In this document: in pieces, positions 1 to 37,425 of the stretch | How the letters are laid out: each line of letters begins with the position of its first letter | Position numbering within the stretch: the first letter of the stretch is position 1 | Assembly (NCBI GenBank): GCA_021736475.1 | Contig: JAIPFV010000018.1 | Location: forward strand, 1-37,425 | From: Spirochaetia bacterium | GTDB taxonomy: Bacteria; Spirochaetota; Spirochaetia; DSM-16054; Sediminispirochaetaceae | DNA length: 37,425 nt | Direction of reading: 5' to 3' | Position numbers and translations under genes: made by a program | The notes under the pieces: model-generated | Database searches by the model: none | The model's input: only the letters and a program-made list of their open reading frames with translations | Told to the model about the DNA's origin: nothing

Positions 1-118
1 GGACCGCACTACCGACGGCGAAAAAATGAGATTGCACTCCAATTCCCATCTCTCCGGTTTGCTGATCAATGGCGACAATAGAATAGGTGGCGGCTAAATT
101 ATTATATACACCCTGCAT
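1..118 (-). CDS. DUF1028 family protein, N-terminal fragment
   Basis: The gene runs off the left edge of the window; only the first 39 codons are present. An ATG at 116-118 follows AGGAG with a 6-base gap. The visible residues include the stretch TYSIVAIDQQTGEMGIGVQS, which resembles the opening beta-hairpin of DUF1028 (COG3342) proteins. Those proteins have an Ntn-hydrolase-like fold and no firmly assigned reaction. An extended -10 box and an inverted repeat lie just upstream. The family call rests on N-terminal similarity alone, so the rest of the gene should be read before relying on it. Confidence 0.72.
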   Translation of the reverse strand, partial: MQGVYNNLAATYSIVAIDQQTGEMGIGVQSHFFAVGSAV

Positions 119-137
119 GGCGGTTCTCCTTATCCAC

Positions 138-178
138 ATTGTAGCAGAAAAAACTTGGTTTTTGAAACGCCAAGTTTT
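138..178 (-). promoter_or_regulatory. Extended -10 promoter with inverted-repeat operator
   Basis: On the minus strand TGCTACAAT (TGn plus TACAAT, -10 at 138-143) lies 19 bases before the DUF1028 start. I see no good -35 at the standard distance. A 9-bp perfect inverted repeat, AAAACTTGG (150-158) and CCAAGTTTT (170-178) with an 11-base gap, is centred where a -35 would sit, as expected for an operator. A direct repeat GATTCAAA (181-188 and 194-201) follows on the side of the divergent gene. Regulator binding is an inference. Confidence 0.45.
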
Positions 179-245
179 CTGATTCAAAACTGTGATTCAA
201 ATAAGATTAGTTGACGGCCGTCTTTCGGCTTCTTATGCTTGGAGT

Positions 246-1136
246 ATGGAAATAAATGTTGAGTGTGTGGTTGACAGTAAATCAAGTCTTGGGGAAGGGC
301 CGGTGTGGAGTAGTACCAGGCAGTGCCTTTACTGGGTGGATATCGATGCGGGGCTGATCCACTCCTATTCTCCCGCAACAGATGCGAGGCGGACATGGGA
401 TGTAGGAATGAAGGTGGGGGCTGTGGTTCCACGCTCCGAGGCAGCCGGTGGTGGTCTTCTGCTGGCTACGGAGAAGGGGTTTGTCGGTTTTGAGGAAGAG
501 AGTGAGCAGCTGGAGTATATTGTAGATCCGGAGGAAGGTAATCCGGATACTCGATTTAACGATGGAAAATGTGATCCTGCCGGGCGTTTCTGGGCCGGCA
601 CCATGTCCTATTCGCGAACACGTGGTGCGGCTAACCTTTGGTGTTTAGAAGTTGATTACAGCGTGGCAAAGCGGGTAACCGGCGTCACGGTGTCCAACGG
701 TATCACCTGGAGCCTGGATGAGAAAACGATGTATTACATCGATTCCAACGAGTTCGCGGTGGTGGCTTTTGAATACAACCGGGAAAGCGGGGCTATCTCT
801 ACACCTCAACCGGTGGTATTAGTACCCCAGGAGCTGGGAAAACCGGACGGTATGTGCATTGATGCCGAGGGTAAATTGTGGACCGCCCTGTTTCGTGGCG
901 GGGCAGTTGCTCGTTGGGATCCCTCTGATGGAAGTTTAATTGAGCTTATTAAAATTCCAGCGGTGCATGTAACCGCCTGTGCTTTTGGTGGACAAGACCT
1001 CCAAACCCTGTATGTTACTACTGCCCGGGAGCCGGCTGACAAGCAGCAACTGGCTGAGTACCCGCAGGCAGGGGGATTGTTTGCGCTGGAGTTGGGGGTG
1101 AAAGGAGCTCCTTTCTTTGAATTTGGGAGAGGGTGA
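246..1136 (+). CDS. SMP-30/gluconolactonase/LRE (regucalcin-like) family protein
   Basis: Predicted 296-aa six-bladed beta-propeller, a metal-dependent lactonase or esterase family that often hydrolyses sugar lactones in the cytoplasm. The expected landmarks appear in order: LGEGPVW near residue 15 (metal-binding Glu), RFNDGKCDPAGRFWAGTM around 115-135, SNGITWS around 165 (metal-binding Asn) and KPDGMCID around 215 (metal-binding Asp). The reading frame is open back to a GTG at 192. I prefer the ATG at 246 because family members start here, although its GGAG lies only one base from the ATG, so translation may be inefficient or the start may differ. The gene is divergent from the DUF1028 gene. 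The substrate cannot be told from sequence. Confidence 0.85.
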   Translation: MEINVECVVDSKSSLGEGPVWSSTRQCLYWVDIDAGLIHSYSPATDARRTWDVGMKVGAVVPRSEAAGGGLLLATEKGFVGFEEESEQLEYIVDPEEGNPDTRFNDGKCDPAGRFWAGTMSYSRTRGAANLWCLEVDYSVAKRVTGVTVSNGITWSLDEKTMYYIDSNEFAVVAFEYNRESGAISTPQPVVLVPQELGKPDGMCIDAEGKLWTALFRGGAVARWDPSDGSLIELIKIPAVHVTACAFGGQDLQTLYVTTAREPADKQQLAEYPQAGGLFALELGVKGAPFFEFGRG

Positions 1137-1139
1137 ACA

Positions 1140-1176
1140 GAAAAAAAGGGCCGCTCCAAAAGCATAGGAGGCGGCC
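1140..1176 (-). terminator. Rho-independent terminator of the small membrane protein gene
   Basis: On the minus strand a GC-rich stem pairs GGCCGC-CTCC with GGAG-CGGCC (one bulge; 1149-1176) and is followed by CTTTTTTT (1141-1148). It lies 44 bases after the stop codon of the small membrane protein gene. The plus-strand side lacks a T run, so it does not obviously terminate the SMP-30-like gene. Confidence 0.75.
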
Positions 1177-1219
1177 AAGTATAGTAACAAAAGAGGAGTT
1201 GTCTTATTGTGCCAGTTTC

Positions 1220-1429
1220 CTAAGCTGCCGATTTTTCCGGAAAATCGGGAGTATTAGTGGTTCCCTCCATATTTAGGGCTTCCTGTCGTTTAGCTGCCAA
1301 AAATATCCAGGTGATACCTACTATAACAGTAAGAATTCCGGCCGGCATAAGCGCCGGGGCTGTTGTTATGCTGCCGCTTGAAATCAGTAAGGCTATCCCT
1401 ACGCCAGTTAAAGTAAATCCGTATTTCAT
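1220..1429 (-). CDS. Small two-helix inner-membrane protein, function unknown
   Basis: The 69-aa product has two hydrophobic segments (about residues 5-22 and 27-45) joined by a short Ser/Thr/Pro turn, then a charged tail beginning AAKRQEA. I do not recognise a family. That it is a real gene is supported by a strong ribosome binding site (GGAGG, 7 bases before the ATG), a promoter with TTGATT and TATATT spaced 16 bases apart upstream, and its own terminator downstream. It is transcribed alone. It may be a membrane-complex accessory peptide, but nothing in the sequence names a partner. Confidence 0.7.
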   Translation of the reverse strand: MKYGFTLTGVGIALLISSGSITTAPALMPAGILTVIVGITWIFLAAKRQEALNMEGTTNTPDFPEKSAA

Positions 1430-1458
1430 TCTATTGCCTCCACGATTATGATGTCTTT

Positions 1459-1486
1459 AATATATCAAGATAGAATTTAAAATCAA
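1459..1486 (-). promoter_or_regulatory. Sigma70-type promoter for the small membrane protein gene
   Basis: Minus-strand TTGATT (plus 1481-1486) and TATATT (plus 1459-1464) are separated by 16 bases. The -10 lies about 30 bases before the start codon and leads into the gene's GGAGG site. Confidence 0.6.
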
Positions 1487-1744
1487 GTGTTTTGGAGAAA
1501 AAACTTGACCAAAACTTAGTAAAACAGCAAAAATAACAAATATAATACTGAAAACCTAAAAATTCAGTAAGATTTATTTGCTAAAAATAATTTTATAGGT
1601 GATAGTGATGAATAAAGTTCTGGTTTTCTTATAAAATGAAGAATACAAGTTTAATGTGATAATAAACATATAAATTGACTAATATAGCAAAAAAATGTAT
1701 ATATTAGCTATCAATTAGTTGATTCAGTTGGAGGTAATAATAGT
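1487..1744. other. AT-rich intergenic region
   Basis: This stretch is visibly richer in A and T than the flanking genes. I see no ORF with a ribosome binding site, no tRNA and no strong hairpin. Its right end holds the promoter of the disulfide oxidoreductase gene and a short ATCAA-TTAG-TTGAT repeat (1710-1723) near the predicted transcription start. Confidence 0.6.
1675..1703 (+). promoter_or_regulatory. Sigma70-type promoter for the disulfide oxidoreductase gene
   Basis: TTGACT (1675-1680) and TATATA (1698-1703) are separated by 17 bases, about 40 bases upstream of the ATG. A GGAGG ribosome binding site (1730-1734) follows. Confidence 0.65.
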
Positions 1745-3142
1745 ATGTATGACATTATAGTAATTGGAATGGGACCGGCCGGTATGGCGGTATCAGCGAT
1801 GGCTGTTAAGCTCGGGTTGAGCGTTTTGGGGATAGAAAAAAACAAAATTGGCGGAGAGTGTTTGAATTGTGGATGCATCCCTAGCAAAGCACTGTTGAAA
1901 GCCGGTGAGATGCGCAAGGTTATGGAAAACCTTGAACAGTATGGAATGCATGCGGCCGAGAAACCGGAAGTAGATGACCCTCTGAGGATTGTCCGTGAAA
2001 AGGTGGACCTTATTAACGGGCCTAAGACGATGAAAACCTTCGATAAGGTCGAACTGGTGCTTGGTCAGGGGGATGCTGAGTTTGTGGATACCCATACAGT
2101 ACGGGTAGGGGGAACCGAGTATCGGGGTAAGAAGATTTTTATTGCCACCGGGACCGAGCCGATGATTCCCCCCATTGAAGGGCTTGATCAAGTCGAGAAA
2201 CTGACAAATGTGAATCTCTTCGAGCAGAAGGAGATTCCCGAAAGCCTAATGATAATCGGTGGTGGGGCGATTGGTTCGGAAATGGCCCAAGCCTTTTCAC
2301 GGCTCGGTTCCAAGGTTATCGTTGCCCACATGGACCCGCACCTGATTCCTGCCGGTGATAAGCAGGCCGGGGATGTGCTGCAGAAGATGTTCGAAGAAGA
2401 GAATATCGAAGTGTATAATCAGACCGCCATTTCCAAGGTGGAACAGGTAGATGGCCAGATAGCAACTCATACCGATAAGGGTGTGTTTAAGACAAGCCGT
2501 ATTCTGGTTGCGGCCGGGCGAAAACCGGTTTTCGATGGTCTTAAGCTTGAGAATGCTGGAGTGAAGTTTACGAAGAGGGGTATTACTGTGAATCAGAGGC
2601 TTCAGACAAACCGTCGGAACATCTATGCTGTCGGTGACTGTAACGGCATCTCTCTTTTCTCCCATGCTGCAATGCATCAGGGAATGCTGGCGCTGATGAA
2701 TGCTCTGAATCCGACCCCCTTTAAGAAGTTTAAGAATAGTGACTTTATCGTTCCCTGGTCGGTTTTTACCAAGCCGGAAATTGCCGAGGTAGGTATGTCT
2801 GAGGAGCAGGCCCGTGCGGCGGGTATCAAGTTTAAGGTAATACAGTCGGACTATGCCGATTATGGCCGTACAATTGCCGATGGTCAGCCGGAAGGATTTG
2901 TAAAGGTTATAACGAACGAGAAAGGGAAGATCTTCGGGGCGACGGTTGTGGGCGAGTCTGCCAGTGAGCTGATCCATGAATGGACCATGGCGATGCAGTA
3001 TAAGCACTCCCTGTTCGACATTATGATGATGCAGCACTCCTTTCCAACCATCTCGCTTATGAATAAGCGGGCAGCCGAAAACTGGATGATGGAAATGGCG
3101 GAGAAGCCTTGGCTGCAAAAGTTAGCTAAAATGTTCGTATAA
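1745..3142 (+). CDS. FAD-dependent pyridine nucleotide-disulfide oxidoreductase (LPD/MerA-like)
   Basis: The 465-aa protein has the class I flavin disulfide reductase layout: an FAD-binding GMGPAG at residues 8-13, the redox pair in ECLNCGCIPSK (Cys39 and Cys44), an NAD(P)-binding GGGAIGSE near 170, a second FAD motif AVGDCNG near 295, and a C-terminal dimerisation domain. Family members pass electrons from NAD(P)H through FAD to a disulfide or other acceptor. Two oddities: an extra Cys42 lies between the redox cysteines, and the C-terminal motif reads HSFPTISL (431-438), where dihydrolipoamide dehydrogenase has HxHPTxxE. Phe433 and Leu438 thus replace the catalytic His and Glu, so ordinary lipoamide dehydrogenase activity is unlikely. 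A rhodanese gene faces it 20 bp away, which hints at sulfur or thiol chemistry. The substrate is unknown. Confidence 0.85.
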   Translation: MYDIIVIGMGPAGMAVSAMAVKLGLSVLGIEKNKIGGECLNCGCIPSKALLKAGEMRKVMENLEQYGMHAAEKPEVDDPLRIVREKVDLINGPKTMKTFDKVELVLGQGDAEFVDTHTVRVGGTEYRGKKIFIATGTEPMIPPIEGLDQVEKLTNVNLFEQKEIPESLMIIGGGAIGSEMAQAFSRLGSKVIVAHMDPHLIPAGDKQAGDVLQKMFEEENIEVYNQTAISKVEQVDGQIATHTDKGVFKTSRILVAAGRKPVFDGLKLENAGVKFTKRGITVNQRLQTNRRNIYAVGDCNGISLFSHAAMHQGMLALMNALNPTPFKKFKNSDFIVPWSVFTKPEIAEVGMSEEQARAAGIKFKVIQSDYADYGRTIADGQPEGFVKVITNEKGKIFGATVVGESASELIHEWTMAMQYKHSLFDIMMMQHSFPTISLMNKRAAENWMMEMAEKPWLQKLAKMFV

Positions 3143-3172
3143 AAAAAGGGAGCTATCGATGCTTAGACATCG
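3135..3172 (-). terminator. Probable terminator overlapping the rhodanese stop codon
   Basis: On the minus strand CGATG-TCTAAG-CATCG, with outer GGG/CCC able to extend it imperfectly, is followed by CTTTTTTTAT. The stem includes the last codons of the rhodanese gene. Stem strength is modest. Confidence 0.45.
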
Positions 3173-3495
3173 TTACCCTCGACCGGATAGCCAGCCTCCA
3201 TCCAGTCCTTTTTGCCGCCTTCATAGTCATACACATTGCTAAACCCGAAGGTTTCTAATTTTTCAGCGGCGGCGGGACTGGCCTTACATTCTTTATCAGC
3301 GCAGTAAACTATAATCTGATCATCCTTTTGAAAGCGTTCCGTAGCTTCCTTTGCAATTTTGTTGAGGGGAATATTTATGGCCCCCTTGATGTGGGCCTGA
3401 TCAAAGGGTTTTGGCATTAACACTTCAATTAACTTTATATCTTCACCGTTGTCTAACTTTTGTTTTAGGGTCTCCCTGTCAATCTTCTGTGACAT
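3163..3495 (-). CDS. Single-domain rhodanese-like protein
   Basis: The 110-aa protein is a stand-alone rhodanese homology domain with no signal peptide. It has the N-terminal strand IKLIEVLMPKPFDQAHIKGA, then IIVYCADKECKAS (60-73) with the likely persulfide-forming Cys65 at the start of the active loop, and the closing motif YEGGKKDWMEAGYPV. The loop is slightly longer than in GlpE-type proteins and carries a second cysteine, Cys70. Such proteins carry sulfane sulfur from thiosulfate or a persulfide to an acceptor. The start is set by AAGGAG 8 bases before the ATG. It converges on the flavin disulfide oxidoreductase, a plausible functional partner. Confidence 0.85.
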   Translation of the reverse strand: MSQKIDRETLKQKLDNGEDIKLIEVLMPKPFDQAHIKGAINIPLNKIAKEATERFQKDDQIIVYCADKECKASPAAAEKLETFGFSNVYDYEGGKKDWMEAGYPVEGNDV

Positions 3496-3573
3496 AAACC
3501 TCTCCTTCTTGTTTTATATCTATAACGTATAAAGCAAGCGTAAAAAAGTCAAAAATCACAGCCTCGTCAAAAC

Positions 3574-5064
3574 CTAAGGGCTGGGGGCAAAGGGCAGGAC
3601 TGTTCGCAGATCATTATCGGTGAGGCGCAAACCGATGCCGAAAAAGTAGTCGCGCCCGCCGCTGCTCAGGGCGTTGTCCACACCGCCGGTGAGGTAGAGC
3701 CAGTTAAGCGGATTGTTCGCTTCGGGATCAAACATTGGATAGATAGTCCCGTAGCCGCGCAAGTAGGGGGCCTCTTCCTGGCCGAATTCAAACATTTCGG
3801 TGGAGAGTGAGAGTTGTTTGGCCGGTTGATACTTTATACCAAAGCCGGCACTGCTTTCGATGATGCCCCCTCGCAGGGTGAGTGGGCCGAAGCTCCGGGC
3901 CATCTGCGCCGAAAGCTTCAATTCGTCGGTGCGTTCGGTCTCTGTGGTGGTAGTGTCACTGTCGATTGATCCGTTAGTGTTATCTACAACAATAGTGCGG
4001 GTTTCGGTGGTTCGGCTCAACTGGTCGGGAGTGTTCACCACCCCGAAGCTGTAGTACTTTGGTTTGCCCTGGGGCATCAGGCGCACCTCTGCATGGGTTT
4101 TGGCGGTATTCTGCAGGGTAAGGTACTCGGTCTTTACGCCCACTTGTACGTTCAGCCCCATGGCGGAGTTTACGAACTCATCTACGTTTTTGGCAACCCT
4201 GTCTACCGTGGTGTAAATTGAATCATCATGTATGAGCCTTCCGAGGTTGCCCTCTCCCCGTTCTATTTTTTCGGTTGTGTTTTTCAGATGAGTCAGAGTT
4301 GCATTTAGCTGATCCACACTTTCGCTGATAGTACTAATTGAGTTGTTAATATCTTTATCCCGGTTCTCTAAAAGAATGTCCAGGCGTTCTGCAATTGAGG
4401 CGGTATGGGCTAATATGTTTGACAGCTGCTGCACGTCCTGGTTGCTGGAAGTATCCAGCCTCTCGGTTATGCGAACTACATTCTCCATGGATTGCGAGAG
4501 CAGTACCAAGTTTCTCTCTACCAAACGGTTGGTAGTGTCGACAGTATCCCGGGCTAAACTAAGCATCTCGTTTATGGTTTGATAGCCTCCTTCTCCCATG
4601 AAACTGTTCAACTCTTCCATAAACACACCCATCTCTTCTCCCACTTGTTCGGCAACCTCGAAGGTACGGTCCATGGCGGTGGTACTGACGACGTTATATA
4701 TCACCCCGCCGGACTCGATTCTGGGCTTTTGCGGGGTTCCCTGCTGAAGGGTTACTACCGCATTGCCTAACATGGACTGCATAGTTTTCTTTACTACCGC
4801 ATCCTGGTACACCGGTACCTCCGATGAAACTTCCATAAGCAGTTCCGCCTTCCCCTGCACCAGGTCAACCTCCCGCACTCGTCCGACCGCAACCCCGGAG
4901 ACCAATACCCGGGTGCCCGGCATTAAGCCGGAGGCATTTTCGATCATCGCTCGTACCTGATAGGTGTCTGGAGCGTCAATCGTATCGGCGGTCTGCATAA
5001 TATAGGCAACACTACCGGCACCAGTAATCAATACAAATAGGCCTATTTTTACCAAACGTGTCAT
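3574..5064 (-). CDS. mlaD: MlaD-like MCE protein with C-terminal beta-rich domain
   Basis: The 496-aa protein is the substrate-binding MCE subunit of a Mla-type lipid transporter. An N-terminal helix (about 5-23) anchors it in the inner membrane. The MCE domain (about 35-120) carries GLMPGTRVLVSGVAVGRV and the LGNAVVTLQQG strand. A long helical and coiled-coil stretch (about 130-290) follows, as expected for a periplasmic needle. The last 190 residues are beta-rich, with alternating strands such as LTLRGGIIESSAGFGIKY and DYFFGIGLRLTDNDLR that look like outer-membrane barrel or sheet hairpins. I recall similar tails on long MlaD proteins of Deltaproteobacteria. It is the last gene of the operon and overlaps the ATPase gene by 4 bases. 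No MlaA, MlaB or MlaC gene is nearby. Confidence 0.88.
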   Translation of the reverse strand: MTRLVKIGLFVLITGAGSVAYIMQTADTIDAPDTYQVRAMIENASGLMPGTRVLVSGVAVGRVREVDLVQGKAELLMEVSSEVPVYQDAVVKKTMQSMLGNAVVTLQQGTPQKPRIESGGVIYNVVSTTAMDRTFEVAEQVGEEMGVFMEELNSFMGEGGYQTINEMLSLARDTVDTTNRLVERNLVLLSQSMENVVRITERLDTSSNQDVQQLSNILAHTASIAERLDILLENRDKDINNSISTISESVDQLNATLTHLKNTTEKIERGEGNLGRLIHDDSIYTTVDRVAKNVDEFVNSAMGLNVQVGVKTEYLTLQNTAKTHAEVRLMPQGKPKYYSFGVVNTPDQLSRTTETRTIVVDNTNGSIDSDTTTTETERTDELKLSAQMARSFGPLTLRGGIIESSAGFGIKYQPAKQLSLSTEMFEFGQEEAPYLRGYGTIYPMFDPEANNPLNWLYLTGGVDNALSSGGRDYFFGIGLRLTDNDLRTVLPFAPSP

Positions 5065-5858
5065 AGCATCTCCATATCATCCATGGTTTTATGAGCTGCA
5101 GTGAAGGCGTTCTCAAGGAACTTCTGCAAAACCGGATGGCCAACATTCGCAACATCTTCGGGAGTACCCGCAACCTGGATACTACCTTCATCTAAAAATG
5201 CGATCTTATCGGCTAACTGAAAGCTGCCTACAATATCGTGGGTAATAATAATACAAGTCATTCCAAGCTCCCGATTTACCCTCTGGATTAGATTATTTAT
5301 ACTTTCTTCTAGAACCGGGTCGAGGCCGGTAGTAGGTTCATCGAACAGCAAAACCTCCGGCTCGCCGGCCAGAGACCGGGCTAAAGCCACCCTTTTGCGC
5401 ATACCGCCGGAGAGTTCTTCCGGAAGTTTTTTCTCTATTCCGGGCAGTTGTACCCAGTCCAGTTTCTCTTTCACAATCCGTCGAATGGCTTCACGGTCCC
5501 GCATATGCAGTACTTCTACTAGGGGAAATGCAATATTTTCTTCCACCGTCATGGAATCGAACAGGGCGGAGTCCTGAAAAAGGTAGCCCAGCTGCAGCCG
5601 GTACTTCCGCCGCTGTTTCTCGGGCAGAGGAACAATATCGGTTCCGTTAATTTTTATTTTCCCGTTATCAGGTTCTAATATCCCTATGATATTTTTCATA
5701 AGCACGCTTTTTCCCGACCCGCTTTTACCTAATATGGCGGTGATACGTTTGTGTGGGAATGTAAGGCTCACTTCATCAAGCACCGCCAAAGATCCGAAAT
5801 TTTTTGAGAGCCCTTCAACCTCTATTACTGGATCATTGATGTGCTCACTTTCCGGCAT
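5061..5858 (-). CDS. mlaF: MlaF-like ABC transporter ATPase
   Basis: The 265-aa cytoplasmic ATPase powers lipid movement through MlaE. It shows a complete nucleotide-binding domain: Walker A GKSGSGKS (44-51), the Q-loop region YLFQDSALFDSMTVEENIAF, the signature LSGGMRKRVALARSL, Walker B VLLFDEPTTGLDP and the H-loop IIITHDI. Length fits MlaF. The stop codon overlaps the mlaD start by 4 bases and the start overlaps the mlaE stop by one, so the three are translationally coupled. MlaF normally binds the STAS protein MlaB; none is encoded in this operon. Confidence 0.93.
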   Translation of the reverse strand: MPESEHINDPVIEVEGLSKNFGSLAVLDEVSLTFPHKRITAILGKSGSGKSVLMKNIIGILEPDNGKIKINGTDIVPLPEKQRRKYRLQLGYLFQDSALFDSMTVEENIAFPLVEVLHMRDREAIRRIVKEKLDWVQLPGIEKKLPEELSGGMRKRVALARSLAGEPEVLLFDEPTTGLDPVLEESINNLIQRVNRELGMTCIIITHDIVGSFQLADKIAFLDEGSIQVAGTPEDVANVGHPVLQKFLENAFTAAHKTMDDMEML

Positions 5859-6640
5859 TAGAATTGACTCCCAAACATAACCTTCAGTAGAATATCAGTC
5901 ATTATAAAATCGGCTACTAGAATGGTGACGGAGGCAGCCACTACCGATCTGGTGGTTGCGTCACCGACTGCTTTTGAACCACCCTGCACATAATAACCGT
6001 AAAAACAGGAGATAAGCCCGACTATTAAACCCAGCACTACGGATTTAATAAGGCCTGAGTACACATCCTTTGGGTTTACCATACGGTAGAGTTCGAACAG
6101 AAACGAAGCTTTATCTACCGATTTGTACCAGACGGATACTACATAGCTGCCGGCGATGCCTATGACATTGGCCATGGCGGTAAGCAATGGAAAAACAATA
6201 ACCGCCGCCCATACCCTTGGTACTACCAGATATTGAATGGGGTGGACCGACATGGTTTCCATTGCATCAATTTGTTCGCTGATCCGCATAGTTCCGATTT
6301 CTGCTGTAATTGCCGAGCCGTTTTTGGCTATCAACATCAACGCTGTCATTATCGGTGCCAACTCGCGGGCCATAGTTATGCCGACTGCAGAGCCAGCTAA
6401 GGGTTCGGCGCGGAACATACCCAGTACATTCACCAGTTGCAGCGATATAATCATACCAATGGCGAAACTGGACAAGACGATAATGGGTATTGAGGCTACC
6501 CCCATCTTTTCAACATGGGCAGTGAGGATTCGAAACCGGTTAGGCCGTTTGAAAGTCCACTTAAATACTTCAAGAGTAAAAACAACAAAGAGACCCAGCC
6601 GTTCAAGGGCGTACAGGAGCTTGGATGGGGATTTAAACAT
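5858..6640 (-). CDS. mlaE: MlaE-like lipid ABC transporter permease
   Basis: The 260-aa inner-membrane permease is of the MlaE/TrnI family. It has an N-terminal interface helix, then multiple membrane segments including the family-typical VEKMGVASIPIIVLSSFAIGMI-like region (about 45-70), the AVGITMARELAPIMTALMLI stretch and the EIGTMRISEQIDAMETM coupling loop. It is the first gene of mlaEFD. The upstream leader is about 65 bases long, with only a weak ribosome binding site (AAGAAG). The operon should move phospholipids between inner and outer membranes; direction cannot be read from sequence. Confidence 0.92.
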   Translation of the reverse strand: MFKSPSKLLYALERLGLFVVFTLEVFKWTFKRPNRFRILTAHVEKMGVASIPIIVLSSFAIGMIISLQLVNVLGMFRAEPLAGSAVGITMARELAPIMTALMLIAKNGSAITAEIGTMRISEQIDAMETMSVHPIQYLVVPRVWAAVIVFPLLTAMANVIGIAGSYVVSVWYKSVDKASFLFELYRMVNPKDVYSGLIKSVVLGLIVGLISCFYGYYVQGGSKAVGDATTRSVVAASVTILVADFIMTDILLKVMFGSQF

Positions 6641-6711
6641 TTACTTTTCGCTTCTTATTAGTGCTCATCTATCTACACTGATTACACATATTACAAAAGT
6701 TGTATAGCTGA

Positions 6712-6740
6712 ATTCTATTTTTTTATGGGTAAAAAGTCAA
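6712..6740 (-). promoter_or_regulatory. Sigma70-type promoter for mlaEFD
   Basis: Minus-strand TTGACT (plus 6735-6740) and TAGAAT (plus 6712-6717) are separated by exactly 17 bases. It lies between the nifJ terminator and mlaE and is the only good promoter in this gap. Confidence 0.7.
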
Positions 6741-6765
6741 TCTAAACTCAAAATTGCCCGTACTT

Positions 6766-6795
6766 AATAAAAAGCCGCCCCTGAAAAGGGGCGGC
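6766..6795 (-). terminator. Strong rho-independent terminator of nifJ
   Basis: A perfect 8-bp stem, GCCGCCCC (6774-6781) and GGGGCGGC (6788-6795), has a 6-base loop and is followed on the minus strand by TTTTTATT. It lies 37 bases after the nifJ stop codon. Confidence 0.9.
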
Positions 6796-6831
6796 TGTAA
6801 TGGTTCTATAGAAATTCTTACAAAGCTTCGA

Positions 6832-9800
6832 TTAGAAGGGCCGGTCGGCAAGGTACTTGTATTCCTTCCATTTATGGTTTACATCCTTCTTAATCTTGCC
6901 CAGCAGCTCCTCCGCCCGTTCGGGGTTAGAGCTGCGCAGAGCCTTGTAGCGGACTTCGTTGTAGACGTACTCTTCAATGTCCGAGGCGGGCTCTTTACTG
7001 TCGAGTTTGAAGGGGTTTTTACCCTGGTCGGTCAGTTCCGGGTTATACCGGTACAGTGGCCACAAGCCGCTGGTAACCGCCCGAGCCTGCTGGTCCATTC
7101 CCTTCATCATATCGATACCGTGAGCGATACAGTGGCTGTATGCGATCACGATTGAAGGTCCCTTATAGGCTTCGGCCTCTCGTAGTGCGCGGATAGTTTG
7201 GATTCGGTTGTACCCCATGGCGACCTTAGCTACATATACGTAACCGTAGCTCATTGCCATCATTCCCAGGTCTTTTTTCCCGATGCCCTTACCGGCGGCA
7301 GCAAATTTGGCAATTGCACCGGTGGGGGTCGCTTTAGACATCTGGCCACCGGTGTTTGAGTACACCTCGGTGTCCATTACCAGAACGTTCACATCCCGGC
7401 CGGAAGCCAGCACGTGGTCAAGACCTCCATAACCGATGTCGTAAGCCCATCCGTCACCACCGAAGATCCACACCGAACGGCGGATCAGGTAGTCTGCCAC
7501 TGATGCCAGCTCTTTCAGTGCCTTATTGCTGCTCTTTTCAGCCTTTGCCACCAGCTGGTCTTTCCATTCCCGCTGTTTTTCAATTTCTTGCTCATCCCGC
7601 TGTTCGTTATCGCGGAGGCTCTTGAGAATCTCTGTATCGAATCCGTCGGCACCTTCTTTGATGGCCCGATCGAGAAGCTCTTTAGCGTAGGTCATATTAC
7701 GATCGGTTGCTAAACGCATACCATAGCCAAATTCCGCTGCATCCTCGAACAGGGAGTTCGACCAGGTCGGACCGCGGCCGTCGTCTCGGGTAGTGTAGGG
7801 AGTAGTGGGCAGGTTACCGCCATAAATGGAGGAACAACCGGTAGCATTGGCAATGATCGAACGGTCGCCAAAGAACTGGCTGACCAGTTTTACATACGGG
7901 GTCTCACCACAACCGGCACATGCACCGGAGAACTCAAACAGAGGACGCAGCAGCTGACTGCCGATAGTGGTCTGCAGTTTAAGTTCGCTGCGGTCATAGT
8001 CGGGGATTTCATTAAGGAAGAAGTTCCAGTTTTCCCGTTCCTGATCACGGAGAGGCAGTTGCGGCTCTAGTACCAGTGCTTTTTGATCGGTCTTCTCGCC
8101 GTTTACCTTTTTGTGAGCAGGGCAGATGTTAACACATGCACCACAGCCGGTACAGTCTTCAGGGGCGACCTGAATGGTAAACTTCATACCCTGAAAAATT
8201 TTGCTCTTTGCGTCGGTGCTCTTGAAGGTCTCCGGCGCCTTTTCAAGATGTTTCGGATCGTACATCTTCATGCGAATTACGCCATGAGGACACACTGCCG
8301 AACAATCGCCGCACTGAATACAGGTCTCAAAATCCCAGGTCGGTATTTTTTCGGCAACGTTTCGCTTCTCGTATTTTGTGGTTCCGAGAGGATAGCTGCC
8401 GTCGGCAGGCAGTTTAGAGACAGGGATATCCTCGCCGCGGCCGGCAATTATTTCTCCGGTAACTTCTTTTACAAACTGCGGCGCATCATCCGGTATAGTC
8501 TGGATCATGTGGTTATCGCCGCTGGACTGCTTGGGATAGTCAACCTTTTCGATCGCATCGAGGGCCATATCGATGGTTGTGATGTTTTTGTCCACCACTT
8601 CCTGTCCCTTCTTGGTATAGGTTTTTTTGATGTACTTCTTGATCAGATCGATAGCTTGATCTTCGGGCAGAACACCGGAGATTTTGAAGAAAGCGGTCTG
8701 CATGACCACATTGATGCGGGTTCCCATGCCAGCTTTCTCTGCGATTTTATAGGCATCGATTACGTAGAAATCGAGCTCTTTATCGATAATCTGCTGCTGT
8801 ACCTCTACCGGAATGTTGTCCCAAATCTCATTTTTATCAAAGGGAGAGTTGAGCAGAAATACACCGCCCTTCGCGGCATTCTTTAGCATGTCGTAGCGTT
8901 CGAGGAATGTGAACTTATGACAAGCTAAGAAGTTAGCCTTCTGGATGAGGTAGGTGCTTTTAATAAGATCTTTTCCAAAGCGGAGGTGGGAAACGGTGGT
9001 TGCACCAGCTTTTTTCGAGTCGTATACGAAATAGCCCTGGGCATAGTTGTCGGTAGCCTCACCAATGATTTTAATTGAGTTTTTATTCGCACCCACAGTA
9101 CCGTCGGAACCTAAACCGTAGAACATCGCGCGAGTGACGTCTTTACTGGCGGTGGAGAAGTCGGCGTCCCATTCAAGACTTGTATGGGTAACATCATCAT
9201 GGATACCCACGGTAAAATGGTTTTTCGGCTCTTTTGCACTCAAATTATCAAGAACTGCTTTGGCCATTCCCGGGTTGAACTCATTTGAACCTAGGCCGTA
9301 ACGTCCGCCTACAATAGTGGGGTAGGCCTTTAGGCTAGAGTCGCCGCTTTCCATCATTTCGCCAATAGCTGTACGGACATCTTCGTACATTGGCTCGCCG
9401 AGTGATCCCGATTCTTTTGTGCGGTCGAGTACTGCAATGGATTTTACCGTATCAGGCAGTGCTTTCACAAAATCTTTGGCACTAAAGGGACGATAGAGGT
9501 GTACTTTAACCACACCAACTTTCTCGCCTTCTTTCACCAGGTAGTCAATGGTCTCTTCCATTGTTTCGGCGCCACTGCCCATTAGCACTACAACTCTCTC
9601 AGCATCCGGTGCACCAACATAATCGAACAGATGGTATTGTCTGCCGGTCAGTTTAGCGAACTTATCCATAGCCTTCTGCACAATGGCCGGGGTTGCATCA
9701 TAGTATTTGTTTACTGTTTCGCGGGCAGCAAAGAAGACATCTGGGTTTTGGCTGGTTCCACGGATAACCGGTTTTTCCGGGTTCATTGCACGTTGGCGAT

Positions 9801-10410
9801 GAGCCTGAACTAATTCGGCGTCGATCATCTCCCGCATTACATCGTAGGGAACTTCTTCTACTTTCTGGATTTCGTGGCTTGAACGAAAACCGTCGAAAAA
9901 GTGGAGGAAAGGAACCCGAGACTCTAGGGTAGCTGCCTGGGCTATGAGAGCGTTGTCCATTACCTCTTGGATGCTGTTGGAAGCCAGTTCTGCAAAACCT
10001 GTAGAACGGACCGCCATTACATCCGAATGGTCGCCGAAAATCGAAAGAGCCTGATTCGCAACCGCTCGAGCGGCGATATGAAATACTGTCGATGTGAGTT
10101 CTCCTGCGATTTTGAACATATTCGGCATCATCAGGAGAAGTCCTTGAGAGGCGGTAAAAGTAGTTGTGAGTGCTCCGGTTTGAAGCGCACCATGGACTGA
10201 AGCTGAAGCTCCGCCCTCGGATTGTAGTTCAACTACTTCCGGAATTGTACCCCACAGGTTTGGTTTGTCCTGGGCGGAGTAGAGGTCCGCCAGCTCTCCC
10301 ATCGGAGAGGAAGGAGTAATTGGGTAAATAGCACAAACTTCGTTTGTTGCGTGGGCAACATACGCAGCGGCTGTGTTACCGTCAATTGTCACCATGTTTT
10401 TTTCTGACAT
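6832..10410 (-). CDS. nifJ: Pyruvate:ferredoxin (flavodoxin) oxidoreductase
   Basis: The 1192-aa single-chain PFOR oxidises pyruvate and CoA to acetyl-CoA and CO2 and reduces ferredoxin or flavodoxin. Domains in order are the pyrimidine-binding region with YPITPSSPMGE (about 25-35), the CoA-binding and gamma regions with GLGSDGTVGANKNS near 430, two ferredoxin clusters (CIQCGDCSAVCP and CTGCGACVNICP, about 690-760), the proximal-cluster cysteines in CAGCGETPY, NATGCSS and SHCIAHG, and the thiamine diphosphate motif GGDGWAYDIGYGG. The length matches the homodimeric family. An ATG five codons upstream exists, but AAGGGA sits 6 bases before the ATG at 10408-10410, so I chose that start. It has its own promoter and terminator and is likely transcribed alone. 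Confidence 0.97.
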   Translation of the reverse strand: MSEKNMVTIDGNTAAAYVAHATNEVCAIYPITPSSPMGELADLYSAQDKPNLWGTIPEVVELQSEGGASASVHGALQTGALTTTFTASQGLLLMMPNMFKIAGELTSTVFHIAARAVANQALSIFGDHSDVMAVRSTGFAELASNSIQEVMDNALIAQAATLESRVPFLHFFDGFRSSHEIQKVEEVPYDVMREMIDAELVQAHRQRAMNPEKPVIRGTSQNPDVFFAARETVNKYYDATPAIVQKAMDKFAKLTGRQYHLFDYVGAPDAERVVVLMGSGAETMEETIDYLVKEGEKVGVVKVHLYRPFSAKDFVKALPDTVKSIAVLDRTKESGSLGEPMYEDVRTAIGEMMESGDSSLKAYPTIVGGRYGLGSNEFNPGMAKAVLDNLSAKEPKNHFTVGIHDDVTHTSLEWDADFSTASKDVTRAMFYGLGSDGTVGANKNSIKIIGEATDNYAQGYFVYDSKKAGATTVSHLRFGKDLIKSTYLIQKANFLACHKFTFLERYDMLKNAAKGGVFLLNSPFDKNEIWDNIPVEVQQQIIDKELDFYVIDAYKIAEKAGMGTRINVVMQTAFFKISGVLPEDQAIDLIKKYIKKTYTKKGQEVVDKNITTIDMALDAIEKVDYPKQSSGDNHMIQTIPDDAPQFVKEVTGEIIAGRGEDIPVSKLPADGSYPLGTTKYEKRNVAEKIPTWDFETCIQCGDCSAVCPHGVIRMKMYDPKHLEKAPETFKSTDAKSKIFQGMKFTIQVAPEDCTGCGACVNICPAHKKVNGEKTDQKALVLEPQLPLRDQERENWNFFLNEIPDYDRSELKLQTTIGSQLLRPLFEFSGACAGCGETPYVKLVSQFFGDRSIIANATGCSSIYGGNLPTTPYTTRDDGRGPTWSNSLFEDAAEFGYGMRLATDRNMTYAKELLDRAIKEGADGFDTEILKSLRDNEQRDEQEIEKQREWKDQLVAKAEKSSNKALKELASVADYLIRRSVWIFGGDGWAYDIGYGGLDHVLASGRDVNVLVMDTEVYSNTGGQMSKATPTGAIAKFAAAGKGIGKKDLGMMAMSYGYVYVAKVAMGYNRIQTIRALREAEAYKGPSIVIAYSHCIAHGIDMMKGMDQQARAVTSGLWPLYRYNPELTDQGKNPFKLDSKEPASDIEEYVYNEVRYKALRSSNPERAEELLGKIKKDVNHKWKEYKYLADRPF

Positions 10411-10455
10411 TTCGTATCCCTTCATTTAAGTTAATTTATGAGAAATATTGTGATT

Positions 10456-10484
10456 AGTATACCTTATTTATCGATATCCTACAA
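10456..10484 (-). promoter_or_regulatory. Sigma70-type promoter for nifJ
   Basis: Minus-strand TTGTAG (plus 10479-10484) and TATACT (plus 10456-10461) are separated by 17 bases, about 45 bases upstream of the start codon. Confidence 0.65.
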
Positions 10485-10494
10485 GGTTGTGAAC

Positions 10495-10506
10495 TGGTAT
10501 ATACCA
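10495..10506. promoter_or_regulatory. 12-bp perfect palindrome upstream of the nifJ promoter
   Basis: TGGTATATACCA reads the same on both strands and sits 10 bp upstream of the nifJ -35 box, a typical place for a dimeric activator or redox regulator. No regulator can be named. Confidence 0.35.
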
Positions 10507-10543
10507 AAGAGAGTCCTATATATCTAATTTTAGCAGCACAGGA

Positions 10544-12109
10544 CTAAAAAAACAGAGGACGGAGATACTGCAGGTGGTTGAATGACTGCAGTACTTTTCG
10601 GTGAATTGAATCCTCAGTTGCTGAGCTTCTCTTACCTTCAGCGTTTTCTTCGGTTTTATTGAAAGAGGCTAAAATAGACTCAATTGCCTGGGTGTGGGCC
10701 GGAGCTCCGAACTCCTCAATGATGCGGTCGCGGTTTTTTACCTGGGGCCCTCTTAACAAATTTTCCATGGTAGCCGTCGTTTCAGCATTAACTTCCCGCA
10801 GCTCTCCCACGAACTCAGACGATTCCGCGGCCTGCCGAAGTACTTGATACTGTTGTTCTACCGAGAGAAAGGAGTAATCAATAAACTCCTCTGACAGCAA
10901 CTGCTCTACCTCGTAGCGAATTCGCTTGTGCTGATCATCTGGCAGCAGTCCGGCCACTGAATTGAGGATCTGAGTATAGGTATCGCCCAGGGCAGCTCGG
11001 TCTCCGGTAGAAAGGGGAACCTGCAGCTCGTCGTAAAAATAGCTTGAGTGAGGTAAAAAATGGTCCTTTAATGCACCGAGGATGTCCAGGTTGCGGGCAA
11101 GCAGCGGGGCTCCCCACAGTACACTATTGATAAAAAGGTAACCGAATCCCTCCTGAATGGCGGTGGAGACTATCATATCTGCCGACCTGGTAAGCTCTTC
11201 AAAGCTGATGCCGATCTCATCCAGGTTTCCACCTATGCCCCAGGCCCCGGTGATAAGCCGGTTCTGAAAGGCGCTTTCTACCAAACTGGAATAGGCCCGT
11301 TCCTGCTGCGAGACCCCCGGCAGGGTTACCAGTAGATTCACAGGGCTTTCTACAAGGTTCGTCAGTAGACCAGCCTCCAACACATTTTTTCTGCGGATAG
11401 TTCGCACCGGGTACAGCAGAAGCTTTCCTTCAGGCTCCCAGCCGGGATTGTGCTCGCCGGCCCAGTTTCCAATTTTCTGCTGTACCTGCCACGAATCAAC
11501 GGTTGTGGGCGAATGCGGCTCAATGGGGTTGTTCAGCAAAAACAGCTGGCTCTCCGGTATACCCGCTTCTTGTAAGATATCTCGGTCCCGACTGTTGATA
11601 ACTACATAGCGTACATTCTGACTGACGGGGTACATGGGCGATTCCAGGTTCTCGTAGAGGGCCTTAAGATTCGAAAACCTCCCGCTCTCCGGAAAATCGT
11701 GAATGTGCAGGACCATCTGCTGCTGCGGCTTTTCCCGGGCAATTTGCAGCAGCGCCTCGGTGAAAAAGGGGTTTTTTCCTATGTGGTAATTGTGAACCCA
11801 CCAGATACTGCCTCCAAACTGCTCATTCAGCTTTTGTTTAATATCTTCAACCTTGGGAGGGTCCTCCTGTTCAACTAAATAATCGATTTCGGGTAGCGAC
11901 CGGCTGTGGACTTTTGCTTCAACCCCCTGCGATTTAAGCGCCTGCTCTATTTTCTCGACTATAGTGGTCCTCTTCGAATCCCGGCCGCAGACCAGGGTAA
12001 TTTCATACTGATCAGGCTGCTGCAGCAGCAAAGCCTTTACCGACGAGGTGATGACTTGCGTAATTCCACCGGTAAGCAGGTGATAATGGAAGATAGTTAT
12101 TCTATGCAT
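10544..12109 (-). CDS. GT4-like glycosyltransferase
   Basis: The 521-aa protein looks like a GT-B fold retaining glycosyltransferase. The N-terminal half opens with ITIFHYHLLTGGITQVI, a glycine-rich acceptor-side loop, and contains VLHIHDFPESG near 135 and VVINSRDRDILQEAG near 170. The C-terminal half has YPVRTIRRKN near 235 and the nucleotide-sugar motif QEGFGYLFINSVLWGAPLLA near 315, which carries the EGFG signature although the second Glu of the usual E-x7-E is not obvious. The C-terminal 100 residues are helical and unassigned. I see no ribosome binding site before the ATG, so it may have a very short leader. The sugar donor and acceptor are unknown. A second glycosyltransferase lies 7 kb away beside a glycoside phosphorylase. 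Confidence 0.75.
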   Translation of the reverse strand: MHRITIFHYHLLTGGITQVITSSVKALLLQQPDQYEITLVCGRDSKRTTIVEKIEQALKSQGVEAKVHSRSLPEIDYLVEQEDPPKVEDIKQKLNEQFGGSIWWVHNYHIGKNPFFTEALLQIAREKPQQQMVLHIHDFPESGRFSNLKALYENLESPMYPVSQNVRYVVINSRDRDILQEAGIPESQLFLLNNPIEPHSPTTVDSWQVQQKIGNWAGEHNPGWEPEGKLLLYPVRTIRRKNVLEAGLLTNLVESPVNLLVTLPGVSQQERAYSSLVESAFQNRLITGAWGIGGNLDEIGISFEELTRSADMIVSTAIQEGFGYLFINSVLWGAPLLARNLDILGALKDHFLPHSSYFYDELQVPLSTGDRAALGDTYTQILNSVAGLLPDDQHKRIRYEVEQLLSEEFIDYSFLSVEQQYQVLRQAAESSEFVGELREVNAETTATMENLLRGPQVKNRDRIIEEFGAPAHTQAIESILASFNKTEENAEGKRSSATEDSIHRKVLQSFNHLQYLRPLFF

Positions 12110-12222
12110 ACTGCCATGATACTATAAGATACGGATGGGAATCAATTTGATTTCATTACTTTGCATTTTCTGCGGAGGAGACCTATCATTGGTTCTATCA
12201 CGAATATTACACGGAGGACAGT

Positions 12223-12681
12223 ATGGATAAGCTTACTCCGGGAGACACAGCTCCCGATTTTTCACTTTCGGATCAAGAGGGTAACCGTATCAGACTCTCG
12301 GATTACCGCGGGCAGAAGGTCCTTCTCTATTTTTACCCTAAGGCCGATACCCCGGGCTGCACCAAACAGGCCTGCAGCATAAGAGACTCCTGGGCGGATC
12401 TCAAAGAGAAGGGGGTTGTCCCGATTGGTATTAGTGGAGATAAACCGGATGCACAGCAGAAATTCGATGCCAAGTACAGCCTGGGCTTTACCCTCCTGTC
12501 GGATGCCGACCACGAGGTGTCCGAAGCCTACAGAGTTAGAGGAGAGAAGAAGATGTTCGGAAAAACCGTAATGGGCACTATTCGCTCCTCCTTCCTGATC
12601 GACGAAGAGGGCCGCATAGTACAGGCCTGGTACAAGGTAAAGCCGGAGGAAACAGTACCCAAGGCGGTGTCTGCTCTGTAA
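12223..12681 (+). CDS. bcp: Thioredoxin-dependent thiol peroxidase (BCP/PrxQ)
   Basis: The 152-aa cytoplasmic peroxiredoxin reduces H2O2 and organic hydroperoxides using thioredoxin. The active site PGCTKQAC carries the peroxidatic Cys46 and, five residues on, the resolving Cys51, the atypical two-cysteine arrangement of the BCP subfamily. APDFSL near the N-terminus and the C-terminal RSSFLIDEEGRI strand are also typical. GGAGG lies 5 bases before the ATG. It is divergent from the glycosyltransferase and appears to be a single gene. An oxidant defence enzyme fits next to oxygen-sensitive PFOR. Confidence 0.95.
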   Translation: MDKLTPGDTAPDFSLSDQEGNRIRLSDYRGQKVLLYFYPKADTPGCTKQACSIRDSWADLKEKGVVPIGISGDKPDAQQKFDAKYSLGFTLLSDADHEVSEAYRVRGEKKMFGKTVMGTIRSSFLIDEEGRIVQAWYKVKPEETVPKAVSAL

Positions 12682-12770
12682 GCGAAAGTTAGTAGCTGCA
12701 TTCGGCAGGCAGCGGTGATGGCATGGGCGTTCAAAGTTTTGATTACCCAGGGCCAAGGTTCAAGAGTTGC

Positions 12771-12794
12771 AAAAACCCGGGCTAAAGGCCCGGG
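12771..12794 (-). terminator. Terminator of the exported-protein operon
   Basis: A perfect 7-bp stem, CCCGGGC (12776-12782) and GCCCGGG (12788-12794), has a 5-base loop and is followed by TTTTT on the minus strand. It closes the four-gene operon whose last stop codon is at 12818. Confidence 0.8.
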
Positions 12795-12817
12795 GTGGTT
12801 GCTTCTGCAAAAATATA

Positions 12818-14176
12818 TTATGTGGCTGGTGGAAAATATAATTCAAGCAAGTCTCCATTCAGATCAACTGGTTGATATGTCTGCCAGTTAGCTCCATTAA
12901 TATCCTTGAAACGTATTATCCGGTTGGGACTTCCATAAGCATTATCATCAGCATCATCAGTTAGATAAATATTATCCGCGGTTGTGGCTATAAAACGGGT
13001 AGGCCCGTAAAACTCCCCTGGTTGATCCGCAGTTTCTGAAGATAAATCGACCACTCTTCCAAAAGAACCTACGTACTGGAGATCTCGGGTGAATTTCATT
13101 ATTACATTACCTGAAGAGCCATTGGGATTCGTAAGGTAGAGATGATTATTTTTTACAAGTAAGTCCATATAGCCCAAATTGTAAATGGTAGGCAGATTGC
13201 TCTGGCTCGTATAAGTGGCAATTACCCGCTCTCCGGTGGGGCGCTGCGGGTCATATTTAAATATCGTTGTTTCTCCAACCTGGTTTGCACCGGCTAAATA
13301 GAGTACGCCGTCTTTATCAACGGCAAGTCCGAAGCCAGCGATACCTAATTCTACACTTATTTTACTTTCCAATCCAAGATCAAAGGTTTGTTGAATGTTT
13401 ATGTCGGCTACTTCCGGCATTACATGTATGAGTCCTATGGTTTTGTTGTCAATTATATAATAGAGATCACTGTTCAGATGATCAAAAGCCAGCGCAGTAA
13501 TATTAAGCGCAGTAATATCCGAACCATTGAGATTATTGTCCCAATCTCCTACAAAATCAATTCTCACTAGAGAATTACTTGATTGAGCTATCCATATCTT
13601 CCCCTGGTTATCGATTTCTATATCATACGGTGTGGCTAATCCCAAATCAGAGGTTGCCTTGAAACTGGGTGAGACAGGATTCGTTTCAGTAATTCCCATA
13701 TCATCTATTTGCACAAGGCGACTATTTTGGAAATCCGGAACCAGTATCTTCGTATCCTTCGGGCCCATGGTGAAGGCAAGTTCTGTTTCTTTGCCTTCTA
13801 CCAGATCTGCATAGCGGGTCATTCCCCAGCTGTATACATGGCTGGTAGCTGAGTCCTGGTTGGTCGCTTCCATCTCAAACTTCACATCCTCTCCGGGGGG
13901 AAGCAAAAACTCTACACGGCTGTCCGAGGGAGTAACGGTTACGCTTTGCTGATAATCCTGACCGGTTATGCGTATACTCACTTCAGTTACATCGCTCTGC
14001 AGGCCCATTACGCTCAATTTTGGGTTAACTGAGCCATCGGCCATCTCTGTGGTAAAAGAACAGGCCCCGGCGAGAAGCAGCAGAGAGCCGATTGTACCGA
14101 ATAACAGGGTTCGGGGCGCCTTTTTTTTGCGTATTTGTTTATTTTGCTGTCTATGCAGTGCTTTTGTTAAATACAT
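12818..14176 (-). CDS. Lipoprotein with NHL-like beta-propeller
   Basis: The 452-aa exported lipoprotein has a positively charged N-terminus followed by a hydrophobic segment ending in the lipobox LAGAC, with Cys39 the lipidated residue. After a short beta domain (about 50-135) come repeated blades with the NHL-like pattern of hydrophobic strand, D-x-D/N-x-G and W/Y strand, for example YDIEIDNQGKIWIAQ, FGLAVDKDGVLYLAG and RFIATTADNIYLTDD. Such propellers usually bind protein or polysaccharide rather than catalyse. GGAGG lies 9 bases before the ATG. It is the last gene of a four-gene operon of exported proteins, 14 bases after the FecR-domain gene. I do not know its ligand. Confidence 0.8.
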   Translation of the reverse strand: MYLTKALHRQQNKQIRKKKAPRTLLFGTIGSLLLLAGACSFTTEMADGSVNPKLSVMGLQSDVTEVSIRITGQDYQQSVTVTPSDSRVEFLLPPGEDVKFEMEATNQDSATSHVYSWGMTRYADLVEGKETELAFTMGPKDTKILVPDFQNSRLVQIDDMGITETNPVSPSFKATSDLGLATPYDIEIDNQGKIWIAQSSNSLVRIDFVGDWDNNLNGSDITALNITALAFDHLNSDLYYIIDNKTIGLIHVMPEVADINIQQTFDLGLESKISVELGIAGFGLAVDKDGVLYLAGANQVGETTIFKYDPQRPTGERVIATYTSQSNLPTIYNLGYMDLLVKNNHLYLTNPNGSSGNVIMKFTRDLQYVGSFGRVVDLSSETADQPGEFYGPTRFIATTADNIYLTDDADDNAYGSPNRIIRFKDINGANWQTYQPVDLNGDLLELYFPPAT

Positions 14177-14190
14177 AATTTTATTCCTCC

Positions 14191-14862
14191 TTATTCCCAG
14201 TTGATGTTAAGAATTGCTAGTGAATAGTTGCTCAGCAGAGATCTGCTGCTTTTTACACTACCTCCGCCTCCCGATAAGCTGCTTACTACTTCAAACTGGT
14301 CGTTCAGTAGGGTCTTCTGTGCATTGGAGGGCGCTGAATAGCCGTCGGTGCTGCTCTCTTTTCCCTCGCTTACCCAGCGACTTTGGCCGACCCGGTTGCG
14401 GAATACGACGGTGCCCTCGGTAACCCAAAGGGTGAATCCGTCGAACACAAATCCCGTACCGCGCACAGCCGCCGTTGAAACGGGACTGCGGAGCTTAAAG
14501 TTGTTGCGCAGGCCTTTGCTGGAACGCACGTTTGCCTCAACCTTTCCCACCTCGAGAAACAGGTCGGTGTCTACGCTGTCGCTGTTTTCTACAATCTGCT
14601 CCAGCTGCATTCGGGTCAGAGCTTTTACTTCCAAGGTGCTATTGCCAAGCTCGAGTATCGCCCTCGAGTTGAATCCGGTGGAAATATAGGTTCCCCGGGA
14701 TAAGTTCTGTCCAGAGGCGGCCGGCTGCCACTGGTCCCCCGGCTCTTTTATTTCTACTTTGCCTTTGGTGCTTTGGACTACCGCATCAACGGCAAACAGC
14801 GGGATGGCTGCGGTGAAGAGCAGCAGAATGTTTAAGAATATTAAGGGTTTGTAAGTTCTCAT
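14191..14862 (-). CDS. Exported FecR-domain protein
   Basis: The 223-aa protein has a cleavable signal peptide (hydrophobic 7-24, probable cleavage after FAV or at VDA) and a FecR domain (about 28-165). The domain shows VVQSTKGKVEIK, the GTYISTGFNSRAILELGNSTLEV-like region and the hallmark SPVSTAAVRGTGF near 125-140, followed by WVTEGTVVF. In sigma-regulator systems FecR is a transmembrane anti-sigma factor; this one has no cytoplasmic domain, so it is an entirely exported FecR-fold protein, a form common in spirochaetes. GGAGG precedes the ATG by 9 bases. It lies between the beta-barrel and the propeller lipoprotein in one operon, suggesting an envelope assembly or cell-wall-binding role. 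Confidence 0.85.
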   Translation of the reverse strand: MRTYKPLIFLNILLLFTAAIPLFAVDAVVQSTKGKVEIKEPGDQWQPAASGQNLSRGTYISTGFNSRAILELGNSTLEVKALTRMQLEQIVENSDSVDTDLFLEVGKVEANVRSSKGLRNNFKLRSPVSTAAVRGTGFVFDGFTLWVTEGTVVFRNRVGQSRWVSEGKESSTDGYSAPSNAQKTLLNDQFEVVSSLSGGGGSVKSSRSLLSNYSLAILNINWE

Positions 14863-14880
14863 TGGAATTAACCTCCTACT

Positions 14881-16206
14881 TTAATAGGTAAATGAAATAT
14901 TCAGACGGCCGGCCGCCTCTAATTCGGTTCTGCTGTCTGAAAACGGACTGTCGTCGGTGTAGTTGTTCGGCATGAAGACTCCCCCGCTAAGGGTGATACC
15001 TAAGTCTGAAAAAGGGCGGTATTTCAACCGCAGGTCTGCTTCGCTTCCTAAATACAGCTGGTCCGAAGTAGTGCTGACTCCCGGTTCCGAGATAGCACCG
15101 GTGGTGCTGCGAATAAAGCTCAAGCCACTTAGTTCTATCTGTAGTTCTCCGGCATATACAGAAGAGAGGGGTTTTATCGAGTAAGAAAACTCCCCGACGC
15201 TTAGGTTTCCCGGGCTGGGTGAAAAGACAATACCGAATTGTTCCCTATGGGATAGGGGGATAAAGTGGTTTGAATAATCCGAACCGCTGTACCCGCCATA
15301 ATAGCTGCCCTGTTCCGGGTCGCCGGAAGAGTAGACCCCTGAAAGCTTGAGACGGGAATAGTTGAAATCCTCCATATAATATGTGAGCTCTCCCCCCGCC
15401 AGGTACGCCAAGGTGCTATACGCCCCATGGCCGTAGTTAAAATAACCGTATAAACGATGATACAGGTCTCTGGCCATAGAACCCGCAATACCAAGCCCTA
15501 AGTATTCGGTAAAAATACGGTCGTTCGGGGACAGTAGATCGCTCTCCTGCTGTAAATCCTGTTGCGCAATGATGCTTACACTTACATCCTGTTCCAACAG
15601 CAGCTGCGGGAGAGCAAGCGCAAGTCGCTCAATGGTTTTTGGGGGAGCCGTTGCATATCCGTTGGAGGGGGCCGATAGATGGACGCCAATATCGCTCTGG
15701 GTAAGCAGTATCCGAGAGTTGGGAACAAAAGTGAGGCCGGTATAGCCGGCACCTGCGGAGAAGGTCCCCCACGGGAGTTCGACCTCAATTTCCGATCCAT
15801 CCAAATTGTGATCAAGCACATACCCCGTAAAGTCTGCAAAATTAAATCTTCCAAGGCGATAACTTATTCGTGAAGTGAGAGTCTCTGTTTCAACCGGATG
15901 GGTTCCTGTAAATACAAACTGACTAAGGTCGGCAAAAAAGGACCGGTCAAGGTTGAATTGGTACTTGGCCTCGGTTCTCAGAGAGGCGTTTTCGGAAAAT
16001 CGGGTGTTGAGCCAGATACCGGCCTCAAGGTCTTGTTGATAATCGGCTTCGCCGTCCCACCGCAGTTCGCTGGAGCTGTCTGCAAAACCACCCCAATCAA
16101 AGATTGTCTGGGCTGTAATAGGTTGAGGGCTCATACCGATGAACATAAGAAAAACTGCAATTATAAATAAGCCGGGATGTTGGTTCGTTTTAATAGCTCT
16201 GCTCAT
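14881..16206 (-). CDS. Predicted outer-membrane beta-barrel protein
   Basis: The 441-aa protein has a signal peptide (hydrophobic about 13-30, cleavage near ITAQ) and a mature region built of alternating polar/hydrophobic strands with many Tyr, Gly and Ser residues. It ends in LNISFTY, an aromatic C-terminal strand like the signal read by BamA. I do not recognise a named family. The start is the ATG at 16204-16206, 7 bases after GGAGG, and overlaps the previous stop codon as ATGA, so translation is coupled to the upstream small exported protein. An upstream ATG in the same frame is less likely. A porin or export channel for the operon's other products is possible but not shown. Confidence 0.75.
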   Translation of the reverse strand: MSRAIKTNQHPGLFIIAVFLMFIGMSPQPITAQTIFDWGGFADSSSELRWDGEADYQQDLEAGIWLNTRFSENASLRTEAKYQFNLDRSFFADLSQFVFTGTHPVETETLTSRISYRLGRFNFADFTGYVLDHNLDGSEIEVELPWGTFSAGAGYTGLTFVPNSRILLTQSDIGVHLSAPSNGYATAPPKTIERLALALPQLLLEQDVSVSIIAQQDLQQESDLLSPNDRIFTEYLGLGIAGSMARDLYHRLYGYFNYGHGAYSTLAYLAGGELTYYMEDFNYSRLKLSGVYSSGDPEQGSYYGGYSGSDYSNHFIPLSHREQFGIVFSPSPGNLSVGEFSYSIKPLSSVYAGELQIELSGLSFIRSTTGAISEPGVSTTSDQLYLGSEADLRLKYRPFSDLGITLSGGVFMPNNYTDDSPFSDSRTELEAAGRLNISFTY

Positions 16207-16670
16207 GCCGATTCCTCCTTCCATTCAAGGACTTGTCTGAGAATGAAAAGTACTTCGGAACCCGATAAGCTTCGTCCGGGTAGGGCGCTTCCACGGACGA
16301 AACCGCGATAGTGTGCTTCCCGGGCTGCATAGCGGGGGCCTGGAAATATGCTGTACATAATTCCTCCCGGTATTTCAAAGGCGTGCATGAGTAATTGAGA
16401 GTATTCACCCAGGGTAATAGGCGTATCAGCTGAAATCTGCGGTAAGTTCCACCCTTGGGAATCGAAGCGTTCGGCCGCTATCTGAGGGGAAATATCTTCG
16501 GGAATCTCCCCTGTGGCGGTCTGCACCAAATAAAGTGCCTCTGCAAAAGAAGTTTCTTTCTTTTCAAGCAGTTGATCGATAATCTGGTTCGATTGTGCTG
16601 GCATGAGGCTGAGAGAGAGTCCCAGTAAAAAGAGTATACTTAAAATGATGGTACTATTTTTTTGGGTCAT
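16203..16670 (-). CDS. Small exported protein with SLH-like repeat
   Basis: The 155-aa protein begins with a signal peptide (hydrophobic 8-23, cleavage near MPAQS). The mature part is helical, and about residues 85-140 resemble a divergent SLH-type module: ITLGEYSQLLMHAFEIPGG, a Pro/Gly turn, YRGFVRGSALPG, then SGSEVLFILRQVLEW. SLH modules bind cell-wall polymers in Gram-positives; in spirochaetes related segments occur on exported proteins. The ATG at 16668-16670 is favoured by AAGGAGG 5 bases upstream; a longer open frame to 16730 crosses the promoter and is rejected. It is the first gene of the operon. Confidence 0.7.
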   Translation of the reverse strand: MTQKNSTIILSILFLLGLSLSLMPAQSNQIIDQLLEKKETSFAEALYLVQTATGEIPEDISPQIAAERFDSQGWNLPQISADTPITLGEYSQLLMHAFEIPGGIMYSIFPGPRYAAREAHYRGFVRGSALPGRSLSGSEVLFILRQVLEWKEESA

Positions 16671-16678
16671 GTAATCCT

Positions 16679-16727
16679 CCTTCCTATACATTATTAAAAT
16701 TGTAATGTATAGGAAGGCAGATAACAA
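16679..16727 (-). promoter_or_regulatory. Promoter of the exported-protein operon overlapped by a 14-bp inverted repeat
   Basis: Minus-strand TTGTTA (plus 16722-16727) and TACAAT (plus 16699-16704) are separated by 17 bases. A perfect 14-bp inverted repeat, CCTTCCTATACATT (16679-16692) and its complement (16704-16717) with an 11-base gap, covers the spacer on one side and the predicted transcription start on the other. Its gene-proximal arm also runs into the ribosome binding site. That placement fits a repressor operator; if a start further upstream is used, the RNA would instead fold into a hairpin next to the ribosome binding site. Confidence 0.6.
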
Positions 16728-16734
16728 CATTACT

Positions 16735-16760
16735 GGCCGAATTTTTCTAAAAATTCGGCC
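16735..16760. repeat. 12-bp perfect inverted repeat with 2-base centre
   Basis: GGCCGAATTTTT (16735-16746) and AAAAATTCGGCC (16749-16760) are separated by CT. It lies in the 187-bp gap between the divergent exported-protein operon and the phosphorylase gene. There is no T run outside the stem on either strand, so it is not a typical terminator. It may be an operator or a transcription insulator. Confidence 0.5.
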
Positions 16761-16857
16761 GAGGCCCGAAATAAATCGGAAATTCTGCTTCTGGTAGAAT
16801 TATGTGTGGATATGCATTAATATAAGCCTATAAAATAAGCCCGGAGGGGACATAGCA

Positions 16858-18591
16858 ATGACAAGTTCGATAAACAACCTGATTCGTTTTATTTACGGAG
16901 ACCAGCAGGGGGCCGATCTGGAGAAGAAAATCCATGCCCTGCTGATGAAAGCCGAGCATGATATTCAAGCACCCACCCATCGCGGAAAGGGGGAGCTGCC
17001 CCTAGATAATACGGATGCCCTACTGATCACCTACGGCGACACGCTACTACAGGAAGGAAAGCAGCCGCTTTCCAATTTACGGGACTTCGCGGATGCAAAG
17101 CTGCGGGATATTTTCAGCGGTATCCATATCCTGCCCTTCTTTCCCTACTCATCCGACGACGGGTTTTCCATTATCGATTACTATTCGGTCAATCCGCAGC
17201 TGGGTAGTTGGCAGGAAATTAGAGAGATAGGCAGCGTCTTCAAGCTGATGTCAGATTTAGTGCTGAACCACTGCTCAGCACAAAATGAATGGTTCCAAAA
17301 GTTTCTGCACGATGATCCGCATTATAAAGAGTATTTTATCACTCAGGATAAAAACACCGATCTCTCGATGATAGTCCGTCCCCGTACCCATCCCCTGTTA
17401 ACTCCCTTTGAAACCGACCATGGTACCGAATATGTATGGACCACCTTTAGTGCCGATCAGGTCGACCTCAACTTTGCGAACCCCGAAGTGCTTTTAGAGA
17501 TGGTTAAGGTGATGCTGTTCCACATTAAAAACGGTATTCAAATTATCCGTCTGGATGCAATTGCCTATCTCTGGAAAGAGCTGGGACATCCGAGTATCCA
17601 CCATGAAAAAACTCATGCCGTGGTAAAGCTGTTCCGGGCAATTCTCAATGTGGCCGCCCCCTGGGTGGTAGTAATTACCGAAACCAATGTACCCCATGCG
17701 GAGAATATCAGCTACTTTGGAAACGCTGATGATGAAGCGCATATGGTGTATCAGTTTAGTCTGCCGCCCTTGGTGCTGGATGCCTTCAGACGTGAAGATA
17801 CCCGCCATCTTCAGCAGTGGGCCTCGGAACTGCAGGATACCCTCGGCACGACTACCTTTTTTAATTTCCTATCCTCCCACGACGGAATTGGACTTCTGCC
17901 TGCCAAGGGAATTCTCTCGGAAGAAGAAATAGAGGGACTGGTAGAAAATACCCGTGCGCGGGGCGGGTTTATCAATTATAAATCTACACCGGAGGGGGAA
18001 GTTCCCTACGAGATGAATATCACCTACCTCGATGCCCTTGCCGGACCGGATTTACCGGTCAGCGTGCGGGCGCGAAAATTCCTTGCCGGGCAGGCAGTTA
18101 TGCTTACCCTACGAGGAGTGCCGGGTATTTATATTCACAGTCTGCTGGGGTCAGAGAATTATAGAGAAGGGGTGGAGCAGACCGGAGAGAATCGAACTAT
18201 TAACCGGGAAAAGCTCTCCTATTCCGAGGTAATGATAGAGCTTAATAGCCCGGGAACCCTGCGAAACCGGATATTTAGCGGTTTTCAGGATATGCTGAAG
18301 GCACGCCGCCGGGAGCAGGCCTTTCACCCCGCCGGCCGGATGGAGATTCTGCCGACCCAGAAGGATGTAGTGTGTATCCTGCGCATCTCTCCCGATAATA
18401 CAGAATACGTTTTGGCCTTTATTAGTGTGAACCCCGGGCTTACCACCGTTGAAATACCGATCAGACTGCTGCCCAAGCCCTTAAAGACCAATTATACCGA
18501 GCTTATCCGGGGAAATGCCTTTACTGCCGCACTCACCCGGAATTCCCTCCAGTTTCAGTTGACCGGGTTTGGGGTCTATTGGTTAAAATAG
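16858..18591 (+). CDS. GH13_18 alpha-glucoside phosphorylase (sucrose phosphorylase-like; possibly glucosylglycerate phosphorylase)
   Basis: The 577-aa cytoplasmic protein has the GH13 catalytic set: DLVLNH near 133-138, nucleophile Asp233 in IRLDAIAYLWKELG, acid/base Glu275 in ITETNVPHAENISYFG and the third Asp342 in SSHDGIG. These mark subfamily GH13_18, which reversibly phosphorolyses a glucoside to alpha-glucose 1-phosphate. The ETNVPH/SYFG segment is, from memory, typical of the branch holding sucrose 6'-phosphate, glucosylglycerol and glucosylglycerate phosphorylases rather than classical sucrose phosphorylase. GGAGGGG lies 8 bases before the ATG. Its stop codon is one base from that of a convergent glycosyltransferase, which may act on the same glucoside. 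The substrate needs a clade assignment or assay. Confidence 0.88.
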   Translation: MTSSINNLIRFIYGDQQGADLEKKIHALLMKAEHDIQAPTHRGKGELPLDNTDALLITYGDTLLQEGKQPLSNLRDFADAKLRDIFSGIHILPFFPYSSDDGFSIIDYYSVNPQLGSWQEIREIGSVFKLMSDLVLNHCSAQNEWFQKFLHDDPHYKEYFITQDKNTDLSMIVRPRTHPLLTPFETDHGTEYVWTTFSADQVDLNFANPEVLLEMVKVMLFHIKNGIQIIRLDAIAYLWKELGHPSIHHEKTHAVVKLFRAILNVAAPWVVVITETNVPHAENISYFGNADDEAHMVYQFSLPPLVLDAFRREDTRHLQQWASELQDTLGTTTFFNFLSSHDGIGLLPAKGILSEEEIEGLVENTRARGGFINYKSTPEGEVPYEMNITYLDALAGPDLPVSVRARKFLAGQAVMLTLRGVPGIYIHSLLGSENYREGVEQTGENRTINREKLSYSEVMIELNSPGTLRNRIFSGFQDMLKARRREQAFHPAGRMEILPTQKDVVCILRISPDNTEYVLAFISVNPGLTTVEIPIRLLPKPLKTNYTELIRGNAFTAALTRNSLQFQLTGFGVYWLK

Positions 18592-18592
18592 C

Positions 18593-19882
18593 CTACCTGT
18601 CACGAAACTGCTTACTGCCCCAGATTGAGGTGGTGAGATGGCGGAGTTTTGTTTCGAGTACGCTGTAGGAGTAATACCGTAGTCCTAAATTGTAATTTGT
18701 CTCGGCCATCTGGGCCCGTTTTTCAGGATCCTTCAATACCTTCCGCGTGTATTCGACAGTGCTGTTGCTGATAAAGTTGTCCATCTCGATCACATCAAAG
18801 CCCTTCGGTTTGATGTCGTGGGAGTAAATGGAGTAGTTGTTCACCAAAATCGGTTTGCGATGATAAATACCTTCCAGGAAAGCGTTTCCAAAGCCCTCAA
18901 CAATTGAGGGGTAGGTAATTAGGTCGGCATGGGGATAGATGTCGCCGAGGGTATATACCTTGCGCCCGTCAGGGGTCTGTCCCCGGTGATCGGCAATAAT
19001 ATCATCAACAAAAAGTGCGTGAATGCCCAGCAACTCGGCGTATTCCTTTACGCGGGTCTGATATTCATACCCCTCATCACCGGAGGCGTGGCTGATAACC
19101 AGGGTTGCCTTCATTTTTAGGCGGGCTACCAGTTCAATCGCATGTTCAATTCCCTTGCGCTGAACAACCCGGGTGGGCTGGAGGATAAGCAGCTCGTCCT
19201 CGGCAATTCCCAAAGCCTTCCGTACGTCGTTATTGTAGGGATCCTTGCCGTCGGGCGGGTTTTCAAAGTCCATCACATTTGGAATCAGGGTGGATGCAAT
19301 GCCGGTTCGCAGGGCAAGCTGATTCTGGGCAGAGCTGTTAATCACCACATGCTGAATCGACTTGAGGTGCGGAGGGTAGGCGGCATTGAAGTAATCCCAC
19401 ACACAGTTTGTAAGAAACCGTTTTCGTTCCCAGAAGAAATCGTGGTGATGGGCAATAACCGGCATTCCGGTTTCTGCAATTACTTCGGTAAGGGCTAAGC
19501 CCAGGGGCAGGTTGAGGGGGATGGTAAGGGTGTTTTGTGGAATAAGCAGATCGATATCAAAGTGCTCAATAAAATCATAGACTTTCTTTTTTAGAATTTC
19601 CCGGTACTGATGCAGGCCGTCGGTCAGTTCCCGTGGCCGGTCTTGTAGATCAAAACTCATGTTGTACAGTTTAACAATTTCCGGGTGTTTAAAATGAGCC
19701 TCATCAACAATCAGGGACTCTTCTGGGGGGGTGTCGAGTTCTCCGGCCATATAATAGCAGTTGTAGTTATGGCGTTCAAATATTTCGGCCCATTTCTTAG
19801 TTTCCAGCGAGACCCCATCTGTTCCCGATATTCGAAAGGAGATAAAACCAACATTTTTCCCCGCTTTCTTTAACTTACTCAC
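18593..19882 (-). CDS. GT4 family glycosyltransferase
   Basis: The 429-aa GT-B enzyme opens with VGFISFRISGTDGVSLETKKWAE-like sequence (residues 11-33, the glycine loop). It has VIAHHHDFFWERK near 150, LQPTRVVQRKGIEHAIELV near 245 and the nucleotide-sugar motif PSIVEGFGNAFLEGIYHRKPILV near 335-357 with a clear E-x7-E. Translation starts at a GTG preceded by GAGG 7 bases away. A strong promoter lies upstream. Its tail-to-tail contact with a GH13_18 phosphorylase suggests a shared glucoside; mannosylglucosylglycerate synthase (MggA) is a GT4 enzyme of compatible-solute metabolism and a candidate comparison, but I cannot confirm the resemblance. Confidence 0.82.
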   Translation of the reverse strand: MSKLKKAGKNVGFISFRISGTDGVSLETKKWAEIFERHNYNCYYMAGELDTPPEESLIVDEAHFKHPEIVKLYNMSFDLQDRPRELTDGLHQYREILKKKVYDFIEHFDIDLLIPQNTLTIPLNLPLGLALTEVIAETGMPVIAHHHDFFWERKRFLTNCVWDYFNAAYPPHLKSIQHVVINSSAQNQLALRTGIASTLIPNVMDFENPPDGKDPYNNDVRKALGIAEDELLILQPTRVVQRKGIEHAIELVARLKMKATLVISHASGDEGYEYQTRVKEYAELLGIHALFVDDIIADHRGQTPDGRKVYTLGDIYPHADLITYPSIVEGFGNAFLEGIYHRKPILVNNYSIYSHDIKPKGFDVIEMDNFISNSTVEYTRKVLKDPEKRAQMAETNYNLGLRYYSYSVLETKLRHLTTSIWGSKQFRDR

Positions 19883-19929
19883 TTATTCACCTCGTTTCAT
19901 TTGTGTCTTCAACTTTGATCATGCTTTTC

Positions 19930-19957
19930 ATTATAGATTGCAATTACCAGGGGTCAA
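19930..19957 (-). promoter_or_regulatory. Strong sigma70-type promoter for the GT4 gene
   Basis: Minus-strand TTGACC (plus 19952-19957) and a consensus TATAAT (plus 19930-19935) are 16 bases apart, about 47 bases before the GTG start. Confidence 0.8.
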
Positions 19958-20002
19958 GAACTCTCTGGAAGAAATTAATTATATCTACTAAACTCCTGGT
20001 AT

Positions 20003-20602
20003 ATGAAAGATCAACAGCTAATGTGGAATGAATCAAGTCGTGAGACTCTGCTCGAAAGCCCTATTTTCAGCGTTCGTTCGATTCACAGACACTCCTCGGA
20101 TGGGCGGGAGGGAGATTTTATCTGCCTGGATGCTCCCGACTGGGTGACTGTAGTGCCCCTTTTATCCGGCGACCAGGGATGCGACCAGGGGCCGCAGTTT
20201 ATAATGGTTGAGCAGTTTCGGCATGGAAGCGGAAAAGTGACCTTTGAATTTCCGGCAGGAACTATTGACCCCGGAGAGGATCCCCAGCGGGCTGCCGAAC
20301 GGGAACTGCTGGAGGAGACGGGATATACGGCGGGATCACTCATTCCCCTGGGCAATGTTTCACCTAATCCGGCCTTTATGAATAACCGGGTGCATGTGTT
20401 TTTAGCTAATGACTTAATATGGCATAAAGAGCAGGAATTGGATGAAAACGAACAAATTCACACGCATCTTGAACCGGTTGATAGGGTGAGGCAGCAGATG
20501 GGAACCGGAGCCTACGATAACGGTGTCATGGTGATTGCACTGCAGTTTTTTTCGCGATATAAGGAAAAATTAGGCGCCGACCGGATTCGAACCGGTGAAT
20601 AA
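20003..20602 (+). CDS. Nudix hydrolase, ADP-ribose/ADP-sugar pyrophosphatase type
   Basis: The 199-aa cytoplasmic enzyme has a full Nudix box from GTIDPGEDPQRAAERE to ELLEETGY (GX5EX7REUXEEXGU, about residues 92-115), preceded by VEQFRHGSGKVTFEFPAG, the pattern of ADP-ribose pyrophosphatases. The final nine residues, GADRIRTGE, are read from the complement of the tRNA-Cys gene and are unlikely to be conserved. No ribosome binding site is visible before the ATG at 20003 or the in-frame ATG at 20021, so the exact start is uncertain. It is divergent from the GT4 gene. Confidence 0.85.
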   Translation: MKDQQLMWNESSRETLLESPIFSVRSIHRHSSDGREGDFICLDAPDWVTVVPLLSGDQGCDQGPQFIMVEQFRHGSGKVTFEFPAGTIDPGEDPQRAAERELLEETGYTAGSLIPLGNVSPNPAFMNNRVHVFLANDLIWHKEQELDENEQIHTHLEPVDRVRQQMGTGAYDNGVMVIALQFFSRYKEKLGADRIRTGE

Positions 20603-20643
20603 AGGTTTTGCAGACCTCCCCCTTACCACTTGGGTACGGCGCC
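20572..20643 (-). tRNA. tRNA-Cys (anticodon GCA)
   Basis: On the minus strand the sequence folds as a complete cloverleaf: a 7-bp acceptor stem GGCGCCG/CGGCGCC, D stem CCC/GGG, anticodon stem GAGGT/ACCTT with loop CTGCAAA (GCA, cysteine), T arm ACCGG-TTCGAAT-CCGGT, and discriminator U, the normal identity base of tRNA-Cys. The 3' CCA is not encoded. Its 3' half overlaps the end of the Nudix gene on the opposite strand by 31 bp. Confidence 0.96.
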
Positions 20644-20656
20644 GTGTTACGCTGTT

Positions 20657-20685
20657 AACATACCAAAATTGGGAACCATTGTCCA
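20657..20685 (-). promoter_or_regulatory. Promoter of tRNA-Cys
   Basis: Minus-strand TGGACA (plus 20680-20685) and TATGTT (plus 20657-20662) are 17 bases apart, 13 bases before the mature tRNA 5' end. Confidence 0.6.
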
Positions 20686-20703
20686 GTACTAGGGTTTAAA
20701 ACA

Positions 20704-22050
20704 ATGAATGAGTTGAAACGGCCGAAGATCTTATGCATACAGCCTCCCGTGTATGATTTTGCACTGTACGACCTCTTTTTTAAGCCCTATGGACTGCTGA
20801 GAATAGCCGGCCGGCTGAAGCAGCAGGGATTCGAAATTGAGTTTCTCAACGCCCTAGATTATCAAGAGCCGAATACCCTGGCCGTCAAGGGCTTGCCCCG
20901 TCGAAGGGCGAACGGTACGGGCAAGTTCCATCGTCAACGTGCACAACTGCCGCCGGGAATTCAAGCTATCCCCCGTCACTACAGCCGATACGGGATTCTG
21001 CCGGAGGTCTTCGCACAGCAGGTGGCTAAAGCACAACCTGATATGGTCTTGATTACCTCGCAAATGACCTATTGGTATCAAGGACTGGCAGAGGCGGTTC
21101 GGGTAGTGCGAAAGGCTCATCCCGCTGTTCCGGTGGTGGTAGGCGGAATATATGCTACGCTTATGCCGCAGCACTGCCGTAATGTGACAGGAGCCGATGA
21201 GGTAGTCATCGGTGAGGGGCTCTCCCAGCTCCCGGAACTGTTTGAAAAGTATAAATTGACTGCAGCAAAGGAACCGGATTCGAACATCAGTGCGGTGCCG
21301 ACTCTGTGTGGCGGCAGTGAGACTTGGGGAGATGCCGGGGTTGTCAGGTTGAATGTCGGCTGTCCGTATCGCTGTAGCTATTGCGCTTCAGCCATAATTG
21401 AACCACGGTTTCTGCGCGGTGAGTATCAACAAGTGTGGGAACAGATTCTTTACATGCACCGGAAATTCGGTACAGTACACTTTGCCTTTTATGATGATGC
21501 CTTGCTGCTGCACAAGGAAGAACTGCTGCTGCCACTGCTGGAACTGGTAATCCGCTCTAAGCTTTCACTTCGCTTCTACACCCCTAATGCGGTACATATG
21601 CACTTTATCGATCTGGAGACGGCAAAACTGATGAGAGCCGCCGGTTTTCAGGAGGTTCGAATAGGCTATGAATCGGCGGATGAACAGTTTCACCGCCGGC
21701 AGGATGGAAAATATACCCCCGATGAAGTACCCCGTGCATTAAAAGCCCTCAAAGCAGCCGGGTTTCCAGCGGAATCGATCATTTTGTATGTCCTGGCGGG
21801 GCTTCCACGACAAAGAGCCTCCGAGGTAGAGGCAAGCCTGCGGGAGGTAGAGCCTTTCGATGTACGCGTTTCATTAGCCGAATATTCTCCGGTGCCTCAG
21901 ACTGCCCTGTGGCAGGAGAGTGTTGCCGCTGCCCGCTTCCCGATAGCGGAAGAGCCCCTGTACCATAACAACTCCTTCTTTCCGATGGAATGGGAAGGCT
22001 TTACCCGCGGGCAGTTGGAAGCCTTGAAGCGCAAGACATTGAATTACTGA
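20704..22050 (+). CDS. B12-binding-domain radical SAM protein
   Basis: The 448-aa protein has the two-domain form of cobalamin-dependent radical SAM proteins. The N-terminal part (about 8-185) is a Rossmann-type B12-binding-like domain with VVVGGIYATLMP and ADEVVIGEG. The radical SAM domain holds the [4Fe-4S] motif CPYRCSYC (Cys220, Cys224, Cys227), then FAFYDDALLL, VRIGYESADE and YVLAGLP, typical barrel strands. No DxHxxG-type cobalamin ligand is evident, so cobalamin may bind base-off without a His ligand or not at all. AGGG lies 9 bases before the ATG. No substrate gene is adjacent. The reaction (methylation or another radical modification) cannot be predicted. Confidence 0.87.
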   Translation: MNELKRPKILCIQPPVYDFALYDLFFKPYGLLRIAGRLKQQGFEIEFLNALDYQEPNTLAVKGLPRRRANGTGKFHRQRAQLPPGIQAIPRHYSRYGILPEVFAQQVAKAQPDMVLITSQMTYWYQGLAEAVRVVRKAHPAVPVVVGGIYATLMPQHCRNVTGADEVVIGEGLSQLPELFEKYKLTAAKEPDSNISAVPTLCGGSETWGDAGVVRLNVGCPYRCSYCASAIIEPRFLRGEYQQVWEQILYMHRKFGTVHFAFYDDALLLHKEELLLPLLELVIRSKLSLRFYTPNAVHMHFIDLETAKLMRAAGFQEVRIGYESADEQFHRRQDGKYTPDEVPRALKALKAAGFPAESIILYVLAGLPRQRASEVEASLREVEPFDVRVSLAEYSPVPQTALWQESVAAARFPIAEEPLYHNNSFFPMEWEGFTRGQLEALKRKTLNY

Positions 22051-22072
22051 CGCTATGCGCTATAGTGTTTTT
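22050..22072 (+). terminator. Probable terminator of the radical SAM gene
   Basis: A 7-bp stem with one G-U pair, ACGCTAT (22050-22056) and ATAGTGT (22062-22068), is followed by TTTTT. It begins at the stop codon. Confidence 0.55.
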
Positions 22073-22115
22073 ATGTTATTATCAAACTATAGATTGCTGA
22101 AATAGAGGGTTCTCC

Positions 22116-23627
22116 GTGTATATACCAACCGATAGAGTTCTTACGCGAAATACGGTTTTTTGTCTACTTATGTTCATACTTGTATCTCCCTTATGGGGGC
22201 AGAATAATGAGCAAAGGTACAGCCACCTGCAGCCTGACACTCAGATTAGCGGGTCGGTTCCCCTTTCTAAAGAGGGTGGAGGCTACAAAACATTTACCTT
22301 TGAAGTCAAACCGAATACCTTTGCCGTTCGGCTGTCCCTGTCCGATGTTCCTGCCGATCTGGACCTGTACATAAAGCATAATGAAGAGATTCAAAGTTAT
22401 GAGTTTGTTGATGCATATAGTGACTCTCAAGATTATAACGAGGTGCTCTTTCTATCTAGCCTTTCCGATCCTCCTTTAAAGGAGGGGCTCTACTACTTGG
22501 ATGTTATGTATCCGCGAGAATCCTTGCCTTTTCATAAGTGGAACCGTTTACAGGAAATTCCGTTCAAGCTTGAGCTTACAACCATTTCAGTAGGCCGGCA
22601 TACCCGCCTGAAGCCGGACACAGCCGTTGAAGGGACACTACTGCCAAAAGATGGGATGGCAAAGACCTATTCGATTGAAATTCCCGAAGAATTGACTAAG
22701 CTTCGGATTGACTTATTTGATACGAAAGCTGACCTTGATCTGCTGGTTGGCTACGAACAACCGGTCTTAACCCGTGAAAATGCCGATTATCTGCAAGAGG
22801 GTTTGATTGGTCGTGAGAGTATTGTATTGGATGGTTCCGAGGATGAGCCGGAACTGCCTTCTGGAACCTACTATATTACGGTGTTTGATGCGGTTTCGGA
22901 TGCCCGGGCCGAGGAGTTTAGCCTGCAAGTGAGTTTTCAAAGTGAACCGCCGGAACGGCTGCTTGCAATCCCCCGCTTTCCCCGCAGCGACGATGAGCTT
23001 TTTCAAGCTTTGCTTTCAACGGTTGAAGTTATAGGAGAAGCCGGTCGGGGATCAGGTTGTCTGGTGTCAAAGGGCGGTTTGTTGTTGACAAATTGGCATG
23101 TGCTGCGAGGTTTAGATGGCGCTCCATCGGAAGACATCTATATTGCCGCCTCTTTCTCCCAGAAGACCCCCCCACAGGAACTGTTTAAGGCGGAGCTCAT
23201 TGACTACGACGAGAAAACTGATCTTGCGCTGCTGCAGATTAAATCGGGCCGGTATGATCAACCCCTACCCCGTGATTATGAGTTTCCCTTCTATACCCTT
23301 GCTGATACCGGGCTGCTGCAGTTAGGTCAGCCATTGTCTTTCATCGGCTATCCAAGCGACGGCGGCAGTGGTTCCAGAGTCACTGTTTCCTTAACACGCG
23401 GTATTATCAGCGGCTTTGACCAGGGTGCTGAGGATTTTTTAATTAAAACCGATGCGGTACTGACTTTTGGAAATTCCGGGGGAGCGGCAATCAACGCCTA
23501 TTACGAGTTAGTTGGTCTGCCTACTTTTACTATGGGCGAAAAAAACTCGCCCATGGGTTTTATTCGACCCGTGAGCGAGATTCCAAGCGAATGGATTGAA
23601 CAAATTACTCGTCGTAGAAACTTCTGA
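22116..23627 (+). CDS. Exported trypsin-like (S1C/Deg-type) serine protease with two PPC-like domains
   Basis: The 503-aa protein has a signal peptide (hydrophobic about 13-27, cleavage after WG) and two tandem beta-sandwich modules of the bacterial pre-peptidase C-terminal (PPC) kind (about 38-155 and 160-275). Each has an aromatic/hydrophobic strand followed by ADLDLYI or ADLDLLVG and a GTYYITV-type end. A trypsin-fold domain follows with the triad His328 (LTNWHV), Asp369 (KTDLALLQ) and Ser454 (GNSGGA). No PDZ domain is present. PPC modules normally follow secreted proteases; here they precede it. The start is a GTG with GAGGG 6 bases upstream. The last 23 bp overlap the convergent coiled-coil gene. 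It likely acts in the periplasm or outside. Confidence 0.85.
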   Translation: MYIPTDRVLTRNTVFCLLMFILVSPLWGQNNEQRYSHLQPDTQISGSVPLSKEGGGYKTFTFEVKPNTFAVRLSLSDVPADLDLYIKHNEEIQSYEFVDAYSDSQDYNEVLFLSSLSDPPLKEGLYYLDVMYPRESLPFHKWNRLQEIPFKLELTTISVGRHTRLKPDTAVEGTLLPKDGMAKTYSIEIPEELTKLRIDLFDTKADLDLLVGYEQPVLTRENADYLQEGLIGRESIVLDGSEDEPELPSGTYYITVFDAVSDARAEEFSLQVSFQSEPPERLLAIPRFPRSDDELFQALLSTVEVIGEAGRGSGCLVSKGGLLLTNWHVLRGLDGAPSEDIYIAASFSQKTPPQELFKAELIDYDEKTDLALLQIKSGRYDQPLPRDYEFPFYTLADTGLLQLGQPLSFIGYPSDGGSGSRVTVSLTRGIISGFDQGAEDFLIKTDAVLTFGNSGGAAINAYYELVGLPTFTMGEKNSPMGFIRPVSEIPSEWIEQITRRRNF

Positions 23628-24201
23628 TCTGATCTTTTACCTCGTTCAGTGCATTCTGATACTGCTGTTCAAGCTGCTGCATATGGCGCTGAAGCAGTTG
23701 AGTATATTCAGGGTCCTGTTCAGGTTTTAACTCTATTTCATATCCGTATTGGCGGGTAAGGTTTTGTTGTTTCTGCCGCAGTTGTGGTTCATACTGCTGC
23801 TTAACCTGTTCAGTCAATTGTTCACGATGCTGTAGATACTGAGTAAAAAATTGTGAAACCTGCTGCAAAACCGACGAGAGCTGACTATCCTTTCCGATTA
23901 ACGCTTTTAATCCCTTCTCTACATAGTTGAGACGTTCCTGGAAGTTCTCATCCCTTGGCAAGCTAATGTGGGAGAGGAGTATTTCGACTGCGGAGCTTTC
24001 AACCGTATTCCGCTCGTCTCCCTTGTACTCCTTAATTGCTTTTTGCAGGTTCTTAGGTTCCGGTGTATCTGAATTCATATAGTCTGAAGCGATTTTCTGA
24101 CCGATCTTTTTCAATTCATTTTTCCGAACGGCAGTTTTATCGCTTTTAATATCGGCAGTCCGCTCCATAGCAAGTTCCCAGGTTGATTTTATTTCACCCA
24201 T
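23605..24201 (-). CDS. Conserved coiled-coil protein (possibly DUF6657-like)
   Basis: The 198-aa protein is highly charged and has no signal peptide or membrane segment. It is mostly helical with long Gln/Glu-rich heptad stretches (about 110-195), such as LQQVSQFFTQYLQHREQL and YTQLLQRHMQQLEQQY. The N-terminus MGEIKSTWELAMERTADI resembles small cytoplasmic proteins I associate with spirochaetes (perhaps DUF6657), but I am unsure of the family number. A strong AAGGAGG lies 7 bases before the ATG. It is divergent from the formate dehydrogenase gene across an operator-like repeat. Function unknown. Confidence 0.7.
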   Translation of the reverse strand: MGEIKSTWELAMERTADIKSDKTAVRKNELKKIGQKIASDYMNSDTPEPKNLQKAIKEYKGDERNTVESSAVEILLSHISLPRDENFQERLNYVEKGLKALIGKDSQLSSVLQQVSQFFTQYLQHREQLTEQVKQQYEPQLRQKQQNLTRQYGYEIELKPEQDPEYTQLLQRHMQQLEQQYQNALNEVKDQIRSFYDE

Positions 24202-24264
24202 AGTATTTCCTCCTTCGTAGTTCCCTCAATTTGAATATAACGCTATCTGACGGTAGAGTTCAAT

Positions 24265-24312
24265 AACTGTAGTATACTTTACCCCGTATAAGAAATCTTC
24301 TATACTACAGTT
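24265..24312. promoter_or_regulatory. 12-bp inverted repeat and fdh promoter in a divergent intergenic region
   Basis: AACTGTAGTATA (24265-24276) and TATACTACAGTT (24301-24312) form a perfect 12-bp inverted repeat with a 24-base gap. The right arm contains TATACT (24301-24306), which with TTTACC (24278-24283) makes a plausible promoter of 17-base spacing for the formate dehydrogenase gene. The arms are centred 36 bp apart, near 3.5 helical turns. A regulator binding both arms is an inference. Confidence 0.5.
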
Positions 24313-24348
24313 GTAGATTGTTGCATTTTTAGGGGAGGAACGCACTAG

Positions 24349-27069
24349 ATGACCGAACAAGTACAAATTACTATTGATGGAAAGGAAATTGAGGCTGCAA
24401 AGGGAGCCAACCTGCTGGTTACAGCCCGTGAAAACGGTTTTGATATACCTAGCCTCTGCTTTCTGGAAAAACTTACTCCAACTGCGGCCTGTCGCATGTG
24501 TATTGTAAAAATAGAGGGAAGACGTGGTTTGGTAACCGCATGTTCCACCCCGGTAGAGGAAGGTCTGCAGGTTACGGCCTTCGATGATGAAATTGAAGAG
24601 TACCGACGTACCACCTTGGAGCTGCACTTAGCAGAGCACGATTATGAGTGTCCGGTCTGCGATGCCAATGGCGAGTGTGAGCTGCAGGACGTTGCATACC
24701 GTTACGATATGGGAGTAGAGAAAAACAGAACTATACCCAGTCTACCCATGGGTGGCCAGGAGGGAAGTATTCGACTTCCCCATGATAAAACCTCTCCGGT
24801 ACTCGAATATGAAGCAGCGAAGTGTATTCGCTGCGGGCGCTGTATCCAGGCCTGTGATGAGATTCAAGAAAAAGGGGTTCTGGGCTTTGTGCACCGTGGT
24901 TATCATACCTTTGTATCTGCTGAGTTCGGGGCATGGAAGAATTCAACCTGTGACGGGTGTGGAGAGTGTGTGCAAGCCTGCCCTACCGCGGCGCTTACGG
25001 AGAAACCGATTGTGGAACGTTTTCGCCCCTTTGATGTGGAGCGCAAGGTTACTACCACCTGTGTGTATTGCGGGGTAGGCTGTCAGCTCGATATGTGGGT
25101 GAAAAACGACCGGGTAGTCCGGGTGAGGGGTGCAGAGTCACGACCGAACAATGGACGATTGTGTGTCAAAGGCCGCTTCGGCTACGAGTTTATTCATAAT
25201 CCTGAACGTTTGAAACGACCGCTGGTAAAGCGAAATGGCAAGTTTTTCGAAACCGACTGGGACGAGGCCTTAGATCTGGTTGCATCCCGGTTCAATCAGA
25301 TACGCAGAGATTATGGGTCGGATGCCCTGGCCGGACTCTCTTCTGCCAAATGTACCAACGAAGAAAATTATATTTTCCAGAAATTTGTGCGTGCGGTATT
25401 CGGTACGAATAATGTAGACCATTGTGCCAGACTCTGCCATGCACCGACGGTAGCCGGCTTGGGTATGGCCTTCGGATCAGGAGCGATGACCAACTCGATT
25501 CCGGAGTTAGCGGATGCAGATTGTATCCTGGTGACGGGAGCGAATGTAACCGAGACCCACCCTGTTACCGCTACTTACATCAAAAATGCGGTGCGAAAAG
25601 GGGCGAAGCTAATTGTGGTAGATCCGCGTAAAATTGATTTGGTGGATCATGCCCATATATGGGTGCGACAGAACTCGGGCAGCGATGTGGCCTGGATCAA
25701 TGGCATAATGCATGTGATTATAGAGGAAGAACTGCTGGATAAGAAGTTTATTGCCGAGCGAACCGAGAACTTCGAGGAGCTGAAACAGACGCTATCCCAG
25801 TATACACCGGAAAAGGTAGAAGAGATTTCAGGTGTTCCGGCCGATAAAATCCGGGAAATTGCCCGTATATACGCCAATTCCCCGGCCTCTTCCATTGTGT
25901 ATGCGATGGGAATTACCCAGCATACGACCGGAACCGACAACGTCCTTTCTCTGGCTAACCTGGCGATGGTTGCAGGACAGATTGGCCGTGAGTCAACCGG
26001 GGTAAATCCGCTTCGCGGGCAGAACAATGTGCAGGGAGCCGGGGATATGGCTGCCTTACCCAATATATTTCCCGGTTACCAAAAAGTGACCGATGCGGAG
26101 AGCCGGAAAAAGTTTGCCCGGGAGTGGAAAGTAGACTCTCTGCCGGCAGAGCCCGGACTTACGGTTACCGAAATAATGAACGCCGCCCTGGATAAACAGG
26201 TCCGTGGTTTATACATAATGGGTGAAAACCCCATGTTGTCCGACCCGAACCTCCAGCATGTGGATGAGGCCTTGAAGGAAGTTGATTTCCTGGTGGTGCA
26301 GGATATTTTCCTAAGTGAAACTGCCCGGATGGCGGATGTAGTGCTGCCGGCAGCCTCCTTTGCAGAAAAAGACGGAACCTTTACCAATAGCGGGCGTAGT
26401 GTGTTGCGGGTGAGACAGGCGGTCAGCCCGGCGGGAAATGCAAAACCGGATTGGCAGATAATAACGGAACTTGCCCAGCGGATGGGCTATTCGATGTCCT
26501 ACTTCTCAGCATCAGAGATAATGGATGAAATCTCGCGGGTGGCCGGTATTTATGGTGGAATTAGTTATAAACGACTTGAGAAAGAAGAGCTGCATTGGCC
26601 GTGTCCTACCGCCGATCATCCTGGTACCCTGTATATGCATAAAGATGAGTTCAAACGGGGGAAGGGGAAGTTTCATCCGGTAGATTACCTGCCGCCGGCC
26701 GAGCGCCCCGACCATAACTTTCCGCTGGTACTATCCACTGGTCGTATGCTGTACCATTACCATACTGCAACCATGACCCGCCGCTCTCAGCCCCTCAATA
26801 CATTTGCTAAGGATGCATATGTAGAGATCAATGCCGAGGATCTGGATCAGATAGGGGCTTGTGACGGATGCAGAGTAAGAGTAATTACCCGCCGTGGAGA
26901 TATTGAAATCTTTGCGCGGAAAAGTGACCGGGTGGCTGCCGGGACGGTGTTTATCCCGTTTCATTTTCATGAATCCCCGGCGAATCGTCTAACTAATGAC
27001 GTACTGGACCCGGTAGCAAAAATACCGGAACTGAAGGTAGCTGCCTGTCGGATTGAAAAGATGGAGTAA
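24349..27069 (+). CDS. fdhA: Formate dehydrogenase alpha subunit with NuoG-like N-terminal Fe-S module (Cys type)
   Basis: The 906-aa molybdenum/tungsten-bis-MGD oxidoreductase oxidises formate to CO2, or the reverse. Fe-S ligands in order are a [2Fe-2S] set (Cys37, 48, 51, 65), a His/Cys [4Fe-4S] set (His97, Cys101, 104, 110), two ferredoxin clusters (Cys159, 162, 165, 169 and Cys201, 204, 207, 211) and the catalytic-domain cluster (Cys238, 241, 245, 272). HCARLCHAPTV places Cys363 (codon TGC) where selenocysteine enzymes have Sec. The C-terminal molybdopterin-dinucleotide domain starts near 790. GGGGAGG precedes the ATG. mobA follows 3 bases after the stop. No NuoE/NuoF-like or hydrogenase partner lies in this window, so the electron partner is encoded elsewhere or is free ferredoxin. 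Confidence 0.93.
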   Translation: MTEQVQITIDGKEIEAAKGANLLVTARENGFDIPSLCFLEKLTPTAACRMCIVKIEGRRGLVTACSTPVEEGLQVTAFDDEIEEYRRTTLELHLAEHDYECPVCDANGECELQDVAYRYDMGVEKNRTIPSLPMGGQEGSIRLPHDKTSPVLEYEAAKCIRCGRCIQACDEIQEKGVLGFVHRGYHTFVSAEFGAWKNSTCDGCGECVQACPTAALTEKPIVERFRPFDVERKVTTTCVYCGVGCQLDMWVKNDRVVRVRGAESRPNNGRLCVKGRFGYEFIHNPERLKRPLVKRNGKFFETDWDEALDLVASRFNQIRRDYGSDALAGLSSAKCTNEENYIFQKFVRAVFGTNNVDHCARLCHAPTVAGLGMAFGSGAMTNSIPELADADCILVTGANVTETHPVTATYIKNAVRKGAKLIVVDPRKIDLVDHAHIWVRQNSGSDVAWINGIMHVIIEEELLDKKFIAERTENFEELKQTLSQYTPEKVEEISGVPADKIREIARIYANSPASSIVYAMGITQHTTGTDNVLSLANLAMVAGQIGRESTGVNPLRGQNNVQGAGDMAALPNIFPGYQKVTDAESRKKFAREWKVDSLPAEPGLTVTEIMNAALDKQVRGLYIMGENPMLSDPNLQHVDEALKEVDFLVVQDIFLSETARMADVVLPAASFAEKDGTFTNSGRSVLRVRQAVSPAGNAKPDWQIITELAQRMGYSMSYFSASEIMDEISRVAGIYGGISYKRLEKEELHWPCPTADHPGTLYMHKDEFKRGKGKFHPVDYLPPAERPDHNFPLVLSTGRMLYHYHTATMTRRSQPLNTFAKDAYVEINAEDLDQIGACDGCRVRVITRRGDIEIFARKSDRVAAGTVFIPFHFHESPANRLTNDVLDPVAKIPELKVAACRIEKME

Positions 27070-27072
27070 CAA

Positions 27073-27684
27073 GTGAAGCCACAAGAGGAACATATTACCG
27101 CCGGAATACTTGCCGGAGGTCGGAGCAGGCGGCTAGGCCGGGACAAGGCCTTTCTGAACTGGCAGGGGCGCTCTCTGATAGAGTGGTCGGTTATGCGGGC
27201 GAAGGGAATTACTTCAAATGTATATTTGCTGGCAAAGGATAGGGCTGCGTATCAGCACCTCTCATGCCCGGTACTGCCTGATTTTTACAGCACCTCCTCT
27301 CCTTTGAGTGGAATATTGACAGTCGGTCCGTTTGTGAAGCAGTGGCTGCTGCTGCTGGCCTGCGATATTGTGCTGTTCTCCGACCGCCTGCTTCCCTTTT
27401 TATGGGAGCAGCGCACACCGGGCAAGGCGGTTGTAGTTCGGTCGAAGGAAGGCCTGCAGCCATTGCTCGGGCTATATCCTGTGGAGCTTATGGGGTACTG
27501 GGAACAGGCCTATCAAAACGGAAACTATAAGCTGCAGCCGACACTACAGCTTATGCCGCGGATTGAGGTTGCCGAATACGAACTTCCCCGTCCCCAACAA
27601 GGGGAGGAACCCTTTCTGAATATCAACCGTGCGGCGGATGTAGAGCAGCTGCAGAGGCTTAGAACCGATATGCGGGTGCAGTGA
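27073..27684 (+). CDS. mobA: Molybdenum cofactor guanylyltransferase
   Basis: The 203-aa cytoplasmic enzyme transfers GMP from GTP to molybdopterin to form the MGD cofactor used by formate dehydrogenase. It shows the nucleotidyltransferase signature GILAGGRSRRLGRDKAFL (about 11-28), the PDFYSTSSPLSGI segment near 75, where most MobA have a D-x-x-x-GPLxG pattern, and LACDIVLFS near 95 in place of the usual PCDxPF. The start is a GTG with GGAG six bases upstream, inside the end of fdhA. Coupling to fdhA supports the function. Confidence 0.88.
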   Translation: MKPQEEHITAGILAGGRSRRLGRDKAFLNWQGRSLIEWSVMRAKGITSNVYLLAKDRAAYQHLSCPVLPDFYSTSSPLSGILTVGPFVKQWLLLLACDIVLFSDRLLPFLWEQRTPGKAVVVRSKEGLQPLLGLYPVELMGYWEQAYQNGNYKLQPTLQLMPRIEVAEYELPRPQQGEEPFLNINRAADVEQLQRLRTDMRVQ

Positions 27685-27725
27685 ACGAGAAAGCACAATA
27701 GATGAAAGATGAAGGGAGCGTGAAT

Positions 27726-28907
27726 ATGAGCGAGCTGTTGTATTATGAATCACCATATGAGACGAGTTTCACCGCGACTGTAACTGCAGTTGAACCGCAG
27801 AAAAAAGGGTGGGCGGTTCAGCTTAACCGCACCCTGTTTTACCCTGAGGGGGGTGGACAGCCCTCGGATATCGGCTGGATCGATAACATTTCGGTTATTC
27901 GGGTAGAGAAGCGCGATGGCGAGGTATGGCATTACCTGGAGCAGAAACCCGAACATTCCGAAGTCCGGGGCTTGATAAAATGGAGCCATCGCTTTGATTA
28001 CATGCAGCAGCACACCGGTCAGCATATCCTCTCGGGAGTCATGTACCGGCGTTTCGGCTATAACACGGTGGCCATTCATCAGGGTGAAGACTTTACTACT
28101 ATCGAGATCGATATCGAAGAGATATCTAAAGAGGATATAGAAGAGATCGAAGCTGCCGCAATGGATCTGATTGATCGTAATTTACCGATGCGTACCCGTT
28201 GGGTAAAGGATTCGGATTTAGAAGAATATGATTTGCGGCGTCAACCGAAGGTAAGCGGAGATATACGTCTGGTGCAGCTTGGTACCTACGATGCGGTGGC
28301 CTGCGGAGGAATCCATACAGCCACTACGGGCGAGGTAAAACTGCTCAAACACATATCCACCGAAAAAATTCGCGGCAGAGTACGGCTTTACTGGAAAATA
28401 GGCGAACGGGCTATGCTCGATTATGATTACAAAAATCAAACTGTCCTGACCCTGGTTGACTGGTTCTCTGCCCAGCCTCGGGAGCTGCTTCCGCGGGTGG
28501 AGGCTTCCCTTCAGGAGCTGAATGAGCAAAGGAAGCGGGCCAATGCATTGGAGAGCCGGGTTGCTCGGTTGACAGCTCAGCAGCTATTGAGGGAAGCCCG
28601 AGGCGAGTCGCAGGTCATTACGGCTGAATTTGAGAACGAAGGGAAGGAATTTCTGAAAAAGCTGGTCCAGGAGCTGCCGGCTGATCTTCCCTGGGCTGCC
28701 TGTGTGATAAATCATCAAGACGAGGGCTTTCAATGGCTGGTCGCGGTATCCGAACAGCTCGAATTCGATTTTAACAGCCGGAAAAAAGAATTATTGGCCC
28801 TTATCGATGGAAAAGGAGGCGGCAGGCCGCCTGTATGGCAGGGGGTCGGTAGTTGCAAAGAGGGGATACCCGAGCTGTTTGAACGCTTTACCGCTCAATG
28901 GCGGTGA
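27726..28907 (+). CDS. AlaX-type alanyl-tRNA editing protein (AlaX-L)
   Basis: The 393-aa stand-alone editing protein hydrolyses mischarged Ser- or Gly-tRNA(Ala). It lacks the AlaRS catalytic core. It has an N-terminal beta domain with LFYPEGGGQPSDIG (38-50), the zinc site HTGQH (His96, His100) and CGGIH (Cys193, His197), then a helical linker and a C-terminal DHHA1-like domain ending in GKGGGRPPVWQG. That makes it the long AlaX form. GGGAG lies 7 bases before the ATG at 27726; an in-frame ATG at 27702 lacks a ribosome binding site. It follows mobA by 41 bases, so it probably shares the fdhA transcript. Its end overlaps the convergent FemABX-like gene by 13 bp. Confidence 0.92.
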   Translation: MSELLYYESPYETSFTATVTAVEPQKKGWAVQLNRTLFYPEGGGQPSDIGWIDNISVIRVEKRDGEVWHYLEQKPEHSEVRGLIKWSHRFDYMQQHTGQHILSGVMYRRFGYNTVAIHQGEDFTTIEIDIEEISKEDIEEIEAAAMDLIDRNLPMRTRWVKDSDLEEYDLRRQPKVSGDIRLVQLGTYDAVACGGIHTATTGEVKLLKHISTEKIRGRVRLYWKIGERAMLDYDYKNQTVLTLVDWFSAQPRELLPRVEASLQELNEQRKRANALESRVARLTAQQLLREARGESQVITAEFENEGKEFLKKLVQELPADLPWAACVINHQDEGFQWLVAVSEQLEFDFNSRKKELLALIDGKGGGRPPVWQGVGSCKEGIPELFERFTAQWR

Positions 28908-29947
28908 TAAGCAGTGCCTACCGGCTCCTGGCCGGCATACTGCAAGTAGGCCTCCTGGTCAATCGGATAATCCCAACAGCCCTGGCGGTGAAGTGAGTAG
29001 CCTCCGAAACCGGTTTTGAATCGATACAGGCCAAACATTGGGTGGGCGGGTCGTTCCGCCGGTGGAATACCAAACAGATCATAGTACCCACATTTTTTCT
29101 GCTGTGCCAGCCGTATAGCCTCCCACTGGAGACGGTAGGTAGGCATGAGGTTGCGCTGTTCGGTTCGGGATGCACCATACAGATAAGTGGCGGTGCTTCC
29201 GTGCAGGGCCAATATCATTCCGGCCAGGGGAATGTGGTCTTTTTCTGCCATAAGCAGGTGTATTTCGGTATTGGGAAGATCCTGGGTCTGTTCGACCTCC
29301 AGCAGTTTTTCAAAATTTTGATAAGCGTGCAGGGAGATACCGTTGCGCTGTGCAGTTTCGGTATACATCCGGTACCATTCATCTAAACGGTTAAAATGAG
29401 CATCAGTAACCTTAACCCCCCTTCGCTCGGACAGGCGGATGTTATACCTGGTTTTCGAGCGCATCTCCCTCAGCAGCTGGTCCTTGTCTTTAGAGATATC
29501 TAAAATGCGTGTATCCGGGGGTTGAACATCGGTGGGAGCTTTACGAAGGTTTTTCTGCCGGGTGCCGAAGTTCATACGCAGTTCGCGAATACGTTCTGAG
29601 GGTGAGGGTTCGTCCTGATAAGGTGATTTCCATGGCAGATCGTACCTGATAAACAGACAGCCCGCGGGAAGGAAGCGGCGGAGCTGCTGTGAGAGTTCTT
29701 CTAGAAATAGGCCGCGAGACTCCTCCGCTACTGAGAAGGTCGGCGCCCAGGGCACATAAGCGTAATAATAGGCAGATGAGGGTTGCTGGATGAACAATAG
29801 GAGGGAATCGTGATATCCCTGCCAGTGTATCTGAAAGGCAACCGGCTTCCATCCCATTTTGTGTTTTACTATAGCCCAAAAGCGTGATTGCATAAGATTG
29901 CGGCGGTTGTGCATATTTTCTATTGAAATATGCTGAAGACGGAGCAT
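28895..29947 (-). CDS. FemABX-family peptidoglycan-bridge aminoacyltransferase
   Basis: The 350-aa protein is a GNAT-fold transferase of the FemX/FmhB/MurM group, which moves amino acids from aminoacyl-tRNA onto the peptide stem of lipid II or peptidoglycan. Visible hallmarks are FWAIVKHKMGWKP near 25, MRSKTRYNIRLSERRGV near 170, YGASRTEQRNLMPTYRLQWEAI near 275-295 and CGYYDLFGIPP near 305. The ATG at 29945-29947 sits one base after the stop of the deacetylase gene, with GGAGGA just upstream, so the two are co-translated. A longer frame to 30010 overlaps that gene and is less likely. A spirochaetal FemABX may modify the wall or another substrate. Confidence 0.87.
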   Translation of the reverse strand: MLRLQHISIENMHNRRNLMQSRFWAIVKHKMGWKPVAFQIHWQGYHDSLLLFIQQPSSAYYYAYVPWAPTFSVAEESRGLFLEELSQQLRRFLPAGCLFIRYDLPWKSPYQDEPSPSERIRELRMNFGTRQKNLRKAPTDVQPPDTRILDISKDKDQLLREMRSKTRYNIRLSERRGVKVTDAHFNRLDEWYRMYTETAQRNGISLHAYQNFEKLLEVEQTQDLPNTEIHLLMAEKDHIPLAGMILALHGSTATYLYGASRTEQRNLMPTYRLQWEAIRLAQQKKCGYYDLFGIPPAERPAHPMFGLYRFKTGFGGYSLHRQGCWDYPIDQEAYLQYAGQEPVGTAYHRH

Positions 29948-29948
29948 C

Positions 29949-30989
29949 CTATCGCGACTCCTCCGGCAGGGATGTCTTGGACCGGTCATGGTTAAGTAAA
30001 ATCCACTCAAGAAACTGGTAATTTACTTCCCAGGCATGAGGTCCGTATCCTCCGGCCATTAAATATGCAATTGGGATTGATCTGTCGGCTAAAAAGCGGT
30101 AGATGACTTCATCCCGTTCTTTCAGCTGCGCTAAGCTAAGCTGCAGTTCCGCGGTAGAGTCGAGGCCATCAAGCTCGTAAGGATCTGCTCCAAAAACCAC
30201 CACAGCCAAATCGGGGTTGGGAAGTGCCTGTTCCAGTGTGACCAGTCCCGAGTGCAGTGCCGATGCATACTCCGGTTCCTGCCCCGATTTAATGGGGATA
30301 TCTACGGTACTGGGAGTGAACGAGGGGTGTTCGCGTCCTTCGTTATCAAAGCGGGGCAGGTCCATTGGCCAGCCCTCGGCCATGTGAATGCTCAAAGTGG
30401 CGATTGATTCATCCTTTGCGGTGAGGGCGGCCGTACCATCACCCTTATGAGCATCGCCGTCAATGACCCATGCGGTTTTAATATCTCCCTGGGCCTGGAG
30501 TTTCCGAATTGCTATCACGATATCGTTAATTATGCAGAATCCATGTCCGAAATCGGCGTGGGCGTGATGAAACCCTCCGCCGAAGTAGAAGCAGGATTCT
30601 TGCTGCAGGGCAGTGCGCATGCATTGCGCACTACCGGCGGTACGAGTGCACATTACCTGAAAGATATCAGTAAGGGGGCTTTTGGCCAAAGCCGGGTCGA
30701 ACCGGTGGTAGTTGCCATGCTCGTCTATAAGCTCATAGGCTTGCTGCAGTAAGCTTTCGAGCTCTTCCGAGTAGAGCTTTTGCACATAGGAGCTGGAATG
30801 CACCCGTGCAATATCTTCGCGAACTATCTGCTCGGTTTGGATAGTTGTAAGGAGTTCGGGCATATGCGGTCCTAGTATTTTATGCTGCTGCAGAGCTTCG
30901 ATAGTGGTGGTGGCCCGATTATCAAGTACCGGAATCTGCATGCCGAAATGCTGCAGCCCCGGCAGGTTGGGGTAAAAAAGTAGTTGCAT
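29949..30989 (-). CDS. Histone deacetylase/AcuC/AphA-family zinc deacetylase
   Basis: The 346-aa enzyme has the arginase/deacetylase fold. Key motifs are GGGFHHAHADFGHGFCIIND with the tandem His141-His142, the zinc ligands Asp179 and His181 in DGDAHKGDGT and Asp269 in GADPYELDGL, and Tyr315 in AGGYG. In class I/II enzymes the motifs read DxDxHHGNGT and GFDAH, so this is a divergent branch. It probably removes acetyl groups from protein lysines, polyamines or small molecules in the cytoplasm. No ribosome binding site precedes the ATG, and a good promoter places the transcription start at or within two bases of it. It leads a two-gene operon with a FemABX-like gene. Confidence 0.88.
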   Translation of the reverse strand: MQLLFYPNLPGLQHFGMQIPVLDNRATTTIEALQQHKILGPHMPELLTTIQTEQIVREDIARVHSSSYVQKLYSEELESLLQQAYELIDEHGNYHRFDPALAKSPLTDIFQVMCTRTAGSAQCMRTALQQESCFYFGGGFHHAHADFGHGFCIINDIVIAIRKLQAQGDIKTAWVIDGDAHKGDGTAALTAKDESIATLSIHMAEGWPMDLPRFDNEGREHPSFTPSTVDIPIKSGQEPEYASALHSGLVTLEQALPNPDLAVVVFGADPYELDGLDSTAELQLSLAQLKERDEVIYRFLADRSIPIAYLMAGGYGPHAWEVNYQFLEWILLNHDRSKTSLPEESR

Positions 30990-30990
30990 G

Positions 30991-31025
30991 GTTTCTATTG
31001 TAGAAACTTTTTAGCAATCACTCAA
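30991..31025 (-). promoter_or_regulatory. Promoter giving a leaderless or near-leaderless deacetylase mRNA
   Basis: Minus-strand TTGAGT (plus 31020-31025) and TACAAT (plus 30997-31002) are 17 bases apart. Only 7 bases separate the -10 from the ATG, so transcription should begin at about the start codon. A 7-bp inverted repeat GTTTCTA-TTG-TAGAAAC (30991-31007) overlaps the -10. Confidence 0.6.
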
Positions 31026-31038
31026 GGTGCTTTTCTAC

Positions 31039-31067
31039 TTGCCCAAGGTGAAAATATAGATTATTAT
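31039..31067 (+). promoter_or_regulatory. Possible promoter for the membrane thioredoxin gene
   Basis: TTGCCC (31039-31044) and TATTAT (31062-31067) are 17 bases apart in an AT-rich stretch about 45 bases upstream of the ATG. It diverges from the deacetylase promoter. Confidence 0.4.
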
Positions 31068-31113
31068 ATATATTATAAATGATACTAAATTGACTAACGC
31101 ATTGGGGGATTAA

Positions 31114-31497
31114 ATGGGGTTTTTATATGTAATTGGAGTATTGATTATTCTGTTTTTTGGATTTCAATATTTTATGGTATTGAAAATGAAGTTGAAAAAG
31201 GGAAAAGATGCTCCTGAGCTTGCGGGAAAGCATGGCAAGGCCGTCAGCTCAGGAAAGAAAGCTATGTTCTATTTTTATAGTCAAAGCTGCGGGGCGTGCA
31301 AGGCTATGACTCCGATCATTGAAGGATACACCCGAAAAAATCAAAATTACTTCAAGGTTGATATCCAGAATGATATGGACACCGCCCGTAAATTCGGAGT
31401 TATGGGAACCCCTTCGATGGTGATTATTGAAGGCGGGAAGATTCGTGAGTTCCTGGTAGGACCGGTTTCTGAGGAGAGACTGCAAGCTCTGCTCTAA
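31114..31497 (+). CDS. Membrane-anchored thioredoxin-like protein
   Basis: The 127-aa protein has one N-terminal membrane helix (about 4-22) followed by a basic linker and a short thioredoxin fold. The active site SCGACK has Cys59 and Cys62 (CGAC instead of CGPC), and the cis-proline is Pro100 in GTPS. The Lys-rich segment after the helix (24-31) suggests the thioredoxin domain faces the cytoplasm by the positive-inside rule, though a signal-anchor in the other orientation is possible. GGGGG lies 5 bases before the ATG. It is transcribed alone and may deliver electrons to a membrane protein. Confidence 0.82.
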   Translation: MGFLYVIGVLIILFFGFQYFMVLKMKLKKGKDAPELAGKHGKAVSSGKKAMFYFYSQSCGACKAMTPIIEGYTRKNQNYFKVDIQNDMDTARKFGVMGTPSMVIIEGGKIREFLVGPVSEERLQALL

Positions 31498-31536
31498 ATC
31501 TTGAAATATAGGCTCTGATTCTTGAATTATAGAGGG

Positions 31537-31983
31537 TTAAGATGGGTTTTGCTTATCTTCTTCGGTTTCAGAATCGCTGTCGTCCGAACTTCTCTCGTGT
31601 GAGCTTCCCTGCTTTAGGCGGGCAATGATTTCGGGAAATTCGTACAGCAGCATACCGTTTTCATCCACCTCCATCCGTACCCTCTGATTATCTACCATGG
31701 ATTGAATCAGTTCTTCCGCTTCCTTTACTTCCATACCGGTTTCAATCACGATATCCGAGACTGTAATTCGCCCCTCCAACTTATACGCAAGCTTATATAA
31801 GGTTACTTGATTCGATTCTTCGCCGGGTCCACTGTCGCTGTAACCAGGTTCAAAGCTCCTGTAGTATTCATCGAGATACCAGCGGGAATGGTGGCGTTTG
31901 GGCGGGGCAATAATATGCCTTACTACCATATAGATAATAAACACGGGAAACACAAAAAAGAAGGGTCCCCAGAAAAAAAACAT
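31537..31983 (-). CDS. Membrane-anchored protein with C-terminal winged-helix-like domain
   Basis: The 148-aa protein starts with a very aromatic membrane helix (about 1-22, FFFWGPFFFVFPVFIIY) and a His/Arg-rich segment. Residues about 60-118 resemble a small winged helix: LYKLAYKLEGRITVSDIVIE, TGMEVKEAEELIQSMVDN, then a two-stranded wing RVRMEVDENGMLLYEFPE. The tail is acidic and Ser-rich. GGAG six bases before the ATG at 31981-31983 supports this start over an in-frame ATG ten codons upstream. A membrane-tethered regulator is possible, but the domain is short and I do not recognise a family. Confidence 0.65.
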   Translation of the reverse strand: MFFFWGPFFFVFPVFIIYMVVRHIIAPPKRHHSRWYLDEYYRSFEPGYSDSGPGEESNQVTLYKLAYKLEGRITVSDIVIETGMEVKEAEELIQSMVDNQRVRMEVDENGMLLYEFPEIIARLKQGSSHERSSDDSDSETEEDKQNPS

Positions 31984-32057
31984 CACTCGCTCCTGCTCCT
32001 TTCTATGGTACAATATACAACCAAAACTGATATTTGACTACTTAAGAGGGGTACACA

Positions 32058-32173
32058 ATGGAGATTGTCGATAAACTGTCTGCAGCGATTCCACTGCTGT
32101 TCAGGGTATGGTATTTGCTTTAACGTTGGTGTTTTTGCTGGTGGCGGTGAGTATCGGCTTTGGGCCATTTTAA
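32058..32173 (+). pseudogene. Micro-gene for a small membrane protein, apparently frameshifted
   Basis: GAGGGG six bases before an ATG at 32058 opens a frame for MEIVDKLSAAIPLLF that then goes off-register and ends at a TAA (32121-32123). The next frame continues without a gap as GMVFALTLVFLLVAVSIGFGPF, a membrane helix, and stops at TAA (32171-32173). Joined by a single-base shift around 32102-32106 the product would be about 38 aa, an amphipathic start plus one transmembrane helix, somewhat like the OadG/sodium-pump gamma subunit. Either one base was lost, or a read error is present, or frameshifting is programmed. No decarboxylase genes are nearby. Confidence 0.45.
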
Positions 32174-32182
32174 GGGACCATG

Positions 32183-32611
32183 TTAGGGAGCGCCAATGTG
32201 TAGGTCTCCGTAGAAGTCCTCGACTATGCGTTGGTGCTCAAAGGCAAAGGGGAGGGAATGCATCTCTTCGCGGGTAAACCAACGGAGGTCCTTAACCTCG
32301 GCCTCCTGCCGTTTGAGGGAACCTGTGGTATAGGCAACAAAGATAAGGGCTACCGCATGCCATTCCAATTCATCGTAATATTCGGTATAGAAATTGAAAA
32401 AACTGTAGTTTATTACCTGTAAGCCGGTTTCTTCATGCACTTCACGAACCATAGCCTTTTCTACCGGTTCGCTGTAATCTATATGACCTCCCGGAATGCA
32501 CCAGTGCCCGGCAAAGGGCTCATTATTTCGCTGCTCCAGCAGCAGTCTTCCGTTGCTTTCGATTAATGCTCCCACTGTAGCTTTTACACAATAATGCCGG
32601 CTCTCACTCAT
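32183..32611 (-). CDS. Nudix hydrolase (MutT-like)
   Basis: The 142-aa protein is a compact Nudix domain with the complete box GGHIDYSEPVEKAMVREVHEETGL (residues 41-64). It is preceded by RLLLEQRNNEPFAGHWCIPG, a pattern seen in small nucleotide-diphosphate hydrolases and in some dATP/CDP-sugar members. Its start overlaps the kynureninase stop by 4 bases (ATGA), so the two are translated together. The substrate is unknown; the coupling might suggest an NAD or nucleotide metabolite, given that kynureninase feeds tryptophan breakdown, but this is weak. Confidence 0.87.
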   Translation of the reverse strand: MSESRHYCVKATVGALIESNGRLLLEQRNNEPFAGHWCIPGGHIDYSEPVEKAMVREVHEETGLQVINYSFFNFYTEYYDELEWHAVALIFVAYTTGSLKRQEAEVKDLRWFTREEMHSLPFAFEHQRIVEDFYGDLHIGAP

Positions 32612-33891
32612 GCAACTGGCCCTCTCTTTTTTGAAAAATTAAGATATTCCTTTTTTTCAACAATCTCTTTTAAGTGTTGGACTGTTTTCCATACTTCAAT
32701 GTAATTGGTATAAAGCGGTACCGGAGCTAATCTTATTACGTTTGGGTAGCGAAAATCCGGCACAACACCCCGCTGCTTTAAGGCCTCATTAATCCTAAGC
32801 GCTTCCGGGTGTTCTACGGCAATGTGACCGCCCCTGCGAACAGCCTCGCGGGGCGTACCTATAGAGTACCCGCTTTCCGGTTCCGGGACAAGAGCATCTA
32901 TCAGGTACATGAGATATTCAGTGAGCTGCAGAGATTTAGTGCGAAGCTTATCGATTCCCGCCGCCTGATACAATATTAAAGAGCCTTCCAGGGGAGCGGC
33001 ACTTAATAAATGGGGTGTTCCAATGTGAAACGCCCCTGCATCCGGAGCCGGCTCGAAGCTAAGTTTCATATCGAACTGACGCTCTTTGTTATATCCCCAC
33101 CAACCGGCCATAGCCGGTTCAGCCGGCAGGTGTTGCTGGTTTACGTATAAGCCTGCGGTGCCGCCGGGGCCGCTATTCATGTATTTGTAATTGCACCAGA
33201 AAGCAAAATCAACCCGGTCTTTATCAAAAGAATGGGGCACTGCACCGATGGAGTGGCTGCAGTCAAAGCCGATGACAATACCGTGTTCATGGGCAGCCTT
33301 GGTGAGCTGGTGGATATCGAGCAGCTGTCCGCTGCGGTAGAGTACCGACGGAAAGAGTGCCAGGGCAACACTCTCGTCCATGCCGGAGATGATATCTGCT
33401 TCGCTGAGAAACCGGCCGTCGGCGCTTTTTACCAAGCGAAGTCGGGCTTCGGGGTCATAACCCAGGGACTTGAGAATCGATTTGACCGCGTAGATATCCG
33501 AAGGGAAGTTAAGCTCATCCATTAGAATAAGAGTGCGTGAGTCTTGGGGTGCATAGAGGCTGCGAACCAGAGCATGCAAGTTAACAGTGGTCGAGGCAGT
33601 TATGGCAACCTCCGAAGGGCTCGCGCCAACCAGGGGGGCCTCCATAGCGGATAGCTTTTCACAGTAGTTGTACCAGGGAATTTCAGGTTCAAGCCACCCA
33701 TTAATCCCCAGACGCTTCCATTCGTCGATTACTCGGTGCACACTCTCCTCTGCCTCTCGGGAGAGCAGGCCTAAGGAGTTTCCATCCATATAAATCGTGT
33801 TCGGCAGTTTATAAAAGTGATCGCTAAACTGTCTTAGCATATCCTGTTGGTCGAGTTGCTTGGCACAATCACGGCTAATATCGTATTTCAT
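32608..33891 (-). CDS. kynU: Kynureninase
   Basis: The 427-aa PLP enzyme cleaves kynurenine to anthranilate and alanine (or 3-hydroxykynurenine to 3-hydroxyanthranilate). Family marks are IYMDGNSLGLLS (33-44), the LNFPSDIYAV segment (127-136), the PLP-contact FDCSHSIGAVPHSFD (209-223) and the Schiff-base Lys236 in WCNYKYMNSGPGG. The length fits. No ribosome binding site precedes the ATG, and the promoter lies so close that the mRNA should have almost no leader. No tryptophan dioxygenase or formamidase gene is in the window, so the kynurenine source may be external. It forms a two-gene unit with a Nudix hydrolase. Confidence 0.93.
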   Translation of the reverse strand: MKYDISRDCAKQLDQQDMLRQFSDHFYKLPNTIYMDGNSLGLLSREAEESVHRVIDEWKRLGINGWLEPEIPWYNYCEKLSAMEAPLVGASPSEVAITASTTVNLHALVRSLYAPQDSRTLILMDELNFPSDIYAVKSILKSLGYDPEARLRLVKSADGRFLSEADIISGMDESVALALFPSVLYRSGQLLDIHQLTKAAHEHGIVIGFDCSHSIGAVPHSFDKDRVDFAFWCNYKYMNSGPGGTAGLYVNQQHLPAEPAMAGWWGYNKERQFDMKLSFEPAPDAGAFHIGTPHLLSAAPLEGSLILYQAAGIDKLRTKSLQLTEYLMYLIDALVPEPESGYSIGTPREAVRRGGHIAVEHPEALRINEALKQRGVVPDFRYPNVIRLAPVPLYTNYIEVWKTVQHLKEIVEKKEYLNFSKKRGPVA

Positions 33892-33900
33892 ATAGATTTG

Positions 33901-33928
33901 AGTATAGCACTATCACGGATCCAGTCAA
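33901..33928 (-). promoter_or_regulatory. Strong promoter giving a near-leaderless kynU mRNA
   Basis: Minus-strand TTGACT (plus 33923-33928) and TATACT (plus 33901-33906) are 16 bases apart. Only 9 bases lie between the -10 and the ATG, which predicts a leader of about 0-3 bases. Confidence 0.65.
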
Positions 33929-33931
33929 TAA

Positions 33932-34471
33932 CTATTCTAATCCCTTTGGCGGGCCAAGTACCTCAGACAGCACGATTGCCCGCTGCAGTTCATTCAATTC
34001 TTGGAGTTTAGAAATCGCTGGAGAGCTGGGAAGGGCGGCCCGCTTAGTCCGGGCTGCTGTGGGAGCTATATCTGTTCTTTGCGAGAGAGCCGCGCCGCCG
34101 GTATTCTTCATACCCTCGATAGGATTAAACTTTTCACCAAGCTGCTGGGTTGTATGCTGCTCCGTGGCTCTCTTTGGTTTATGGGTTTGTGTATAAGCCT
34201 TGTTTTCTTTGGGAGCCCTTCCTTCGCTGAAGGAGACCTCCGGATCGCTCTCTCGATCATGTGCGCGCAGACGTTCGAGCTGTGAGAAAAGTCCCTTCGA
34301 GCTCTTTTTGCCGGAAGACGCTTTACCCGTCTTTTCCCCCTCCTTTGGAGAGGAGGGGGCTCTACGGTCTTTTTTAGCCTGGGCAAAGGCCATGGCCATG
34401 GGAAAGATTATGAACAACAAAAATACAAGAAAGGTAAACACTGTTGCTATCGCATCGCCGACCTGAGTCAT
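33932..34471 (-). CDS. Membrane-anchored low-complexity protein of the floA operon
   Basis: The 179-aa protein has one N-terminal membrane helix (about 8-30, FTFLVFLLFIIFPMAMAF). A long charged, Lys/Ser/Thr/Glu-rich and probably disordered middle (33-145) follows, and then a short conserved-looking amphipathic end, AISKLQELNELQRAIVLSEVLGPPKG. GGAG lies 7 bases before the ATG. It is the last gene of the nfeD1b-nfeD2-floA operon, 11 bases after floA. The C-terminal helix may be a docking motif. No family recognised. Confidence 0.7.
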   Translation of the reverse strand: MTQVGDAIATVFTFLVFLLFIIFPMAMAFAQAKKDRRAPSSPKEGEKTGKASSGKKSSKGLFSQLERLRAHDRESDPEVSFSEGRAPKENKAYTQTHKPKRATEQHTTQQLGEKFNPIEGMKNTGGAALSQRTDIAPTAARTKRAALPSSPAISKLQELNELQRAIVLSEVLGPPKGLE

Positions 34472-34482
34472 TTTACTGCTCC

Positions 34483-35484
34483 TTACTGTTCAGGATTGCT
34501 GCCGCCTGGTTCTTCACCGCTGATGCTTTCTCTCATGCTGGTATCGGCCTGCACATTTTTCATCCGGTAATAATCCATGATACCTAAGTTGCCCTTGCGG
34601 AATGCTTCCGAGATGGCCTTGGGTATTTCGGCCTCCTGTAGTACAACCTTTGCCCGATTCTCCTGTACTTGGGCAACCATCTCTTGCTCGCGGGCCTGTG
34701 CTGCAGCCCGTCGCTGCTCTGCAACCGCTTGAAACCGTCGTTTGTCGGCTTCCGCCTGATCGGCCTGCAGTTTGGCTCCGACATTTTCCCCTACATCGAT
34801 ATCGGCAATATCAATGGACAGGATTTCAAAGGCAGTTCCCGCATCTAAACCCTTTTGAAGTACCGTGCGGGAGATCTGGTCGGGATTTTCAAGCACGTCC
34901 TTGTAGCTTTCGGATGAACCGATAGTGGTCACTATCCCCTCACCTACTCGGGCAATAATAGTCTCCTCTTTTGCACCGCCGACGAGTCGTTCGATATTAG
35001 CCCGTACAGTCACGCGGGCCTTCGCTCGCAACTGAATACCGTCTTTGGCAACCGCATCGATGGTGTTGCGGCCCATCTCCGGATTAGGGCAGTCAATCAC
35101 TTTTGGATTTACGCTGGTTTTAACCGCATCCAACACATCTCGCCCGGCCAAATCGATCGCGGCTGCTTTTTGGAAGACTAGCGGGATACTGGCTTTATTG
35201 GCAGCAATTAACGCCTTGGCCACTCGCAACACATCTCCGCCGGCCAAGTAGTGGGTCTCAAGCAAATCACTGTCAATATCAATACCTGCCTTTGTCAGCA
35301 TAATCCGGCTGTCGACAATTACCTTCAGCTTTACCTTTCGAATCCACATCCCAACCAAACGGGCCATTGAAATATGGGCTCCGGAGAGCAGGGCCCGGAA
35401 CCACAGACTAAAAAACTTAAAAAAGAAGGCGATAAAAACCAGTAATACAATACCAATGAGTACATACAATACAATCATTGCCAT
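34483..35484 (-). CDS. floA: Flotillin-like membrane scaffold protein FloA
   Basis: The 333-aa bacterial flotillin organises functional membrane microdomains. A membrane-embedded N-terminal segment (about 4-30, including FAFFFK-like aromatic residues) leads to an SPFH-like domain (about 45-225) with [23 protein letters not shown] and [24 protein letters not shown] Lys/Glu/Gln-rich coiled-coil (about 230-300) with [17 protein letters not shown] follows. The overall length and motifs match FloA (YqfA). The start overlaps the nfeD2 stop by one base (TAATG) with AAAGGAG upstream. Pairing with NfeD proteins is the classical arrangement. Confidence 0.95.
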
Positions 35485-35969
35485 TATGAGTCTCCTTTCC
35501 GCACCACGATGCGGTTTCCCTCAGTATAACGCACCCTAATGGATACACCTTGTTCTATAAACTCGCCGTCGGTAACGGCACTATAACGTTTTCCGTTGAT
35601 TATGACTGACCCGGCCGGTCGTAAAGGGGTTTCGGTGGTGCCGCAGGTACCCTTCAATTCGTGGTACTGGTGTTCAGTGTGGCTTGAATAGCCGGTCTCC
35701 TGGGATTGGTTCTTTGATAAAATGAGACGCCGTCCCATGAAGGTTCGGGGAAAGTATTTAAAATAGAGAATAAATATACTCGGGATAGCGATAAAGGCGG
35801 CAATCATAAACAGAGACCCTGCCAAATTTCCCTGGGTTTGAAAGGTACGCACGATGGAAGCAATAATGCTTCCTAAGCCGACCAATCCAATTATCCCGCC
35901 GGCGGGAACGAAAAGCTCGATAATCATAGCTGCGATTCCTATGACTGCCAGTGCGATTATTGCTATCAT
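35484..35969 (-). CDS. NfeD2-type membrane protein with OB-fold domain
   Basis: The 161-aa protein has tightly spaced membrane segments (about 2-75) with the [21 protein letters not shown] motif typical of NfeD, then a C-terminal OB-fold domain (about 105-160) with [23 protein letters not shown] and GNRIVV. It works with flotillin in membrane microdomains. Its start overlaps the preceding nfeD gene by 4 bases and its stop overlaps floA by one, so the three genes are coupled. Confidence 0.9.
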
Positions 35970-37425
35970 TGTCCGACTTCCTCCACAACAATCCGGTTTC
36001 CTCTAATGGCAACCACTGAGACCTTTGCACCGGCTTCGATCCAGCGTCCGTCAGTTACCACAGAGTAGGTCTCGTCTCCTACTTCAATTTTTCCGGCAGG
36101 CCGCAGGGTCGTGAGGACCGTACCTGTATCACCGACCTGAAGGTCTGCGTTTTGTGGGTTTTGGGGAGTGGGGGCATAAGATGTACCAATCCCTTTTTCA
36201 GGGTTTGGTGTTTCAGAGACTGGAGTGCTGCCGGGGGTGTTGAGAATCAGTCTTTGAAACAGCCGTATTCTCGGAAAAAACATCATCAGAATTCCCAACA
36301 GTACAAACGATACAGCCAGGGTGCCAAATACTAACAAAAGGTTTCTGGTGAATATCTCCATCTGCCATTCGGTGTCGGGGAGTATAAACTCCTGCCTGGA
36401 GAGGACCAGGCCGACGGTCATAAAAATCAATCCGCTGATGCCGGCTACCCCGAAGCCGGGGATGAGAAATACTTCAACTAACAACAGGATAACTCCGGCT
36501 AAGAAAAGAAGCAGCTCTATTGAACTGAGTGTTCCCATTAGTCCGCTTGATATAAACATCAAGGCGAAGGCGACAAGAGCTGCCGTTCCGGGAATCCCAA
36601 AACCGGGGCTTGATATTTCGAGGTAGAGAGCCAAAAGACCAATAGTTAACAGCAGACTTGTCACTGCCGCACTAGTGAGTAGATGCACCACTTGGTCGGC
36701 AGAGGAAGGCTTAAAGCGCATGATAGTGCTGAGTTCCAAGCGTTCCTGCAATGCATCTAAAGACTCGACGGTACCGCTGGATATACCGTACCGCTCCATT
36801 TCACCGGCGGTTAGGGTAAGCAGTTTTCCAGATGAGCTCAAAATTATTGCTGCCTCCTCCTCATCCCCGTCATCTTGTGGGTTGTCTTTTGAGTCGTCTT
36901 TGGAATTATTTGCAATAAACCGATAGCCTTGTTCTTCCTCTTGTATAGCCTGCAGCTCTAGGTCCTGATCGACCATGGCAAGAGCAACTTCTGGTGGATA
37001 GCCGTTTTTTTCGGCAAGTGCGGCCATCTGGGTTCTCACGGCGCTGACTGTTTTTTCGCCGGCCGGCTGCATGCCCTCTGATGTCTGGTACACAGGGGCT
37101 GCAGCACCCACCGAAGTGCCGGGAGCCATAAAAATAGAGTTACTGGCAAAGCTTATAAGTGCTCCGGCGGACCAGCTGACACCTACACTTTCAGGTTCAG
37201 CCGGAATATAGGCGACCGTATGCAGTTCATTAAGCGAGCCGATTAGGGTGGCGATCTGTAGGGCGGAGTCGACCCGCCCTCCAAAGGTGTTGATACTAAA
37301 GATAATGTGGGAGACCTCAGCCTCGCGAGCTTAGTCGATTGATCGTCGCAGGAATACTACCTGGAAGGGGTCAATTTCTCCCTCTATCGGGATGAGTGCA
37401 GCATCATAATTTTCCTGCTGAGGCC
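35966..37425 (-). pseudogene. nfeD1b-type ClpP-class membrane protease gene with an in-frame stop
   Basis: The gene enters from the right edge. Read in one frame, the first stretch (37425-37334) gives YDAALIPIEGEIDPFQVV and LRRSID, the family's N-terminal ClpP-like strands. A TAA at 37331-37333 follows, and the same frame resumes as AREAEVSHIIFSINTFGG, the SWSAGA serine motif and FMAPGTSVGAA. The stop stands where homologues have a conserved-looking Glu or similar residue (GAA to TAA is one change). Downstream come four or more membrane segments (about 37100-36250 region) and a C-terminal OB-fold with GDTGTVLTTLRPAGKIEV. Restart at the ATG 37127-37129 would lose the catalytic serine but keep the membrane and OB parts. 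The cause may be a real nonsense mutation, a sequencing error or readthrough. Confidence 0.8.

Follow-up and report, generated by a model that had tools for sequence, protein, structure and literature searches.

Organization of the operon

The window, the 37,425-nt stretch of Spirochaetia DNA that we analysed, carries four adjoining genes on its minus strand, here called P1 to P4. P1 (16203..16670) encodes an exported protein of 155 amino acids with a predicted SLH fold, P2 (14881..16206) a predicted 18-stranded outer-membrane beta-barrel with an AlgE-like fold, P3 (14191..14862) an exported FecR-domain protein, and P4 (12818..14176) a lipoprotein whose C-terminal region is propeller-like. Signal peptides are visible in P1, P2 and P3, and P4 has the lipobox LAGAC. 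The longest open reading frame for P2 begins at 16224, but P2 most likely starts at 16206 rather than at this first start codon, since in 92% of 59 relatives the protein begins at Met7; the conserved start gives an ATGA overlap with P1. The gaps between P2 and P3 and between P3 and P4 are 18 and 14 nt, respectively. An intrinsic terminator (12776..12794, minus strand) with a stem of seven GC pairs followed by TTTTT and a folding z of -3.6 closes the operon. The preliminary description of this region as four tightly coupled genes for exported proteins, ending in a strong terminator, thus agrees with what we find at the locus.

Two strong hairpins with a fold z of -7.7 occupy the leader upstream of P1 (16670-16760). 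The first is an inverted repeat (16670..16726, minus strand) with 24-nt arms that are 88% complementary; it overlaps the Shine-Dalgarno sequence and reaches the P1 start codon. The second (16735..16760, minus strand) has perfect 12-nt arms. The repeat was not found elsewhere in the source genome, including upstream of the two paralogous cassettes, and a search upstream of P1 in 106 loci revealed no shared hairpin, which makes these hairpins a local feature. They could possibly function as an operator, an attenuator or in translational control.

Predicted structures of the encoded proteins

P1 has no match to any Pfam family, the Pfam SLH model (PF00395) matches none of 53 members of the P1 family at E-values up to 1, and a sequence search of the PDB with P1 gave no meaningful match. 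The predicted structure (pLDDT 92.7) tells more: the 14 best matches in a fold search of the PDB are all SLH or S-layer structures. The individual E-values are modest (0.017-0.69), and we assign the SLH fold because these matches are unanimous, not because of any single value. As we read the model, the helices form a three-repeat pseudo-trimer. The earlier label "SLH-like" for P1 therefore holds for the predicted structure but finds no support in Pfam. The SLH motif of proteins that bind secondary polymers is TRAE; the P1 consensus has not kept it and shows ITLGxxS and LSGE.

The model for P2 has 18 strands (pLDDT 90.9) and supports the earlier view of this protein as a barrel. Its best match in the fold search is AlgE (E-value 4.8e-17, TM 0.67-0.73, 12-13% identity), followed by OmpM1 and the Occ/OprD porins. 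Among PDB sequences, OmpM1 is the only meaningful match to the P2 profile, and a weak one (E-value 0.0014). In P2, conservation of the long loops (162-195 and 300-340) is similar to that of the strands.

The main rival to the module proposed below builds on these similarities: P1 and P2, as products of two genes, would together correspond to OmpM, holding the outer membrane to the peptidoglycan and passing nutrients or glycans, with the FecR protein and the lipoprotein as accessories and the cyclase described below only regulating the locus. The predicted SLH fold of P1, the similarity of P2 to OmpM1 in profile and fold, the usual ATGA overlap between P1 and P2, found in 67 loci, and the finding that OmpM both tethers and conducts (PMC10628300) fit this explanation. 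However, P1 has not kept the TRAE motif; AlgE is an exporter, yet in an unsystematic look we noticed no recurrent polysaccharide synthesis genes beside the cassette; and the explanation does not account for the FecR and CHASE2 proteins that travel with P1 and P2. We therefore regard a channel and tether of this kind as rather unlikely.

The assignment of P3 as a FecR-domain protein is confirmed by a true Pfam match (31.3 bits, with the cut-off at 24). Beyond the signal peptide, neither an anti-sigma nor a transmembrane part was seen in P3. A sequence search of the PDB with P3 gave a weak match only, and a single-sequence search of the genome contigs gave none. The FecR domain brings to mind surface signaling of the FecIRA type, in which the signal passes through a sigma factor. 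This is very improbable: P3 is wholly exported and has no N-terminal anti-sigma segment, neither a sigma factor gene nor a TonB-dependent transducer was seen among the open reading frames of the window, and P2 matches the 18-stranded AlgE and not a plugged TonB receptor.

P4 has weak matches to NHL, Reg_prop and DUF5074 and to the designed Pizza propellers, and its fold as a propeller, as given in the preliminary description, depends on these matches. The source genome contains one paralogue (contig C87, 35%). Across relatives, the fourth gene usually encodes a lipoprotein, but the type of lipoprotein varies. A lipobox pattern is present in 67 of 92 genes downstream of the cassette, compared to 238 of 2926 open reading frames generally, a background that takes in spurious frames. 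Thus, a lipoprotein is the usual fourth part, whereas the propeller type is not fixed. At one locus (L076:996-3966), three lipoprotein genes of the P4 family follow each other downstream of P3.

Distribution of the cassette among spirochaetes

We sampled 393 genomes of the phylum, 215 of them from the class, as counted from genome handles and kinship labels. P1 is present in 160 and P2 in 184 of the 393 genomes. The preliminary description had raised the possibility that these genes rarely co-occur in other spirochaetes; within the class, P1 and P2 have an identical distribution, being found in the same 109 of 215 genomes. Outside the class, P1 occurs in 51 and P2 in 75 genomes, with 43 common to both. 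Most members of a large family, which we take to be the Treponemataceae (family f3 in our sample), are among the carriers. Around P3 homologs with room upstream (60 loci), P2 adjoins P3 in 58, and P1 lies within 3 kb in 55. The set recurs in over 100 further loci of spirochaetes, and because of this recurrence chance can be excluded as an explanation for the operon; some loci were seen through two collections, so that the locus counts slightly overstate the number of independent cases. About one in two of the class genomes that we sampled carries the cassette, and the unit is real and widely conserved among the spirochaetes of the sample. In Candidatus Marispirochaeta associata, two P1-P2-P3 cassettes are arranged in tandem (L143:5287-10630).

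The four genes are often accompanied by a gene for a class III cyclase of about 900 amino acids with a CHASE2 domain, commonly located head-to-head upstream of P1. Divergent pairs of the cyclase gene and P1 are found in 51 loci, most of them 40-190 bp apart. A CHASE2 protein is encoded in 108 of the 109 class genomes with P1 and P2, but in only 19 of the 106 class genomes without P1 (Fisher p about 1e-39, uncorrected for shared ancestry). At the level of loci, CHASE2 is near 34 of 45 P3-seeded cassettes with enough flank and absent from the remaining 11, about a quarter. In a comparison of 55 loci, the distances for P1, P2, P3 and the cyclase are correlated with each other (rho 0.55-0.78), correlations that include the effect of common descent. 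In two cyclases that we scanned, the CHASE2 and Guanylate_cyc domains both score far above the cut-off. Two spirochaete cyclases, as we read their sequences, keep residues that we take to be typical of adenylate cyclases.

These findings modify the earlier view of the operon as an envelope assembly of exported proteins. P1, P2 and P3 adjoin in nearly all sampled loci, with a lipoprotein usually next, as that view holds; however, the unit extends beyond the operon, because the CHASE2 cyclase is a recurrent fifth partner, often divergent from P1. Its recurrence points to signaling and not only to a structural assembly. A surface adhesin or structural assembly without a signaling role is accordingly improbable, even though all four products are exported and P3 weakly resembles the models of the Leptospira proteins Lsa33 and LipL45 (39.2 and 25.4 bits, far below the cut-offs of 420 and 350): besides the recurrent pairing with the cyclase, the loops of P2 are conserved like the strands, unlike those of many variable surface adhesins.

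Paralogous cassettes in the source genome

The source genome contains three paralogous cassettes, among them the copy in the window. Another is on contig C70; the third is divided between contigs C40 and C87, which we read as a single operon split at two contig ends. No CHASE2 gene was found in the window. The C40/C87 cassette has an adjacent CHASE2 cyclase gene on C40. A second CHASE2 match in the genome is on C158, where the genes examined around it gave no match to the cassette profiles except the cyclase's own. The window copy would use the C40 cyclase in trans, or its output would be a different one. It may share that cyclase, much as one barrel protein of Sinorhizobium meliloti, NsrA, serves several cyclases, or the link may have been lost. 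The source genome has 12 matches to cNMP-binding domains.

Two other FecR genes were noticed in this genome. On contig C91 (L039:2-3665), a FecR protein is encoded close downstream of a protein with 7TMR-DISM and Guanylate_cyc domains, a second neighborhood of FecR and a cyclase. On contig C2 (L041:5302-8964), the gene for a FecR protein of 752 amino acids directly follows a gene whose product reads as barrel-like.

A proposed envelope-to-cAMP module

CHASE2 cyclases pair with FecR or barrel proteins in other phyla, and for this reason we propose that the cassette and its cyclase are a split-gene relative of these systems of CHASE2 cyclase, FecR protein and outer-membrane barrel, a module that spans the envelope and converts a sensed cue into cAMP. 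We consider this reading somewhat probable. P2 would act in the outer membrane as a receptor or gated channel, with P4 or another lipoprotein as a ligand-binding or assembly partner. P3 would provide the periplasmic link. The SLH-fold protein P1 probably anchors the barrel, either to the cell wall or to P3. An inner-membrane CHASE2-class III cyclase, whose gene is beside the cassette in most relatives, would deliver the output, and the raised cAMP would be read by CRP-type proteins. Gene content, gene order, recurrence and the predicted folds were obtained directly, as was the finding that the cyclase and cNMP-binding proteins are present; from these we infer a physical complex, the direction of signaling, cAMP as the output and the nature of the cue.

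Several observations weigh against the module. The cyclase is absent from the window copy and from 11 of the 45 cassettes with enough flank, and CHASE2 also occurs in the 19 class genomes without P1. Outside the class, the overlap between P1 and P2 is smaller, and common descent contributes to the correlated distances. Furthermore, the P2 profile has no detectable relation to the FecR protein encoded on pSymB of S. meliloti, whose barrel part would be analogous to P2 at best.

More tentatively, the module might be a spirochaete-wide apparatus for signaling from the outer membrane to the cytoplasm. It would relay cues from the surface or the cell wall to a CHASE2 adenylate cyclase by way of the AlgE-like barrel, the exported FecR protein, the lipoprotein and the SLH-fold protein, which is free-standing, and would thereby unite attachment to the wall with sensing in one machine. 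If the module works as proposed, it would link the outer membrane of spirochaetes to cAMP by a defined route, and a signaling architecture of Proteobacteria and Campylobacterota would extend to another phylum.

Comparison with known systems

The preliminary description knew of no named system with this set of proteins. A search of the open-access library for CHASE2 or FecR together with spirochaetes found no description of the cassette in this phylum, but precedents exist: a CHASE2 cyclase accompanies FecR and an outer-membrane protein in Campylobacterota (PMC9239204), and CHASE2 cyclases accompany an outer-membrane barrel in Sinorhizobium (PMC7529298).

In S. meliloti, NsrA and the CHASE2 adenylate cyclases CyaK, CyaD1 and CyaD2 form an experimentally supported pathway (PMC7529298, PMC13001267). 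NsrA is an outer-membrane barrel that is required for signal perception and is paired with CHASE2 cyclases, as P2 appears to be in most relatives. The only FecR protein encoded on pSymB has 1219 amino acids, and its gene overlaps that of a CHASE2 cyclase, for which the profile of the spirochaete cyclases gives a match of 6e-104. Pfam names only FecR and TPR in this protein; its long C-terminal part reads as a barrel. The protein, whose record lists no gene names, would be NsrA and, by analogy, appears to be a fused counterpart of P3 with P2. S. meliloti has FecR, TPR and the barrel-like part in one chain, whereas the spirochaetes have separate genes and, in addition, the SLH-fold protein and the lipoprotein; no TPR was found in P1 to P4.

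The CHASE2 adenylate cyclase clusters of Campylobacterota adjoin a gene for a FecR-domain outer-membrane protein. They also hold a phosphodiesterase and a TPR protein, and no SLH-fold protein is reported in the parts of the source that describe these clusters (PMC9239204). In the BiofilmReg operon of Burkholderia, a CHASE2 sensor kinase is encoded beside a LysM-FecR protein; LysM is a peptidoglycan-binding domain, and this protein may, by analogy, parallel P1 with P3. However, the output there is a histidine kinase with a response regulator, and the operon has no barrel (PMC5192318).

Other similarities concern single components. OmpM of diderm Firmicutes, which is stated to be absent from Gracilicutes (PMC10628300), combines SLH and barrel with a coiled coil in one chain, whereas here two genes with an ATGA overlap are found; the likeness lies in an SLH fold that accompanies a barrel and in the weak sequence match between P2 and OmpM1. 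AlgE of Pseudomonas aeruginosa is the best fold match for P2, but alginate genes were not seen in the spirochaete cassette. Lsa33 and LipL45 of Leptospira have a FecR-like N-terminal region, but P3 scores far below the cut-offs of their models. On our best reading, the core architecture was already known from other phyla, and what differs in the spirochaetes is the addition of an SLH-fold subunit and a lipoprotein and the splitting of the system into separate genes.
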